Assembly (NCBI GenBank): GCA_013791855.1
Contig: VMTA01000019.1
Location: 124,001 to 188,000 of the forward strand
Direction: 5' to 3'
Source: Sideroxydans sp.
GTDB lineage: Bacteria > Pseudomonadota > Gammaproteobacteria > Burkholderiales > Gallionellaceae
DNA: 64,000 nt
Part shown: positions 1-64,000 of the stretch, in pieces
How the letters are laid out: each line of letters begins with the position of its first letter
Numbering within the stretch: the first letter of the stretch is position 1
Made by a program: the position numbers and the translations under genes
Notes under the pieces: model-generated
The model's input: only the letters and a program-made list of their open reading frames with translations
Databases searched by the model: none
Told to the model about the DNA's origin: nothing

Positions 1-2215
1 GTGTCATGCCAGCCGGATACGCCACATACTCAGAAGGCTTGACGCGTGCCGGGGTAGCAGCTTGCTGTGCGACCGGTGCTTGTGCCGCCTGCGAGGAAGT
101 CGCGGCGTCATTCAGCTCCGGTGTATCCAGCTGCTCACGACGCTCGCGTTCACGGCGACCACCGCGACGACCGCGCTTGCGACCGCCTTCACGTGGTTGG
201 CCATCCTGACCTTGCTGCTCGGGGGCTGCAACCGGCAGGGATTCCAGTACAGGCTTGCTTGCGTCATTTTCCTGACGCGGTGGGCGCGGTTGGCGTTCTT
301 TGCGATTCGGCTGTTGTTCTTTGTCGTTGTTGGCTTGGCGCGGCGCTTCGTCACGTTCGCGGCGAGGCTTCTTGCCGGCTTCGTTGCGTTCGCCTTTTTC
401 AGTGCGATCACCCTTTTCACCACGCTCGCCACCCCGGTCACGGCGCTTGTCGCCGCGTTCGCGACGTCCATTGTTGCGGCTGCCGCTCTTGCGTGTCTCG
501 GCGGCCGGTTTCTCGGGCTCGCTTTCACCGCCCAGTGATTTGATCCAGCCGAACAGGCTGCCGAGCAGCGAGGTTTTCTTCTCCTCGACTTTTTCGGTGT
601 GCTTCGGTGCAGGCTGTGTCGGGGTGATGCTGCGCACGGCGGCTTGCGGGCGCTGTGCAATCTTGCTTTCGGGGGTGGAAGTGACCGGCTTGGCTTCTTC
701 CGGCGCCACGACCTGTTTGTAGCTGGGCTGCATGTGCTCAGGCGTGATGTCGTCCATGCGCAGACGGTCCACCGAGTAGTGCGGTGTCTCCATGTGCGGG
801 TTGGGGATCAGTGTGATGCGCACTTTGAAACGCTGTTCGATGCGGTTGATGTCCGAACGTTTCTCGTTCAGCAGGAAGGTGGCAACATCCACCGGCACTT
901 GCGCGTAGATGGCGGCGCTGCTGTCTTTCATCGCTTCTTCCTGGATGATGCGCAGGATGTTCAAAGCGGAAGATTCCGTACCGCGGATGTGGCCGATACC
1001 GTTACAGCGCGGGCAAGTGGAGTGATTGCCTTCTTCCAGGCTGGGGGCCAGACGCTGGCGCGACAGTTCTAGCAGGCCGAAGCGCGAGATCTTCGCGCTC
1101 TGGATGCGGGCACGGTCGAAGTGCAGGGCATCGCGCAGACGATCTTCCACCGCGCGCTGGTTCTTGGTCGATTCCATATCGATGAAGTCGATCACGATCA
1201 GGCCGCCCAAGTCGCGCAGGCGCAATTGGCGGGCGATCTCGTCGGCGGCTTCCAGATTGGTGTTGAGCGCGGTGGTCTCGATATCGCTGCCGCGCGTGGA
1301 ACGTGCAGAGTTGATGTCGATGGCGGTCAGCGCTTCGGTGTGGTCGATCACGATGGCGCCGCCGGAAGGCAGGTTCACTTGGCGCGCATGCGCCGATTCG
1401 ATCTGGTGTTCGATCTGGAAGCGCGAGAACAGTGGCACGTCATCGTGATAACGCTTGATGCGGTTCACGTGGTCCGGCATCACCGTACCCATGAAAGCCT
1501 GTGCCTGTTCGAAGATGTCGTCGGTGTCGACCAGGATCTCGCCGATGTCCGGGTTGAAGTAGTCGCGGATGGCGCGCACTACCAGGCTGCTTTCCAGATA
1601 GATCAGGGAAGGGGCCTTCTCGGACTGCGAAGCGCCTTCGATGGCGTCCCACAGTTGCTTGAGGTAGTTCAGGTCCCACTGCAGTTCTTCGGCGTTGCGG
1701 CCGATGCCTGCAGTGCGGGCGATGATGCTCATGCCCTTGGGGACGTCGATCTGTGCCAGTGTGTCGCGCAGTTCGTTGCGGTCTTCGCCTTCGATGCGGC
1801 GCGATACGCCGCCGCCGTTCGGGTTGTTCGGCATCAGCACCACATAACGACCGGCCAGACTGATGTAAGTGGTGAGGGCTGCGCCCTTGTTGCCGCGCTC
1901 GTCCTTTTCGACTTGCACCAGCAGTTCCTGGCCTTCTCTCAGCGCTTCCTTGATGCTGGGACGGCTACCGGCGCCCGCTTGGTAATACTGCGGGGCAACT
2001 TCTTTAAAGGGGAGGAAGCCGTGGCGGGTGCCACCGTATTCGACGAAGCAGGCTTCGAGGCTGGGCTCGAGGCGGGTGATGACGGCTTTGTAGATGTTGC
2101 TCTTGCGTGATTCTTTACCGGCGGTTTCGATATCGAGGTCGACCAGTTTCTGACCGTCTACGATGGCGACGCGGAGTTCTTCCGGTTGCGTCGCATTGAA
2201 TAACATGCGTTTCAT
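1..2215 (-). CDS. rne: Ribonuclease E, 3' end beyond the window
   Basis: Endoribonuclease that starts mRNA decay and processes rRNA and tRNA precursors; core of the degradosome. The protein begins MKRMLFNATQ, typical of RNase E/G. An S1-type RNA-binding region follows, then the DNase I-like catalytic core with the DHTEALTAIDIN and VIDFIDM segments carrying the metal-binding aspartates (near residues 300-350). A Zn-link CPRC lies near residue 400. After about residue 500 the chain becomes a low-complexity Arg/Glu/Lys-rich tail, the usual RNA- and protein-binding scaffold. The frame is still open at position 1, so the C terminus is missing. It is divergent from rluC, as in many proteobacteria. 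The long gap upstream probably contains an autoregulatory 5' leader (inferred). Confidence 0.96.
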   Translation of the reverse strand, partial: MKRMLFNATQPEELRVAIVDGQKLVDLDIETAGKESRKSNIYKAVITRLEPSLEACFVEYGGTRHGFLPFKEVAPQYYQAGAGSRPSIKEALREGQELLVQVEKDERGNKGAALTTYISLAGRYVVLMPNNPNGGGVSRRIEGEDRNELRDTLAQIDVPKGMSIIARTAGIGRNAEELQWDLNYLKQLWDAIEGASQSEKAPSLIYLESSLVVRAIRDYFNPDIGEILVDTDDIFEQAQAFMGTVMPDHVNRIKRYHDDVPLFSRFQIEHQIESAHARQVNLPSGGAIVIDHTEALTAIDINSARSTRGSDIETTALNTNLEAADEIARQLRLRDLGGLIVIDFIDMESTKNQRAVEDRLRDALHFDRARIQSAKISRFGLLELSRQRLAPSLEEGNHSTCPRCNGIGHIRGTESSALNILRIIQEEAMKDSSAAIYAQVPVDVATFLLNEKRSDINRIEQRFKVRITLIPNPHMETPHYSVDRLRMDDITPEHMQPSYKQVVAPEEAKPVTSTPESKIAQRPQAAVRSITPTQPAPKHTEKVEEKKTSLLGSLFGWIKSLGGESEPEKPAAETRKSGSRNNGRRERGDKRRDRGGERGEKGDRTEKGERNEAGKKPRRERDEAPRQANNDKEQQPNRKERQPRPPRQENDASKPVLESLPVAAPEQQGQDGQPREGGRKRGRRGGRRERERREQLDTPELNDAATSSQAAQAPVAQQAATPARVKPSEYVAYPAGMT

Positions 2216-2566
2216 TATTTTTCTCCCGCGCTCTGACACGGGCAGGACAAAGCTACGCGCTTAAAGGCGCGCGAGAAGGTGGATGTTCGAATCGTGTTGC
2301 TGACGATGGTCCAAGTGCTTGTTCTCGTTGTTAGTTTGTCTTTGTTTGTATGTCGCCAAACAGGTGGGCAACACACTAAAATCTATTCTGCTTCGTGCTT
2401 AGAGCGCGCAAATCAATTACCATCACTGCTTGTCTCCGGTGAGTGAGATTAACCGGGCGGGGCTGCTTCGTAGGCGGCTTGATTGCCTGCCTTGGGTTGG
2501 ACGGGGAATAAATAAACATCCCGTTTCGACGAAGGCGCACACGCGAGGCGCGGAGTATATTCAATA
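2216..2566. promoter_or_regulatory. rne/rluC divergent intergenic region (about 350 bp)
   Basis: No credible gene is visible here; the short reading frames lack family features. The region must hold promoters for both divergent genes. Its length on the rne side fits the long 5' leader through which RNase E controls its own mRNA in Escherichia coli, but I cannot identify the conserved hairpins by eye. A GGAG at 2552-2555 precedes the rluC start by about 11 bases. Confidence 0.5.
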
Positions 2567-3502
2567 ATGAGCGGTTTAGGCAAAGAATCCGTAACTTGGG
2601 TCGAAATAGATGAGGGTGGCGAAGGCCAGCGCATCGACAATTTCCTGTTCAAGCACCTGAAAGGCGTCCCCAAGAGCCATATCTACCGCATCTTGCGCGG
2701 CGAGGTCAGGGTCAACAAAAAGCGTATCGACCAGACTTATCGCCTGCAAATGGGCGATGTATTGCGCATCCCGCCCATCCGCGTCGCGGAAAAGCCCGAG
2801 GCCGAGTACGTTCCGGCCACTGAATTCCCTATCCTTTATGAGGATGATGCGCTGATCGCCATCAACAAACCGGCCGGCACGGCGGTGCACGGCGGCAGCG
2901 GGGTGAGTTTCGGTGTCATCGAGCAGATGCGTAGCGCGCGGCCGCAGGCCAAGTTTCTCGAGTTGGTGCACCGGTTGGACCGTGAGACCTCTGGGGTGCT
3001 GCTGATCGCCAAGAAGCGCTCGGCGCTGGTCGGCATGCACGAGATCATGCGCGAGGGCAATAGCGACAAGCGTTATTACGCGCTGGTGCTGGGCGAGTGG
3101 CATAACGCGCGCCAGCACGTGAAACTGCCGCTGCACAAGTTCGACACCCCGCAGGGTGAGAAGCGGGTGATGGTGCGCGAAGACGGTCAGCAGTCCCACA
3201 CCATCTTCAACCTGCAAAAGAACTGGCCGGGCTACGCGCTGCTTGAAGCCGAGCTGAAGACCGGGCGCACCCACCAGATCCGTGTGCACCTGTCCCATTT
3301 GGGCTTTCCCATCGCGGGCGATGACAAATACGGCGACTTCGCACGCAACAAGGAATTGATGAAGCAGGGGCTTAAGCGCATGTTCCTGCACGCGCACAGC
3401 ATCAGTTTCAAACACCCGCTGACCGAAGAGTCGTTGACCATCCAGGCGCCTTTGGCGCCCGAACTGCAGAAGTTCCTCGACCGTCTGGATAAAGGCCAAT
3501 GA
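2567..3502 (+). CDS. rluC: 23S rRNA pseudouridine synthase RluC/RluD family
   Basis: Converts specific uridines of 23S rRNA to pseudouridine. An S4 RNA-binding domain lies at about residues 15-75 (starting near RIDNFLFKHLKG). The catalytic domain contains HRLDRETSGVLL with the catalytic Asp, followed by GRTHQIRVHL, both diagnostic for the RluA/C/D family. At 311 residues the length is normal for RluC. The position divergent from rne favours RluC over RluD. The stop codon overlaps the start of the MFS gene (ATGA), so the two are probably translationally coupled. Confidence 0.93.
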   Translation: MSGLGKESVTWVEIDEGGEGQRIDNFLFKHLKGVPKSHIYRILRGEVRVNKKRIDQTYRLQMGDVLRIPPIRVAEKPEAEYVPATEFPILYEDDALIAINKPAGTAVHGGSGVSFGVIEQMRSARPQAKFLELVHRLDRETSGVLLIAKKRSALVGMHEIMREGNSDKRYYALVLGEWHNARQHVKLPLHKFDTPQGEKRVMVREDGQQSHTIFNLQKNWPGYALLEAELKTGRTHQIRVHLSHLGFPIAGDDKYGDFARNKELMKQGLKRMFLHAHSISFKHPLTEESLTIQAPLAPELQKFLDRLDKGQ

Positions 3503-4728
3503 CCCAGCCTGTCCGGTCGGAACGCGCCTTGCTGCTGACGCTGGCGGCCATCCAGTTCAGCCACATCCTTGATTTTATGATCATGATGCCGCTGGGACCG
3601 ATGCTGATGGTCGAGCTTGGCATCACCACGCACGAGTTCGGCCTGCTGGTCGCATCCTACAGTTTCAGCGCGGCGTTCTCGGGCTTGTTCGCCGCCACCT
3701 TCGTCGACCGCTTCGAGCGCAAACGTTTCCTGCTGGTCATATTCGTGCTGTTCGGTCTGGCGACATTGGCCTGCGCGATCGCGCCCGGTTATGCCACCTT
3801 GCTCATCGCGCGCGGCTTGGCCGGGGCGTTCGGCGGCGTGCTGGGTGCGCTGGTGCAGACCATTGTCGGCGACACCATCCCGTTCGCGCGGCGCGCGAAG
3901 GCCAGCGGCACGGTGGCGGCGGCGTTCTCGTTCTCGACCGTGGCTGGGGTGCCGCTTTCCCTGTGGCTGGCCAGCTTGTTCCACTGGCGTGCGCCGTTCG
4001 TGTTCATCGTACTGTTGGTGGTGATCTTCCTATTCATCGCCCAGCGCGTATTGCCCGAGCTGCGCCATCACCTGAGTCAGGAAAAACGCGCCCATCCCTT
4101 CATCGATCTGTTCGCCGTGATGCGCGACGGCAACCATTGGAGAGCCATGACCTTGTCGGCCATGATCATCTTCTCGGGGTTTACGGTCATCCCCTATATC
4201 ACGGTGTATGCGGTGAACAACATCGGCATCAGCCAGCACGATATCGCCTACATCTATCTGGCGGGCGGGGCGGCCACCTTGTTCACCCCGCGTGCGATCG
4301 GCCACTGGGCGGATGCGGCAGGCAAGGTGCAGGTCTATCGTATCGTCGCGTTCTGCGCGATGCTGCCCATCTTGCTGGTGACGCAGGTGGAGCAGGTCTC
4401 GCTTGGCCTGTTCCTGGTGTTCACTACATTGTTCTTCGTACTGGTTTCCGGTCGCTTCATCCCGGCCATGGCTATCATCACTTCGGCAGCACAACCTAAG
4501 CTGCGCGGCACCTTCATGTCGCTCAACGCCACCGTGCAATCACTGGCGATGGGCCTCGCCGCCACACTCAGCGGTTTCATCATCACGCAGGATGCGAGCG
4601 GGCGTATCGTCGGTTATGAGAACGTCGGCTACGTCGCCCTAGCTGCCAATCTGTTGGCCATGTGGTACGTCTCGCGCATCGTGATGCATGATGCACATCC
4701 CAATCTTCCCGACGTGGTCCCCAAATAA
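3499..4728 (+). CDS. MFS transporter, drug/sugar efflux type
   Basis: A 409-residue integral membrane protein with about 12 hydrophobic segments. It begins with a first helix around LLTLAAIQFSHILDFMIMMPLGPML and a cytoplasmic loop DRFERKRFLL, matching the major facilitator motif A position. The second half repeats the pattern. The substrate cannot be read from sequence; the resemblance is to the arabinose-efflux/multidrug subgroup. Its start overlaps the end of rluC by four bases, so it is likely cotranscribed, although no functional link with pseudouridylation is evident. Confidence 0.85.
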   Translation: MTQPVRSERALLLTLAAIQFSHILDFMIMMPLGPMLMVELGITTHEFGLLVASYSFSAAFSGLFAATFVDRFERKRFLLVIFVLFGLATLACAIAPGYATLLIARGLAGAFGGVLGALVQTIVGDTIPFARRAKASGTVAAAFSFSTVAGVPLSLWLASLFHWRAPFVFIVLLVVIFLFIAQRVLPELRHHLSQEKRAHPFIDLFAVMRDGNHWRAMTLSAMIIFSGFTVIPYITVYAVNNIGISQHDIAYIYLAGGAATLFTPRAIGHWADAAGKVQVYRIVAFCAMLPILLVTQVEQVSLGLFLVFTTLFFVLVSGRFIPAMAIITSAAQPKLRGTFMSLNATVQSLAMGLAATLSGFIITQDASGRIVGYENVGYVALAANLLAMWYVSRIVMHDAHPNLPDVVPK

Positions 4729-4790
4729 GCAGTAATCTTTTGCTGTAGATTGCCGATAACTTGGGTAATCAAGTTGTGAAAGGAGCAGCG

Positions 4791-5090
4791 ATGCGCTTCA
4801 CACCCACCATCCTCCCCGCGACGGCGACGCCGACGACGCGTGCTGTAAAGGGTTTGACCGATATCCACGCGGTGAAGCCGGTGCATGCGCGCGATCCCGA
4901 GTCTTTGTCTGTCGAAACCCATCCTGAAGTGCAGGACGAGCATCCGAACATACCGCTCGTGGATAGACGCATAGCCTGCCGCCGCATCCATAACCAGAAG
5001 GTGTTGATCGAATTGCGTTCGGGACTGGATCGCCGCCGCCATAACTTGATGGAAGGCGGGACGGCGGATCACATCGATGAAGAAGCCTGA
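4791..5090 (+). CDS. Small Arg-rich hypothetical protein (99 aa)
   Basis: I do not recognise a named family. The start at 4791 is chosen because AGGAG at 4781-4785 gives ideal spacing; an upstream TTG at 4761 has no such site. The first half is Thr/Pro/Val-rich. The second half is strongly basic, with two DRR motifs (DRRIACRRIHNQKV and DRRRHN) and a short acidic end (DHIDEEA). No signal peptide or membrane segment is visible. The protein is likely cytosolic and possibly nucleic-acid-binding, but that is a guess from charge alone. It lies between the MFS gene and the convergent rlmM. Confidence 0.55.
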   Translation: MRFTPTILPATATPTTRAVKGLTDIHAVKPVHARDPESLSVETHPEVQDEHPNIPLVDRRIACRRIHNQKVLIELRSGLDRRRHNLMEGGTADHIDEEA

Positions 5091-5140
5091 GGGTCTGATC
5101 GCACGCCGGCGCAGCCGGCCATGCTGGTCGGGGTGAGAGC

Positions 5141-6169
5141 TTAGCGCCGTTCCCGGTGCAGGAACACCGTGACTTCCTCGCGGTCGTGATAGAGCTGCTT
5201 GGCTTCCAGCCGGTAGCGCAAACCTTTCTTGTTGAGTGCGCTACGGATGGAATCGAGCGCGATGCGTAGTGCTTCCAAGCGTTTCTTCATCGGCAGCTTC
5301 AGATTGAATATCGCATTCATGCTGAAGCCACCGACTATCCATTCCGTCATCAGCGCGGCGACACGCTGTGGTTGTTCCACCATGTCGCATACCAGCCAGT
5401 CCACCGGGCGTTGCGGACGGAACTTGAATCCGTCCTGTCGCAGGTGTTTGATGTCGGGATGGCCGGCCGCTGCACCTTTGAGCGGGCCGTTGTCTACGGC
5501 AGTGACTTTCAAACCGCGTTGCACCAGCTGCCATGTCCAGCCGCCCGGGGCGGCACCCAGATCGACTGCCGTCATCTTCGGTTTCAGCCACTGTGCCTGT
5601 TCCTGTTTGTCCAGAAACACTTCGAATGCCTCGGCCAACTTCAGATAGGAGCGGCTGGGCGCGTCGGCAGACATGCTGACACGGTGGATGCCGTTGAGCG
5701 CATCGTTGCTGTTGCGCGGGTCGCTGCTGGCGATCAGGGCACGGTCTTCCGAGGGGAAGAAGATGTGCAGGCGCGGCAGGAGGGGGTCATCCACCAGACG
5801 TTCGTTGTCGCGCAGTGCCTGCTCGATCAAAGGCTGGAAGCGTTTGGTGAAGCCGGACAGGGTCTTGCCGTCGTTGGTATCGGGCACTTCCAGATACAGC
5901 GCGCCGTATCGTTCCGGCGATTGCGGGATGGCTTCCAACAAGGGGGTGAGGCGGTCGCGCTCCGGCAGTTCGCGCACTTCGCCGTGCAAGGTCAGCAGTT
6001 GTCTCGCGAAAGTGAGCTGTTTGTAGGCGAGGCGCGCTTTGCCTTGCAGGACCAGATAACCGCTGTTCTCCAGTGCTTCAACGGGTTTTGCTTGCGTCTC
6101 TTCGATGCAGTCGCGTTCGAAGCCGGGACGGCAATAGACCAGCCAGGCGGGTAAGGTTGGATCGATCAT
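5141..6169 (-). CDS. rlmM: 23S rRNA (cytidine-2498 2'-O) methyltransferase RlmM
   Basis: SAM-dependent 2'-O-ribose methyltransferase acting on helix 89 of 23S rRNA. The N-terminal half is a THUMP-like RNA-binding region beginning WLVYCRPGFERDC. The C-terminal Rossmann domain has the SAM motif DLGAAPGGWTWQL (about residues 205-220), VDWLVCDMVEQP, and a catalytic Lys in FNLKLPMKK, matching the RrmJ/RlmM K-D-K pattern. Length 342 is normal. The start codon overlaps the stop of the upstream TRIC-family gene (ATGA), so they form one minus-strand operon. Confidence 0.93.
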   Translation of the reverse strand: MIDPTLPAWLVYCRPGFERDCIEETQAKPVEALENSGYLVLQGKARLAYKQLTFARQLLTLHGEVRELPERDRLTPLLEAIPQSPERYGALYLEVPDTNDGKTLSGFTKRFQPLIEQALRDNERLVDDPLLPRLHIFFPSEDRALIASSDPRNSNDALNGIHRVSMSADAPSRSYLKLAEAFEVFLDKQEQAQWLKPKMTAVDLGAAPGGWTWQLVQRGLKVTAVDNGPLKGAAAGHPDIKHLRQDGFKFRPQRPVDWLVCDMVEQPQRVAALMTEWIVGGFSMNAIFNLKLPMKKRLEALRIALDSIRSALNKKGLRYRLEAKQLYHDREEVTVFLHRERR

Positions 6170-6777
6170 GAGTGGGGGCGCAAGCGCGGTAAGTGGATGT
6201 GCCAGCGGATCGCCGCGAGTCGCAGCGATACCGTCACCAGCATGGCGAAAAGGATGGACGGCAGGCGTTCCAGTCCCAGCGTATCAAGCAGGATCAACAG
6301 CAGCGCGCCGACCAGCGAGGCGGTGGCGTAGATGTCGGTGCGGAAGATCAGCGGTACTTCGTTGCACAGGATGTCGCGGATGACGCCGCCGAAGACACCA
6401 GTGATGACACCCATCAGGGCCGCGATGAACCAGTGTACATGCAGGTTCAGGGCGACTGTGGTGCCGATGACGGTGAACAGCGCAAGGCCGAGTGCGTCCG
6501 GCAGCAGGAAGAAGTTCTTCGGGATGGACAGCTTGCGGCCGAGGAAGAAGGTTACCACTGCAGCAGCGATGCCGACCATCACGTAGATCGGGTCATGCAC
6601 CCAGTACACCGGCAGGCGGCCGAGCAGGACGTCGCGCACCGTGCCACCGCCGATGCCTGCGATGACGGCGATCACGGCCACACCGAACAGGTCGAGGTCG
6701 CGCCGGTGCGCTTCCAGCGTGGCGGTGATGGCGCAGACGGCGACAGCGCACAGATCGAGGGTGTGTATCAGACTCAT
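6166..6777 (-). CDS. Trimeric intracellular cation channel (UPF0126/YicG) family protein
   Basis: A 203-residue inner-membrane protein with seven hydrophobic segments in an internally repeated arrangement. Each half carries a glycine-rich motif: GIGGGTVRDVLLGRLP and GVFGGVIRDILCNEVP. These paired GGxxRD motifs define the prokaryotic TRIC/UPF0126 family, potassium-permeable channels in studied members. The open frame extends further upstream, but that part overlaps the divergent HAD gene and lacks family similarity. I therefore start at MSLIHTLDL. Overlap with rlmM indicates cotranscription. Confidence 0.88.
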   Translation of the reverse strand: MSLIHTLDLCAVAVCAITATLEAHRRDLDLFGVAVIAVIAGIGGGTVRDVLLGRLPVYWVHDPIYVMVGIAAAVVTFFLGRKLSIPKNFFLLPDALGLALFTVIGTTVALNLHVHWFIAALMGVITGVFGGVIRDILCNEVPLIFRTDIYATASLVGALLLILLDTLGLERLPSILFAMLVTVSLRLAAIRWHIHLPRLRPHS

Positions 6778-6861
6778 GATGTTAACGGGCAGGCGGGGGC
6801 GCATTATACGAGGTGCGGCATGGCTAAGTGATAGAATCCGCGCCTCATTTTTTGGTGGTGC

Positions 6862-7521
6862 ATGATGGCGAAGCGTTATGAATTGATCGTTTTCGATTGG
6901 GACGGCACGGTGATGGACTCCACAGCGGTGATCGCCACGTCTATCCAGTCGGCTTGCCGTGATCTGGATCTGCCGGTGCCGAGCGACGAGGATGCCCGTC
7001 ATGTGATCGGCATGGGCTTGGTCGAGGCTTTGCGGCATGCTGTGCCGACTGCGCCGGAAGATATGTACGAGCCGCTGGCGGATCGCTATCGCCATTACTT
7101 CCTCGAGCAGGATCAAACCATCCCGCTGTTCTCCGGCGCACGCGAGACCATCGCGGAACTGCACGAAGCCGGCCATGCGCTGGCGGTGGCGACCGGCAAG
7201 AGCCGCAAGGGGCTGGATCGGGTGATGGATAGCAGCGGTTTGCGCGCATACTTCCATGCCTCTCGCACTGCGGACGAGACCTTCTCCAAACCACATCCGG
7301 CCATGCTGCTGGAACTGATGGATGAGCTGGGCATGCAGCCGGAGCAGGTGCTGATGATCGGCGATACCACGCATGATCTGCAGATGGCGATCAATGCCGG
7401 CGTGGATGTCGTGGGCGTGAGCTATGGTGCCCATCCGGAAGAGCAGTTGCGTGCGCTGAATCCGCTGGCGCTACTGGGCGATTTTCATGAATTGCGCGCT
7501 TGGCTGAAGGCCAACGCCTGA
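6862..7521 (+). CDS. HAD-superfamily phosphatase, phosphoglycolate-phosphatase-like
   Basis: Haloacid-dehalogenase hydrolase of subfamily IA, 219 residues. Motif I is FDWDGTVMD (nucleophile Asp near residue 12). The helical cap follows. Motif II lies around ALAVATGKS, and motif IV is MIGDTTHDLQMA. The substrate is not determinable; the family includes phosphoglycolate and other small phosphoester phosphatases. Two adjacent ATGs (6862, 6865) are possible starts. A TAGAAT -10-like box at 6832-6837 lies upstream. sppA follows 22 bases downstream, and this HAD/sppA pairing near rluC is common in betaproteobacteria. Confidence 0.9.
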   Translation: MMAKRYELIVFDWDGTVMDSTAVIATSIQSACRDLDLPVPSDEDARHVIGMGLVEALRHAVPTAPEDMYEPLADRYRHYFLEQDQTIPLFSGARETIAELHEAGHALAVATGKSRKGLDRVMDSSGLRAYFHASRTADETFSKPHPAMLLELMDELGMQPEQVLMIGDTTHDLQMAINAGVDVVGVSYGAHPEEQLRALNPLALLGDFHELRAWLKANA

Positions 7522-7543
7522 AACGATATTCAAGGAGTGCAAT

Positions 7544-8497
7544 ATGTCTGAACTGGGTGATAACTGGGAACGCAACGTACTGGAGAAACTGGCGATGTCC
7601 GCCATTCAGGAGCAACGACGCACACGCCGCTGGGGGATATTCTTCAAGCTGCTGACCTTCGCCTATCTGTTCTTCCTGTTTGCGCTGGTGATGGATATTG
7701 TCGGTGACAACGGCGATGGTCTAGCCGGTGGCAAGCACACGGCATTGATCGAGGTGAGAGGCGTGATCGCTGCCGACAGCATGGCCAATGCGGACAACCT
7801 TATTGGCAGCTTGCAGGATGCCTATCAGGACAAGCGCACGGCAGGCATCATCCTGCGCGTGAATAGTCCAGGCGGTAGCCCGGTGCAGGCCGGTCTGGTG
7901 AACGACGAGATCAAGCGGCTGCGTGCGCTGCATCCGGAGATTCCATTGCATGTGGTGGTGGAAGATATGTGCGCCTCGGGCGGTTATTTCATCGCGGCGG
8001 CAGCGGACAATATCTATGTCAACAAGGCGAGCATCGTCGGCTCCATCGGTGTGCTGATGGACGGTTTCGGATTCACCGGCACTATGCAGAAGCTGGGCGT
8101 GGAGCGCCGTCTGATGACGGCGGGCGAGAACAAGGGCTTCATGGATCCCTTCTCGCCGCGCGATCCTAAACACGAAGCATTCACTAAAGGTTTGCTGAAC
8201 GACATCCACCAACAGTTCATCGCCGTGGTGCGCGACGGTCGCGGCAAGCGTCTGAAGGAGACGCCGGAGATGTTCAGCGGCCTGTTCTGGACCGGCGACA
8301 AGGCCATCCAGATGGGGTTGGCCGACGGGATAGGCAGTGTGGATTCCGTGGCGCGCGACATCATCAAGGCCGAGACGGTGGTCGACTTCACCGCACACGA
8401 GAACATCGCAGACCGTCTGGCGAAGAAGCTGGGCGCAGGCGTGGCGAGTATGTTCCCCGGACTCGGCACGCAGAGCGAAGGCGTGGTGCTACGCTAG
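7544..8497 (+). CDS. sppA: S49-family signal peptide peptidase (SppA-like)
   Basis: Membrane-anchored serine protease that degrades cleaved signal peptides. A single transmembrane segment lies at about residues 28-50 ([21 protein letters not shown]). The S49 core carries [13 protein letters not shown], the catalytic-serine region [18 protein letters not shown], and [11 protein letters not shown]. At 317 residues it is the short, single-domain SppA form. Its 3' end overlaps the convergent DUF255 gene by nine bases. Confidence 0.92.
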
Positions 8498-10522
8498 TTC
8501 TTTTTTTAGTGCGTTCAAGTCGGTGATCGGCGGCAGACATTGCGTGCCGCGACACAGCCAGGCGGTGGTCGATGTTTGTTTTGGTTTTGCCAACACAGCA
8601 GGCAAGTGCTGCTCATAACCGTTCAGCACGATCACCATCAAATCAGGTCGATAGTTTTCAGAGACAGCCGCCCGCCAGGCGGCTGTCTCTTTTTCAGTAC
8701 CGCATAACACCAGCAGTGACGGTGGTTGCAGCAGTTCACCCAGTGCAGTGTTCAGGCTGCAACACTGACTGGCCGCTTGTTGCATCAGTGGATAGAAAAG
8801 TTTCAGGCAGCGTTCTGCGGCATCGCGGTAGCGCGTGTCACCCGTTACTTCAGCGAGCCGCAACAGGGCTTGTGCCGCGATGCCGTTACCAGATGGTGTA
8901 GCGTTGTCCTGTCCGCTCTTGTTGCGCTGGATGAGCGCTTCGTGGTCGTGGCTGGTGAAGTAGAAGCCGCCGTGCTCGGCATCCTCGAACCGAGTCAATA
9001 AAGCATCCGCGAGTTGCACGGCGAACTGCATATCGGTCTCGCGGTATGCCGTTTGCATCGCTTCCAGCGCGGCATCCAGCAGGAAAGCATGGTCGTCCAG
9101 ATAGGCGTTCAGATGCGTCTTGCCGTCTTTGTGCGTGGCGTACAGCTTGCCGTTCTGCCACAATGTGTCGCGCACGAAATCCATGGCGCGCTGCGCGGAA
9201 ACTTTCCAATCATCACGTCCGAAAACGCGCGCAGCTTTCGCCATACCGGCGATCATCAGCCCGTTCCAGCTACCCAATATCTTTTCATCGCGACCGGGGC
9301 GGACGCGTTGTTCGCGAACGGCAAACAGCTTGGCCTGCGCTGACGCAAGCAAATCGGACGCCTGCTTTTGGTCGAGCTTGAGAGGCTGCGCAATCTCGCT
9401 CAGCGGTCGACTCACGCGCAGGTTCCATGCGTGGTTCTCGAAGTTGGGTGTGCTATCCAGACCGTAAAAAGGTTTGACGATGGCGTATTCCGCTTCGCTC
9501 AACAGATCGCGGATGTCATTGCGCTGCCACACATAGAACTTGCCTTCCTCATGTTCCGAGTCGGCATCCAGCGAGGCGTAATAACCACCTTGCGGTGACT
9601 GCATCTCGCGCATCACCCAGCCAGCCGTCTCTTCCACGATGCGTGCGAACAGTGGGTCGCGGCTGCTCAGCCATGCATCGCAGTACAGGCCGAGCAACAG
9701 GCCGTTGTCGTACAGCATCTTCTCGAAATGCGGGATGTCCCAGTTGGCATCTACACTGTAGCGGCAGAAGCCGCCGCCGAGCTGGTCGTACAGTCCGCCC
9801 AATGCCATCTGCTGCAGGGTGAACAGTGCGACATGGCGCGCGTCCTCGTCCTGATGAGCTTGGGCTTGTCGCAATAGCAGATCGAGTTCGGCCGGATGCA
9901 GGAACTTCGGCGCATCGCCGAAACCGCCGTTCACGCGGTCGCAATCCTGTTTCAGTTGTTGTACTGCATCGGCGAGCGATGAGTCGTCGAACGTCGTTTC
10001 ATCACTACCCGGATTGGGTTGCCAGGCGGCGAGGGCGCTGATGAGTTGTTCGCTCTGCACGGCAAGTTCCTTGCGTTTTTCTCTATAGGCTTGCGCGAGT
10101 TGCAGCAGCAGTTGTGGAAAACCGGGCAGGCCGTAACGCGCTTGCTTGGGGAAATAGGTGCCGCTGTAGAAAGGTGTGCCATCCGGCGACAGGAACATGG
10201 TCAGCGGCCAGCCGCCGCTGCGGCGTGCCAGCAGGTAATGCGCGTTCTGGTAGATCTGGTCGAGGTCGGGGCGCTCTTCGCGGTCCACCTTGATGTTGAT
10301 GAAGTGTGCGTTCATCACGGCCGCGACGTCATCGTCCTCGAACGATTCATGCGCCATCACATGGCACCAGTGGCAGGCCGAGTAGCCGATGGAGAGCAGG
10401 ATGGGTTTGTCCTGCTCGCTTGCCAGCTGCAAGACTTCAGGTGACCAGGGATGCCAGTCCACCGGGTTGTCGGCGTGCTGCAACAGGTAGGGGCTGGTCT
10501 CGCGGATGAGGTGGTTAGGCAT
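8489..10522 (-). CDS. DUF255 thioredoxin-domain protein (YyaL/SSP411 family)
   Basis: A 677-residue protein of the conserved YyaL/spermatogenesis-associated-protein-20 family. The N-terminal thioredoxin-like domain begins [21 protein letters not shown] and contains the CHWC dithiol motif near residue 50. The remainder is an alpha/alpha-barrel region (N-acylglucosamine-epimerase-like) with [17 protein letters not shown] and [10 protein letters not shown]. No reaction is established for the bacterial family; the dithiol suggests a redox role. It ends over the sppA terminus and follows tesA by a single-base junction. Confidence 0.92.
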
Positions 10523-11130
10523 CAGTTCAGGAGTGGCTTGAGGTGAGGCATCACGTTGCGCAGGATGCGCGCTTGCGCTACTGCGTTCGGATGCAGGTTA
10601 TCCGGCAGGAACTGTTCAGGCGGGATGCCCTCCAGCATGAAGGGCAGCAAGGCGATAGCGTGTCTCTTCGCAAGCTTGGGGTATATGCTGCGGAAGCGCT
10701 CTGTGTAGGCTCCACCATAGTTGGGCGGCAACTGGATGCCGAGCAGTAACACCTTGGCATTGGCCTTCTTCGCGCGTTCGATGATGGCATCCAGATTCTG
10801 TTCGGTATCCGTCAGTGGCGAGCCGCGCAGTCCGTCGTTGGCCCCCAGTTCGACGATCACCACGGCAGGTCTATGTTGGGCAAGTGCCTTATCTATACGG
10901 CGTATGCCGCCGGAAGTGGTCTCGCCGCTGATGCTGGCATTGACCACGTTATAGGGCTGGTCATCCGCTTGCAATGCTTGTTGCAGCAGATGCGGCCAGG
11001 AAGCTTCGCGCGCGATGCCGTAGCCGGCTGATAAACTGTCACCGAATACGAGTATGTTGTTGGCGGCCTGCGCGAAGCCGGGCAGCGCCAAGGCGGCGAG
11101 CAGTAAAACGAGATTGAGGATGAAGTTCAT
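10522..11130 (-). CDS. tesA: SGNH-type arylesterase/lysophospholipase TesA
   Basis: Periplasmic acyl-CoA thioesterase I / lysophospholipase L1 / arylesterase of the GDSL family. A signal peptide is visible ([22 protein letters not shown], cleaved about residue 22). Block I is [10 protein letters not shown] with the catalytic Ser, block III is GANDGLRG, and block V is DNLHPN with the Asp/His pair. Length 202 fits. The frame extends far upstream without start support. The chosen ATG (11130-11128) shares a CATG palindrome with the divergent ABC-transporter ATG, the same tesA/ybbA arrangement known from enterobacteria. Confidence 0.92.
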
Positions 11131-11797
11131 GGCAACGATTGTGCAAGCAGCAGGGCTCACCAAGCAAGTGTTAAGCGGCGATAGTCCGCTCACTATCCTG
11201 CATGACGTCAGTTTTGCGGTGGAAGCAGGCGATAGCCTTGCCATCGTTGGGGCTTCCGGTTCTGGAAAGTCCACCTTGCTCGGTCTGCTGGCTGGGCTGG
11301 ATGTACCGACCAGCGGCAGTGTGTCCCTGAACGGCGCGGACATCTTCGCGCAGGACGAGGATGGTCGCGCACGTTTGCGCGGCGAACTGGCCGGTTTCGT
11401 ATTCCAGTCCTTCCAGTTGCTGCCCGCGCTGAATGCGCTGGAGAACGTGATGCTGCCGCTGGAGCTGGCCGGAGTGAGCGATGCGCGCCAGCGCGCGGAA
11501 GCCTCATTGCAGCAAGTTGGCCTCACCGCCCGCGCGCACCATCTGCCCAAGCATCTTTCCGGTGGCGAGCAGCAACGGGTGGCACTCGCCCGAGCCTTCG
11601 TCTCACAACCCAAGATACTGTTCGCCGATGAACCCACCGGCAACCTCGATGCCGCCACCGGCGCGCAGGTCATCGACCTGATGCTGGAACTGAATCGCGC
11701 GCAGGGCACGACCTTGATACTGGTGACGCACGACGACAAACTGGCTGCGCGCTGCAAGCGGCAATTGCGCCTGGCGGCAGGGGAGGTGGTGCAATGA
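11129..11797 (+). CDS. ybbA: ABC transporter ATP-binding protein (YbbA/LolD type)
   Basis: ATPase of a MacB/LolD-type ABC system. Walker A is GASGSGKST (about residues 44-52), the Q-loop is FVFQSFQLLP, the signature is LSGGEQQRVALARA, Walker B is ILFADEPTGNLD, and the H-loop is LILVTHDD. At 222 residues it is a stand-alone nucleotide-binding domain. The start at 11129 has GAGGA eight bases upstream. It overlaps the following permease gene by four bases, so the two form one transporter. Divergence from tesA supports the ybbA/ybbP identity. Confidence 0.92.
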   Translation: MATIVQAAGLTKQVLSGDSPLTILHDVSFAVEAGDSLAIVGASGSGKSTLLGLLAGLDVPTSGSVSLNGADIFAQDEDGRARLRGELAGFVFQSFQLLPALNALENVMLPLELAGVSDARQRAEASLQQVGLTARAHHLPKHLSGGEQQRVALARAFVSQPKILFADEPTGNLDAATGAQVIDLMLELNRAQGTTLILVTHDDKLAARCKRQLRLAAGEVVQ

Positions 11798-14268
11798 ATC
11801 TGCTACGCCTCTCCCTTAATCTGTTGCGGCGCGACTGGCGTGCCGGGGAATGGCGTGTGTTGTTATTGGCACTGGTGCTGGCGGTCGGCAGTTTGGCCAC
11901 AGTCGGGCTGTTCGCCGACCGTGTGCGGCAGGCGTTGCAGGAACAGGCGCAGAGTTTGATCGGAGCCGATCTGCGCATCACCTCCACACGCCCGTTCTCT
12001 TCCGACTATCGCCAGCAGGCTTTGGCGCGCGGTATGCAGGTGGTTCAGAGCCGGACATTCCCCAGTATGGTGTCGCATGGCGAGCGGGTGTTGCTGAGTG
12101 AGTTGCAGGCGGTGGAACGTGGCTATCCCTTGCGCGGCAAGATCGAGATCGACGATGGTGAGTTGCATGTGGCGGAAGCGATCCCGGCTTCCGGTACGGT
12201 GTGGGTGGACGAACGCCTGTTGCGGCGTCTCGGGCTGGAAGTCGGTGGCGAAGTAGGTATCGGTGCGCGCCGTTTCGAGGTGGCGGCACGCATAGTGAAG
12301 GACATCGACCAGTCCATCGGCTTCGCGAGTTTCGCGCCGCGCGTGTTGATGAACGAGCAAGACCTTGCTGAGACCGGTCTGTTGCAGGAGGGGAGCCGAC
12401 TCTCCTATCGTTTGATGATTGCGGGCGAGGCGAAGCAGGTGGCAGCATTAAAGGTCGCGCTGCAGGCGAAGCTGTCCGGCAACGAGAAGCTGGAGGATGT
12501 GCGCGATGCGCGACCGGAGATCCGCACGGCGTTGGAACGCGCCGAGAGTTTTCTCGGCTTGGCGGCGCTCACAGCCGCGATCCTGGCCGGTGCTGCGATG
12601 GCGTTGGCGGCGCGGCGATTCGTGTTGCGTCATCTGGATGGTTGTGCGGTGATGCGTTGTCTGGGGGCGCAGCAGGGGCAGGTGCTGTGGCTGTTCCTGA
12701 ACCAATTCATCCTGCTTGGATTGATCGCCGTGCTGCTTGGCAGCTTGCTCGGTTACGGCACGCAAGCGTTACTGGTGGAGAGTATCGCCAGCATGCGCGA
12801 TGCGAACTTGCCGCAACCAAGCGTGTTGCCGCTGTTGCAGGCGTCGGTGAGCGGTTTCGCCTTACTGCTGGGTTTTGCTTTTCTGCCTTTGTTGCAGTTG
12901 CGCAAGGTTTCGCCGTTGCGGGTGCTGCGCCGTGAGCTGGGTGCGCCGGAAGCGAGCGGCTGGCTGGTCTATGGTGTGGCGACGCTGGTGTTGGCTAGTC
13001 TGTTCCTGTGGCATGCCGGTTCCTTGAAGCTGGGGCTGGCAGTGCTTGGTGGGCTGCTGGCGGGATTGATGCTGTTCGGCTGGCTGGCTTGGCTGATGTT
13101 GCACGGTCTGGCACGCAACGTATTCTTCATGCGTTCGCAGTGGCGCCATGCTTTCAATAACCTGTCCCGTCACGGGCGCAGTGCGGCGGTACAGGTGGTG
13201 GCGCTGAGCCTGGGCGGCATGGCACTACTGGTGCTGACAATGGTGCGCGGCGATCTGTTGCAGGGCTGGCAGAGCAAGTTGCCGCCCGAGACGCCGAACC
13301 GTTTTGTGGTGAACATCCAACCCGACCAAGTCGAAGCGATCCGCGATTTCTTCAAGCAGCAATCATTGCCTGCACCCGAGATGCAGCCGATGGTGCGCGG
13401 CAGGCTGGTCGAGATCGGTGGACGCGCCATCAGCGGTGACGATTACCCAGATCCGCGCGCGCGCGGCCTGGTGGAGCGTGAATTCAATCTTTCCTATATG
13501 ACGCAGATGCCGTCCTGGAACCAACTGGTCAGCGGGAGATGGTGGGCCGAGGATGGCAAGGGCGAGCTTTCGGTGGAAGAGGGGATCGCAAAGACTTTGG
13601 GTATCAAGCTCGGCGACGAGCTCACCTACGATGTGGCGGGCAGCCGTTTTACCGCCAAAGTCACCAGCTTGCGCAAGGTCGAATGGGATTCGATGAAGGT
13701 GAACTTCTTCGTCATCACGACGCCGGAATTGCTGGAGGATTATCCATCCAGTTATCTGTCCAGCTTCTATCTGCCGTCTGACAAGGTGCGTGTAGGGGAT
13801 GAGCTGTCGCGCGAGTTTCCCAATCTATTGCTGATTGATACCGGTGCGGTGATCGCGCAGGTGCGCGGCATCATGGACCAGATCGCGCAGACGGTCAGTG
13901 CGGTGTTCCTGTTCACGCTGCTGACCGGATTGGCGGTGTTGTATGCCGCCTTACTGTCCACGCAGGACGAGCGCAGCCACGAAGCGGCGATCCTGCGTAC
14001 GCTGGGGGCGGACAGTCGCTATCTGCGTCGTTTGCATCTTTCCGAGTTTGCGGTGCTGGGCGGCTTGAGCGGTTTGTTCGCAGCAGGCGGGGCGGTGTTG
14101 CTGGGCTGGGTGCTGGCGCGCTTCGTTTTGGAGATACCCGCCAGCTTCGATCCGCTCATCTGGCTGGTCGGTATCGGCGGGGGCATCTTGATCGTGACGC
14201 TGTCCGGCTGGTTGGCGACGCGCAAACTGACACAACAGCCCCCACTCAGGATTCTCGCGGCAGATTAA
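11794..14268 (+). CDS. ybbP: FtsX-family ABC permease (YbbP type)
   Basis: An 824-residue membrane subunit pairing with the preceding ATPase. An N-terminal transmembrane helix (VLLLALVLAVGSLATVGLFAD) is followed by a large periplasmic MacB-like domain. Three helices lie near residues 260-380, another pair near 390-440, then a second periplasmic domain and a final FtsX domain with three helices. This duplicated layout is characteristic of YbbP. The transported substrate is unknown; release of hydrophobic or lipoprotein-like cargo is the family-level expectation. Confidence 0.9.
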   Translation: MNLLRLSLNLLRRDWRAGEWRVLLLALVLAVGSLATVGLFADRVRQALQEQAQSLIGADLRITSTRPFSSDYRQQALARGMQVVQSRTFPSMVSHGERVLLSELQAVERGYPLRGKIEIDDGELHVAEAIPASGTVWVDERLLRRLGLEVGGEVGIGARRFEVAARIVKDIDQSIGFASFAPRVLMNEQDLAETGLLQEGSRLSYRLMIAGEAKQVAALKVALQAKLSGNEKLEDVRDARPEIRTALERAESFLGLAALTAAILAGAAMALAARRFVLRHLDGCAVMRCLGAQQGQVLWLFLNQFILLGLIAVLLGSLLGYGTQALLVESIASMRDANLPQPSVLPLLQASVSGFALLLGFAFLPLLQLRKVSPLRVLRRELGAPEASGWLVYGVATLVLASLFLWHAGSLKLGLAVLGGLLAGLMLFGWLAWLMLHGLARNVFFMRSQWRHAFNNLSRHGRSAAVQVVALSLGGMALLVLTMVRGDLLQGWQSKLPPETPNRFVVNIQPDQVEAIRDFFKQQSLPAPEMQPMVRGRLVEIGGRAISGDDYPDPRARGLVEREFNLSYMTQMPSWNQLVSGRWWAEDGKGELSVEEGIAKTLGIKLGDELTYDVAGSRFTAKVTSLRKVEWDSMKVNFFVITTPELLEDYPSSYLSSFYLPSDKVRVGDELSREFPNLLLIDTGAVIAQVRGIMDQIAQTVSAVFLFTLLTGLAVLYAALLSTQDERSHEAAILRTLGADSRYLRRLHLSEFAVLGGLSGLFAAGGAVLLGWVLARFVLEIPASFDPLIWLVGIGGGILIVTLSGWLATRKLTQQPPLRILAAD

Positions 14269-14279
14269 TGACTTGGCGC

Positions 14280-14307
14280 TTGACGCAGGGCTCAATATCC
14301 CTATAAT
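14280..14307 (+). promoter_or_regulatory. Sigma-70 promoter of the rpsF operon
   Basis: TTGACG at 14280-14285 and TATAAT at 14302-14307 are separated by 16 bases. The -10 box is followed by GC-rich DNA (gcccgcctccc), a discriminator type associated with stringent control. It lies about 85 bases upstream of rpsF, and the first transcribed bases should enter the hairpin at 14314. Confidence 0.82.
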
Positions 14308-14313
14308 GCCCGC

Positions 14314-14335
14314 CTCCCTGAAAAAGGGAGTTTTT
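14314..14335 (+). terminator. Terminator-like hairpin at the start of the rpsF leader
   Basis: CTCCCT and AGGGAG pair around a GAAAA loop and are followed directly by five T. It sits immediately after the predicted start site, so it may act as an attenuator or as a 5' stabilising hairpin rather than a true terminator. Downstream the leader contains CACCG (14345-14349), the element recognised by the S6:S18 complex in other bacteria; that link is inferred. Confidence 0.5.
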
Positions 14336-14391
14336 AACCTTGCTCCACCGTCCATAGCGTGCCGGGGGGCTTTAATCCACAAGGAGATGTA

Positions 14392-14784
14392 ATGCGACAC
14401 TACGAAATCGTATTTATCGTGCATCCCGACCAGAGCGAGCAAGTGCCCGCGATGATCGAGCGATATCGCACGTTGGTGACCGGCAAGAGCGGTCACATCC
14501 ACCGTCTGGAAGACTGGGGCCGCCGTCAACTGGCATACCCGATCCAGAAGATCCACAAAGCACACTACGTGATGATGAATATCGAGTGCGACCAGGAGAC
14601 ACTGGACGAACTCGAGCACGCATTCAAGTTCAACGACGCCGTACTGCGCCACCTGACCATCAAGACCAAGGTTGCTGTGACTGAGCCTTCCGTGATGATG
14701 AAGGAAGAGAAGTCGCGTTCGTTGACAGACACTGCTACAGCAGCGCCGGCGCCAGCAGCCGAAGCGCCAGCCGCCGCAGCGTAA
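14392..14784 (+). CDS. rpsF: 30S ribosomal protein bS6
   Basis: Small-subunit protein that binds the central domain of 16S rRNA together with bS18. [25 protein letters not shown] and [17 protein letters not shown] are classic S6 sequences. The C-terminal tail is Ala/Pro-rich and variable. The start at 14392 is preceded by AAGGAG at 14382-14387, which rules out the in-frame upstream start at 14359. Length 130. First gene of rpsF-priB-rpsR-rplI. Confidence 0.97.
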
Positions 14785-14790
14785 TTTGGA

Positions 14791-15087
14791 TTGAGCAGTA
14801 ACCGTTGTGTGATCGACGGGGAAGTGATCGAGTCGGAAGGCTTGCGACACACCCCGGCAGGATTGGCGAGATTGGCGTTCAGAATGCGCCATACCTCGAT
14901 GCAGCAGGAAGCAGGGTTGCAGCGACAGGTGCAGTGTGAAGTTCCGGCACTGGCACTTGGTGAGATGGCCCAGAAACTGGGCGGTTTGCAACCCGGTCAG
15001 CGATTAAGGGCTGAAGGTTTCCTGGCGCAGCGCAGTCTGAAGAGTACACAACTGGTTCTGCATATTGATAACGTTACATTGAAATAG
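14791..15087 (+). CDS. priB: Primosomal replication protein N (PriB)
   Basis: Single-stranded-DNA-binding OB-fold protein of the PriA replication-restart primosome. Its placement between rpsF and rpsR is diagnostic. The sequence fits, with EGLRHTPAGLARLAFRMRHTS in the N-terminal half and LVLHIDNV at the end. The start is TTG at 14791, seven bases after the rpsF stop. No strong Shine-Dalgarno is visible, suggesting translation coupled to rpsF. A GTG at 14809-14811 lies out of frame. Length 98. Confidence 0.88.
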   Translation: MSSNRCVIDGEVIESEGLRHTPAGLARLAFRMRHTSMQQEAGLQRQVQCEVPALALGEMAQKLGGLQPGQRLRAEGFLAQRSLKSTQLVLHIDNVTLK

Positions 15088-15096
15088 GGGCACATC

Positions 15097-15366
15097 ATGG
15101 CTCGTGTATTTAAGAAAAAAGACGACAAGAAGAACAGTTCTTCGCGTCAGCTGTTCAAGCGCCGCAAGTTCTGCCGTTTCACTGCCGAGAAGATCGCGGA
15201 AGTGGATTACAAGGACATCAACATCCTCAAGGAATTCGTTTCCGAGAATGGTAAGTTGATCCCGGCACGTATCACCGGCACCAAGGCGCGTTATCAGCGT
15301 CAGTTGAGCACAGCAGTGAAGCGTGCACGCTTCCTGGCGCTGTTGCCTTACACCGATTTGCACTAA
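15097..15366 (+). CDS. rpsR: 30S ribosomal protein bS18
   Basis: Small-subunit protein partnering bS6 on the 30S platform. The core [27 protein letters not shown] and the ending [25 protein letters not shown] are canonical. Length 89, with a basic N-terminal extension ([13 protein letters not shown]). It begins nine bases after priB, and rplI follows ten bases later. Confidence 0.97.
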
Positions 15367-15376
15367 GGAGTAGACC

Positions 15377-15826
15377 ATGCAAGTTATTCTGATGGAAAAA
15401 GTGGTCAACCTCGGCCAACTGGGCGATGTGGTCAAAGTGAAGAACGGTTTCGCGCGCAACTTCCTGATCCCGCAAGGCAAGGCCAAGCGTGCGACGGAAA
15501 GCAACGTGGCGGATTTCGCTGCACGACGTGCCGAGCTGGAGGCTGGTGAAGCTGCCAAACTGGCGGACGCGCAGACACGCGGTGAAAAGCTGGTCGGTCT
15601 GACCATTCAAATGGTGCAGAAGGCTGGCGTTGACGGCAAGCTGTTCGGTTCCGTGACCAACGCTGACATCGCTGCAGCACTGGTTGCCGAAGGCCACAAG
15701 GTCGAGAAGAGCCAAGTGCGTATGCCCGTAGGTCACCTGAAACAGATCGGCGACCATGCGGTGAGCATCGCGCTGCATCCCGATGTGGTGGTTGACGTGA
15801 CCGTTTCGGTGCTTGGCGAACAGTAA
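15377..15826 (+). CDS. rplI: 50S ribosomal protein bL9
   Basis: Large-subunit protein near the base of the L1 stalk that helps keep the reading frame. It opens [32 protein letters not shown], the canonical L9 N-terminal RNA-binding domain, followed by the long connecting helix and the C-terminal domain ([14 protein letters not shown]). Length 149 is standard. An intrinsic terminator follows at 15852. Confidence 0.97.
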
Positions 15827-15851
15827 TACCGTTCGATCAGGTAGTTACAAG

Positions 15852-15877
15852 AAAGGACTGGCGACAGTCCTTTTTTG
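15852..15877 (+). terminator. Intrinsic terminator after rplI
   Basis: AAAGGACT (15852-15859) pairs with AGTCCTTT around a short loop and runs into six T. It closes the rpsF-priB-rpsR-rplI operon and separates it from dnaB, which has a TAGAAT -10-like box at 15892-15897. Confidence 0.85.
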
Positions 15878-15924
15878 TTGTCTGAAAAGTGTAGAATCTC
15901 CCTCCCGTTATTTGTCACCCAGCC

Positions 15925-17310
15925 ATGCAGAATTTTTCAGCTCCCGTCGCCGATGCCCAGCTAGAAGCGCTGAAGCTCCCGCCTCACTCTGTTGAAGCGG
16001 AGCAGTCGGTGTTGGGCGGCATCCTGCTCGATACCAGTGCCTGGGATAAAGTCACCGACCTGTTGAATGAAACGGATTTCTACCGATCTGAACATCGTTC
16101 GATCTGGCGTCATATCGGTCGTCTGAACGAGCAGGCGCGCCCGGTCGATGTGATCACGCTGGCCGAGTCGCTGGAGAGTAACGGCGAACTGGAGAAGGCG
16201 GGCGGCCTGAGTTATCTGGGATCACTGGCGCAGAACGTGCCTTCAGCTGCCAACATCCGCCGCTATGCCGAGATCGTGCGCGAGCGCGCCATCATGCGCA
16301 AGCTGGTGGAAGTCGGCAGTGAGATCGCAACCAGTGCCTATAATCCGAGCGGGCGCGATGCCGGCCAATTGCTGGACGAGGCCGAGAGCAAAGTCATGCA
16401 GATAGCGGAGCAGGGCGAGCGAGGCAAACAAGGATTCATTGCGATCCCGCCCCTGCTGACCCAAGTGGTCGAGCGTATCGAGACTTTGTATGGACGCGAC
16501 GACGCCAGCGAGGTGACGGGTGTTTCAACCGGCTTTACGGATCTGGATAGCAAGACTTCCGGCTTGCAACCCGGCGACCTCATCATCGTGGCGGGACGCC
16601 CGAGTATGGGAAAGACCGCGTTCTCCATCAATATCGCCGAGACAGTGGCTCTGGAAGGCAAGCCGGTCGCCATCTTCAGTATGGAAATGGGCGGTGCCCA
16701 GTTGGCGATGCGTATGATCGGCTCTGTGGGGCGGCTCAATCAGCATACTTTGCGCACGGGCCGTCTGGAAGATGAAGACTGGTCGCGCATGACGCATGCG
16801 TTGGGTCTGCTCAACGACGCCCCCATTTTCATCGACGAGACACCTGGTTTGAATGCGTTGGAATTGCGTTCCCGCGCACGTCGCTTGCATAGGCAGAACG
16901 ATGGTTTGGGTCTGGTGGTGATCGACTATATCCAGCTAATGTCGTCGCCCGCCGGCAAGGGTAGCGAGAACCGCGCAACCGAGATCTCGGAGATATCGCG
17001 CTCGCTGAAATCGCTGGCCAAGGAATTGCATGTGCCTGTGATTGCGCTGTCCCAGCTCAATCGTAGTTTGGAGCAACGTCCGAACAAGCGCCCGGTCATG
17101 TCTGACCTGCGCGAGTCCGGTGCTATCGAGCAGGATGCCGATCTGATCCTGTTCATCTATCGTGACGAGGTCTATAACCCGGACACGCCGGACAAGGGAA
17201 AAGCCGAGATCATCATCGGCAAGCAACGTAACGGCCCGATCGGTTCGGTCAACCTGACCTTCCGTGGTGAATTCACCCGCTTTGAAAATTACGCGCCAGC
17301 TCAATACTGA
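15925..17310 (+). CDS. dnaB: Replicative DNA helicase DnaB
   Basis: Hexameric 5'-3' helicase that drives the replication fork. The N-terminal DnaG-interacting domain begins PPHSVEAEQSVLGGILLD. The RecA-like motor has Walker A AGRPSMGKTAFS (about residues 227-238), Walker B LVVIDYIQLM, LSQLNRSLEQRPNKRPVMSDLRESG, and the arginine-finger region KQRNGPIG. Length 461 is usual, and no intein is present. It follows rplI, the typical proteobacterial neighbourhood. Confidence 0.96.
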   Translation: MQNFSAPVADAQLEALKLPPHSVEAEQSVLGGILLDTSAWDKVTDLLNETDFYRSEHRSIWRHIGRLNEQARPVDVITLAESLESNGELEKAGGLSYLGSLAQNVPSAANIRRYAEIVRERAIMRKLVEVGSEIATSAYNPSGRDAGQLLDEAESKVMQIAEQGERGKQGFIAIPPLLTQVVERIETLYGRDDASEVTGVSTGFTDLDSKTSGLQPGDLIIVAGRPSMGKTAFSINIAETVALEGKPVAIFSMEMGGAQLAMRMIGSVGRLNQHTLRTGRLEDEDWSRMTHALGLLNDAPIFIDETPGLNALELRSRARRLHRQNDGLGLVVIDYIQLMSSPAGKGSENRATEISEISRSLKSLAKELHVPVIALSQLNRSLEQRPNKRPVMSDLRESGAIEQDADLILFIYRDEVYNPDTPDKGKAEIIIGKQRNGPIGSVNLTFRGEFTRFENYAPAQY

Positions 17311-17479
17311 GCTGATGCGTAATTTCGGCGAAGACTCACATGCGCAGCATGTTAGTCGTAGCCAAAACTATGTGGTGCCTGCCCAGTATTGATCTGCCGC
17401 ACGAATCGATAGCGGGTGCCCAAGTGCACGGTCGTGTCGCTGCGAACGAAAAATATTCGCGATTCTTTGCATAATTCAT

Positions 17480-17507
17480 TTGCGCGTTTGCGCGGTTCGG
17501 TTACAAT
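17480..17507 (+). promoter_or_regulatory. Promoter for tRNA-Val and possibly the Mla-like operon
   Basis: TACAAT at 17502-17507, followed by gcgcgtcc, is a good -10 with a GC-rich discriminator. TTGCGC at 17480-17485 is a weaker -35 at 16-base spacing. No terminator is visible between the tRNA and the following gene, so this promoter may also drive the transport operon. Confidence 0.55.
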
Positions 17508-17521
17508 GCGCGTCCTTTTAC

Positions 17522-17598
17522 AGGCGCGTAGCTCAGCTGGTTAGAGCACCACCTTGACATGGTGGGGGTCGTTGGTTCGAGTCCAATCGCGCCTACCA
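17522..17598 (+). tRNA. tRNA-Val (anticodon GAC)
   Basis: A 77-base cloverleaf. Acceptor AGGCGCG pairs with CGCGCCT, the D-loop is AGCTGGTTA, the anticodon stem CCACC/GGTGG holds loop TTGACAT, and the T-arm contains GTTCGAGTC. A CCA end is encoded. It reads GUC/GUU valine codons. Confidence 0.95.
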
Positions 17599-17636
17599 AT
17601 TTCTTCTTCTCCTTTACGAACATTTTCGAGAAGCTC

Positions 17637-18191
17637 ATGTTCACATTGAGTCTACATGGAGAAGAAAGTACTCAGGCCCTGCTGCAATCGGGCCGTTCCT
17701 ATTGCCTCATCGTCCGTTCTGAATCTCAACGCGCCGCTTTGCTCAAGAATCTGGGCGAGCAGGCCGGCGTGGTCATCGTGCCGCATAACGGCGGTCTCAT
17801 CAGTAATCTCCGGGTTTGGGAGAACATCATCCTGCCCGTGCAGTATCATGGCATCCAGCTGCCGGGAAAACTTGAAGACAACGTGACTGCCTTGCTAGAT
17901 CAATGCGGTTTGTCGGACGAGACCGTCTTGTCGGCGCTGATGCTCAAGTTGCCCGACCAGCTCACTTTGTACGAGAAGCGCCTGGTAGGTTTTGTAAGGG
18001 CCATGTTGATGGGGCCGGAACTTATCATCTACGACGGTCTGAATGAAGGTTTGTCGCGCAAGGAATTGGTGATGGTGAACAAGTTCGATGCGGTATTCCG
18101 TTTGCACTTCCCGTTCAGGACTTCTGTTCTGGTCAGTTTTGAGGAAGACAGCGAAAAGAGCGATCCGGATCAGTTGCTGATCCATCTGTAA
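17637..18191 (+). CDS. Degenerate ABC ATPase-like subunit of an Mla-like system
   Basis: A 184-residue protein that keeps the outline of an MlaF-type ATPase but has lost its catalytic residues. The Walker A position reads VRSESQRAA (residues 26-34) instead of GxxGxGK[ST]. The Q-loop is PHNGGLISNLRVWENIILP, where MlaF-like proteins have FQ.GALF.SLTVWENV. The LSGGQ signature is replaced by LPDQL (105-109). Walker B is LIIYDGLNEG, with Gly replacing the catalytic Glu. The H-switch His is Phe168. It probably does not hydrolyse ATP and may be a structural or regulatory partner of the MlaE permease. The start at 17637 is 38 bases after tRNA-Val; the in-frame upstream start lies inside the tRNA. It precedes mlaD by five bases. 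Confidence 0.8.
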   Translation: MFTLSLHGEESTQALLQSGRSYCLIVRSESQRAALLKNLGEQAGVVIVPHNGGLISNLRVWENIILPVQYHGIQLPGKLEDNVTALLDQCGLSDETVLSALMLKLPDQLTLYEKRLVGFVRAMLMGPELIIYDGLNEGLSRKELVMVNKFDAVFRLHFPFRTSVLVSFEEDSEKSDPDQLLIHL

Positions 18192-18196
18192 CGACC

Positions 18197-19144
18197 ATGA
18201 AACTGAACAACTACAATCAACGTTTGCTGAATATCGAACAGCGTACAAAGCGCTTTTTGCTGGGTGCGCTCGGGGCGATGTTGTTGGCCTTGCTGCTGAT
18301 TGCCATCAAGCAGGACTACCTGGTGCGCAGCACAGCCATCTACTTCTTTGCGCCCAATGCGCAGGGACTGAATCAGGGGATGGCAGTCAAGTTCATCGGT
18401 TTTAAGGTAGGGAGTGTCAAGGAAGTCAGCATGCAGCCCAATGCGACCGTGCGCGTAAAAGTGTCATTGGACGATGAATATGTGCATCTGATCGGTCTGG
18501 ATGCGAAAGCGCGTCTGATCAAGGAAGCGCTGGTCGGCGAGAGTGTGGTCGAGATCATTCCCGGCTCGCAGCAGGTGCAGCAGGTGACACAGAACAGCGT
18601 GCTCCAGTTCGAACGCGGGCAGGATGCCAGTAGTATCGCCGAGAGTATGGCTGCGCAGCTTCAACCTATCCTGAACGATATCCGCCAGATCACTGCCAGC
18701 ATCAACAATCCGAATGGCGAGATCCAGCAGACGCTGAAGAACCTGAACCAGGTGACAGGTGATCTGCGCGAGACAGTCAAACAATTCACCCAACTTGGGG
18801 TCAGCGGCAATCAGAAGCTGGACAGCGTACATGGCAAGCTGGACAAGGCGCTCGATAGTGTGAATGCCAATCTGGAGGTGATGGACAAGGCGATCCCGCG
18901 TCTGGTCGACAAGGCCGATGCAACGCTGGATAACGTGCAGACCGCCACCACGGACATCAAACGGATGACTGCCGATACGGCCGGAGAGTTGCCGGCATTC
19001 ATCCATAACAGTAACGCTTTGGTGCAGGACAGCCAGGACATGCTGGAAGGCGCGAAGCAATCTTGGCCGTTCAGCGGCTGGTTCCGCAAGCCTGAGGCTC
19101 AAGTGTTGCCGGTGGACGGTTATGTGCCACCAGAGAAACCCTGA
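18197..19144 (+). CDS. MlaD/MCE-family lipid-transport protein
   Basis: Periplasmic, membrane-anchored MCE protein expected to bind phospholipid in an Mla-type pathway. One N-terminal transmembrane helix (FLLGALGAMLLALLLIAI, about residues 20-38) is followed by a single MCE domain (about 45-120) with LNQGMAVKFIGFKVGSVKEV. A long helical, Gln/Asn-rich region with tandem coiled-coil-like repeats (LDSVHGKLDKALDSVNANLEVMD) follows. At 315 residues it is longer than E. coli MlaD (about 180). Its stop overlaps the next start, so translation is coupled to the lipoprotein gene. Confidence 0.88.
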   Translation: MKLNNYNQRLLNIEQRTKRFLLGALGAMLLALLLIAIKQDYLVRSTAIYFFAPNAQGLNQGMAVKFIGFKVGSVKEVSMQPNATVRVKVSLDDEYVHLIGLDAKARLIKEALVGESVVEIIPGSQQVQQVTQNSVLQFERGQDASSIAESMAAQLQPILNDIRQITASINNPNGEIQQTLKNLNQVTGDLRETVKQFTQLGVSGNQKLDSVHGKLDKALDSVNANLEVMDKAIPRLVDKADATLDNVQTATTDIKRMTADTAGELPAFIHNSNALVQDSQDMLEGAKQSWPFSGWFRKPEAQVLPVDGYVPPEKP

Positions 19145-19941
19145 TGATGGACCGGCTGCGACTTTCCTCGGCGATTGTGCTTTCTGGTCTGTTATTTCTG
19201 ACGGCCTGCGGACAGACGGCACCCCTGCGTAACGCAAGGCTGGAACTGGCGGCAGAATATAGCCAGAGTGCGCAGCGTGCGTATGATCGAGGCGACTACC
19301 ATGTAGCGCTAAGGCAATATGAAATGGCCTTGCAGGTGGATGTCGCCGTTGAGAACATCGCTGGTATCGCTATTGATATGTTGAATCTGGCTCGCGTGAA
19401 CCAGATGCTGGGTCGTTGGGAAGTTGCCAATGCGTATCTGGACAAGTTGCTGCAAGACAGTGCGTTGGAATATGGGACGCCATATTTGGCAACCGCTGCG
19501 ACTCAAAAGTCCTTGTTGCTACTGCAACAAGGGGATGTGAAGGGTGCCCGACTCTGGTTGGAAAAGGCATCGGCATGGTGCGTCGCGGAATGCTCGCTCG
19601 CGAGCGTGATCGACAATGCTCGTGCCGCGATCGCATTGCGTGAAAAGGATAGTGATCAGGCTTTGCATTGGGCGGAGCGAGCCGCGTCAGCCAGTCGTGG
19701 CGATTCGCCCCTGGAATATGCCAACGCCCTGCGCTATATGAGCGAAGCTCAGTTGATGCGTGCCGAGTTCGCGACAGCTTCGCGATTGGCTGATGAGGCG
19801 CTGGTGGTGGATAAATCACTGGGATTGCCTGAAAAGATCAAGCAGGACCTGCTGCTGTTGGCCGCTGCATACGTGGGGCTGGGCGACACCGAGCAGGCTA
19901 AGCGATACCGCGAGCGCGCCTCGCGCATCGTTGCAAGGTGA
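19144..19941 (+). CDS. Lipoprotein with TPR-like repeats, Mla-like operon
   Basis: A 265-residue predicted lipoprotein. The signal ends in the lipobox LTAC (Cys near residue 22). The mature part is alpha-helical with TPR-like pairs such as YSQSAQRAYDRGDYHVALRQYEMALQ and AYVGLGDTEQAKRYRERAS. In the intermembrane transport context it could be an outer-membrane-anchored adaptor, comparable in location to other lipoproteins of MCE systems; that is inferred. Two adjacent ATGs at 19144 and 19147 are possible starts. Its end overlaps the next gene by four bases. Confidence 0.75.
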   Translation: MMDRLRLSSAIVLSGLLFLTACGQTAPLRNARLELAAEYSQSAQRAYDRGDYHVALRQYEMALQVDVAVENIAGIAIDMLNLARVNQMLGRWEVANAYLDKLLQDSALEYGTPYLATAATQKSLLLLQQGDVKGARLWLEKASAWCVAECSLASVIDNARAAIALREKDSDQALHWAERAASASRGDSPLEYANALRYMSEAQLMRAEFATASRLADEALVVDKSLGLPEKIKQDLLLLAAAYVGLGDTEQAKRYRERASRIVAR

Positions 19942-21731
19942 GCGGCATGGGCATGCTTGAACGCTTGCAGGATCCGCGATTCAGATGGCTGCTGGGTTTG
20001 GCTATCTGTCTGGTAATCGCCTTGGGTATTTCATATTTTCAAACCGGAGACGGCCTGAGCAGGAGGATACTGGATCGTCAGTTCGATCTTCTGCATCAAC
20101 GATCCGCGCATCCGATACAGAACGATGTGGTCATCGTCGGCATCGACGAGGATAGCTTCAGGAAATTCAAGGAACCCTTCGAGTTGTGGCATCCCCATCT
20201 GGCCAGTTTTCTGCAGGCCATGGAGTCGGCCAAGCCCAGCGTGCTCGGGCTTGATATCGCCTTACCTGAACGATCCTACCAATTCATGCTGCCTCACTAT
20301 GAAGATGGACTGGTTAAGGCGTTGCAAGCGCTCAGCGCACAGACCCCTGTCGTGCTGGCACGCAAGCCGGATGCTGAAGGTGCTTTACGCCCTGTGGATG
20401 GCGCGTTGGCTGCCTCGGTCGCGGATGCCCCGGCTTCGGTCATGCTCTGCCTTGACGGGGATGGTGTGCTCCGACGTTTCGATCTCAATCGTTGCACTGT
20501 GAACGCGCAGGGAACCAGCTTCGCTGAAAAGGTCGCTGCCCGGCTGGGCGTGGCGCATCCGGGAGTCGGCATTGTGGATTTCAGTGCGGGCCAGAAGTTC
20601 GACTACATTCCATTCTCACGCGTGCTGGAATGGCAGGGGCAGGCTGACAAGCAGCGACTAGTTGCCACTTTTTCCGGTAGAACCGTGCTGTTGGGCGTTG
20701 TTTCTGCGCGTGCTGAGAAGGTGCGAGTTCCAGTGCCCATGGCGGTATGGTCACCGATGGATAAGCGTGTGTCGGAAGTGTTGGTGCAGGCGCAGATTTT
20801 GCGTTCAATGACAGGGAAAGGCTTGATCCGCGAGCTGCCGCTGTGGGGCAGTGTAATTCTTGTGCTAGCCGCTGCTTTGCTGTGGTTGGGACGTACAGGC
20901 TGGATCAAGCTGGCGGTATTCGCAGTGACTCCAGTCGCGCTTTGGCTGCTGGCAACCTGGATGTTGGGGGTCGGTATCTATCTGCCTTTGGGGGGCATTC
21001 TGCTTTCCGGTTTGTTCGCATTCATGGCGCGGCTTGGGTATGAATCGGTGATGCAGATACGCGGCCGTGAAGGATTGCGGGAGCTCTTCGATAGTTATGT
21101 CAATCGCGAGGCGTTGAACGGGATCATGAGTGGCAAGATCGATTCACGCACGGATGGGGAGCGTGTGCGGGTGTGCCTGTTGCATGCGCGTATCAAAGAT
21201 TTCAGTCGGCGGGTGCAGGAGTGTGAGCCGCAGGCATCAGTGTCGCTGTTGAATGACTACTTCTCCGAAATGGCTATTGCGGTACATCAGCACAAGGGCA
21301 CGCTCGATAAATTCGTTGGGAGCGAGCTGGGGGCCTTCTTTGGGGCGCCACAAACACTTGAAAGTCCGGAGCGGAATGCGCTCGAGGCGGCACAGGAGAT
21401 GTTGCAGCGGCAGCGCGAAGTGAATGAACGATTGCTGGAGAGCGGAATGCCCGCGATCGAGATCGAGATCGCCTTACATGTGGGGCAGGTGGTGGTCGGG
21501 CATGTCGGATCGTCTGCGCGCAAGGATTACACGGCACTCGGCTCCGAAATCGATGTCGTGAAAGCGCTCGTGGAATTGGCGAAGAGCGCGGGATGTCCTG
21601 TGGTCTGCTCCGCAGAAGTGGCTGAAGTGGTCAGGGTTGCGGGCGGTATCTCGGAAGTTGGCATAAGGCAGGTCGGTGGCGCGGACCTTCATGTCTACGC
21701 ATGGACGCCGCCCTTGCTCGGGGGGCAGTGA
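19938..21731 (+). CDS. CHASE2-domain protein with degenerate class III cyclase domain
   Basis: A 597-residue membrane protein. An N-terminal helix (residues 14-32) precedes a periplasmic CHASE2 sensor (about 40-285), then come three helices (about 297-370) and a cytoplasmic class III nucleotide-cyclase fold (about 385-590). The cyclase motifs look inactivated. The first metal Asp of FADIRGF-type motifs is Arg418 (HARIKDF). The second is Ser462 (KFVGSELGAFF instead of GDxxxA). The usual N...R pair after DYT.LG is Asp539/Ala543. It is probably a signalling pseudoenzyme. GTG at 19938 is used because it overlaps the lipoprotein stop; ATG at 19947 is possible. Its stop overlaps the MlaE start. Confidence 0.78.
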   Translation: MSGMGMLERLQDPRFRWLLGLAICLVIALGISYFQTGDGLSRRILDRQFDLLHQRSAHPIQNDVVIVGIDEDSFRKFKEPFELWHPHLASFLQAMESAKPSVLGLDIALPERSYQFMLPHYEDGLVKALQALSAQTPVVLARKPDAEGALRPVDGALAASVADAPASVMLCLDGDGVLRRFDLNRCTVNAQGTSFAEKVAARLGVAHPGVGIVDFSAGQKFDYIPFSRVLEWQGQADKQRLVATFSGRTVLLGVVSARAEKVRVPVPMAVWSPMDKRVSEVLVQAQILRSMTGKGLIRELPLWGSVILVLAAALLWLGRTGWIKLAVFAVTPVALWLLATWMLGVGIYLPLGGILLSGLFAFMARLGYESVMQIRGREGLRELFDSYVNREALNGIMSGKIDSRTDGERVRVCLLHARIKDFSRRVQECEPQASVSLLNDYFSEMAIAVHQHKGTLDKFVGSELGAFFGAPQTLESPERNALEAAQEMLQRQREVNERLLESGMPAIEIEIALHVGQVVVGHVGSSARKDYTALGSEIDVVKALVELAKSAGCPVVCSAEVAEVVRVAGGISEVGIRQVGGADLHVYAWTPPLLGGQ

Positions 21732-22513
21732 TGGGCGGCTTCTGGAGGCGCGTGCTGGTCAGGCTGCAGATGCGGCAAGTCCGGCAGACGATATTCGGTT
21801 CGCTTGCCTTGCTGTGGTATGCGTTCAATAACCTTCATGTCTTGCGCCTTTCGCCGGTGAACGCCGTGTTCCAGCGCCAACTGTTCTTTACCGGTGTCGA
21901 GGCGCTCGGCATTGTGGCGATCTTTGGCTTGCTGAGCGGCGCACTCGTCATCACGCAGATCACCTCCCTCATCGGCGGGGATAGCACGCTGGCAGTGAAG
22001 ATATTGATCTGGACCATCGTGCGCGAGATCGGCCCCTTGTTCGCCGCCATCATCATCGTCGCGCGTAGCAGTGCGGCCATCGCTTCCGAACTTGCCTTGA
22101 TGAAGACGCGCGGCGAGATGAAGAGTCTGGAGCGGATGGGCATCTCCCCGCAAGATTATCTGCTGGTACCCCGTATCGTGGGTGTGACGCTGGCCGTGCT
22201 GGCCTTGACCATTTACTTCCAGCTCGTCGCCATCGGTGGCGGATTGGCGATCAGTGCTTTGTTCCAGAACGTATCCTGGCTGGACCAGGTCGGCCGCTTC
22301 CTGCAGACGGTGAAGTTGAGCGAGTTTGCGGTGGTGGCTTTCAAAGGTTGTCTGTTCGGATTGGCCATCTCCAGCATCTCTTGCTACAACGGCATGCAGG
22401 CACAGCCTTCTGTGACCGAGGTGCCCAAGGTCGCCATCAAGGCAGTTCTGCAGAGTCTGCTGTTCGTGTTTGCGCTGGATGCGCTGATCGCCTACCTGAA
22501 CATGAGCTGGTGA
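21731..22513 (+). CDS. MlaE-family lipid ABC transporter permease
   Basis: Inner-membrane permease of the MlaE/YrbE family, 260 residues with about five or six membrane segments. It carries the family-typical TIVREIGPLFAAIIIVARSSAAIASELALMKTRGEM, the glutamate/arginine-rich coupling loop region, and a C-terminal stretch GLAISSISCYNGMQAQ. Start ATG 21731 overlaps the preceding stop (TGATG). It must normally pair with an active MlaF-type ATPase; the only ATPase relative in this operon is degenerate, so either an ATPase from elsewhere is used or the mechanism differs. Confidence 0.88.
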   Translation: MGGFWRRVLVRLQMRQVRQTIFGSLALLWYAFNNLHVLRLSPVNAVFQRQLFFTGVEALGIVAIFGLLSGALVITQITSLIGGDSTLAVKILIWTIVREIGPLFAAIIIVARSSAAIASELALMKTRGEMKSLERMGISPQDYLLVPRIVGVTLAVLALTIYFQLVAIGGGLAISALFQNVSWLDQVGRFLQTVKLSEFAVVAFKGCLFGLAISSISCYNGMQAQPSVTEVPKVAIKAVLQSLLFVFALDALIAYLNMSW

Positions 22514-22520
22514 GTTGCGA

Positions 22521-22526
22521 TATACT
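22521..22526 (+). promoter_or_regulatory. -10 box for thrS
   Basis: TATACT followed by gcgcgccctg lies just after the mlaE stop. No clear -35 is seen. The predicted transcript starts near 22533 and has a leader of about 77 bases containing a strong hairpin (22567-22586). Confidence 0.45.
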
Positions 22527-22566
22527 GCGCGCCCTGTGGCGTATGTGCGCCTGAACAAATATTGAT

Positions 22567-22586
22567 AGTGCGGCGCAGGCCGCACT
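22567..22586 (+). promoter_or_regulatory. Hairpin in the thrS 5' leader
   Basis: AGTGCGGC (22567-22574) pairs perfectly with GCCGCACT (22579-22586) around the loop GCAG. No T-run follows, so it is not a terminator. It lies 24 bases upstream of the thrS ATG. thrS is translationally autoregulated in Escherichia coli through tRNA-like leader hairpins; whether this one does so is unknown. Confidence 0.5.
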
Positions 22587-22609
22587 TGCTTTATAAAGAG
22601 TGGATCGAA

Positions 22610-24523
22610 ATGCCTGTCATAACACTACCGGATGGTTCTCAACGCAGTTTCGAAGGTCCTGTAACGGTTGCCGAGGTTGCGCAAAGCATCGGTGCCGGTC
22701 TGGCGCGTGCCGCGCTGGCTGGCAAAGTGGATGGAGCCTTGGTGGATACTTCCTACCAGATCTCTGGCGATGCGCAGTTGGCCATCATCACGGACAGGGA
22801 TGCGGATGGTCTTGATCTTATTCGCCATTCCACAGCGCATCTGCTGGCCTATGCGGTGAAGGAGTTGTTCCCCGAGGCGCAGGTGACCATCGGTCCGATG
22901 ATCGAGAATGGCTTCTACTACGATTTCGCCTATTCGCGTCCTTTTACACCGGAAGACCTGACCGCCATCGAAAAGCGCATGGCGGAGCTGGCCAAGAAAG
23001 ACCTGCCGGTGACGCGCAATGTATTGCCGCGCGACGAGGCAGTGGCCTATTTCAAATCCATCGGAGAGAAGTACAAGGCCGAGCTCATCGAGTCCATTCC
23101 TGCGGATCAGGAGGTTTCGCTGTATAGCGAGGGTGAATTCACCGATCTGTGCCGCGGCCCGCATGTGCCATCCACTGGCAAGCTCAAGGTTTTCAAACTG
23201 ATGAAGGTTGCCGGTGCTTATTGGCGCGGCGACTCGAAGAACGAGATGCTGCAACGCATTTACGGCACGGCTTGGGCGAAGAAAGAAGACCTGGAAGCCT
23301 ACCTGCATCAACTGGAAGAAGCCGAGAAGCGAGATCATCGCAAGTTGGGCAAGCAGCTGGATCTGTTCCATATGCAGGACGAGGCGCCCGGCATGGTGTT
23401 CTGGCACCCGAAAGGCTGGGCGATGTGGCAGGTGATCGAACAATACATGCGCGGCGTGTACCGCGATAACGGATATCAGGAGATCCGCTGCCCGCAGATA
23501 ATAGACCGCGTGTTGTGGGAGAAGTCCGGCCATTGGGAGCACTACAAGGCCAATATGTTCACCACTGAGTCGGAGAAACACGACTACGCGATCAAACCGA
23601 TGAACTGTCCCGGCCATGTGCAGGTGTTCAATGCCGACCTGCGCTCCTATCGCGAGCTGCCTTTGCGCTATGGCGAATTCGGCTCCTGCCATCGCAACGA
23701 GCCTTCCGGCGGCCTGCATGGCCTGATGCGCGTGCGTGGTTTCGTGCAGGACGATGGACACGTGTTCTGTACAGAAGAGCAGATCGAATCGGAAGTGACG
23801 GCATTCAATGCACTGGTGCTGAAGGTCTACAAGGACTTTGGCTTCAATGATGTGGTGGTCAAACTCGCCCTGCGCCCGGAAGGACGGGTCGGCTCGGACG
23901 AGATTTGGGATAAATCGGAGAATGCATTGCGTGCTGCATTGACTGCATCAGGCATGGAATGGGTGGAACTGCCGGGTGAAGGAGCGTTCTACGGTCCTAA
24001 GATCGAATTCCACATCAAGGACGCCATCGGCCGCTCTTGGCAGTGCGGCACGATACAGGTGGACTTTTCCATGCCGGGCCGCCTGGGGGCTGAATATGTC
24101 GACGAGGACAACAGCCGAAAAGTGCCGGTGATGTTGCATCGTGCGGTATTGGGGTCTCTGGAGCGCTTCATCGGGATTCTGGTTGAGAATCACTCCGGAG
24201 CCCTGCCGTTGTGGCTGGCGCCGGTGCAAATGGTGGTGATGAACATCTCGCAGGCGCAGGAGGCGTATGCGGCTAAAACAGCCGATGCTTTGCGAGATGC
24301 AGGGTTCAGAGTGCAATCTGATTTGCGCAATGAGAAGATTACCTATAAAATCCGCGAACATAGCTTGCAGAAGTTGCCTTACCAGCTGATCATCGGCGAT
24401 AAGGAAATGGCTGCTGGCCTCGTTGCCGTGCGGAACCGCCAAGGTGAAGACCTTGGGCAGATATCGGTGGAGGCGTTCATAGAGCGCTTGAACACCGAGC
24501 TGCATGCGGGAAGCGCGGTTTAA
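22610..24523 (+). CDS. thrS: Threonyl-tRNA synthetase
   Basis: Class II aminoacyl-tRNA synthetase, 637 residues. The TGS domain starts [16 protein letters not shown]. The editing domain has [24 protein letters not shown] (HxxxH) and the later DLCRGPH. The catalytic core has [17 protein letters not shown]-type [25 protein letters not shown] (motif 2), and motif 3 near [20 protein letters not shown]. The anticodon domain closes the protein. Start at 22610 with AAAGAG nearby; the upstream in-frame start runs through the leader hairpin. infC follows closely. Confidence 0.97.
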
Positions 24524-24543
24524 TTTTTATTGGAGTAATTGCA

Positions 24544-25065
24544 ATAGCACAGGATAAGTCGCAGCGTTTGAATGAGCAGATAACGGCACCACAGGTGCGG
24601 CTCATCGGCGCGGAGGGAGAGCAGGTTGGTATCGTGGCAGTAGCGGAAGCACTGCGCATGGCTGATGAAGCGGAACTGGATCTGGTGGAGATCGCGCCTT
24701 TGGCGGAACCACCAGTTTGCCGCATCATGGATTTCGGCAAGTTCAAGTATGCCGAAAGCAAAAAGCAGCACGAAGCCAAACTTAAGCAGAAACAGGTGCA
24801 AGTCAAGGAAATCAAATTCCGTCCCGGTACGGACGAAGGTGATTACAACATCAAGTTACGTAACTTGACGCGCTTCCTTGCTGACGGCGACAAGACCAAG
24901 ATCACATTGCGGTTCCGTGGTCGTGAAATGGCCCACCAGGAAATCGGTATGCGCTTGATCGAGCGCATCAAGGCCGATCTGGAGGAGCATGGCGTAGTTG
25001 AGCAGTTCCCGAAGATGGAAGGCCGTCAGATGGTGATGGTCATTGCGCCGAAGAAGAAGATCTAA
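24544..25065 (+). CDS. infC: Translation initiation factor IF-3, non-canonical start
   Basis: IF3 keeps ribosomal subunits apart and discriminates against non-standard start codons. [24 protein letters not shown] and the C-terminal [26 protein letters not shown] are canonical. No ATG/GTG exists at the expected N terminus. The frame reads ATT (24538) GCA ATA (24544) GCA CAG GAT AAG. GGAG at 24532-24535 is eight bases before ATA but only two before ATT, so I annotate ATA (173 residues). ATT (175 residues) remains possible; the TTG at 24568 would cut conserved sequence. A poor start codon is the basis of IF3 autoregulation. Confidence 0.9.
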
Positions 25066-25199
25066 GAATCAGGTTGCATCGTGACGAAGCAAGGGGCTGT
25101 CGTTACGGTGGTTGTGGAAAGTGCCCCAAACAAGTGATTTCGGGTCGTTAAGTGTTCCTGTCAGGAACCTCCCGACGTCATAAAATAAACGGAGTCGTT
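25066..25199 (+). promoter_or_regulatory. infC-rpmI spacer with paired elements (candidate L20 leader)
   Basis: The 134-base spacer contains GGGGC (25093-25097) complementary to GCCCC (25123-25127). It also has a nested hairpin, GTTCCTG (25154-25160)/CAGGAAC (25162-25168), enclosed by CGGG (25141-25144)/CCCG (25171-25174). Ribosomal protein L20 represses rpmI-rplT translation through a folded leader in several bacteria. The equivalence here is inferred from position and pairing only. Confidence 0.45.
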
Positions 25200-25397
25200 A
25201 TGCCAAAGATGAAGACCAAGAGCAGTGCGAAGAAGCGCTTCCGCGTTCGTGCGGGGGGCAGCATCAAGCGCGGCCAGGCGTTCAAGCGCCACATCCTTAC
25301 CAAGAAAACCACCAAGAACAAGCGTCAACTGCGTGGCTCTACAGGTGTCCATGAAACCAACACGGCGTCCGTTCGCGCCATGATGCCCTACGCATAA
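25200..25397 (+). CDS. rpmI: 50S ribosomal protein bL35
   Basis: Small basic large-subunit protein, 65 residues: [24 protein letters not shown], then [18 protein letters not shown], both typical of L35. GGAG at 25191-25194 sets the start; the upstream in-frame start at 25152 lies in the structured leader. rplT follows after 11 bases. Confidence 0.97.
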
Positions 25398-25408
25398 GGA
25401 GTTAGAAA

Positions 25409-25768
25409 ATGCCAAGAGTAAAACGTGGTGTAACGGCGCGTGCGCGCCATAAGAAGATCTTAGACAAAGCCAAGGGTTACCGCGGCCGTCGCAAGAACGT
25501 TTACCGTGTCGCCAAAGAAGCGGTGATGAAGGCTGGTCAATATGCCTATCGTGACCGTCGTCAGAAGAAGCGTCAGTTCCGCACTCTGTGGATCGCTCGT
25601 ATCAATGCTGCTGCGCGTGAGCAGGGTCTGAGCTATAGCGTGTTCATGAACGGTCTGAAAAAGGCAGCGATCGATATTGACCGCAAAGTGCTGGCCGACT
25701 TGGCCGTGTTCGACAAAGCTGCATTCACGCAGATCGTCGGGCAAGCCAAAGCCAGCCTCGGCGCGTAA
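25409..25768 (+). CDS. rplT: 50S ribosomal protein bL20
   Basis: Early-assembly 23S rRNA-binding protein, 119 residues, with a highly basic N-terminal tail ([42 protein letters not shown]) and a globular C-terminal half. It is also the likely repressor of its own operon. A strong terminator follows at 25783. Confidence 0.97.
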
Positions 25769-25782
25769 TTATTGCGCTATAT

Positions 25783-26846
<1,064 letters not shown>

Positions 26847-26848
26847 AC

Positions 26849-29206
26849 ATGCAATTCTCCGAATCCTGGTTACGCACCCTTGTGAATCCCTCGCTGTCCA
26901 GCGGGGAGTTGTCCCATTTGTTGACTATGGCCGGTCTGGAAGTGGAGGAGATGACGCCTGTCGCCCCTGCTTTCGAGAAGGTTGTCGTCGCGCAGGTGTT
27001 GAGTAAAGAAAAACATCCCGATGCAGACCGTCTGAACGTGCTGACGGTGAATGTCGGGCAGGCTGAACCGCTGACCATCGTCTGTGGCGCCGGCAATGTG
27101 ACTGTCGGCATGAAAGCGCCATGTGCGCTGGTCGGTGCAAAATTGCCGGGTATCGAGATCAAGCAGGCCAAGGTGCGCGGTATCGCCTCTTTCGGCATGA
27201 TGTGTTCGGATAAAGAGCTGGGGCTGGCCGATGAGAGCGACGGTTTGCTGGAATTGTCTGCAGAGGCAGTCGTCGGCCAAAGTATCCGCGAGCATCTCGA
27301 TCTGGACGATCATCTGATCACGCTGAAACTCACCCCGAATCGCAGCGATTGCTTGTCGGTGAATGGCATTGCGCGCGAAGTGGCGGCGCTGACGAATTCT
27401 CCATTGCAGGCCATCCCTGCAGCTGACTTCGCGCAGACAGGCAGCATAACTCGCAACGTGAAGGTGTCTGCTTCGGCTGCATGCCCGCGCTACACGGGGC
27501 GTGTGATCTCCGGGGTGAACGCAAAGGCTCCCACACCGTCGTGGATGGTGCGGCGCTTAGAGCGTTGCGGCCTGCGCAGTATCAGCGCCTTGGTTGATGT
27601 GACCAACTATGTGTTGCTTGAGCTGGGGCAGCCGCTGCATGCTTTCGATCTGAATAAATTGAGTGGCGATATCGATGTGCGTTTTGCCCTTGCGGGTGAA
27701 AAATTGACACTGCTGAACGAGCATATGGTTGCGCTGCAAGACGATATGCTGGTGATCGCAGACAGCAAGGGGCCTGTCGCCTTGGCGGGCGTGATGGGCG
27801 GCATGGACTCAGCTGTTGATGAGGCGACCAGCGATATCTTCCTTGAAAGTGCATTCTTTGCACCCAGTGTGATCGTGGGAAAATCCCGTCGTCTTGGTTT
27901 CAGTTCCGATTCTTCCTATCGTTTCGAGCGCGGTGTTGATTATTTGGCAACGCAGGTCGCTTTGGATCGCGCAACACAATTGATCCTCGAGATTTGCGGC
28001 GGAGTAGCAGGACCGGTAACAGCAGTGCAGGCTGAGTTGCCATCACGCCCGCCAGTGTTGCTGCGCAGTTCGCGCATCCTGCGAGTGCTGGGCATTGCAC
28101 TGAAGTCCGATGAGATCGCGCAGATACTTGCAAGTCTGGGTATGACATTCCGGCAAAATGGTGATGATTTCACTGTGACACCGCCGAGTTACCGCTTCGA
28201 CATCGCTATAGAAGAAGACTTAGTAGAAGAAGTTGCCCGTGTGCACGGTTATGAGCAGATACAGCCGGCGCCTATTCAGGCAAGCATGACTATCCTGCCT
28301 GATTTCGAAGCTGATCGCCCATTGTCAAAAGTGCGTCAAGCCATGGTGTTGCGCGATTACCAGGAAACCATCAACTATTCCTTCGTTGAGTCGGAGTGGG
28401 AGCGAGACCTGTGTGGAAACACGGCACCTGTCACCTTGATGAATCCGATAGCCAGCCAGATGAGTGTGATGCGCAGCAGTCTGCTGGGCGGCTTGCTGGG
28501 CGCCTTGCGCACCAATCTTGCGCGCAAGCAGCCGCGCGTCCGCATATTCGAGATCGGTGGATGTTTCAAAGCAGAGGCGGGGACTTATTCCCAGGAAGAA
28601 CGATTGGCGGGTTTGGCATACGGCGCAGTGGTCCCGGAGCAGTGGGGAGCAGCTGCACGCAATGTAGACTTTTATGATGTGAAGTGCGATCTTGAAGCCT
28701 TGTTCGCTCCCCGCGCCTTGACCTTTCAAGCGGCGGAGTACCCGGCTTCTCATCCAGGCCGATCGGCTCGGATATTGCTCGATAACATCGCTATCGGTTG
28801 GATGGGCGAACTGCACCCTCAATGGCAGCAGCAGTACGATATGCCATTGCCAGCGGTCTGGTTCGAGGTGCAATTGAGCGCGATCATGCAATCAGTTGTG
28901 CCAAGAGCCGAAGAGATATCAAAATTGCCAGCTGTACGTAGAGACATCGCTGTGTTGGTCGATGAAAAAGTCGATGCACAGGCACTTTTGGACGTATTGA
29001 ATCGTCAAAATGCCCCCTATGTAACAGAGTTGGCATTATTCGATGTGTATCGTGGGCAGGGGGTCGAGGAAGGGAAAAAAAGCCTTGCATTCCGTGTGTT
29101 ATTAAAAGATACTCAGAAGACACTTACAGATTCTGAGATAGAGCCGAGCATTGCCATGCTGGTAGAGGCATTGCACAAAATCGGCGCGAAGTTGAGGGGG
29201 AAATGA
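26849..29206 (+). CDS. pheT: Phenylalanyl-tRNA synthetase beta subunit
   Basis: Beta subunit of PheRS, 785 residues, needed for tRNA binding and editing of Tyr-tRNA(Phe). It starts [21 protein letters not shown]. The tRNA-binding (EMAP-like) domain is followed by B3/B4 editing domains ([24 protein letters not shown]), B5 ([19 protein letters not shown]) and the C-terminal ferredoxin-fold anticodon-binding domain ([16 protein letters not shown]). It overlaps ihfA by four bases. Confidence 0.97.
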
Positions 29207-29517
29207 TGACATCTACATTGACGAAGGCCGAACTGGCGGATTTGCTGTTTGAGAAGGTCGGCCTGAACAAGCGTGAAGCCAAAGATATGGTGGAAGCGTT
29301 TTTTGAGGAGATCAGGGTGCAGCTAGCCCAGGGTGACAGCGTAAAGCTTTCCGGATTCGGCAACTTCCAGTTGCGCGATAAACCGCAGCGTCCGGGCCGC
29401 AACCCCAAGACGGGTGAAGAGATACCGATCACAGCTCGCCGGGTGGTCACTTTCCATCCCAGCCAGAAGCTCAAGAGCATGGTAGAGACGACCTATCATG
29501 GAACTGCAGTTAACTGA
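29203..29517 (+). CDS. ihfA: Integration host factor alpha subunit
   Basis: DNA-bending nucleoid protein of the HU/IHF family, 104 residues. [32 protein letters not shown] and the beta-arm segment [32 protein letters not shown] are typical of IHF-alpha, including the RPGRNPKT tip that intercalates DNA. Two ATGs (29203, 29206) are possible starts. pheT-ihfA-merR is a standard arrangement. Confidence 0.96.
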
Positions 29518-29881
29518 TTCCGGCTTGCCGCCGATCCCGGCCAAGCGCTATTTCACGATAGGCGAGGTCAGCGCCCTGTGTGGCGTGAAAGCTCATGTAT
29601 TGCGTTATTGGGAGCAGGAGTTCACACAACTCAAGCCGCTCAAGCGCGGTGGTAACCGACGCTACTACCAGCACCATGAAGTTCTGCTCATCCGTCGTAT
29701 CCGACAGTTGCTGTACGAGGAAGGCTTTACCATAAGTGGCGCGCGTAGCAGACTCGATCAAGCGCATACGCAGGAATCGGACACTGTGCACGCAGTGCAT
29801 GCAAGTTCAGAACTGTCTGCTATGGCCATACCGCAGCTGCGTAGAGAGTTGAGTGACATACTTAAATCGTTGCGCGCCTGA
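29498..29881 (+). CDS. MerR-family transcriptional regulator
   Basis: A 127-residue regulator. The winged-helix MerR DNA-binding domain is at residues 16-85: [27 protein letters not shown], with wing [33 protein letters not shown]. The C-terminal tail is short and lacks the metal-binding cysteines of MerR or CueR, so the effector is unknown. It overlaps ihfA by 20 bases and is conserved downstream of ihfA in many proteobacteria. Confidence 0.9.
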
Positions 29882-29927
29882 TCGCTAAATTCGCTTCAAA
29901 TCGCGCTGCAAAATAAATGTGCTCTGC

Positions 29928-29933
29928 TATAAT
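29928..29933 (+). promoter_or_regulatory. -10 box for tRNA-Pro
   Basis: A consensus TATAAT is followed by ccgcgccctc, ending 9 bases before the tRNA. A -35 box is not obvious at the correct distance. Confidence 0.5.
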
Positions 29934-29942
29934 CCGCGCCCT

Positions 29943-30019
<77 letters not shown>

Positions 30020-30041
30020 GAACAAAAGCAGTTAAAGAAGG

Positions 30042-30061
30042 TCCGGCTCTGCCGGATTTTT
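30042..30061 (+). terminator. Intrinsic terminator after tRNA-Pro
   Basis: TCCGGC pairs with GCCGGA around TCT and is followed by five T. It separates the tRNA from the receptor gene downstream. Confidence 0.75.
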
Positions 30062-30173
30062 CATTTTCGCAATGCGCTGGTTCTGGTCATCTATCCAGAT
30101 TCTTTCAAGGGATTTGGACAATTACTCTACAATTAGAAAAAAATTCAATTTAACCGGCAAGGGGCAGGGCGGA

Positions 30174-32153
30174 TTGATATTTCTTCATAGCAGTTCTCAT
30201 AAGTTATTGCTCGCAACGCTGGCGATGCTGCCGTTTTTCAGCGCGGTTCAGGCTGCCGAGGATTTGGATTCCGAGCAGGCATTCTTTCTTGAGATGCCGG
30301 TAGTGCTGACGGCTTCACGCTTAAAACAACCACTGGATGAATCTCCAAGCGCGATGACAGTGATCGATGCGGAGATGATTCGTGCTTCTGGATTCAGGAA
30401 GTTGTCCGAACTTTTTCGCCTTGTTCCTGGTATGTATGTTGGTAGCCAGAACGGCCACAGTTCCTTCGTTTCCTATCATGGCACCACAGATAACTATGCG
30501 CGTCGCATGCAGGTGTTGGTGGACGGTCGTAGCGTTTATCTGCCTCCATTCAGTTCGGTGACTTGGGACAACATCCCGGTGTTACTGGAGAACATAGAGC
30601 GCATCGAAGTCGTGCGCGGCCCTTCAGCCGCCTCCCACGGTGCGAATTCGACGCAGGGTGTCATCAATATCATCACACGCGAGCCAGGCATACTCGCGCC
30701 GGATCAGCTTACGGTCGCGCAGGGCGGCAATGGGGTGTCTGACCTTTCTGCGATGTTCGGACTGAACTCGTCTGTCATGGATCAGCGACTGAGTATCGCT
30801 TATCGCGCAGACCAGGGTTATGACTGGTCATTGCTCAATGACGACAATCGCACGCGCATGTTAAGCTGGCGCGGTAACTACCATCCCAATGCCATCGATA
30901 ATTTCGACATTCAACTGGGATATAGCGAGGCGACCAGAGGGGAAGGTGTGGTCGGACGAGCGAGCAGTCCGTTCCGTGACACGCAGTCCGCTTACGATTA
31001 TCAGCAGCTGACTTGGACGCGTTCGCTGGATATGGCTGCAGAACTTCGTGTCAATTATCAGCACTCCTATGTGCGGTACGATGATCTCCAGACTCATATC
31101 CCTGAGAGTTTCAGGGCACATCGCCATGACCTTGAGGTTCAGCATATCAGCCAGTGGCATCCAGATAACAGACTGGTGTGGGGTGTTGGCATCCGTTCGG
31201 AGAAGGCAATTTCAGCGCAAATGTTCGTAGTCCCTGCCCCTACGCTGGCTCAGAAGCGGGTGTTTGCCCATGATGAATTGCGCATAGGTGATGCGGCGGT
31301 CGTTAATGCAGGGGCGATGTGGGAAGACGATGCGATGGGCCATAGTAACGTTTCCCCGCGGCTGTCCTTGAATTATCACTTGGTGCCCAATCAGACTCTG
31401 CGTTTTGGCACGTCGCTGGCTTACCGCAGTGCCGCCACTGTGGAAGAATTTGGCAACACGGGCCTCATCGCAGATCATCCTGTCTGGGCTCAGGGGGGGG
31501 TCTTGCCGGAAAAGATGTTGTCTCGCGAGATCGGCTATATGGGGCAGTTCCCGGATATTGGATTGACGGTCGATACGCGTGTCTATGCGGATCATCTCAG
31601 CAAGGTGATCTTCGTCGATCCGGTGATCTTTGGTGCGGTTTACAACAGCTTCAAGAATATGTATCAGGTGGATTTCAGGGGATGGGAGAGCACGCTTAAA
31701 TACCGCTGGAACGAATATGACTTGCTTACGTTCAACTATGCGCGGCAGCATGCGTCTTGTGCTTCAGATGGATTGCCTACCAATCTTTGGCATCCCGCCA
31801 TCCAGGCTGGATATAGCGAGTTGTTGAGCGGCTGTCCCAAGATGGTTCCTGTAAATAGCGGCAGTCTTCTGCTGGATCATAGGCTCGCTACGGGCTTGCA
31901 ACTGAGTGCCGGATATTATTTCCAGGATGAGGTTCAGGTGCTGGATGCGCAGTACGCACAGAGCCCGATGCACAGAGTAGATATAAAAATAACCCGCGCC
32001 TTTGGCAAACGGGATGAAGTCGGTGGAGGAGAGGTGTCTTTGGTGGTGCAGAATCTGTTCCGGGATAGTCATACGGAATATTCGAGCATCCCTCAACAAG
32101 GTACTCCTAACCTCGATCGACGTGCCTATCTGCTCGCCACTTTCCGTTACTAG
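30174..32153 (+). CDS. TonB-dependent outer-membrane receptor
   Basis: Outer-membrane gated transporter or signal transducer, about 659 residues. The signal peptide is LIFLHSSSHKLLLATLAML to AVQA. The plug domain includes VVLTASRLKQPLDESPSAMTVIDAEMIRASGFRKLSELFRLVPGMYVG and the plug end IERIEVVRGPSAASHGANSTQGVINIITREPG. A 22-strand-type barrel follows and ends in an aromatic (FRY). The start is uncertain: TTG at 30174 has AAGGGG upstream and places the signal peptide at the N terminus, whereas ATG 30072 adds 34 non-signal residues and overlaps the tRNA-Pro spacer. The ligand is unknown. The genes for a binding protein and a hybrid kinase follow directly. Confidence 0.88.
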   Translation: MIFLHSSSHKLLLATLAMLPFFSAVQAAEDLDSEQAFFLEMPVVLTASRLKQPLDESPSAMTVIDAEMIRASGFRKLSELFRLVPGMYVGSQNGHSSFVSYHGTTDNYARRMQVLVDGRSVYLPPFSSVTWDNIPVLLENIERIEVVRGPSAASHGANSTQGVINIITREPGILAPDQLTVAQGGNGVSDLSAMFGLNSSVMDQRLSIAYRADQGYDWSLLNDDNRTRMLSWRGNYHPNAIDNFDIQLGYSEATRGEGVVGRASSPFRDTQSAYDYQQLTWTRSLDMAAELRVNYQHSYVRYDDLQTHIPESFRAHRHDLEVQHISQWHPDNRLVWGVGIRSEKAISAQMFVVPAPTLAQKRVFAHDELRIGDAAVVNAGAMWEDDAMGHSNVSPRLSLNYHLVPNQTLRFGTSLAYRSAATVEEFGNTGLIADHPVWAQGGVLPEKMLSREIGYMGQFPDIGLTVDTRVYADHLSKVIFVDPVIFGAVYNSFKNMYQVDFRGWESTLKYRWNEYDLLTFNYARQHASCASDGLPTNLWHPAIQAGYSELLSGCPKMVPVNSGSLLLDHRLATGLQLSAGYYFQDEVQVLDAQYAQSPMHRVDIKITRAFGKRDEVGGGEVSLVVQNLFRDSHTEYSSIPQQGTPNLDRRAYLLATFRY

Positions 32154-32172
32154 TTCCTCGCTTCCCAAGAGC

Positions 32173-33054
32173 GTGCACCGGATCGCCCTGGTCCGGTGGC
32201 TGGTATTGGTTTGCAGCCTGTTCTGCTTCAATACGATACAAGCCTCACCGCTCAAAGTCGCCTTGGCGCTGAGTGAGGAGCGTGAGGTTTATCTTGCTTT
32301 TGAATCGGCATTGCGAAATTCGCTCGACTCCCGTCAGGAGATACAGATATTGCCATCCGGCACCGCCGCGCAGGCAGAACTGATCGTAGCGATCGGTGCC
32401 AAGGCGGCAGACAGCTTCAGTGGTTCATCTATTCCGGTATTGAACGTGATGGTCAGTCGAGCCGGACTTGAGAAGTTCCGGCGGGACAGTCATTCAGAAT
32501 CATCCGGCATCTACATGGATCAGCCTATGGAGCGTAGATTCTCGCTACTCCGTGCAGCCTTGCCTCAGACAAAGTCAGTAGGTGTGTTGATATCGAATAC
32601 GTCACCGCAACTGGCGTCAGCCAAACAACTGTCTTCAGCTTCGGGGTTCAGGCTACAAATTCAGACAGTGTCGACACCTGATCAGCTTGCGAGCAGTCTC
32701 TCGGCGTTGCTGGCCGACAGTGATGTATTTTTGGTCTTGCCAGATGCGGAGATATACCGTTCGGATACCATTCGTAACATATTGCTGGAGACTTACCGGC
32801 AGCAGGTGCCGATGATCGGTTTGTCGCAAAACTATGTAAGAGCCGGGGCTTTATGCGCTGTATATAGTACGCCTATGCAGATCGCCGATCAGGCTGCCCG
32901 AATAGTCTCTCAATTTGCCAGAACAAGGAAACTGCCCGACTATCAGTATCCTCAGGAATTTGAAGTGGCAGTGAACACGCAAGTCGCCCGCTCACTCGGG
33001 CTGACGATTTTAAGTGCAGAGCAACTGCGCAACGAGATCGGGGAGAGACCATGA
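32173..33054 (+). CDS. Periplasmic ABC-type substrate-binding protein (PF04392-like)
   Basis: A 293-residue secreted protein resembling the ABC_sub_bind (TrpX-like) family. The signal peptide is VHRIALVRWLVLVCSLFCFNTIQA. Two Rossmann-like lobes follow, with AELIVAIGAKAADSF, VGVLISNTSPQLASAKQL and FLVLPDAEIYRSDTIRNILLETYRQQVPMIGLSQNYVRAGALCAVY. GTG at 32173 is chosen because it directly precedes the signal; the longer open frame only overlaps the receptor gene. No permease or ATPase is nearby, so it more likely presents a ligand to the downstream kinase than feeds a transporter. It overlaps that gene by four bases. Confidence 0.8.
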   Translation: MHRIALVRWLVLVCSLFCFNTIQASPLKVALALSEEREVYLAFESALRNSLDSRQEIQILPSGTAAQAELIVAIGAKAADSFSGSSIPVLNVMVSRAGLEKFRRDSHSESSGIYMDQPMERRFSLLRAALPQTKSVGVLISNTSPQLASAKQLSSASGFRLQIQTVSTPDQLASSLSALLADSDVFLVLPDAEIYRSDTIRNILLETYRQQVPMIGLSQNYVRAGALCAVYSTPMQIADQAARIVSQFARTRKLPDYQYPQEFEVAVNTQVARSLGLTILSAEQLRNEIGERP

Positions 33055-34967
33055 AGAAGTACGGTATCGAGCGGCAGACGATGACCGTTGCGCTGATTCC
33101 AATATTGATACTGGCCGTACTGCTGGAAACATCGTTCATTCTGGCGCGTATCGCCGATCTTGACCAGGCGCTAAAGGACAGGGCGAGTCTGATAGCACGG
33201 CAGCTCGCATCTTCCAGCGAGTACGCGGCGTTCTCCGGAAATCGTGTTCTGTTGCGGCAACAGGCTGAAGTGGCGCTCGCACAACAGGATGTGACAGCGG
33301 TATTCATACTTGATGCTGAGGGCCAGGTTATGGCCAGTGCAAACGGGGTGACGGACCTGCAAATCATCCCCCCCGATTGGAAAGCAGGCCAGATACTGCG
33401 TGAGGACAGTCGTTCGCTGGCCGTATATCACCCCATTGTGACCACACAGTTATCGTTGGACGATACTGAAATAGCTTCCACCTCTAATATGGGGAGTTCG
33501 CTGGGAGGCGTCTTCCTTGTCTTGGGCAAGCACAGGCTCAACAGCGAAAAGGTTCGGATGGTCTTAATGAATCTGATCCTTACTGCACTAGTGCTGTTGC
33601 TGGCGGTATTGGTGGCGATGCGCGTTGCGCGCAAGATCACGTTGCCAATCATGGGGATGCGCACTGCCGTGCGCGATCTGGGGGAAGGGCGCTTATCAAC
33701 GCGTATCGGTGAGATGCAAGTGCTCGAACTGAACGAGTTGGCGCAAGGCATCAACGAGATGGCGTCACAATTGCAGGAAGAGCGGAACCACTTGAAGCAG
33801 CGCATCGAGGATGCGACGACCGCTTTGCGCAGTCAGAAGGAGCAGGCGGAAAAAGCCAATTTTGACAAGACCCGCTTCCTGGCTGCAGCAAGTCATGACC
33901 TGCGCCAGCCCATGCATGCGCTTGGCCTGTTCATGGGGGAGTTGCAGAATCGCCTCGAGACACCCGAACAACGCAAAATTGTGGAAAAGGTTGAGGAGTC
34001 CGTGACCGCGATGTCCGGTTTGCTGGATTCGCTGCTGGATATTTCCAAGCTGGATGCGGGCGTCATCGTGCCGCAAGTGCAAGAGATAGAGATATCTACT
34101 CTGCTAAGGCGATTGACCGAGGCATACGGGCCCCTGGCCAAGGGAAAATCCATCGAGTTGCGCATTCATACCTCGAATTCCAGAGTGAGGAGCGACCCCA
34201 TCCTGCTCGAACGCATCCTGATGAACCTGTTGGGCAACGCGATCCGGTACACGCAGGAACATGGTTGCGTGTTGCTGGCCTGTCGCAAGCGTGGTGACAG
34301 GTTGCGCTTCGAAGTGCGTGACAATGGCCCCGGCATCCCGCTGGCTGAACAGGAGAATATTTTCAGGGAATTCGTGCAACTGGAGAATACAGCACGCGAC
34401 AGGAGCAAAGGTCTGGGGCTGGGGCTGCCCATCGTCCAGCGTTCGGCCAAACTGTTGAATCATCCCTTGTATCTATGCTCGAGCCCGGGGCGGGGTTCGA
34501 TCTTTGCCCTTGATGTGCCACGCGTCCCCGACTTGAAAGATCTTCTGGCGCAGGGCAGCGCTACCAGCCCCAATCCGGCCGTAGACAGCGAAGGATCATT
34601 CACCGGGCGGCATGTGCTGGTGGTTGATGACGATGAACTGGTACGCAACGGGACGGCTGGGCTGATCGAGGCGTGGGGATGCAGGGTGTCGATGGCTGCC
34701 AGTCTGGCCGAGGCTGAGCGCCAGTTTGAACAGTCGCCATTCGAACTGGTGATCTGTGATTTCCGCTTGCCGGACGGCAATGGGGTTGAACTGGCAGAAC
34801 GCGTCTATATGCAAAGCAAACAGAAGCCGGCTTTCATCCTCGTCAGTGGTGATACCTCGCCTGAAGTGTTGAAACTCGTGGCGGACAAGGGCATGCACTT
34901 GCTGCACAAGCCGGTGCGTCCTGCCAAGTTGCGCGCGATGATGGCTTTTGTGTTGAAGGCTAAATGA
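33051..34967 (+). CDS. Hybrid sensor histidine kinase with C-terminal receiver
   Basis: A 638-residue inner-membrane kinase. TM1 lies at about residues 11-32, a periplasmic sensor at about 33-165, and TM2 at 168-190. Then come HAMP, a coiled coil, and HisKA with AAASHDLRQPMHALGLFMGEL (phospho-acceptor His282). The HATPase has N- and G-box sequences NLLGNAIRYTQEHG, DNGPGIP and GLGLGLPIVQR. The receiver VLVVDDDELVRNG has phospho-acceptor Asp570 in VICDFRLPDG and Lys in LLHKPVRP. The ASHDLRQP box marks the RpfC/FixL-like subgroup that often works with an unlinked DNA-binding regulator. None is encoded here. Confidence 0.92.
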   Translation: MKKYGIERQTMTVALIPILILAVLLETSFILARIADLDQALKDRASLIARQLASSSEYAAFSGNRVLLRQQAEVALAQQDVTAVFILDAEGQVMASANGVTDLQIIPPDWKAGQILREDSRSLAVYHPIVTTQLSLDDTEIASTSNMGSSLGGVFLVLGKHRLNSEKVRMVLMNLILTALVLLLAVLVAMRVARKITLPIMGMRTAVRDLGEGRLSTRIGEMQVLELNELAQGINEMASQLQEERNHLKQRIEDATTALRSQKEQAEKANFDKTRFLAAASHDLRQPMHALGLFMGELQNRLETPEQRKIVEKVEESVTAMSGLLDSLLDISKLDAGVIVPQVQEIEISTLLRRLTEAYGPLAKGKSIELRIHTSNSRVRSDPILLERILMNLLGNAIRYTQEHGCVLLACRKRGDRLRFEVRDNGPGIPLAEQENIFREFVQLENTARDRSKGLGLGLPIVQRSAKLLNHPLYLCSSPGRGSIFALDVPRVPDLKDLLAQGSATSPNPAVDSEGSFTGRHVLVVDDDELVRNGTAGLIEAWGCRVSMAASLAEAERQFEQSPFELVICDFRLPDGNGVELAERVYMQSKQKPAFILVSGDTSPEVLKLVADKGMHLLHKPVRPAKLRAMMAFVLKAK

Positions 34968-35630
34968 TCAGTTCGAGGCCAAGCGTTCCAACGCACTGCG
35001 ATCGATCACCTCGATCTGTTCCCGCCCCAGTTTGACCCAGCCCTGATCCGCAAAGCCTTTGAGCAGGCGGCTGACCATCTCGCGCGCGCTGCCCAGTTCA
35101 TCTGCCACGACCTGATGTGTCAGATGGAGCGGACTGGGACGTGATAGCAACACTGCTGCCAATCTTTGATCCAGCTTCTGGAAAGCGACAGCGGAGACCA
35201 GCTCCATCAGGTCGGTGAGCCGTTCCGCGAACAGGCTGAAGATGTAGTCCCTGAATGGTTGGCAATCCGCCATCAAGGTACGGAACGAGGCGGGCGGCAA
35301 GACGATCATTTCCACATCCTGTTCGACGATGCCGCGTGCGCGGTAGTTGCTGTGGCCGAGCAGGCAGCTGCTGGTCAGTATGCAGCTTTCACCTTCACCG
35401 ACACGGTAGAGCTGCAACTCACGGCCATTCGCGGAAGACTTGATGACGCGCACACTGCCCGAGAGTAACAACGGGAATCCTTGGCAGGGCTGGTTCTCGT
35501 CGAAGATCACCGTGCCTGCCGGGAGACGCATCACCGTCGTCTGGTTGAATAGTTCCGCGAAACGCGCCGGTGCCAGTTCTCGCAACAGCGGGTAGCGTTC
35601 TAGCAGGCGTGTGCTTTCGCTGGCTGGCAT
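34968..35630 (-). CDS. Crp/Fnr-family transcriptional regulator
   Basis: A 220-residue regulator. The cyclic-nucleotide-binding-type beta-roll (residues 18-130) includes GTVIFDENQPCQGFPLLLSGSVRV. A dimerisation helix follows, then the HTH LTHQVVADELGSAREMVSRLLKGF. The FNR iron-sulfur cysteine cluster is absent, and the CRP cAMP-contact residues are not obvious, so the effector is unknown. It lies ten bases downstream of lysS on the same strand, and its stop abuts the stop of the convergent kinase gene with no spacer. Confidence 0.9.
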   Translation of the reverse strand: MPASESTRLLERYPLLRELAPARFAELFNQTTVMRLPAGTVIFDENQPCQGFPLLLSGSVRVIKSSANGRELQLYRVGEGESCILTSSCLLGHSNYRARGIVEQDVEMIVLPPASFRTLMADCQPFRDYIFSLFAERLTDLMELVSAVAFQKLDQRLAAVLLSRPSPLHLTHQVVADELGSAREMVSRLLKGFADQGWVKLGREQIEVIDRSALERLASN

Positions 35631-35640
35631 GGCAGTCAGC

Positions 35641-37143
35641 TCACTCCGGGCGCAGATGCGGGAACAGGATCACGTCGCGGATGCTGGCGGCATCGGTCAG
35701 CAGCATCACCAGGCGGTCGATGCCGATGCCTTCGCCTGCGGTCGGTGGCAGGCCGTGTTCCAGTGCGCGGATGTAGTCGGCATCCTTGAACATCGCTTCC
35801 TCGTCGCCGGCATCCTTGGCGGCAACCTGCGCATCGAAACGCGCTTCCTGATCTTCCGGATCGTTCAACTCCGAGAAGCCGTTGGCGATCTCGCGGCCGA
35901 CAATAAACAACTCGAAGCGCTCGGTGATGCCGGCGTTCTTGTCCGAAGCGCGCGCCAGTGGCGACACCTCGACCGGGTAATCGACGATGAAAGTCGGCTC
36001 GAACAGCAGATGTTCGGAGAGCTCCTCGAACAAAGAGAGTTGCAGACCGCCGACACCGTCCTCCGGTTTGTACTTGGCTTTCAGGTCCTGCAGTTCGCCG
36101 ACCAGAAAATCGCGATTGTTCAACTGCTCATCGGTGAACTGCGGATGATATTTCTGGATCGCCTGCACCATGGTCAGACGGTGGAACGGCTTGCCCAGAT
36201 CCAGTTCCTTGCCCTGATAGCTGATGACTGTCGTGCCCAGTACCTTCTGTGCCACCTCGGCGAACAGACGCTCGGTGAAGTCCATCAGATACTTGTAGTC
36301 ACGATAGGCTTCGTAGAACTCGATCATGGTGAACTCGGGGTTGTGGCGTGTCGACAAACCCTCGTTGCGAAAGTTGCGGTTGATCTCGAACACCTTCTCG
36401 AAACCGCCGACTACCAGACGCTTCAGATACAACTCCGGCGCGATACGCAGATACATCTCCATATCCAGCGCGTTGTGGTGGGTGACGAAAGGCTTGGCCG
36501 ACGCGCCGCCCGGGATGGGGTGCAGCATCGGCGTCTCGACTTCCAGATAATCGTGGCGCGCGAAGAACTCGCGGATCGCCTGCACGATCTTGGAACGGAT
36601 CATGAACGTCTTGCGCGTCTGCTCGTTGGTGATCAGATCGATATAGCGCTGGCGATATTTTTGTTCCTGATCGGTCAGGCCGTGGAACTTCTCCGGTAGC
36701 GGACGCAGTGCCTTGGTCAGCAGGCGAACTTCGGTGACGCGCACCGAAAGCTCTCCGGTCTTGGTCTTGAAGAGCACGCCGGTCGCGCCGAGGATATCGC
36801 CCAGATCGTGATGCTTGAACACGGCATGCGCATCTTCACCGGTGATGTCGTTGCTGATGAACAACTGCATACGTCCGCTCACATCCTGAATGGTGGCGAA
36901 ACTGGCCTTGCCCATCACGCGCTTCAGCATCATGCGACCGGCAACAGCGACAGAGACCTGTTCGGCCTCCAATTCATCTTGTGACTTCTCGCCGAAAGCT
37001 GCGTGCAAGTCGGCAGCCAGATCCTTGCGATCAAAGTCATTGGGGAAGGCGATACCTTTTTCGCGGATCGCCTTCAGCTTGCTGCGGCGTTCGGCAATGA
37101 TCTGATTCTCGTCAACTTGGGGGATATTCTGTTCGGTAGTCAT
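35641..37143 (-). CDS. lysS: Lysyl-tRNA synthetase (class II)
   Basis: Class II LysRS, 500 residues. The N-terminal OB-fold anticodon domain contains [31 protein letters not shown]. The catalytic core has motif 2 [25 protein letters not shown] and motif 3 [37 protein letters not shown]. It follows prfB by 14 bases, the conserved prfB-lysS operon. Confidence 0.97.
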
Positions 37144-37157
37144 GATGTGTTCCTGGA

Positions 37158-38262
37158 TTAAACGCCTTGCTTCAAGCTGGCTGCGATGAAATCGTCGAGG
37201 TCGCCGTCGAGCACGGCTTGGGTGTTGCCCACTTCGAAGTTGGTGCGCAAGTCTTTGATGCGCGACTGGTCGAGCACGTAAGAGCGGATCTGGTGACCCC
37301 AGCCGATGTCGGACTTGGTGTCTTCCAGTGCCTGCTTCTCCGCGTTGCGTTTGCGCAGTTCTTCTTCGTACATGCGCGACTTCAGCATGGACATCGCTTC
37401 AGCGCGGTTCTTGTGCTGCGAGCGGTCGTTCTGGCACTGCACCACGATGCCGGTCGGGATGTGGGTGATGCGCACTGCCGAGTCGGTCTTGTTGATGTGT
37501 TGACCGCCCGCGCCGGAGGCGCGATAGGTGTCGATGCGCAGATCGGCCGGGTTGATGTCGACCTCGATGGAATCATCCACTTCCGGGTAGACGAACACGC
37601 TGGAGAACGAGGTGTGGCGACGATTGCCGGAGTCGAACGGTGACTTGCGCACCAGACGATGCACGCCGGTCTCTGTGCGCAGATGGCCATAGGCGTAATC
37701 GCCGCTGATCTTGAGCGATGCACCTTTGATGCCGGCCACTTCGCCGTCGGACTGTTCCAGCACTTCAACGGTGAAACCCTTGCGCTCGGCATAGCGAATA
37801 TACATGCGCAACAGCATGGAACCCCAGTCCTGTGCTTCGGTGCCGCCGGAACCGGCCTGGATGTCGAGGAAGCAGTTGGCAGAGTCCAGCTCGCCGGAGA
37901 ACATGCGGCGGAACTCGAGATCGGCGACCAGCTTCTCGATCTGCTCGACATCGCTGACGATGCCCATCAGGCTCTCGTCATCGTTCTCTGCCAGCGCCAT
38001 CTCCATCAACTCGCTGTTGTCGTTGACCGACTGGCTGATCTTTTGCAGATTGTGCACGATGCCTTCCAGCATCTTGCGCTCTTTGCCCAGATCCTGAGCG
38101 CGTTTGGCGTCCTGCCAGATTGCAGGGTCTTCGGCTAGAGCGGCGACTTCGTCCAGGCGTTCCTGCTTGCCGTCGAAGTCAAAGATACCTCCGTAGTTCG
38201 AGGTTGCGGGCGCGCAAGTCTTGCAGTTTGGCGGTGAGGGCGTTGAGTTGTTCGGCTTCCAT
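37158..38262 (-). CDS. prfB: Peptide chain release factor 2, expressed by programmed +1 frameshift
   Basis: RF2 terminates translation at UGA and UAA. The ATG at 38262-38260 opens a 27-codon frame ([20 protein letters not shown]...) that stops at TGA 38181-38179. A +1 shift at CTT-TGA-C continues as [22 protein letters not shown] into the main frame, giving 367 residues. The core contains the GGQ motif ([18 protein letters not shown]) and RF2-type recognition-loop sequence near [18 protein letters not shown]. An annotation starting only at MLEGIVHNL (38072) would miss the N terminus. Operon with lysS. Confidence 0.95.
38178..38196 (-). promoter_or_regulatory. prfB programmed frameshift site
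   Basis: Read on the minus strand: CTACGGAGGTATCTTTGAC. It contains the Shine-Dalgarno-like GGAGG three bases before the slippery CTT, then the in-frame TGA with C in the +4 position. This is the classic RF2 autoregulatory frameshift signal: low RF2 slows reading of TGA and favours the shift. Confidence 0.95.
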
Positions 38263-38299
38263 GATCGGTTCTGTCTGTCGCTGCTTTAAAGGGTCGCGA

Positions 38300-39568
38300 T
38301 TATAGCGCAAACAGCCCCAACAGGACGCCGCCGGCGATAGCGCCGAAGCCGATCGCGACCTGGCGTGCTAGTGCAGGACCCGCGATGAAAACGACCATGC
38401 CGAATTTGAAGGCGATGTTGGAAAGGAAGGCGATGGCGATAGCTGTCACGGTCTGTTCTTCGCTGAGCTGTCCAAGATTGAATAGACGCAAACTGGAGAG
38501 GGCGATCGCATCCACATCGGTCAATCCCGATACCAGCGCGACGGCATACAAGCCCTGACTGCCGGCGAGGTCGGCCATCCATGCCGAGCCGACCAGCACC
38601 ACGACGTAAAGCAATCCGAAACCAAGGGCGGTGTGCAATTCGGCAGGGTTCGAGGTTTCGGGCACCAGCAGTTCCTGGCCCTTGCTGGTCTGTCTCCATG
38701 CATATACGGAAGCGATGAGCCCGGCAATCAGGCCGCCCGCATAGACAGGCGCGAGACCAGGCAAGGCGCCGAAGGCCAAGATGGAACTCACGACCAGCAA
38801 ACGCAGCAGTACCACCATGCTGGCGATCACGATCACCATCGCGGCAAGATTGGAGAGGGCGGGGCTGGCCTTGCCGTGTTTCGAGTAGATCAGGGTAGTG
38901 GCGGTGCTGGACACCAAGCCGCCGAAGAAACCCAGTAACGGCGCGCCATAACGCGTGCCGACCAGTTGTAGAGCGGTATAACCGGCCAGACTCAATCCGG
39001 AGATGAGCACCACCATCAACCACGCCTGATGCGGGTTGAACGCACCGTAGGGGCCGTAGTTCTGGTCGGGCAGGATGGGCAGCACGATGAAGGTGAGCAC
39101 CGAGAATTGCAGCACCGCAACCAGGTCACGCCGTGTCAGGCGTTGCGAGAAACCGCGCAGTTCGGGCTTGAAATAGAGCAGGGCGGTGATGCCGATGGCC
39201 AGCATCACCGCCAGCTTGGACATGTTGAGCCAGATCATTACACCCAGCGCGTAGCACAGCAGCAACGCAATCACGGTCGTTGTGCCGGGGTCGGCATCCG
39301 GCTTGTCGGGTTCGTCGCCGAGGTAAGCGGCGATGATGGTCAGTGCGACGGCGACCAATCCGGCTATCACCAGCCACTGGATATCCAGATGATCGCCCAG
39401 CATACCCATCATGGTGCCGAACAATGCAACCAGCGCGAAGGTGCGCAGACCCGCCTTGGCAGAAGGGTTGCGTTCGCGTTCCAGACCTATCAGCAGGCCG
39501 ATGGCGATGCTGGTGAGGAATTTCGGCAGCAATTCGATACCGTTGTTTTGCAGGAAAGCGAATTCCAT
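38300..39568 (-). CDS. MgtC/SapB and DUF4010 membrane protein
   Basis: A 422-residue inner-membrane protein with about 11-12 hydrophobic segments. The N-terminal part has the MgtC-like signature LTSIAIGLLIGLERER followed by LRTFALVALFGTMMGML. The C-terminal half matches DUF4010, with GFFGGLVSSTATTL and GLTDVDAIALSSLRL. The MgtC domain is linked to magnesium starvation in some bacteria, but the function of the fused form is not established. It lies between prfB and recJ. Confidence 0.88.
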   Translation of the reverse strand: MEFAFLQNNGIELLPKFLTSIAIGLLIGLERERNPSAKAGLRTFALVALFGTMMGMLGDHLDIQWLVIAGLVAVALTIIAAYLGDEPDKPDADPGTTTVIALLLCYALGVMIWLNMSKLAVMLAIGITALLYFKPELRGFSQRLTRRDLVAVLQFSVLTFIVLPILPDQNYGPYGAFNPHQAWLMVVLISGLSLAGYTALQLVGTRYGAPLLGFFGGLVSSTATTLIYSKHGKASPALSNLAAMVIVIASMVVLLRLLVVSSILAFGALPGLAPVYAGGLIAGLIASVYAWRQTSKGQELLVPETSNPAELHTALGFGLLYVVVLVGSAWMADLAGSQGLYAVALVSGLTDVDAIALSSLRLFNLGQLSEEQTVTAIAIAFLSNIAFKFGMVVFIAGPALARQVAIGFGAIAGGVLLGLFAL

Positions 39569-39580
39569 CGTTGCTTCTCC

Positions 39581-41263
39581 TTACCAGTGACGCACGATCA
39601 GTTGCAGCGTCTCGGAACCATTGTATTCATTGATGCTCAGGCTGTACACGGCATGCACGGTGTCCGGCGCGGCATCGGCGTGGAAGAAGCGGATGGCATC
39701 GAAACTGCCGGCAGGCGAGGCGAATTTAAGCTTCAGATGTTTCTCGCCGACGATGCGTTGGGTCTGCACGCGGAACTCGCCTTCGAACAACGGTTCGGGA
39801 AACCCCTGTCCCCACACTTGCGCTTGCAGCTCGCGTGCCATGCGCAGGGAAAACTCCGCTTTGTCCAGTTCACCGTCGGTGGCGATGCTGCGCACCAGTG
39901 CCTTGCTATCCAGCATCTCCTGTACGACGGATTCGAACGCAATGCGGAATTCATCCAGCGCCTGTTCCGGGATGCTCAATCCAGCCGCCATGGCATGGCC
40001 GCCGAACTTCAGGATCAGGTGGGGCTGGCGTTTGGAAACGAGATCGAGTGCATCGCGCAGATGCAGGCCGACGATGCTGCGCCCGGAACCTTTCAGCTCG
40101 CCGGTTTGTGAGCGGGCGAAGGCGATCACCGGGCGATGGAACTTGTCCTTCAGGCGCGAGGCGAGGATGCCGATTACGCCCTGGTGCCATTCATCATTGA
40201 ACAGCGCCAGTGAATAGCTTTCCGCCGGGTCGAATGATTCCAGTGCGGTCAGTGCGCTGTCTTGCATGTCTGCCTCGATGCTGCGCCGCTCCTGATTGAG
40301 CGCATCCAGCTTGGCGGCGATTTCGTTGGCTTCGTTGGCGTCGTCGGTCAGCAAGCAGCGGATGCCGAGGCCCATGTCTTCCAATCGTCCGGCCGCATTC
40401 AGGCGCGGGCCGACGATGAAACCCAGTTCATAGGCGGAAGCCTGTGCCGCCGGTCGGCGCGCGATGCGCAACAAAGCCATGATGCCGGGGCAGGCGCGTC
40501 CGGCGCGGATGCGCTGCAAACCCTGATGCACCAGGATGCGATTGTTGTCATCCAGCTTCACAACGTCCGCTACCGTGCCGAGCGCGACGAGGTCGAGAAG
40601 ATTGCCCAGATTGGGTTCCTGCCGGTCGGCGAAAGTCCCGCGCTTACGCAGTTCTGCGCGCAGCGCTAGCAACACGTAGAACATCACGCCCACCCCTGCC
40701 AGATTCTTGCTGGGGAATGCACAGCCCGGCTGGTTGGGGTTCACGATGCATTCCGCGTCCGGCAGGGTGTCGCCGGGCAGGTGGTGGTCGGTCACCAAGA
40801 CCTGCATGCCAAGTCTGTGTGCTTCGGCAACCCCCTCCACGCTGGCGATACCGTTATCCACGGTGAGCAGGATGTCGGGCTTGCTTTGAGCCGCGAGGCG
40901 GACGATCTCTGGGGTCAATCCGTAGCCGTACTCGAAACGGTTGGGCACGATGAAATCCACTTTTGCGCCCAGTGCAGACAGGCCGCGCATACTCACGGCG
41001 CAGGCGGTCGCGCCGTCGGCATCGTAGTCAGCCACGATCAATAGCTTTTTAGCGGCGGCGATGGCATCGGCCAAAGCGATTGCCATGGCCTCCGCCTGCT
41101 TCAATAGCTGGAACGGCAGCAGCTTTTTCAGGTCGGTCTCAAGCTGTTCCGTCTGTTCGATACCGCGCGCGGCATAGATGCGCGCCAGCAAAGCAGGGAT
41201 GCCGGATTCGGCAAGCCGCTGGGCGGTGTCTTCAGGGTAGCTACGTTGGTCGATTCTGGTCAT
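39581..41263 (-). CDS. recJ: Single-stranded-DNA-specific exonuclease RecJ
   Basis: 5'-3' exonuclease of mismatch repair and RecF recombination, 560 residues. DHH-family motifs: IVADYDADGATACAV (motif I), VDNGIASVEG (motif II) and TDHHLPGDTLPDA (motif III, DHH). Then come NLLDLVALGTVADVVKLDDNNRILVHQGLQRI and the DHHA1 domain with GGHAMAAGLSI. A C-terminal OB fold follows. The frame extends to 41593, but MTRIDQRSYPEDTAQRL at 41263 is the family-like start, and the extension would overlap the lysC promoter. Confidence 0.95.
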   Translation of the reverse strand: MTRIDQRSYPEDTAQRLAESGIPALLARIYAARGIEQTEQLETDLKKLLPFQLLKQAEAMAIALADAIAAAKKLLIVADYDADGATACAVSMRGLSALGAKVDFIVPNRFEYGYGLTPEIVRLAAQSKPDILLTVDNGIASVEGVAEAHRLGMQVLVTDHHLPGDTLPDAECIVNPNQPGCAFPSKNLAGVGVMFYVLLALRAELRKRGTFADRQEPNLGNLLDLVALGTVADVVKLDDNNRILVHQGLQRIRAGRACPGIMALLRIARRPAAQASAYELGFIVGPRLNAAGRLEDMGLGIRCLLTDDANEANEIAAKLDALNQERRSIEADMQDSALTALESFDPAESYSLALFNDEWHQGVIGILASRLKDKFHRPVIAFARSQTGELKGSGRSIVGLHLRDALDLVSKRQPHLILKFGGHAMAAGLSIPEQALDEFRIAFESVVQEMLDSKALVRSIATDGELDKAEFSLRMARELQAQVWGQGFPEPLFEGEFRVQTQRIVGEKHLKLKFASPAGSFDAIRFFHADAAPDTVHAVYSLSINEYNGSETLQLIVRHW

Positions 41264-41328
41264 GTTTTTGGGCTTCTTTTGCTGTTCAGTGTAGCAGAGC
41301 ACAGATCGTAATTTCCCTGTAACTCGGG

Positions 41329-41334
41329 TAGAAT
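41329..41334 (+). promoter_or_regulatory. -10 box for lysC
   Basis: TAGAAT followed by gcgcgccac, 34 bases before the lysC start. No convincing -35 box is present. Confidence 0.45.
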
Positions 41335-41368
41335 GCGCGCCACTTAAAAATCCAATGTGAGCAATATT

Positions 41369-42601
41369 GTGGCACTGATAGTTCAGAAATACGGCGGCAC
41401 CTCGATGGGCAGTCCGGAACGCATCAAGAGCGTTGCGCAGCGTGTGGCTAGATTCAAGGCGCAAGGTCATCAGATCGTTGTTGTGGTCTCGGCAATGAGC
41501 GGAGAGACCAATCGCCTGATCGGACTGGCGCACGAGATCCAAAAGCATCCCGATCCGCGCGAGCTGGATGTGGTGATCTCCACCGGCGAACAAGTCACCA
41601 TCGGCTTGCTCTCCATGGCGCTGATCGATGCCGGACTCAAAGCCAAGAGCTACACCGGCGCCCAGGTTAAGATCCTCACCAACAGCGCATTCACCAAAGC
41701 ACGCATCGTCAGTATCGACGAAGAGAACATCCGTAACGATTTGGACGAAGGCAAGGTCGTGGTCGTGGCGGGTTTCCAGGGCATGGACGAAGAAGGCAAC
41801 ATCACCACGCTGGGGCGCGGCGGTTCGGATACCACCGGCGTGGCGATCGCTGCCGCACTGGGGGCGGACGAATGCCAGATCTATACGGACGTGGATGGCG
41901 TCTACACCACCGATCCCCGTCTGGTACCCGAAGCGCGTCGCCTGAAGAGCATCACTTTCGAAGAGATGCTGGAGATGGCGAGCCTCGGCTCCAAAGTGTT
42001 GCAGATCCGCTCGGTCGAATTCGCCGGCAAATACAAAGTCAAACTGCGCGTACTTTCCAGCTTCCAGGAGGATGGAGAGGGGACGCTGATCACATTCGAG
42101 GAAAACGACAAAATGGAACAGGCCATCATCTCAGGTATCGCATTCAATCGCGACGAAGCCAAGATCACCGTACTCGGCGTACCGGACAAGCCGGGCATCG
42201 CCTATCAGGTGCTGGGCCCGGTCAGTGATGCGAACATCGACGTGGACATGATCATTCAGAACGTCGGGGTGGACGGTTCCACAGACTTCTCGTTCACCGT
42301 GCATCGCAACGAGTTCAGCAAGACGATGGAATTGCTGAAGAGCAAGGTGCAGCCGCATATCGGCGCGCGCGACGTCGTAGGCGACAACAAGACTGCCAAG
42401 GTGTCCGTGGTCGGTGTCGGTATGCGTTCGCATGTGGGCATCGCCAGCAAGATGTTCCGCACTTTGGCGGAAGAGGGCATCAACATCCAGATGATCTCCA
42501 CCTCCGAGATCAAGATTTCAGTCGTCATCGACGAGAAGTATCTGGAGCTCGCCGTGCGTGTTTTGCACAAGGCTTTCGATCTCGATCAAGAAAACGCATG
42601 A
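41369..42601 (+). CDS. lysC: Aspartate kinase
   Basis: First enzyme of the aspartate pathway (lysine, threonine, methionine, diaminopimelate). It begins ALIVQKYGGTSMGS with the KYGGTS kinase motif. VSAMSGETNRLI, GRGGSDTTGVAIAAALGADECQIYTDVDGVYTTDPR and two C-terminal ACT domains (VLGVPDKPGIAYQVLGPV; VSVVGVGMRSHVGIASKMF) make it a feedback-regulated enzyme. GTG at 41369 gives the family-typical MALIVQKYGG start (410 residues); GTG at 41357 adds four residues and is also possible. Confidence 0.94.
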   Translation: MALIVQKYGGTSMGSPERIKSVAQRVARFKAQGHQIVVVVSAMSGETNRLIGLAHEIQKHPDPRELDVVISTGEQVTIGLLSMALIDAGLKAKSYTGAQVKILTNSAFTKARIVSIDEENIRNDLDEGKVVVVAGFQGMDEEGNITTLGRGGSDTTGVAIAAALGADECQIYTDVDGVYTTDPRLVPEARRLKSITFEEMLEMASLGSKVLQIRSVEFAGKYKVKLRVLSSFQEDGEGTLITFEENDKMEQAIISGIAFNRDEAKITVLGVPDKPGIAYQVLGPVSDANIDVDMIIQNVGVDGSTDFSFTVHRNEFSKTMELLKSKVQPHIGARDVVGDNKTAKVSVVGVGMRSHVGIASKMFRTLAEEGINIQMISTSEIKISVVIDEKYLELAVRVLHKAFDLDQENA

Positions 42602-42605
42602 TAGT

Positions 42606-42634
42606 TTGACGAGGCGGGGCGATTACATTAGTAT
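42606..42634 (+). promoter_or_regulatory. Promoter of the Ser-Arg-Arg tRNA operon
   Basis: TTGACG (42606-42611), a 17-base spacer, and TAGTAT (42629-42634), followed by tcgcgccc. It starts just after the lysC stop and 11 bases before tRNA-Ser. Confidence 0.75.
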
Positions 42635-42645
42635 TCGCGCCCTTC

Positions 42646-42738
42646 GGAGAAGTGGCCGAGTGGTCGAAGGCACACCCCTGCTAAGGGTGCATCCGGGCAA
42701 AACCTGGATCGAGGGTTCGAATCCCTCCTTCTCCGCCA
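42646..42738 (+). tRNA. tRNA-Ser (anticodon GCT)
   Basis: A 93-base type II tRNA with a long variable arm. Acceptor GGAGAAG pairs with CTTCTCC, the anticodon loop is CTGCTAA between CACCC and GGGTG, and the T-loop is GGTTCGAATCC. CCA is encoded. It reads AGC/AGU serine codons. Confidence 0.95.
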
Positions 42739-42760
42739 AGGTAACTGTTGTCGTTTTGAG

Positions 42761-42837
42761 GCGCCCGTAGCTCAGCTGGATAGAGTACTTGGCTACGAAC
42801 CAAGGGGTCAGGAGTTCGAATCTCTTCGGGCGCACCA
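42761..42837 (+). tRNA. tRNA-Arg (anticodon ACG), copy 1
   Basis: A 77-base tRNA with acceptor GCGCCCG/CGGGCGC and anticodon loop CTACGAA (ACG, normally edited to ICG by TadA). CCA is encoded. It is identical to the copy at 42883. Confidence 0.95.
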
Positions 42838-42882
42838 ATAAAACGATTTCAGACTGGCAATAGGCAACACCAAGCAATACAT

Positions 42883-42959
42883 GCGCCCGTAGCTCAGCTG
42901 GATAGAGTACTTGGCTACGAACCAAGGGGTCAGGAGTTCGAATCTCTTCGGGCGCACCA
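42883..42959 (+). tRNA. tRNA-Arg (anticodon ACG), copy 2
   Basis: A base-for-base copy of the preceding tRNA-Arg, separated by a 45-base spacer without a promoter. A terminator follows at 42964, so Ser-Arg-Arg form one transcript. Confidence 0.95.
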
Positions 42960-42963
42960 ATAT

Positions 42964-42991
42964 AAAGGCTTCCAGCGATGGAAGCCTTTTT
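42964..42991 (+). terminator. Terminator of the Ser-Arg-Arg tRNA operon
   Basis: AAAGGCTTCC pairs with GGAAGCCTTT around agcgat and runs into T. It lies four bases after the second tRNA-Arg and isolates it from hoxH. Confidence 0.9.
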
Positions 42992-43122
42992 CTTTCTGCC
43001 GCATGAATTCTTCGTGCGGATACATATCAATCGCAACAATCGGGCTGCATGCTTATCAAGTTTGCTTGTATGGCCGCTCTAGGCCATCATTGCGTCACCG
43101 ATGGATTGTCCTCTGGGGCTAT

Positions 43123-44610
43123 ATGACTGATAAGCTGGAAACTGCCGTTTCGCCTGAAAAACTTCGTCGCGTCGCCATCGACCCCGTGTCCCGTGTGGAG
43201 GGGCATGGCAAGGTGACCCTATTGCTTGATGAGAATGACCGCGTGCATCAAGTGCGGCTGCATATAGTCGAGTTTCGGGGCTTCGAGAAATTCATCCAGG
43301 GCCGTCCTTACTGGGAAGCTGCGGTGATGGTGCAGCGTCTTTGCGGCATCTGTCCGGTCAGCCACCATCTGGCTGCGAGCAAAGCGATGGACATGGTGGT
43401 GGGGGCGACGCTCACGCCGACGGCTGAGAAGGTGCGCCGCTTGATGCATTACGGCCAGATCCTGCAGTCACATGCCTTGCATTTCTTCCATCTGTGTTCC
43501 CCCGATCTGTTGTTCGGTTTTGGCTCCGATGTGGCCAAGCGCAACATCGTCGGCATTGCCGCTGCTTATCCGGAGATCGCCAAACAGGGCGTGCTGTTGC
43601 GCAAGTTCGGTCAAGAGGTGATCCGCGTCACGGCGGGCAAGCGCATCCATGGCACGGGATCCATCCCGGGCGGGGTGAACAAGAATGTCAGTATCGAGGA
43701 GCGCGACTACCTGTTGAAGGATGTCGATCAGGTGGTGGCCTGGAGTGAGGCGTCTGTAGGGATCGTGAGCAATCTGTTCGAGCAGGATCTGGATATGTAC
43801 AGCAGCTTCGGAAGTTTCGATGCGCATACGCTCAACATGGTGCGACCCGATGGTGCACTGGAGCTTTATGACGGCGGTTTGCGGGCGCGATCGATGGATG
43901 GCGAGACGATATTCGATCACTTCGATCCTAGCCGTTACTGGGATGAGATATTGGAAGACGTGAAGCCGTGGTCCTATATGAAATTCCCGTTCCTGCGTCG
44001 TCTGGGGCCTGAGCAGGGTTGGTACCGCGTGGGACCGTTATCGCGCGTGACGCAGTGTGATTTCATCTCCACTCCGCTGGCTGAAGCACAACGCAAGCAA
44101 TTCATGGCGTTCGAGAATGGCAAAGCCGCGAAGGCGACGCTGGGCTTCCATTGGGCGCGCATGATAGAGATGCTGCATGCGGCAGAGTTGATCCGCGAGA
44201 TCCTGCATGATCCCGACCTGCAAGGGACGGATCTGGTCAATATCGGTCAGCGCCAGGAGCGTGGTGTCGGTGTCATCGAAGCACCACGCGGGACGTTGAT
44301 CCACCATTACCGTGTGGATGAGAACGACCAGATCGTGCGCTGCAACCTGATCGTTTCCACGACGCATAACAATCAGGCGATGAATGAAGCGATCCGTCAG
44401 GTGGCGCGCCAGTATATCGATGGCAAGAAACTCACCGAGGGCTTGCTCAACCATATCGAGGTCGCTATCCGTGCTTTCGATCCCTGTCTTTCTTGCGCGA
44501 CCCATGCTTTGGGCAAAATGCCACTGGAAGTGGAATTGCTGGATGCCGCAGGGGGTAGAGTCGATATGCTGTCACGCAGCTCTGAGGGTGTTTGTGAGTC
44601 GTTGTCGTGA
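43123..44610 (+). CDS. hoxH: NiFe hydrogenase large subunit, HoxH-like (group 3d type)
   Basis: Catalytic subunit of a soluble bidirectional, NAD-linked NiFe hydrogenase. IDPVSRVEGHGKVTLLLDE opens the chain. The N-terminal CxxC nickel ligands are in RLCGICPVSHH and the C-terminal ones in DPCLSCATH. HoxH-like segments include HIVEFRGFEKFIQG, IHGTGSIPGGVNKN and VVEAPRGTL-type GVIEAPRGTLIHHYR. A 34-residue tail after ATH would be removed during maturation. The start at 43123 is chosen because the family sequence begins there. The small subunit HoxY and the diaphorase subunits HoxF/HoxU are not next to it; upstream are only tRNAs. The maturation genes follow with overlaps. Confidence 0.92.
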   Translation: MTDKLETAVSPEKLRRVAIDPVSRVEGHGKVTLLLDENDRVHQVRLHIVEFRGFEKFIQGRPYWEAAVMVQRLCGICPVSHHLAASKAMDMVVGATLTPTAEKVRRLMHYGQILQSHALHFFHLCSPDLLFGFGSDVAKRNIVGIAAAYPEIAKQGVLLRKFGQEVIRVTAGKRIHGTGSIPGGVNKNVSIEERDYLLKDVDQVVAWSEASVGIVSNLFEQDLDMYSSFGSFDAHTLNMVRPDGALELYDGGLRARSMDGETIFDHFDPSRYWDEILEDVKPWSYMKFPFLRRLGPEQGWYRVGPLSRVTQCDFISTPLAEAQRKQFMAFENGKAAKATLGFHWARMIEMLHAAELIREILHDPDLQGTDLVNIGQRQERGVGVIEAPRGTLIHHYRVDENDQIVRCNLIVSTTHNNQAMNEAIRQVARQYIDGKKLTEGLLNHIEVAIRAFDPCLSCATHALGKMPLEVELLDAAGGRVDMLSRSSEGVCESLS

Positions 44611-45080
44611 TGGTCGCGCCTGTCCTGATCTTTGCTGTCGGCAATGAGTCGCGCGGGGATGATGCGCTGGGCCCCTTGTTGTTGCGGCGCATTCAGGAAC
44701 AGGTATCCGACTCGGTCGAATGCATCGAGGATTTCCAGCTACAGGTAGAACATTCAGCCGATCTGCTTGGACGGCGGCAGGTCGTGTTCGTGGATGCCGA
44801 TGTCTCGTGTGAGCCACCTTTCCGTTTTTCTGAGTTGGAGGCGGCGCACGATCATAGTTATTCCAGTCATGCGCAATCGCCTGCCGCGCTGCTGCATACT
44901 TTTGGACAGGTTTATACAGACACGCTTCCGCAATGTTATGTGCTGGGCATCAGGGGTTATGGTTTTGAGCTGGGGGAGGACCTGAGTCCTGAGGCGGCAG
45001 ATAATCTGGAACAGGCCACTGCATTTCTTCAAACATGGCTGGCGCGCAACGTCGAACCTGCGCAGGCGCGTCATGCATGA
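44610..45080 (+). CDS. hoxW: Hydrogenase maturation endopeptidase (HoxW/HyaD family)
   Basis: Protease that clips the C-terminal tail of the large subunit once nickel is inserted. It begins LIFAVGNESRGDDALGP, the GN.xRGDD motif of the family with its metal-sensing acidic residue; VVFVDADVS supplies another. Length 156 is standard. ATG 44610 overlaps the hoxH stop (TGATG); a GTG at 44607 is possible. hypA overlaps its end by eight bases. Assignment to HoxW rests on position after hoxH. Confidence 0.88.
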   Translation: MVAPVLIFAVGNESRGDDALGPLLLRRIQEQVSDSVECIEDFQLQVEHSADLLGRRQVVFVDADVSCEPPFRFSELEAAHDHSYSSHAQSPAALLHTFGQVYTDTLPQCYVLGIRGYGFELGEDLSPEAADNLEQATAFLQTWLARNVEPAQARHA

Positions 45081-45414
45081 GATGTCCTTGGCGCAGAACG
45101 TGCGCGAGATCATCGAGCAGGCCGCGCGGGACCAAGGCTTCTCCCAAGTGAAGACGGTGTGGCTGGAAATCGGGCGGCTGTCTTGCGTGGAGCAGGAGGC
45201 CATGCGTTTCTGTTTCAGCGCCGCGATGCAAGGCAGTGTCGCGGAGGACGCGCAATTGGAGATCATCGATACGCCGGGCAGGGGGCTTTGCCCAAAATGC
45301 AGCCACGAGGCTGAGATCGAGAATGTGTATGACGCGTGTTCGCAGTGCGGCAGTTACGGTCTGCAACTGGTCGCCGGTGATGCGATGCGCGTAAAAGAGT
45401 TGGAGGTGGTGTGA
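45073..45414 (+). CDS. hypA: Hydrogenase nickel insertion protein HypA
   Basis: Nickel chaperone, 113 residues. It begins [10 protein letters not shown], with the nickel-binding MHE terminus. The zinc site is CPKC...CSQC (about residues 75-97). It delivers nickel together with HypB. The next gene's start overlaps its stop (GTGATG). Confidence 0.95.
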
Positions 45415-46190
45415 TGTGCCTGACTTGTGGATGTGGTTCGGATGAGGTGCTGATACGTGGCAGGAAGCTCATGAACAGGCCGAAGGCACCGGTCAGCTTC
45501 CGTCTGCACCGAGTCGAAGCGAAGATCGCTGAAGATACGCAACGTATCGTCAAGCTGGAGCAGGACATACTGCACAAGAACGATCGGCACGCTCAGGGTA
45601 ATCGTGAGTTGTTCAAGCAGCATGGCATGCTCGCGCTGAACCTTGTTTCCAGTCCAGGTTCAGGTAAGACCACGCTGTTGGTGCGTACGCTACAGGCCCT
45701 GCAAGGGCGCTATCCCCTGGCGGTGATAGAAGGTGACCAACAGACGGAGCAGGATGCAGACCGTATCCGTGCGACCGGCGTGCCTGCCGTTCAGATCAAC
45801 ACCGGGAAAGGCTGTCATCTGGATGCTCAGATGATAGAACGTGCTTTGCCGGAGATGCCTTTGCCTGAAGGAGGCATGTTATTCATCGAGAACGTCGGCA
45901 ATCTGGTATGCCCGGCCGGTTTCGATCTGGGCGAGTTCGCCAAGGTGGTGGTGCTGTCGGTGACAGAAGGCGAGGACAAGCCGCTCAAGTATCCCGACAT
46001 GTTCCGTGCTGCCGAGTTGATGCTGCTAAACAAGTGCGACCTGCTGCCTTATCTTACTTTCGATGTGGAGCTTGCAGAAACGTACGCGCGTCGCGTCAAT
46101 CCTGATATCCGCATCATCCGCCTCTCCGCTGTCAGCGGAGAAGGCATGGACGCGTGGCTGTCCTGGCTGGAAGCACAGCATCTAGGCTAG
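45414..46190 (+). CDS. hypB: Hydrogenase nickel incorporation GTPase HypB
   Basis: GTPase that powers nickel transfer, 258 residues. The N terminus MCLTCGCG carries the high-affinity nickel motif. The G-domain has P-loop [42 protein letters not shown] (containing metal-site Cys) and LNKCDLL. The start at 45414 exposes MCxxCGC. Only a short His-poor linker separates the two metal sites. No hypC, hypD, hypE or hypF follow; the next gene is on the other strand. Confidence 0.95.
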
Positions 46191-46202
46191 CACCGCGCAG
46201 GC

Positions 46203-48878
46203 TTACAAAGCCTTGCTGACTTTCATGATGCCGGGATCTTCGCTGCTCGGCTTGGTTGTGAAGCCCAAGCGTGTCATCAGTTTGAGCATGTTGTGGTTGT
46301 GGCTGAGAACTTCACCTTCGATGGTCGCCAAGCCGATGGAACGTGCCGCTTCCATCAATGACACCATCAGTTTCTGGCCCAATCCTTTGCCTGTCACGTT
46401 GTCTGCGACGACCAGCGCGAACTCGCATGTCTCGCCATCCGGATTGATGGAGTAGCGTGCCACGCCCAACTCGGTTTCTTCCTTTTCACCGGTGACCGCC
46501 ACCAGCGCCATCTCGCGGCTGTAGTCGATCTGCGTCAGACGGGCGAGCATCTCTTCAGTCAGCTCCTGCACGCTGTTCATGAAGCGGAAGTATTTCGATT
46601 CATCCGAGAGGTCGTGCACGAAACGTTTCACCAGTTCGGCATCTTCCGGGCGTATCGGACGGATCACGATGTCTGTCCCGTCGGCCAATTGCCATCTGCT
46701 CACCAGATGGGTGGGGTAGGGGTAGATCGCCATGTGTGCGTAGCGGTCTGAACTGGGTTGGCGATATTCCACCACCACGCGTGCGTCGGCAGCCAGCGCG
46801 CCGTGCTCGTCCAGTATCAGCGGGTTGATATCCATCTCTTTGAGCAGCGGCAGTTCACACACCATCTCGGAGACTCGCAGCAGCACGTCTTCCAGCGCAT
46901 CGATGTTGGCCGGCTGCATGTTGCGGAATGCGCCCAGCATCTTGGAGATGCGTGTCTCCCGGATCAATTCCTTGACCAGGAAGCGGTTCAGCGGCGGCAG
47001 GGCGACTGCGCGGTCGCCCATGATCTCGACTGCGGTACCGCCCGCGCCGAAAGTGATGACCGGGCCGAACACGGGGTCGCTGGTCACGCCGATCATCAGC
47101 TCGCGCCCGTTCGGTTTGACGATCATCGGTTCGATGGAGATGCCGTCCACGGTCGCGTTCGGACGGTTCAACTTCACGGTATCGATGATGTGCTGGTATG
47201 CCGCACGCACCTCGTGCGCATTGCGCAGATTGAGCATCACACCACCGGCATCGCTCTTGTGCGAGATGTCCGGAGAGTTGATCTTCATCGCAACCGGATA
47301 ACCGAGTTGCTGCGCGATGAGCAGTGCTTCGTTGCCGGTGTGGGCGACCATGGTGCGCGCGACCGGGATGTGGAAGGCGGACAGCAATGCCTTGGATTCC
47401 ATCTCGCTCAATACTTTTCGGTGTTCCTGCATCGCGCCTTCGATGATCAGGCGAGCGCTTTCCACATCCGGTTCGACATGGTGCGAGAACGGGCCGGGCA
47501 TCTGCATCAGCAGCTTCTGGTTGCGGTAGTAGGCGGACAGGTGCGAGAACACTTCGACCGCCGGTTCCGGTGTGCGGAAGTGCGGACGGTGCGCTTTGGT
47601 GAACGCCTGACGTGACTCGGCGACTTGCACTTCGCCCATCCAGCAGGTCAGCAACGGTTTGCTGTGGGTATTGCCCAGCTCGATCAGTGCTTCGGCCGAT
47701 TCCAGCGGTTTGGTCATCGCTTGCGGTGTGAGGATGGCCAATACGCCGTCCACGTTCTCGTCTTCCAGGCAGGCTTTTACCGCATGGTGATAGCGGTCGG
47801 CCTGGGCATCACCGATGATGTCCACCGGGTTGCTGTGCGGCCAGTTGGATGGCAGATGCTGGTTGAGATATTCGATGGTGCCGTCGGACAGTTCTGCGAT
47901 ATTGAGGCCAAGGTCGACCGCGCGGTCGGTCGCCATCACGCCGGGACCGCCGCCATTGGTGACGATGGCCAGCCGATTGCCCACCGGTTTGAAACCGCAG
48001 GAAAGTGCGCGTGCAGCCGTGAACAGTTGCGTGACAGTCTGCACGCGCACCACACCGACACGGCTCACGGCCGCGTCGAACACATCGTCCGCGCCGACCA
48101 GTGAGGCGGTATGCGACATCGCTGCCTTGGAGCCGGCTGCATGGCGGCCGACCTTGACCAGGATCACCGGCTTGATGCGTGCGGCGGCACGCAGTGCGCT
48201 CATGAAGGTGCGAGCATTGCGGATGCCTTCGATGTACATCAGGATGCTTTGGGTCTTTGCATCCGACACCAGGAAATCAAGGATCTCACCGAAGTCGACA
48301 TCGGTCGAGGAGCCCATGGATACGACGCTGGAAAAGCCGACGTCGTTGCTTTGTGCCCAGTCCAGAATGGCGGTGCACAGCGCACCGGACTGGGAGATGA
48401 AGGCGATATTGCCGGTATCGGCGGCCCCCTTGTTGAAGGTGGCGTTCAGCCCGAGCGAGGGGCGCATGATGCCCAGACAGTTCGGCCCGATCAGTCGGAT
48501 GCCGTAGCGGCGGGCATTTTCCAGCAGTTGCTTTTCAAGGGCCGCGCCTTCATGGCCGGTCTCACCGAAACCTGCGGTGATGATGACGGCAGCCTTGACG
48601 CCATGGATGCCGCATTCCTCGATGATGCCGGGCACAGTCTGCGGCGGGGTGGCGATCACCACCAGATCCACCGGTTTGCCGATACTTGCAATGGATGGGT
48701 AGGCGCGCTGTCCCTGTATCTGCTCGCTCTTGGCGTTGATCGGATACAACTCTCCCTTGAATCCGCCCTCCAGCATGTTCTGAAAAACGATCTGGCCGAC
48801 CGAATCGGCACGCTCGCTGGCACCGATCACGGCTACGGATTTGGGGGCGAATAAGGGATTGAGGTAATGCTGGCTCAT
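46203..48878 (-). CDS. Pat-like acyl-CoA synthetase (ADP-forming) fused to GNAT acetyltransferase
   Basis: An 891-residue fusion. The N-terminal CoA-binding Rossmann domain (LFAPKSVAVIGASERADSVGQ) and succinyl-CoA-ligase-like domains are followed by ATP-grasp (SHKSDAGGVMLNL; residues about 480-700) and a C-terminal GNAT domain (about 735-890) with VADNVTGKGLGQKLMVSLMEAAR as acetyl-CoA site. This is the Pat/YfiQ layout of protein lysine acetyltransferases. His256 in MSHTASLVG sits where ADP-forming synthetases keep their catalytic His, so synthetase activity cannot be excluded. Start MSQHYLNPLF at 48878. It is divergent from an HDAC-family gene 74 bases away. Confidence 0.9.
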   Translation of the reverse strand: MSQHYLNPLFAPKSVAVIGASERADSVGQIVFQNMLEGGFKGELYPINAKSEQIQGQRAYPSIASIGKPVDLVVIATPPQTVPGIIEECGIHGVKAAVIITAGFGETGHEGAALEKQLLENARRYGIRLIGPNCLGIMRPSLGLNATFNKGAADTGNIAFISQSGALCTAILDWAQSNDVGFSSVVSMGSSTDVDFGEILDFLVSDAKTQSILMYIEGIRNARTFMSALRAAARIKPVILVKVGRHAAGSKAAMSHTASLVGADDVFDAAVSRVGVVRVQTVTQLFTAARALSCGFKPVGNRLAIVTNGGGPGVMATDRAVDLGLNIAELSDGTIEYLNQHLPSNWPHSNPVDIIGDAQADRYHHAVKACLEDENVDGVLAILTPQAMTKPLESAEALIELGNTHSKPLLTCWMGEVQVAESRQAFTKAHRPHFRTPEPAVEVFSHLSAYYRNQKLLMQMPGPFSHHVEPDVESARLIIEGAMQEHRKVLSEMESKALLSAFHIPVARTMVAHTGNEALLIAQQLGYPVAMKINSPDISHKSDAGGVMLNLRNAHEVRAAYQHIIDTVKLNRPNATVDGISIEPMIVKPNGRELMIGVTSDPVFGPVITFGAGGTAVEIMGDRAVALPPLNRFLVKELIRETRISKMLGAFRNMQPANIDALEDVLLRVSEMVCELPLLKEMDINPLILDEHGALAADARVVVEYRQPSSDRYAHMAIYPYPTHLVSRWQLADGTDIVIRPIRPEDAELVKRFVHDLSDESKYFRFMNSVQELTEEMLARLTQIDYSREMALVAVTGEKEETELGVARYSINPDGETCEFALVVADNVTGKGLGQKLMVSLMEAARSIGLATIEGEVLSHNHNMLKLMTRLGFTTKPSSEDPGIMKVSKAL

Positions 48879-48896
48879 GATGGAGGTCGGGGTAGG

Positions 48897-48925
48897 TTGG
48901 AGGTATTTCCTGCGAGCGCTATCAT
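48897..48925 (+). promoter_or_regulatory. Promoter for the HDAC-family gene
   Basis: TTGGAG (48897-48902), a 17-base spacer, and TATCAT (48920-48925), 27 bases before the GTG start. It lies in the short divergent spacer shared with the Pat-like gene. Confidence 0.6.
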
Positions 48926-48952
48926 AGCAGTCAAACACCACCGGAGATCACT

Positions 48953-49876
48953 GTGCAGACCGCTTTTATCAGTCATCCTTTGTGCCTGAAGCACGATATG
49001 GGTGCGCATCATCCAGAATGTCCGGCGCGTTTGCATGCCATAGAAGATCAATTGATCGCCTCCGGTCTGTACGGCTTTCTGCAACATCACGATGCACCGG
49101 ACGTCACGCGCGAGCAACTGCTGCGCGTACACGATGAGGCTCATATCGATTCTATCGAGGCTGCGGCACCCGCCGAGGGCATCATCTCTCTGGATGGTGA
49201 CACCTTCATGAATCCCTATACCTATCCGGCGGCACTGCGCGCAGCAGGCGCGGTGGTGCTGGCGGTCGATCTGGTGATGGGCGGCAAAGTGGAGAACGCG
49301 TTCTGCAATGTGCGTCCACCCGGGCACCATGCCGAGCGGGGAAAAGCGATGGGTTTCTGCTTCTTCAATAATGTCGCTGTCGGGGCGGCCCATGCGCTGG
49401 CGGCGCATGGCTTGTCACGTGTCGCCATCGTCGATTTCGATGTCCATCATGGCAACGGCACTGAGGATATCTTCAGTGACGATCAGCAAGTCATGTTGTG
49501 CTCGACCTTCCAGCATCCGTTCTACCCATATATCGGTGCCGAGACCCGCAAGCCCCATATCGTGAATGTGCCGTTGGCGGCGGGTTCTGACGGGGTGGTC
49601 TTTCGAAATGCGGTGACGGAAAGATGGTTGCCTGCATTGGAAGCGTTCAAGCCAGAGATGGTATTCATCTCCGCGGGCTTCGATGCCCACCGGGAAGATG
49701 ATATGTCCTCCATCGGTTTGGTGGAGGCTGACTACATCTGGGTGACCGAACAGATCAAACGCATCGCCGGGCATCATGCGCAAGCGCGTATCGTGTCGGT
49801 ACTTGAGGGGGGCTATGAGCTGCATGCGCTTGGGCGCAGCGCAGCGGCACACATCAAGGTGCTGAGCGGTTTGTAG
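48953..49876 (+). CDS. Histone deacetylase family protein (acetoin-utilisation/AcuC-like)
   Basis: Zinc-dependent amidohydrolase, 307 residues. Active-site tandem histidines are in NVRPPGHHAERGKAMGFCFFNN, the zinc ligands in VDFDVHHGNGTEDIF and AGFDAHRED, and GGYE closes the pocket. Bacterial relatives deacetylate acetyl-lysine, acetyl-CoA synthetase or acetylpolyamines. It is divergent from a lysine acetyltransferase-type gene, which suggests protein deacetylation here. The start is GTG (48953). Confidence 0.92.
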   Translation: MQTAFISHPLCLKHDMGAHHPECPARLHAIEDQLIASGLYGFLQHHDAPDVTREQLLRVHDEAHIDSIEAAAPAEGIISLDGDTFMNPYTYPAALRAAGAVVLAVDLVMGGKVENAFCNVRPPGHHAERGKAMGFCFFNNVAVGAAHALAAHGLSRVAIVDFDVHHGNGTEDIFSDDQQVMLCSTFQHPFYPYIGAETRKPHIVNVPLAAGSDGVVFRNAVTERWLPALEAFKPEMVFISAGFDAHREDDMSSIGLVEADYIWVTEQIKRIAGHHAQARIVSVLEGGYELHALGRSAAAHIKVLSGL

Positions 49877-49882
49877 ATAAAA

Positions 49883-49909
49883 AAAGACCGGCTGCTCTGG
49901 CCGGTCTTT
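49883..49909. terminator. Bidirectional terminator between HDAC-family gene and dksA
   Basis: AAAGACCGGC pairs with GCCGGTCTTT around TGCTCTG, with A upstream and T downstream. It serves both convergent genes. Confidence 0.85.
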
Positions 49910-49924
49910 CATTCGTAGCCGGAC

Positions 49925-50347
49925 TTACTTGGCTACTTGTTTCTCGCGGATCTCGTCCAGTGTCTTGCAGTCGATACAAAGGGTTGCGGTTGGACGCGCT
50001 TCCAGGCGGTTCAGGCCGATTTCGATGCCGCAATTATCGCAATATCCATAGTCGCCGGAATCGATACGTCCCAGCATCTTGTCGATGTTCTTGATCAGCT
50101 TGCGTTCACGATCACGGCTGCGCAATTCCAGACTCATGTCTGATTCCTGTGTTGCGCGGTCGTTCGGGTCGGCGAATACGGTAGCCTCATCCTGCATGGT
50201 ATGCACGGTACGGTCGATATCCTGGCTCAATTCGAGCTTCAAACCGGCCAGCACAGAGCGGAAATGCTCTAGCTGTTTGGCGCTCATGTATGCCTCGCCC
50301 TTTTTGGGCTTGTACGGGGCGGTGTTCTTATTCGCTTGCACTGGCAT
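49925..50347 (-). CDS. dksA: RNA polymerase-binding transcription factor DksA
   Basis: Secondary-channel factor that acts with ppGpp to repress rRNA, tRNA and ribosomal-protein promoters. The coiled coil has the acidic tip DPNDRATQESD (the two Asp bracketing the tip). The C4 zinc finger is CDNCGIEIG...CIDCK. Length 140 from MPVQANKNTAPYKPKKG; an ATG five codons upstream is less likely. Many promoters in this window have the GC-rich discriminator it targets. Confidence 0.95.
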   Translation of the reverse strand: MPVQANKNTAPYKPKKGEAYMSAKQLEHFRSVLAGLKLELSQDIDRTVHTMQDEATVFADPNDRATQESDMSLELRSRDRERKLIKNIDKMLGRIDSGDYGYCDNCGIEIGLNRLEARPTATLCIDCKTLDEIREKQVAK

Positions 50348-50439
50348 TGCGTATATCTCCAAGTTGGGCTGAATTTTTCAAGCGCGCTTTAATATCAGAA
50401 AGCGTATGTGGCTGCAACGATAAATTCGTGCCAAAATCC

Positions 50440-51024
50440 TTAAATAACTTTAACGCCTTGTTTTTCAAGCATATCGATCAGGGCTATCAAGGGCAGGCCA
50501 ATCAGGGAATTGGGGTCGTTTCCTTCGATGCGCTGTATCAGGGCTATTCCCAACCCCTCGGATTTGGCGCTGCCCGCGCAGTGGTAAGGTTGTTCTTTGA
50601 GCAGATAGTCCTCTATCTGTTGGTCGCTGAGCTGGCGAAAGGTGACATGAGTCTCGACCACCTCGGTCTGCATATCGCCGGTGCGGGCATTGAGCAGACT
50701 CAAGGCCGTGAAGAAACTTACCGTCTTGCCGCGCATGGCGCGCAGCTGGCGTACGGCGTTGTCGTGGGTCATGGGCTTGCCGAGTTGCTCGCCATCCAGC
50801 AGGGCGACCTGGTCTGAACCTATGATCAGGGCATCCGGGTGGCGCGCGGTGACGGCTTCTGCTTTTAAGCGGGATAATCGCCATGATGTCTGTCTCGCAT
50901 CCTCGTTTTGGAGCGGAGTCTCATCGACATTTGGTGAGTCGGTCAGAAAAGGTATTTGCAGGACTGACAGTAACTGACTCCTATATATAGAAGTCGAGGC
51001 CAGAACGAGGGGCTGGGAATTCAA
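50440..51024 (-). CDS. maf: Maf-family nucleotide pyrophosphatase (YceF type)
   Basis: House-cleaning pyrophosphatase; the YceF subgroup hydrolyses 7-methyl-GTP. It has LVLASTSIYRSQLLS (phosphate-binding start), the VDETPLQ segment, and IIGSDQVALLDGEQLGKPMT, where Q (GSDQV) in place of the T/D of YhdE is the YceF hallmark. Length 194. It is divergent from yceD, the typical maf-yceD-rpmF neighbourhood. Confidence 0.92.
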   Translation of the reverse strand: MNSQPLVLASTSIYRSQLLSVLQIPFLTDSPNVDETPLQNEDARQTSWRLSRLKAEAVTARHPDALIIGSDQVALLDGEQLGKPMTHDNAVRQLRAMRGKTVSFFTALSLLNARTGDMQTEVVETHVTFRQLSDQQIEDYLLKEQPYHCAGSAKSEGLGIALIQRIEGNDPNSLIGLPLIALIDMLEKQGVKVI

Positions 51025-51045
51025 GATGTTCCTTGTACAGTGTCT

Positions 51046-51074
51046 TTGACAGGGGAGGGGGGAATATATATCAT
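51046..51074 (+). promoter_or_regulatory. Promoter of the yceD-rpmF-plsX-fab operon
   Basis: A consensus -35 TTGACA (51046-51051), 17-base spacer, and -10 TATCAT (51069-51074), followed by gcgcgcctc. The yceD ATG at 51084 is only ten bases from the -10, so the transcript would be nearly leaderless unless another promoter exists. Confidence 0.72.
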
Positions 51075-51083
51075 GCGCGCCTC

Positions 51084-51569
51084 ATGTTTGCACGGCCTTT
51101 GATCGACAGTATTGAATTTGCCCGTAACGGCAGGACTTTGAACGGGGAAATCGCTGTTGTGGACCTGCCAAGACTGGCTGAATCGCTGGCCAGTTCCGAG
51201 GGATCCATTCGATATACCGTGCAAGGGATGCAAGCGGATGGCATGTCGTTCCTGCTGTTGGATATGAGCGGAATCTGTCATTTGCGTTGCCAGCGTTGTC
51301 TGGGAGATCTGGTATATCCGGTCGACATCGCCTCAAGGCTGCAACTGCTTGAGGGGGTTGACCTGATGCAGGACGATGATTCGGATGAGGTGGACGGGAT
51401 CGAGGCCAGCAAAGAGCTTGATGTTCTCGGTCTGGTAGAAGATGAGCTTCTGCTCTCGTTGCCTTTTGCGCCCAGGCATGACGAAGGTGTCTGTGAGCTG
51501 GCAAGCAAAAGTTTGGGAAAGGCTGACGACCGATTCGGTATGTTGGCCCAGTTGAAGAATAAATTTTAA
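51084..51569 (+). CDS. yceD: YceD family (DUF177) protein
   Basis: A 161-residue conserved protein with the paired-cysteine motif [12 protein letters not shown] (about residues 73-84) and an acidic region [31 protein letters not shown], both family-typical. Relatives in bacteria and plastids are needed for 23S rRNA accumulation. The start MFARPLIDS at 51084 is chosen; the track-length frame from 51033 would begin inside the promoter. Confidence 0.88.
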
Positions 51570-51595
51570 GTAGGTTTTTTCGAGGAGTAGTTAGC

Positions 51596-51775
51596 ATGGC
51601 CGTTCAACAAAACAAGAAGACCCCGTCCAAGCGCGGGATGCATCGTTCACATGATTTCCTGACAGCCCCGGCACTGGCTATCGAGCCATCCACCGGCGAA
51701 CCGCATCTGCGCCACCATATCAGCCCGAGCGGCTACTATCGTGGCAAGAAGGTCGTCAACACCAAATCCGAATAA
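51596..51775 (+). CDS. rpmF: 50S ribosomal protein bL32
   Basis: A 59-residue ribosomal protein: [20 protein letters not shown], then a conserved TAPALAIEP and [14 protein letters not shown]. It is the form without the zinc-ribbon CxxC pair seen in many other bacteria. GAGGAG at 51582-51587 precedes it. It is flanked by yceD and plsX as expected. Confidence 0.96.
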
Positions 51776-51793
51776 GTTTTTTGTACAAGCTTA

Positions 51794-51839
51794 CAAGCCA
51801 TCCCTCGATTGCAGGGATGGCTTGCGTTCGACTTTTTTT
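51794..51839 (+). terminator. Long hairpin with delayed T-run between rpmF and plsX
   Basis: A 12-pair perfect stem, CAAGCCATCCCT (51794-51805)/AGGGATGGCTTG (51813-51824), with a 7-base loop. Seven T at 51833-51839 begin eight bases after the stem, so it is an imperfect terminator. It likely attenuates transcription into plsX or protects the rpmF message. Confidence 0.6.
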
Positions 51840-51857
51840 CGTACTTGAGGATGATTG

Positions 51858-52898
51858 ATGGGTGTCACGATCGCTATTGATGCCATGGGCGGCGACCATG
51901 GGGTATCCGTTACGGTGCCGGCTGCGATGTCCTACCTCGACAAGCATGCGGAAGATGTCATCGTATTGGTCGGTTTGACCGATCCGATCCGATTCGAACT
52001 GGATAAGCTGGGCGTTCCGCATGATCGTCAGAATCTGCGCATCCATCACAGCACCGAAGTGGTCGGTATGGATGAGCAGCCGCAGTCCGCTTTGCGCGGC
52101 AAGAAGGACTCGTCCATGCGGGTTTCCATCAATCTGGTCAAAAGCAACGAGGCGTCCTCTTGCGTCAGTGCCGGTAACACAGGTGCGCTGATGGCGACGG
52201 CGCGTTACGTGCTGAAGACGCTGCCTGGCATCGACCGTCCGGCGATCGCTTCCTACTTGCCTACCCACTCCGGCCAGGTCTGCATGCTCGATCTGGGCGC
52301 CAACGTCGATTGTACGGCGGAGCATCTGCTGCAGTTCGCCTTGATGGGCAGCACGCTGGTCACCGCGCTGGAACACAAAGAGAATCCGACTGTCGGCCTG
52401 CTGAACATCGGCAGTGAAGACATCAAGGGCAATGAAACCGTCAAAAAAGCCGGGGAACTGCTGCAGGCTAGCGATCTGAACTTCTACGGCAACGTAGAGG
52501 GCGATGACATCTTCAAGGGTGTCACGGATGTGGTGGTATGCGACGGATTCGTCGGTAATGTCGCGTTGAAGACGGCAGAAGGCGTGGCCAAGATGATGGG
52601 CGGCTTCCTGAAAGAGGGTTTCGGACGTAATGCACTGACCAAAATCGCAGCTTTGGTCTCTCTGCCGGTATTGAAAGCTTTCAAGCATAGGCTCGATCAC
52701 CGTCGCTATAACGGTGCCAGCTTCCTGGGTTTGAAGGGTATCGTGGTCAAGAGCCACGGTTCGGCAGATGCCTTTGCTTTTGAGTGCGCGATCGAGCGCG
52801 CGGCAGAGGAGGCGCGAGGTGGTATGCTGGAACACATAAGCGAGCACGTAGAAAAATGGCACAACGCGCGCCAGGCCAATGTAGGGGAGGCTGCTTGA
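51858..52898 (+). CDS. plsX: Phosphate acyltransferase PlsX
   Basis: Makes acyl-phosphate from acyl-ACP for phospholipid synthesis, 346 residues. It starts [15 protein letters not shown], the PlsX hallmark, followed by [28 protein letters not shown] and [21 protein letters not shown] at 51847-51850 precedes ATG 51858. Its stop overlaps the fabH TTG start (TTGA). Confidence 0.95.
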
Positions 52899-53827
52899 AG
52901 ACTTATTCTAGAATCATCGGCACAGGTAGTTACCTGCCAGCCAATACGGTGACCAACTTCGACCTCGAAAAGACGGTCGATACCACGCATGACTGGATAT
53001 TTTCCCGTAGTGGCATCTCCGAGCGCCATGTGGCGGCTGAAGGCGAGATGTCCAGTGATCTGGCGTGTCAGGCCAGTCTTAAAGCCATCGAAGCCGCAGG
53101 TATCGCTGCCGACGAGATCGACCTGATCATCGTCGCCACGACCTCGCCGGATATGCCTTTCCCGAGTACCGCCTGCATTCTGCAAGACAAGCTGGGTATT
53201 CGTAACGGTTCACCTGCATTCGATGTGCAGGCAGTTTGCGGTGGATTCGTGTACGCATTGAATACCGCTGACCTGTATATCCGTGGCGGTCAGGCGAAGA
53301 CGGCTTTGGTCGTCGGTGCCGAAGTCCTGTCCCGCATGCTGGATTGGAACGATCGTACTACTTGCGTGCTGTTCGGTGATGGTGCGGGGGCGGTCATTTT
53401 GCGCGCTTCCGAGGAGCCGGGCATCATCGGTGCCAAGCTACACGCTGATGGTCGCCATCGCGAGATGCTCAAGGCAGATCCCAAGATATCCATGGATGGT
53501 CAGTCTGTATTTAAGTTTGCAGTCAAGGTGTTAAGTGATGTTGTTGAGGAATTGCTGGAGGAGCAGAAGCTTGCCGGGACCGACATAGACTGGCTGGTGC
53601 CGCATCAGGCAAACATCCGCATCATCGAAGCGACTGCCAGAAAACTGGGCCTGTCCATGGACAATGTGGTGCAGACCGTTTCCTTGCATGGCAATACTTC
53701 GGCAGCGTCCATTCCCTTGGCGCTGGATGCCGCAGTTCGCGCCGGGGATATCAAACCTGGACAGAACATACTCATTGAAGCCGTAGGTGGCGGGTTCACC
53801 TGGGGCGCGATACTCATCAAGTGGTAG
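52895..53827 (+). CDS. fabH: Beta-ketoacyl-ACP synthase III
   Basis: Initiates fatty acid synthesis by condensing acetyl-CoA with malonyl-ACP, 310 residues. The active-site Cys is in [14 protein letters not shown], His in [11 protein letters not shown], Asn in [13 protein letters not shown]. The start is TTG at 52895, with AGGGGAGG at 52883-52890 and the family-like [14 protein letters not shown]. Upstream in-frame sequence lies inside plsX. Confidence 0.95.
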
Positions 53828-53838
53828 GGCATATATAA

Positions 53839-54771
53839 ATGACTCGATTCGCATTCGTATTTCCCGGTCAGGGCTCTCAATCGCGCGGCATGATGAACGG
53901 TTATGCCGATTTTTCTGCGGTACGCGATACCTTCACTGAAGCATCGGATGTACTGAAGCAGGATCTGTGGCAGTTGGTCACCGAAGGCGAAGATGCCGAC
54001 CTGAACGCCACGGTCAACACTCAGCCCATCATGCTGACCGCCGGTGTGGCGGTATATCGTGCCTGGCAATCTCAGAACGGCGCCATGCCTACGATGATGG
54101 CCGGCCACAGTCTGGGTGAATACACCGCACTGGTCGCGTCGGGCGCCTTGGATTTCGCCGATGCATTGCCTTTGGTGCGCTATCGCGCGCAATGTATGCA
54201 GGAAGCTGTACCGGAAGGCGTGGGCGGTATCGCCGCTATTCTGGGGCTGGATGATGAAGCCGTGCGCGCAGTCTGTGCTGAAGGTGCGCAGGGTGAAGTG
54301 CTGGAGGCCGTGAATTACAACTCCCCGGGACAAGTGGTCATCGCAGGCAATCGTGCTGCAGTCGAGCGCGGTATGGAGTTGGCCAAGGCCAAGGGCGCTA
54401 AGCGTGCCTTGATGCTACCGATGAGTGTGCCGTCGCATTGCAGTCTGTTGCAGGGCGCGGCCGACAAGTTGCGCACCTATCTGGAGAGCGTGACGGTGAA
54501 TGCGCCTGCAGTCCCGGTGCTGCATAACGCCGATGTCGCAGCCTATAGCGATGCGGCCAAGATCAAGGATGCACTGGTGCGTCAGTTGTATTCCCCGGTG
54601 CGCTGGGTCGAGACGGTGCAGGCATTCGGCCAGCAAGGCATCACGCACAACGTGGAATGCGCACCGGGCAAGGTATTGGCCGGTCTGAACAAGCGCATCG
54701 ACACCAATCAGCAGGCCATGGCAATCAACGACGGCGAAGCGCTGAAGGCAGCTTTGGCCTCACTCGCATAA
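53839..54771 (+). CDS. fabD: Malonyl-CoA-ACP transacylase
   Basis: Loads malonyl groups on ACP, 310 residues. FVFPGQGSQSRGM at the start, the nucleophile Ser in AGHSLGEYTALVASGAL, and the catalytic His in VPSHCSLL are canonical. fabG follows after ten bases. Confidence 0.96.
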   Translation: MTRFAFVFPGQGSQSRGMMNGYADFSAVRDTFTEASDVLKQDLWQLVTEGEDADLNATVNTQPIMLTAGVAVYRAWQSQNGAMPTMMAGHSLGEYTALVASGALDFADALPLVRYRAQCMQEAVPEGVGGIAAILGLDDEAVRAVCAEGAQGEVLEAVNYNSPGQVVIAGNRAAVERGMELAKAKGAKRALMLPMSVPSHCSLLQGAADKLRTYLESVTVNAPAVPVLHNADVAAYSDAAKIKDALVRQLYSPVRWVETVQAFGQQGITHNVECAPGKVLAGLNKRIDTNQQAMAINDGEALKAALASLA

Positions 54772-54781
54772 AGGGGGAGTT

Positions 54782-55525
54782 ATGACATTGCAAGGACAAA
54801 TCGCTCTGGTGACCGGCGCTTCACGCGGCATCGGGCAAGCCATCGCTCTGGAGCTGGGCAAGCAGGGCGCGACCGTGATCGGTACGGCCACCAGCGATAA
54901 GGGTGCGCAGGCGATCAGCGAATACCTGACTGCTGCGGGGGTGACGGGCACCGGTCTGGCGCTTAATGTGAATGACGCCGCCCAGATAGATCTGGTGCTG
55001 GACACCCTGCGCAAGCAGTTCGGCGAAGTCTCCATCCTGGTCAACAATGCAGGCATCACCAAGGACAACCTGCTGGCGCGCATGAGCGAAGAAGAGTGGG
55101 ACGACGTCTTAACGACCAACCTCAAGTCTGTATTCCGTCTTTCCCGCGCTGTGCTGCGCGCAATGATGAAAGCGCGTACTGGTCGCATCATCAACATCTC
55201 ATCGGTGGTAGGTAGCAGCGGCAATCCCGGCCAGACCAACTATTCGGCTTCCAAGGCTGGCATGGTCGGTTTCAGCAAGTCGCTGGCGCAAGAGATCGGC
55301 AGCCGCAACATCACCGTGAACTGTGTCGCACCGGGTTTCATCGATACCGATATGACGCAGGCTTTGGGCGAAGAACAGCGCGCCAAACTGGTCGAGCATG
55401 TGCCGCTGAAGCGTCTGGGAAAACCGGAAGATATCGCGGCGGCTGTAGCTTTTCTGGCAGGCCCCGGCGCAGCCTATATCACAGGTACAACAGTACATGT
55501 CAATGGCGGCATGTACATGGAGTAA
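54782..55525 (+). CDS. fabG: 3-oxoacyl-ACP reductase
   Basis: NADPH-dependent short-chain dehydrogenase, 247 residues. The cofactor site is VTGASRGIGQAIA, followed by NNAGITKDNLL, catalytic Ser in INISSVVGSSGN and YSASK (Tyr-x-x-x-Lys). The ending TVHVNGGMYM matches FabG. Confidence 0.96.
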   Translation: MTLQGQIALVTGASRGIGQAIALELGKQGATVIGTATSDKGAQAISEYLTAAGVTGTGLALNVNDAAQIDLVLDTLRKQFGEVSILVNNAGITKDNLLARMSEEEWDDVLTTNLKSVFRLSRAVLRAMMKARTGRIINISSVVGSSGNPGQTNYSASKAGMVGFSKSLAQEIGSRNITVNCVAPGFIDTDMTQALGEEQRAKLVEHVPLKRLGKPEDIAAAVAFLAGPGAAYITGTTVHVNGGMYME

Positions 55526-55533
55526 GCGGTAGT

Positions 55534-55561
55534 TTGGAATTCGGCGCGAGTTTGGTAGAAT
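55534..55561 (+). promoter_or_regulatory. Promoter of acpP
   Basis: TTGGAA (55534-55539), 16-base spacer, and TAGAAT (55556-55561), followed by gcccgcgc. It gives acpP its own transcript inside the fab run, fitting the high demand for ACP. Confidence 0.7.
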
Positions 55562-55603
55562 GCCCGCGCTTTTTATACTTTAACTAAATGGGAGCACTAC
55601 AAA

Positions 55604-55840
55604 ATGTCCAACAACGAACAACGCGTTAGAAAAATCGTCGCAGAACAATTGGGCGTGAATGAGTCCGAGATCAAGAACGAATCGTCCTTCGTGAACGATC
55701 TGGGCGCTGACTCTCTGGACACCGTTGAGCTGGTGATGGCGCTGGAAGAAGAATTCGGCGTTGAGATCCCTGATGAAGACGCAGAAAAGATCACGACCGT
55801 TCAGCAAGCGCTGGACTACGTCAACACGCATTCCAAGTAA
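55604..55840 (+). CDS. acpP: Acyl carrier protein
   Basis: A 78-residue acidic carrier. The phosphopantetheine Ser is in [37 protein letters not shown] is typical. GGGAG at 55591-55595 precedes it. Confidence 0.97.
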
Positions 55841-55875
55841 TTTTCAATCATTCCTAAATCTCATCGGAGTCCAGT

Positions 55876-57108
55876 TTGACTAAGCGTAGAGTCGTAGTGA
55901 CCGGCCTTGGTGCTTTCACTCCCGTAGGTAACGGGGTGGCTGCAACTTGGCAAAACATCGTGGCTGGAAAGTCTGGGATCGCACGGATTACCCAATTCGA
56001 TGCATCACCACTGGCCAGCCAGATAGCGGGCGAAGTCAAGGATTTCGATGTAACGCAATTTGTTCCGGCTAAAGATGCCCGACGGATGGATCGATTCATC
56101 CACTTGGGCATGGCGGCCGGGATCGAAGCGTTCAAGGATAGCGGGATCGAAGTAACTGAAGCGAATGCAGACCGTATCGGCGTCTGCGTGAGCTCCGGTA
56201 TCGGCGGCCTGCCCAATATTGAACAGACTGAAAACGATTATCTTGCCGGTGGTCCGCGCAAGATATCCCCATTCTTCATTGCCGGAACCATCATCAACAT
56301 GATCTCCGGCAATCTTTCCATCATGTTTGGCCTGCGCGGCCCGAACTTTGCCGTGGTGTCTGCCTGTACAACGGGCACCCACAGCATTGGCGAAGCCATG
56401 CGCATGATCCAGTATGGTGATGCCGACGTGATGCTGGCCGGTGGTGCGGAATCTACCGTTTGCCATTTGGCTGTCGGCGGTTTTGCCGCCTCTCGCGCAC
56501 TGTCTACACGTAATGACGATCCGGCGACTGCCAGCCGTCCTTGGGACAAGGACCGCGATGGTTTCGTACTGGGCGAAGGTGCCGGCGTACTGGTTCTGGA
56601 AGAGTATGAGCATGCCAAGGCACGCGGTGCCAAGATCTATGCCGAAGTGGCTGGCTACGGCATGAGTGCCGATGCCTATCACATCACTGCGCCGAACATG
56701 GACGGTCCGAAGCGCAGCATGGTGAATGCATTGCGCGACGCGGGTTTGAATGCAAGCGACGTGCAGTACGTCAATGCGCACGGCACTTCGACCCCGCTGG
56801 GTGACAAGAACGAATCCGATGCCATCAAGGCCGCCTTCGGTGATCACGCCAAGAAACTGGTGGTGAACTCCACCAAGTCGATGACTGGTCACTTGCTGGG
56901 CGGTGCAGGCGGTATCGAATCACTGTTCTGCGTACTGGCGATCCATCATCAGGTTTCCCCGCCGACCATCAACATCTTCGAGCAGGATCCGGAATGTGAT
57001 CTGGATTACTGTGCCAATACCGCGCGCGATATGAAGATCGATGTGGCGGTGAACAACAACTTCGGCTTTGGCGGGACTAACGGCACCTTGGTGTTCCGTA
57101 AGGTCTGA
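55876..57108 (+). CDS. fabF: Beta-ketoacyl-ACP synthase II
   Basis: Elongating condensing enzyme, 410 residues. The active-site Cys is in [31 protein letters not shown], the His residues in [11 protein letters not shown] and [15 protein letters not shown], and the end is [14 protein letters not shown]. The start is TTG (55876) with CGGAG upstream and the expected [18 protein letters not shown]. pabC begins 13 bases after it. Confidence 0.96.
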
Positions 57109-57121
57109 CTCCCAGACCGTG

Positions 57122-57928
57122 ATGCTGGTCAACGGCAATCCGGCTGACACCATTGCAGTAGCAGATCGTGGGCTTTCCTATGGCGACGGCGTGTTTAGAA
57201 CACTCCGTGTCCAGCAGGGAAGCCCATTTTGCTGGCCGCGACATTTCGAGAAATTGCATCACGATTGTCACGCTTTACAGATCCCGTGTCCCGGTGAAGA
57301 CATCCTCCTGCAGGAAATAGCGCAGTTGTCGGGGACGGGAAGCGGCGTCGCCAAGATCATGGTGACGCGTGGTATCGGGGAGCGCGGTTATGCGCCTTCG
57401 TTGCGTTCCACTCCCACGCGTGTAGTCGGTTTCCATCCTGCCCCGGTGTATGACTCTGCCTTCTATGCGCATGGCATCACGCCCCATCTGTGCGACCTGA
57501 AGCTTTCTCGCCAGCCACGATTGGCAGGTATCAAGCATCTGAACCGTCTGGAGAACGTCCTTGCGGCAGCCGAATGTCAGGCCGCCGGCGCAGCCGAGGG
57601 GCTGTTGGAGGACGAGGAAGGCTTTATCATCTCCGGTACCCGATCCAACTTGTTTGCGGTGATCGGCGGAAGGCTGTCGACACCGGATCTGTCTGCAAGT
57701 GGCGTGGCAGGGGTGCAAAGGGATCGCGTGATCGCCTGGGCTGAACAACATGGCGTGCAATGCACAGTCGCCCGATTGAGATTGGGCGATCTTCTGCAGG
57801 CCGACGAGATATTCCTGGTGAATAGCGTATTCGGCCTGTGGCCGGTCGCCCGTGTACAAGAAAAAGACTTTGATCAGCGCCAGATGTCGCTGGCTATCCA
57901 AACTTGGTTGAATGATGCGAAGAACTAA
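57122..57928 (+). CDS. pabC: 4-amino-4-deoxychorismate lyase
   Basis: PLP-dependent enzyme forming p-aminobenzoate for folate, 268 residues. It has VADRGLSYGDGVFRTLRV at the N terminus, the PLP Lys in LAGIKHLNRLENVLAAAE, and SGTRSNLFAV. Fold type IV relatives include branched-chain and D-amino-acid transaminases, but the fabF-pabC-mltG context settles the call. It overlaps mltG by 17 bases. Confidence 0.93.
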   Translation: MLVNGNPADTIAVADRGLSYGDGVFRTLRVQQGSPFCWPRHFEKLHHDCHALQIPCPGEDILLQEIAQLSGTGSGVAKIMVTRGIGERGYAPSLRSTPTRVVGFHPAPVYDSAFYAHGITPHLCDLKLSRQPRLAGIKHLNRLENVLAAAECQAAGAAEGLLEDEEGFIISGTRSNLFAVIGGRLSTPDLSASGVAGVQRDRVIAWAEQHGVQCTVARLRLGDLLQADEIFLVNSVFGLWPVARVQEKDFDQRQMSLAIQTWLNDAKN

Positions 57929-58916
57929 ACCGAACGCTTTAGGCAAACTGCTCCTTGTCCTGATCCTGATCATGGCATTCATAAGCTATCACCTGTTTTC
58001 GGACTTGCCCTTGGGGCAACTGCCGATCGAGTTTGAGGTCGCTCAAGGCAGCAGCCTGAAGCACACGGCTGCAAAATTGAAGCAGGCTGGCGTGCTCGAG
58101 ACCGAATGGTCGTTTGTCGCGCTCGCTCGCCTGACTGGAAAAGCTACACAGATCAGATTCGGCAATTATCTGTTGGATAAGCCCATCTCCCGATACGGGT
58201 TGCTGGACATGATCAGCGAAGGGAAGACCGACCAGAGTCAGATCCAGATCCGCATCATCGAGGGCACCACCTTCAAAGACCTGCGCAAGCTGATGGATGC
58301 GCATCCCAAGCTGCGGCACGATAGTGCTTCATTGTCGGAAGCCGAGTTGCTGCAACGTATCGGCGCTTCCGAGCAGGCTGCCGAGGGCCTCTTCTTCCCT
58401 GATACCTATTATTTTTCAACCGGCAGCAGTGATCTGGCTGTATACAAGCGTGCCTATCACACCCTGCGCAGCCATCTGGAAGCAGCATGGGAGCAACATG
58501 ATCCGCAGAGTCCGCTAACTTCCCCATACGAAGCATTGATCCTTGCTTCCATCGTTGAGAAAGAGACCGGCAAGGCCAGCGACCGTCCCATGATCGCCAC
58601 CGTATTCCTTAATCGCTTAAAGCGGGGGATGCGTTTGCAGACCGACCCGACGGTAATCTACGGCATGGGAGAGACCTTTGACGGCAATCTGCGCAGACGT
58701 GATCTGACAGCGGATACACCCTATAACACCTATACTCGCTACGGCTTGCCACCCACGCCGATCGCATTGCCGGGTTTGGAGTCGATACGGGCAGTGATGC
58801 ACGCACCGCAGAGCAAAGAACTGTACTTTGTGGCGAAAGGAGATGGCAGCTCCCATTTCTCCCGCAGCCTGATTGAACACAACCAGGCAGTCAGGCAATA
58901 CCAATTGAGAAAATGA
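57912..58916 (+). CDS. mltG: Endolytic murein transglycosylase MltG
   Basis: Inner-membrane YceG-like enzyme that cuts nascent glycan strands, 334 residues. One transmembrane segment lies at about residues 11-30 ([19 protein letters not shown]), followed by a LysM-like region ([23 protein letters not shown]). The catalytic Glu is in [41 protein letters not shown], with [18 protein letters not shown]. Tandem ATGs at 57912/57915. It overlaps tmk by four bases. Confidence 0.95.
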
Positions 58917-59521
58917 ACAAAGCCAGATTCATCACATTCGAAGGCGTGGACGGGGCAGGGAAGAGCACCGGGTTGGAGTGGTTCGCCAATGCCCTGCGTG
59001 AGCGGGGTATCGACCTGCTGGTGACGCGCGAACCGGGCGGTACGCCGCTGGGCGAGAAACTGCGTGAACTGGTGCTGCATGAAGCCATGCATGCCGAGAC
59101 CGAAGCCATGCTGATGTTCGCCTCCCGCCGCGAGCATGTAGAGCAAGTGATCCGTCCTGCATTGCAGCGCGGTACTTGGGTCATTTCCGATCGCTTCAGT
59201 GATGCCAGCTTCGCCTATCAGGGCGGGGGCAGGGGAGTGCCAGTCGCCAAACTGGAGCAACTCGAGCAATGGACGCACGGCGACCTGCAACCAGACCTCA
59301 CCTTGTTGTTTGATATTCCCATTGAAGTGGCCAGAGAGCGTTTGTCCAATAATGCTAGTCTGGATAAATTCGAGCGTGAACAAGGCGAGTTCTTCGACAA
59401 GGTACGTCAGGCATACTTGGCGCGAGTCGCGAAAACACCCGATCGTTACGCTGTGATACGCGCAGAAAGGTCGCTGAAAGAAGTTCAGCAACAACTTGCA
59501 GATGTGCTTGCAGCGCTCTGA
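58913..59521 (+). CDS. tmk: Thymidylate kinase
   Basis: Phosphorylates dTMP to dTDP, 202 residues. P-loop [14 protein letters not shown](Y/F) motif [18 protein letters not shown], and LTREPGGTP-type [15 protein letters not shown] are canonical. One base separates it from holB. Confidence 0.96.
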
Positions 59522-59522
59522 T

Positions 59523-60530
59523 ATGAAACAACTCTATCCATGGCAATCTGAATCCTGGCAAGCGCTGAACAACTTGCGCGGCAGGTTGCCGCACGCCGTG
59601 TTGCTGAAGGGCGCACAAGGGATAGGCAAGCTCGATCTGGCTTTGAATTTCGCCCAGTCTTTGCTGTGTGATGCCCCGACTGCGCAAGGCATGCCATGCG
59701 GAGGCTGCGACGCTTGCCGTTGGTTCGAGCAGGAGAGCCATCCGGATTTCCGCCTGGTGCAGCCGGATGCCTTGTCCAATTCCGATGAGGCAGAAGAAAA
59801 GTCGAGCAGCAAAAAGCCGTCTCGTGAGATCTCGGTCGATCAGATACGCGCTTTGTCCGGCTTCGCCAATTTTTCTGCCCACCGCGGCGGTTATCGCGTT
59901 GTGGTCGTCTATCCCGCTGAATCTATGAACAATAATGCGGCAAACTCCCTGCTCAAGACGCTGGAGGAGCCGACTGACAAGTTGTTGTTCCTGTTGGTCT
60001 CACATAAGCCGCAACAACTGCTGCCTACCATCCTCAGTCGCTGTCTGGCATTCCCGGTCGCCACGCCTACCAAGGAAGCCGGTACGGCATGGCTGTCGCA
60101 ACAGGGGGTAAAGAACCCAGCGCAAGCGTTGGCCCAAACCGGCTTCGCCCCGTTGCAGGCTCTGGGTTGGGCAGAATCGGGTGAGGGTGCCGAAGAGCGC
60201 GCTACCTTGCTGGAAGCGATCCGCCAGCCATCAAGGATGGACGCATTGGCACTGGCCGAGAAATTACAACGCGGAATCCCGGTGCATATCATCCATTGCC
60301 TGCAGCAATGGAGCCATGATCTGACTTCGGCCAAACTGGCCGGATCCGTCCGATATTTCCCTGAACAATCAAAGGAATTGGAGAAATTGGCGCAAAGTAC
60401 CACCACGCAAGCCTTGTTGCGGTTCCAGAAGGAATTGCAGGAGGCGCGCCGGGCTGCCTACCATCCTCTCAATCTCAGACTCTTCCTTGAATCCCTGCTG
60501 TTGTCCTATCGCCAGCTATTTGCTGCCTGA
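59523..60530 (+). CDS. holB: DNA polymerase III subunit delta prime
   Basis: Clamp-loader stator subunit, 335 residues. The degenerate P-loop is LLKGAQGIGKLDLALNFAQ, and a zinc module CDAPTAQGMPCGGCDAC (about residues 50-66) follows. The ISVDQIRAL and NNAANSLLKTLEEP segments are typical, with SRC in LPTILSRC. Start MKQLYPWQ at 59523 by family sequence. Confidence 0.94.
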   Translation: MKQLYPWQSESWQALNNLRGRLPHAVLLKGAQGIGKLDLALNFAQSLLCDAPTAQGMPCGGCDACRWFEQESHPDFRLVQPDALSNSDEAEEKSSSKKPSREISVDQIRALSGFANFSAHRGGYRVVVVYPAESMNNNAANSLLKTLEEPTDKLLFLLVSHKPQQLLPTILSRCLAFPVATPTKEAGTAWLSQQGVKNPAQALAQTGFAPLQALGWAESGEGAEERATLLEAIRQPSRMDALALAEKLQRGIPVHIIHCLQQWSHDLTSAKLAGSVRYFPEQSKELEKLAQSTTTQALLRFQKELQEARRAAYHPLNLRLFLESLLLSYRQLFAA

Positions 60531-60532
60531 CC

Positions 60533-61297
60533 ATGTACATAGATTCTCACTGTCATTTGAATTTCCCGGGTTTGGTCGAACAGCTCGACGAGCTGTTAGC
60601 CAACATGAAAGACAACCAGGTCAGCCACGCGTTGTGTGTGTCGGTTGAGCTGGCGAGTTTTCCGGCTGTATTGGCGCTGGCTGAAGCGCACGACAATCTG
60701 TATGCATCCGTAGGCGTTCATCCTGACTATGAGTTGGACGACGAGCCTACCCAGGCTCAACTGGTAACGTTGGCCGAACATCCTAAAGTCATCGCGATCG
60801 GCGAGACCGGTCTAGACTATTTCCGCCTGACCGGCGACTTGGCATGGCAGCGAGAGCGCTTTCGCACCCATATTCGCGCTTCCCGCGAAAGCGGCAGGCC
60901 GCTCATCATCCACACTCGGTCGGCTGCGGACGATACCTTGCGCATCATGGCTGAGGAAAAGGCCGGCGAGGTCGGAGGGGTGATGCATTGTTTCACCGAG
61001 AGTCTGGATGTGGCCAAAGCCGCCATCGATCTGGGCTTCCATATTTCGTTCTCGGGCATTCTGACTTTCAAGAAAGCGACCAGCATTAAGGAAGTCGCGC
61101 AGAACATCCCGCTGGATAAGATGCTCATCGAGACAGATTCGCCTTATCTTGCACCAACACCGCATCGGGGCAAAACCAATCAACCGGCTTTCGTGAAGCA
61201 TGTAGCCGAGGAGATCGCCAGACTGCGCAACATCACGGTGGACGAAGTCGGGGTGGCTACCAGCAAGAACTTCAATAGACTGTTTAAATTGGGATAA
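60533..61297 (+). CDS. TatD-family deoxyribonuclease
   Basis: Metal-dependent hydrolase, 254 residues, of the TatD/YcfH type. It begins MYIDSHCHLNF (metal-binding HxH), with SVGVHPDYE, GETGLDYF, HTRSA, MHCFTES and ETDSPYLAPTPHRGKTNQP. Many betaproteobacteria have a pilZ gene between holB and this gene; here only two bases separate them. The terminator at 61395 ends the long operon. Confidence 0.93.
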   Translation: MYIDSHCHLNFPGLVEQLDELLANMKDNQVSHALCVSVELASFPAVLALAEAHDNLYASVGVHPDYELDDEPTQAQLVTLAEHPKVIAIGETGLDYFRLTGDLAWQRERFRTHIRASRESGRPLIIHTRSAADDTLRIMAEEKAGEVGGVMHCFTESLDVAKAAIDLGFHISFSGILTFKKATSIKEVAQNIPLDKMLIETDSPYLAPTPHRGKTNQPAFVKHVAEEIARLRNITVDEVGVATSKNFNRLFKLG

Positions 61298-61394
61298 TGG
61301 CTCAATCCTGAGTATCCTGCCATTCCCAATATTTCTATCAATTGCGCATAATGTATATTATGTAAAATGAAAGATGTGCAAGCAGCAGACAAAG

Positions 61395-61427
61395 AAAAAG
61401 CCAGCAAGGGTCACCTGCTGGCTTTTT
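61395..61427. terminator. Bidirectional terminator between tatD and tRNA-Val
   Basis: AAAAAGCCAGCA pairs with TGCTGGCTTTTT around a 9-base loop. It can serve the plus-strand fab-holB-tatD transcript and the minus-strand tRNA-Val. Confidence 0.88.
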
Positions 61428-61431
61428 AAAT

Positions 61432-61506
61432 TGGTGGGCGATACTGGGTTCGAACCAGTGACCCCTGCCGTGTGAAGGCAGTGCTCTACCGCTGAGCTAA
61501 CCGCCC
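61432..61506 (-). tRNA. tRNA-Val (anticodon CAC)
   Basis: A 75-base tRNA read on the minus strand: acceptor GGGCGGT/ATCGCCC, anticodon stem CTGCC/GGCAG with loop TTCACAC, T-arm GGTTCGAACCC, encoded CCA. It reads GUG. Confidence 0.94.
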
Positions 61507-61576
61507 AATTTAGGGCGCGCATTTAATCACAGCCGCCCATACCGGTCAATTTGTTTCTCAGGCTAATCCAACACTG

Positions 61577-61582
61577 TAGAAT
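61577..61582 (+). promoter_or_regulatory. -10 box for gltX
   Basis: TAGAAT followed by gcgcgccttc, 37 bases before the gltX ATG. A TTGTTT at 61551-61556 has a 20-base spacing, too long for a good -35. Confidence 0.45.
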
Positions 61583-61619
61583 GCGCGCCTTCATTTATAG
61601 TCAGAATCAGGAAAGCAAC

Positions 61620-63017
61620 ATGACCGTCCGTACCCGTTTCGCTCCCAGTCCAACCGGCTATCTGCATATCGGCGGCGCGCGCACCGCGCTGTTCTCCTGG
61701 GCCTATGCACGCAAGCACGGCGGCACGTTCATCCTGCGGATCGAGGATACCGACGTCGATCGTTCCACACCGGAAGCGGTACAAGCCATTCTGGACGGTA
61801 TGAACTGGTTGGGCCTGAACTACGACGAAGGCCCGTTCTATCAGATGCAGCGTATGCCCCGCTATAAAGAGGTCATCCAGCAGATGCTGGCATCCGGCCA
61901 CGCCTATTATTGCTACACCTCGCCCGCCGAACTGGACGTCATGCGCGAGGCGCAGCGCGCCAGGGGTGAGAAGCCGCGTTATGACGGCACCTGGCGTCCC
62001 GAGTCCGGCAAGACCCTGCCGGCCATCCCGGCAGACATTAAGCCGGTGATCCGCTTCAAGAACCCGACCGAAGGCGTCGTCGGCTGGAGCGACATGGTCA
62101 AAGGGCACATCGAATTCAGCAACAGCGAGCTGGACGACCTGATCATCGCCCGTTCCGACGGCACGCCAACTTATAACTTCTGTGTGGTGGTGGACGACTG
62201 GGACATGGGCATCACCCAAGTCATCCGTGGCGACGACCACGTCAACAACACACCGCGTCAGATCAACATCCTCAAGGCCTTGGGCGCTAAAGTGCCCAGC
62301 TACGCCCACCTGTCCATGATCCTGGGCGACGACGGTACCAAACTGTCCAAGCGCCACGGCGCGGTCAGCGTGATGCAATACGACGAAGACGGCTATCTGG
62401 TCGAAGCGGTCATCAATTATCTCGCCCGCCTCGGCTGGTCGCATGGCGATGAAGAAGTGTTCTCGGTCGAGCAGTTCTGCCAATGGTTCGATCTGGACCA
62501 CATCACGCCTTCGGCCGCCCAGTTCAACACCGAGAAACTGAAATGGCTGAACAACCACTATATGAAGCAGATGGACAACGATGCGCTGGCAGCCAAGGTG
62601 CGTCCGCGTTTGGAGTCGCGCGGTATCACCGTTGGTGATAGTCCCGCCCTCGCCTCTGTGGTTGGCTTATATAAGGAACGTGTCTCCACTTTGAACGAGT
62701 TGGCCGATGCGGCCGAAGTGTTCTATATCGACCTGCATCCAGATGCAGCGTTGATGGAAGCGCAGCTCAGTGCGGAAGCCATTCCTGCCCTGCGCGACTT
62801 TGCAGCCAAGTTGGCAACCGCAACATGGGATGCGCCTTCAATCAGTGCTTTGATCAAGGAAGTCATCACGCAGCACGGATTGAAGATGCCCAAACTTGCC
62901 ATGCCTTTGCGCGTGATGCTCACCGGTCAGACGCAAGCACCATCCGTCGATGCCTTGGTCGTATTGTTTCCGCGCGAGATGGTATTGCAGCGCATCGAGA
63001 AGAATCTCGCAAAATAA
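61620..63017 (+). CDS. gltX: Glutamyl-tRNA synthetase
   Basis: Class I synthetase, 465 residues. It starts [25 protein letters not shown] (HIGH-type motif HIGG), with ILRIEDTD, and the KMSKS-type [11 protein letters not shown]. The anticodon-binding domain is at the C terminus. ATG 61620 follows a GGAAAG; the upstream in-frame start lies before the -10 box. tRNA-Ala and two tRNA-Glu follow. Confidence 0.97.
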
Positions 63018-63029
63018 CTGCCCCAGCGC

Positions 63030-63058
63030 TTTACAAGGTAAGGGTGCGTCAATATAAT
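63030..63058 (+). promoter_or_regulatory. Promoter of tRNA-Ala/tRNA-Glu
   Basis: TTTACA (63030-63035), 17-base spacer, and TATAAT (63053-63058), followed by gcgcgctc. It lies 25 bases before tRNA-Ala. Confidence 0.82.
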
Positions 63059-63083
63059 GCGCGCTCTTTTCGGGGACCACCTG

Positions 63084-63159
<76 letters not shown>

Positions 63160-63179
63160 AGAAAAGAAGCAGTACCGCA

Positions 63180-63255
63180 GTCCCCTTCGTCTAGAGGCCT
63201 AGGACACCGCCCTTTCACGGCGATAACACGAGTTCGAATCTCGTAGGGGACGCCA
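63180..63255 (+). tRNA. tRNA-Glu (anticodon TTC), copy 1
   Basis: A 76-base tRNA: acceptor GTCCCCT/AGGGGAC, anticodon loop CTTTCAC, encoded CCA. It is identical to the copy at 63328. Confidence 0.95.
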
Positions 63256-63290
63256 AATACAGTTGCACAGTGATTGCACTGAGGCAGCAA

Positions 63291-63314
63291 AAAATAGCCC
63301 TTCCGGGCTATTTT
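63291..63314 (+). terminator. Terminator between the two tRNA-Glu genes
   Basis: AAAATAGCCC pairs with GGGCTATTTT around TTCC, followed by GTTTT. It lies 36 bases after copy 1 and 13 bases before copy 2. Confidence 0.85.
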
Positions 63315-63327
63315 GTTTTAGAGCAAA

Positions 63328-63403
63328 GTCCCCTTCGTCTAGAGGCCTAGGACACCGCCCTTTCACGGCGATAACACGAGTTCGAATCTCGTAGGGGACG
63401 CCA
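63328..63403 (+). tRNA. tRNA-Glu (anticodon TTC), copy 2
   Basis: Identical in all 76 bases to copy 1. The 3' flank also repeats CAGTTGCAC (63407-63415; compare 63260-63268), so the duplication included downstream sequence. No space exists for a separate promoter after the preceding terminator. Confidence 0.95.
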
Positions 63404-63438
63404 ATCCAGTTGCACCTCGCTTCGATCGAGCGACAGAC

Positions 63439-63460
63439 AAAAGCCCTGCGGGGCTTTTTT
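63439..63460 (+). terminator. Terminator after the second tRNA-Glu
   Basis: AAAAGCCC pairs with GGGCTTTT around TGCG and runs into T. It also faces the convergent DUF1840 gene. Confidence 0.85.
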
Positions 63461-63473
63461 GCTTTGCGCTCCC

Positions 63474-63770
63474 CTACTTCCAGCTTACAAAGGCCTTTTC
63501 CTTGGCTGCGGCTTTCAACAGTTCGATGAGCGGCAGAGCGCGGTTCCTCAGGCTGACGTTAGGCTCGTCCGCATCCTTGTTCGAAGTCGACGCAGCGGAC
63601 GGAGTGGCATTCACCGCCGTCGTCAAACGTTCCAGCGCCGCAGGCACATCCTCAGCGCGGATCGCGCCGGGCACCGTAGCGCTGTGTCCCATCATTTTCA
63701 GCATGACCAGACCGACGTCCCCGAACATGGTGATATCGGCATAAGCCTCGGTGGTAAAAGTAACAAGCAT
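63474..63770 (-). CDS. DUF1840 family protein
   Basis: A 98-residue conserved betaproteobacterial protein of unknown role. Family-like sequence: MLVTFTTEAYADITMFGDVGLVMLKMMGHS, then AIRAEDVPAALERL, a low-complexity Ala/Ser/Asn linker, and VSLRNRALPLIELLKAA. No signal or membrane segment. Confidence 0.85.
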   Translation of the reverse strand: MLVTFTTEAYADITMFGDVGLVMLKMMGHSATVPGAIRAEDVPAALERLTTAVNATPSAASTSNKDADEPNVSLRNRALPLIELLKAAAKEKAFVSWK

Positions 63771-63821
63771 ATAGACACTCCCTGATTGAATGAACGCTCA
63801 AGTACGAGGTTCATTGTGCGC

Positions 63822-64000
63822 TCATTCCCGCTTGCGTAGCGGATCGAGCAACGAAGAAAGACCGTTATGATCCAGTTCGTGCATCAGCGCCAGCAACTGC
63901 CCCAGATCCCCTTTCGGGAAACCGCTGCGCGCCATCCAGTTCAGATAGTTGCCCGGCAGATCGGCGATCAACCGGCCCTGATACTTGCCGTAGGGCATGG
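63822..64000 (-). CDS. DUF3820 family protein, 5' end beyond the window
   Basis: Partial small protein. The visible part reads MPYGKYQGRLIADLPGNYLN, then WMARSGFPKGDLGQLLALMHE and DHNGL, ending RKRE. This matches the DUF3820 family (putative quorum-sensing-regulated virulence factor in annotations; function unproven). An ATG exists at 63998, but relatives usually have a few residues before MPYGKY, so the true start probably lies outside. Confidence 0.75.
   Translation of the reverse strand, partial: MPYGKYQGRLIADLPGNYLNWMARSGFPKGDLGQLLALMHELDHNGLSSLLDPLRKRE

Follow-up and report, generated by a model that had tools for sequence, protein, structure and literature searches.

Gene content of the operon

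The window analysed here, a stretch of 64,000 nucleotides (64 kb) of contig VMTA01000019.1 (GCA_013791855.1), comes from Sideroxydans sp., a relative of iron oxidisers. Five open reading frames, all on the + strand, were confirmed in it that overlap or abut with gaps of no more than 5 bases, as a preliminary description of the sequence had proposed; in 5' to 3' order the junctions are a 5-base gap and overlaps of 1, 4 and 31 bases. The genes, and two segments within them, are as follows.

17637..18191, + strand: pseudo-ATPase, 184 aa from the ATG at 17637, MlaF-like ABC nucleotide-binding-domain fold (model)
17790..17849, + strand: conserved segment of the pseudo-ATPase, GGLISNLRVWENIILPVQYH, following the former Q-loop directly; best-conserved part of the family
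18197..19144, + strand: long single-MCE protein, 315 aa, Pfam MlaD
19144..19941, + strand: TPR lipoprotein, 265 aa, Pfam TPR_12, lipobox-like LTAC followed by Gly
19938..21731, + strand: CHASE2 sensor with class III cyclase domain, 597 aa, GTG start, accessory
21701..22513, + strand: MlaE-family permease, 270 aa, Pfam MlaE
22076..22138, + strand: presumed coupling-helix region of MlaE, ASELALMKTRGEMKSLERMGI (own consensus; position from alignment)

The frame listed for the pseudo-ATPase starts upstream at 17559, within a tRNA, and the ATG at 17637 was used instead.

The permease matches Pfam MlaE (PF02405) with 164.9 bits against a cut-off of 22.5, and lies under the cut-offs of TIGR00056 (117.2 versus 212.2) and NF033619 (95.7 versus 315). 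The long MlaD/MCE protein and the TPR-like lipoprotein of the preliminary description both stand, the former with a Pfam MlaD match of 54.3 bits (cut-off 25.1) over one MCE stretch, the latter with a TPR_12 match of 47.1 bits (cut-off 30.1) and its lipobox-like motif. The MCE protein, for whose alignment 40 of 71 listed MCE proteins were used, has an N-terminal helix, transmembrane by position, an MCE barrel at residues ∼45–140 and then ∼145 mostly helical residues; its monomer model (mean pLDDT 61.2) is confident in the MCE part and low in the helical part (∼36–56). As in Mpc-type and long-MlaD bridges, MlaE is paired with a long single-MCE protein whose C-terminal helices are predicted, here as a low-confidence needle. 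Relatives of the TPR lipoprotein occur in 76 of 80 named loci (80 of the 106 confirmed loci, gathered with the pseudo-ATPase motif [ILV][SNA]NL[RK][VT]WEN); a loose lipobox pattern is found in 62 of the 76, with Gly as the next residue in 41 and Asp in 0, and the protein is probably located at the outer membrane. Pfam searches of the five operon proteins returned no MlaC, STAS protein MlaB or other STAS domain, no PqiA/LetA with a multi-MCE protein and, to E 1, no PqiC-family match. The operon does differ from canonical mlaFEDCB, as had been claimed, being devoid of MlaC, MlaB and active-ATPase motifs.

A motif-less ATPase domain and its permease

The pseudo-ATPase scores 16.9 bits against Pfam ABC_tran, under the cut-off of 25, and its ABC nucleotide-binding-domain (NBD) fold is supported by both profile and structure model. 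Walker A, the ABC signature, the catalytic Glu and the His of the H-loop are all missing from its sequence, so the protein does not carry the intact motifs of MlaF or of an Mpc-type ATPase. With an MlaF-like fold modelled and the active-site motifs absent, the initial assignment as a pseudo-ATPase is upheld, and these losses argue strongly for a dead NBD that is predicted to be catalytically inactive. The gene is under purifying selection (dN/dS 0.034–0.136 in 10 of 11 within-genus comparisons, the remaining one being saturated). Besides the window protein's sub-threshold Pfam score, no ABC match at E 0.001 is obtained for 26 of 73 family members, a possible reason for the family having been missed by annotation and surveys.

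Following the Q-loop is a conserved segment, NLxxxEN, spanning N57, L58, W61, E62 and N63. Its invariance in the named-set alignment (73/73) is circular, as that set was gathered by the motif; the alignment of pseudo-ATPases comprised 72 of 74 listed, with L135 and L186 omitted. Two sets were therefore gathered independently of the motif, one of 46 pseudo-ATPases, the window protein among them, that were collected by sequence or profile similarity to it, and one of 31 reached via MlaE alone, from which P-loop-keeping relatives were excluded. N57, E62 and N63 are kept in 46/46 and 31/31, L58 in 46/46 and 28/31, and W61 in 45/46 and 22/31, respectively. A His occupies the aligned H-loop column, in a gappy alignment region, in 2 of the 31. 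Walker A was scored by a plain regular expression, with the 'partial' state of L281 and L285–L288 judged by eye, and a phylum-wide search with profile A1 gave a listing filled by ordinary ABC ATPases. The segment's place in ABC domains suggests that it may dock the pseudo-ATPase on MlaE.

Within MlaE, the presumed coupling-helix region, placed by alignment, has E130, L131, M134 and E139 invariant (n = 28). All 14 ATPase-paired MlaE proteins shown carry a Glu-Gln or Glu-Glu pair here, whereas the first Glu of the pair is replaced by Gly, Asn, Arg or Ser in 13/13 shown from the pseudo-ATPase system. In sampled trees the MlaE proteins of this system form one clade, apart from canonical MlaE.

Distribution, history and accessory genes

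The conserved unit consists of four genes, encoding MlaE, the motif-less MlaF-like domain, the long single-MCE protein and the TPR lipoprotein. It is found in Gallionellaceae, Sulfuricellaceae, Chitinibacteraceae and two unnamed families of the same order and, beyond the order, in Nitrospirota, Thermodesulfobacteriota and a few others; this recurrence across families and phyla contradicts an arrangement confined to this strain, which the preliminary description had named as its own refutation, and a strain-specific oddity is rejected. MlaE, pseudo-ATPase and MCE genes adjoin in 26/26 stretches retrieved around pseudo-ATPase matches and in 19/19 additional strong matches, which argues that the gene order is not due to chance, with MlaE last in the window and usually first in relatives outside its genus. 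Within Gallionellaceae, the MlaE is matched at E≤1e-60 in no more than 46 of 130 genomes. Some genomes of the window's genus that are well covered (G014, G019) lack the system, and the lineage can therefore do without it.

A search with an MlaE profile, blind to the ATPase, found Walker A-positive and partly decayed relatives, and for this reason we do not claim that all members are dead. Deeper branches retain parts of the ATPase site in a ladder of decay, some having a P-loop without the H-loop His. In a sampled tree of 73 MlaE rows chosen by hand, ATPase loss requires one change when five orphan MlaE rows are left out and two when they are included; another MlaE comparison used rows of at least 220 aa that were no more than 0.85 alike to one already included. 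The two groups of Walker A-positive rows are separated by a weakly supported branch (88/36), and in places the trees are uncertain owing to long branches, L230, L205 and L235 being examples. From one search only the stronger matches were taken; the Nitrospirota loci derive from 30 of 49 matches, and two of the 27 Thermodesulfobacteriota loci (L294, L299) have no ATPase in view. Record titles may mislead: a 'Nitrospinota' MlaE (L164) is nearly identical to a Nitrospirota one (L167), and the label of a metagenome-assembled genome named Bordetella parapertussis (L149) is doubtful.

The proposal that the genome be checked for a full mlaFEDCB was followed, and a complete canonical operon was found elsewhere (L033), with intact MlaF motifs, a short MlaD (154 aa) and genes that, by order and size, we take to be mlaC and mlaB. 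No other MCE protein was found in the genome beyond those of canonical Mla and the pseudo-ATPase operon. The latter is a genuine second system beside canonical Mla, and the reading that it makes up for the lack of an mla operon is rejected. A canonical MlaF homologue (E≤1e-40) is present in 39 of 40 tested genomes with the system, the exception being G854; in four genomes with a detached MlaE gene, a pseudo-ATPase that lacks Walker A is still encoded elsewhere in the genome.

All five genes first described are present in the window, but the fifth, for CHASE2, lies outside the conserved unit: it is found in 27 of the 80 named loci, 21 of them with the window's gene order, and was not seen in the examined stretch of the other 53. 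CHASE2 genes adjoin the system in Gallionellaceae, Geobacteraceae and Nitrospirota, and the complete gene has been lost in two close relatives (none in L038 = L133; a 54-aa remnant in L035 = L131). The gene is accessory and dispensable, not core, and, as it was not seen in those 53 stretches, we reject CHASE2 as a core sensor. Its product matches CHASE2 with 81.7 bits (cut-off 26.3) and Guanylate_cyc with 40.0 bits (cut-off 21.9) in Pfam, and is a pseudo-cyclase as suggested, with Arg and Ser at the positions of the two metal-binding Asp. Both Asp are kept in L149, L150, L152, L155, L162, L169, L171 and L182, and 12 of the 17 genus rows that span those sites also have both; they are lost only within the window's subclade, where the dead cyclase half shows dN/dS of 0.102–0.172 (three pairs). 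The two pseudoenzymes have separate histories, ATPase death being old and cyclase death confined to the window's subclade.

A proposed lipid bridge and its alternatives

Our search of the open-access literature, with subscription papers and preprints outside it, found no prior description of a pseudo-ATPase MCE system. Among the closest known systems is Mpc of Brucella abortus (MpcEFDA), which also has four genes, for an MlaE-type permease, an MlaF-type protein, a long helical MCE protein (331 aa versus 315 aa in the window) and an outer-membrane lipoprotein, and no MlaC; however, MpcF, unlike its dead-looking window counterpart, is described as the ABC ATPase of a well-conserved transporter, a STAS domain is present in MpcE, and MpcA is PqiC-like rather than a TPR protein (PMC12436622). 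At L132, an operon of Mpc-like order with a Walker A-bearing ATPase lies directly upstream of the pseudo-operon. The long-MlaD MlaEFD bridge of Veillonella parvula and many diderms likewise combines MlaE with a long MCE protein that has been proposed to reach across the periplasm, but MlaF belongs to the described core, and a C-terminal beta-barrel was inferred in 103 survey sequences that is not seen in the window MCE model (PMC10665443). That survey also used MlaDE clusters, because MlaF annotation was uncertain (PMC10665443), and may therefore include unrecognised pseudo-ATPase loci. Canonical MlaFEDCB of Escherichia coli, like L033, shares MlaE, an MCE domain and the MlaF fold, and differs in its intact MlaF, short MlaD, MlaC and MlaB and its separate MlaE clade. 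PqiABC and LetAB are described as MCE bridges with an inner-membrane protein that has no ATPase domain (PMC12436622). They have PqiA/LetA and several MCE domains per protein, in contrast to MlaE and one MCE stretch in the window. Neither is known to have an ABC-derived subunit. Mycobacterial Mce systems also have long single-MCE proteins (the window protein scores 72.2 bits against TIGR00996, short of the cut-off of 140.5), but each operon holds six MCE genes, and the active ATPase, MceG, has its gene elsewhere and serves several of the systems.

On balance we find it probable that the operon encodes an Mpc-like lipid bridge of the MCE type across the envelope, derived from a transporter made up of MlaE, MlaF, a long MlaD and a lipoprotein, and that the ATPase has become a non-catalytic scaffold. 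The dead domain would dock on MlaE via its conserved segment and hold it nucleotide-free and open to the periplasm, and an MCE hexamer with its helical needle would hand phospholipid on, at the outer membrane, to the TPR lipoprotein; lipid flow through such a bridge is suggested by the architecture. Flow would be unpowered and mainly from inner to outer membrane, against the direction of canonical Mla, which in that cell would work retrograde and driven by ATP (a review favours retrograde transport for canonical Mla), with cargo and direction assigned by analogy. CHASE2 proteins, where present, might tune the bridge to the envelope state, with no cyclic nucleotide made in the window's subclade. 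More tentatively, as possible rather than probable, ABC-derived bridges in several phyla may have lost ATP power stepwise (H-loop and signature, catalytic Glu, then P-loop) to become passive inner-to-outer-membrane phospholipid channels held open by the pseudo-NBD, opposing ATP-driven retrograde Mla and replacing absent Pqi/Let.

Whether MCE bridges need ATP, and in which direction lipids flow, are still debated (PMC10212509). The present systems form a natural MlaE-MCE set in which the motor is near-intact, half-decayed or dead, usually in genomes that also encode an MlaF homologue, and turn that question into a comparison among natural variants; a dead-looking motor kept as a folded part suggests that lipids can move between two membranes without that motor. 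Dead ABC domains retained as scaffolds seem to be rare, and for this reason we judge a conserved family of them to be a find in itself.

Passive working is favoured over an ATPase borrowed from canonical Mla. In the latter case, which we regard as unlikely, MlaF would power the system's MlaE, as one ATPase is shared among mycobacterial Mce systems, and the pseudo-ATPase would be an assembly factor or a place-holder swapped for MlaF. The near-universal MlaF homologue makes borrowing possible, the window genome's canonical operon is complete and one coupling-region Glu is kept in the system's MlaE. Yet the coupling segment is unlike that of ATPase-paired MlaE, the pseudo-ATPase retains a conserved segment of its own and persists elsewhere in the genome where MlaE stands alone, and G854 has no such MlaF. 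An ATP-hydrolysing mixed dimer is rejected, because a pseudo-ATPase with neither Walker A nor signature leaves both composite sites incomplete.

Equally doubtful is a gated or otherwise driven bridge, with the pseudo-ATPase a regulatory subunit opening or closing MlaE on a partner or ligand (the CHASE2 branch, envelope stress or unhydrolysed nucleotide). The adjoining CHASE2 genes of three lineages, the constraint on the dead cyclase half and the P-loop without H-loop His in deeper branches, which fits a binding-only stage, are consistent with gating; the many loci without a CHASE2 gene, its loss in two close relatives and the lack of an identified ligand site argue against it. Very improbable is the view of the operon as a decaying copy of an ABC lipid transporter that no longer has a function, for, despite the lost ATPase motifs and cyclase residues, the two CHASE2 losses and the limited occurrence in Gallionellaceae, purifying selection (dN/dS 0.03–0.19 for pseudo-ATPase, MCE protein and MlaE in comparisons with unsaturated dS, many dS values being >1) and deep conservation contradict it and exclude a recent pseudogene, the unit staying together across families with the same dead state and conserved segment across phyla.

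The conserved unit and its operon in the window

The pseudo-operon is flanked by dnaB (assigned by Pfam) with tRNA-Val on one side and, on the other, by a gene that we take to be thrS.

17522-17598: tRNA-Val, beside dnaB, on the flank of the pseudo-operon
17637-22513, plus strand: five ORFs head to tail (ORF listing)

The five products, in gene order, are a 184-aa protein (the pseudo-ATPase) and, as seen by Pfam, an MCE protein (315 aa), a TPR lipoprotein (265 aa), a protein with CHASE2 and a cyclase-like domain (597 aa) and an MlaE permease (270 aa), and the junctions between their ORFs are a 5-base gap followed by overlaps of 1, 4 and 31 bases. Because only 38 bases separate the end of tRNA-Val from the pseudo-ATPase start codon (window 17522-17637), the operon may share the tRNA-Val transcript. 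The closest named relatives are metagenome-assembled genomes (MAGs) labelled Sideroxydans, with 95 % identity in the 184-aa protein (named-genome scan). At its C-terminus (residues about 288-309) the MCE protein carries a conserved motif of its own in the alignment, KxxWPxxxxxxxPExxxLxxDSY, which might be where the TPR lipoprotein docks.

MlaE, pseudo-ATPase, MCE and TPR form a conserved unit. MlaE and MCE accompany the pseudo-ATPase in all 26 stretches fetched around pseudo-ATPase matches and the TPR gene in 24, the remaining two (L194, L199) showing TPR by profile on the same contigs. A profile search of the Burkholderiales reached E<=1e-20 in 29 of 399 genomes, spread over five families, and the order MlaE, pseudo-ATPase, MCE, TPR was found in 19/19 further loci taken from those genomes; a weaker match (L127, 1.8e-19) turned out to be an ordinary ABC gene with no such neighbours. 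Across the Pseudomonadota, only two of 398 genomes (G000 and G013) pass 1e-20 with the same profile. The named-genome scan, in which 80 loci were kept from 106 confirmed, places them in Gallionellaceae, Sulfuricella, Chitinibacteraceae (Jeongeupia, Chitinolyticbacter, Chitiniphilus, Silvimonas and Chitinilyticum), Muproteobacteria, Nitrospirota, Geobacter and relatives, Syntrophorhabdales, one genome labelled Nitrospinota and one Verrucomicrobiaceae. There the pseudo-ATPase is partnered by MCE (80/80), TPR (76/80) and MlaE (69/80), part of the missing partners lying beyond contig ends and MlaE falling outside the stretch examined in several Geobacter-type loci. The neighbourhood, which the preliminary description proposed to seek in other genomes, recurs as a four-gene core in several families and phyla (the 19, 26 and 80 loci). 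The system is patchy: at E<=1e-60, MlaE is present in 46 of 130 genomes of the Gallionellaceae and in 25 of 34 of the genus, at least one of the absences (G012) being due to a contig end.

A ladder of ATPase decay

In pattern searches, neither Walker A nor an LSGGQ-like pattern was found in any of the 80 named pseudo-ATPase loci, and a loose Walker B pattern matched in one (L154); on a recount, the Walker A Gly is present in 1/73 pseudo-ATPases. In a control set drawn from 12 genomes (30 MlaE loci), an ATPase adjoins 20 of the 22 other MlaE genes, always with Walker A (20/20), and Walker A is missing from all seven pseudo-system loci where the ATPase-type gene is in view.

The first set had been collected with a dead-ATPase motif; a second search therefore used MlaE alone. 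It matched 48 of 245 Nitrospirota genomes (E<=1e-60) and 27 of 247 Thermodesulfobacteriota genomes. Among the 30 of 49 Nitrospirota matches examined, 26 of the 27 best adjoin a Walker A-minus protein and one is an orphan (L262), and the three lowest-scoring (L272-L274) have Walker A. The 27 Thermodesulfobacteriota loci comprise nine without Walker A by pattern, 12 with it and six with no ATPase in view. The Walker A-positive relatives already deviate in their signature (LSLG-, ISxG-, LSLE- or LNxGE-like). The H-loop His is absent from the aligned site in all nine L289-L301 proteins long enough to judge; the catalytic Glu is kept in L289-L293 and L301 and is Asp in L295, L296 and L298. In L332-L334 (the L272-L274 group) this site is Asp or Ser, and in L333 a His stands two positions from the aligned H-loop site. 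L281 keeps the P-loop with Lys replacing the catalytic Glu, L285-L288 have a partial P-loop and the remaining loci none.

One branch of the MlaE tree (100/100 support) separates 68 pseudo-system MlaE from 22 ATPase-paired MlaE. In a second tree of 73 hand-picked MlaE rows, rooted on 13 canonical MlaE, Walker A-positive groups branch first, their mutual order being weak (88/36); partial and dead forms share a clade supported at 100/99, and another (100/95) unites the dead forms and four orphan MlaE. One change suffices for the dead state when orphan rows are left out of the count. These alignments and trees indicate that the pseudo-system is one lineage with a ladder of ATPase decay. The TPR gene already follows MCE in 12/13 Walker A-positive or partial loci with wider flanks (exception L344). 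All four genomes with a solitary MlaE (L262, L278, L280, L282) encode a pseudo-ATPase elsewhere, without Walker A, and in L284 it lies ~3.6 kb from MlaE, with a partial P-loop (L348). Some Geobacteraceae-type genomes (L345-L347, L353-L355) have a CHASE2 gene upstream of MlaE, a presumably fructose-bisphosphatase-like gene downstream, and the pseudo-ATPase elsewhere.

The accessory CHASE2 protein

The preliminary description had proposed a five-gene set; four members stand as the unit, but the CHASE2 protein is an accessory, its gene being present in 27/80 named loci. Two betaproteobacterial MAGs sharing the window's gene order (L149, cut further on, and L150) have intact metal Asp residues, as do Geobacter (L169, L171, L182) and Nitrospirota-type neighbours (L152, L155, L162). 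Within the genus, 12 of the 17 rows covering the sites retain them, and the window's own subclade (window, L128, L129, L130, L132) has lost them; one genome has a short remnant of the gene (L035 = L131) and another nothing (L038 = L133). The dead cyclase half shows dN/dS of 0.102-0.172 in three pairs and may therefore be kept for a non-catalytic role. Within one neighbourhood type, CHASE2 genes of L128-L150 range from metal Asp intact through partly changed, and lost but constrained, to remnant and absent.

Possible mechanism and known systems

It is possible that the canonical MlaF of the same cell, a homologue of which occurs in 39/40 genomes tested, powers the pseudo-system MlaE. However, the coupling region of the ATPase-paired MlaE compared has a Glu-Gln/Glu-Glu pair (14/14), whose first Glu is replaced by Gly, Asn, Arg or Ser in the pseudo-system MlaE compared (13/13), and the pseudo-ATPase is retained where operons split. 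One Verrucomicrobiaceae genome (L205, G854) has the pseudo-ATPase system and no MlaF homologue at E<=1e-40, and might serve as a test case against motor borrowing.

We favor a port held open by the pseudo-ATPase. According to a review (PMC10212509), MlaE without ATP stands open toward the MlaD channel, and MlaD passes lipid to MlaC without ATP, a transfer that ATP hydrolysis suppresses. A subunit incapable of ATP hydrolysis would keep the MlaE port open, permitting net flow of lipid, probably phospholipid, out of the membrane of lipid synthesis, with the TPR protein predicted to dock at the outer membrane. In E. coli, the residue after the lipobox Cys directs membrane choice. A loose lipobox pattern occurs in 62/76 TPR relatives, a few matches not being at the true site; the next residue is Gly in 41 of them and never Asp, which by the E. 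coli rule favors the outer membrane.

The window's own genome, a 47-contig draft, encodes two MCE proteins and two MlaE, one each canonical and one each in the pseudo-operon; with only two MCE proteins found, no Pqi/Let protein is visible. The Mpc system of Brucella (PMC12436622) has the same plan of permease, MlaF-type subunit, long MCE needle and outer-membrane lipoprotein, and its four proteins co-purify. Grasekamp et al. (PMC10665443) regard MlaF annotation as uncertain and use MlaDE clusters. Searches of an open-access library turned up no description of a dead ATPase in an MCE/MlaE system, and we judge the pseudo-system to be known parts in a new, stable state. In one Sideroxydans MAG, an Mpc-like order of MlaE, Walker A-bearing ATPase, long MCE and lipoprotein (L132:44-3250) lies directly upstream of the pseudo-operon. 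Its lipoprotein is presumably PqiC-like, and live-looking and dead versions of the operon adjoin in this MAG.
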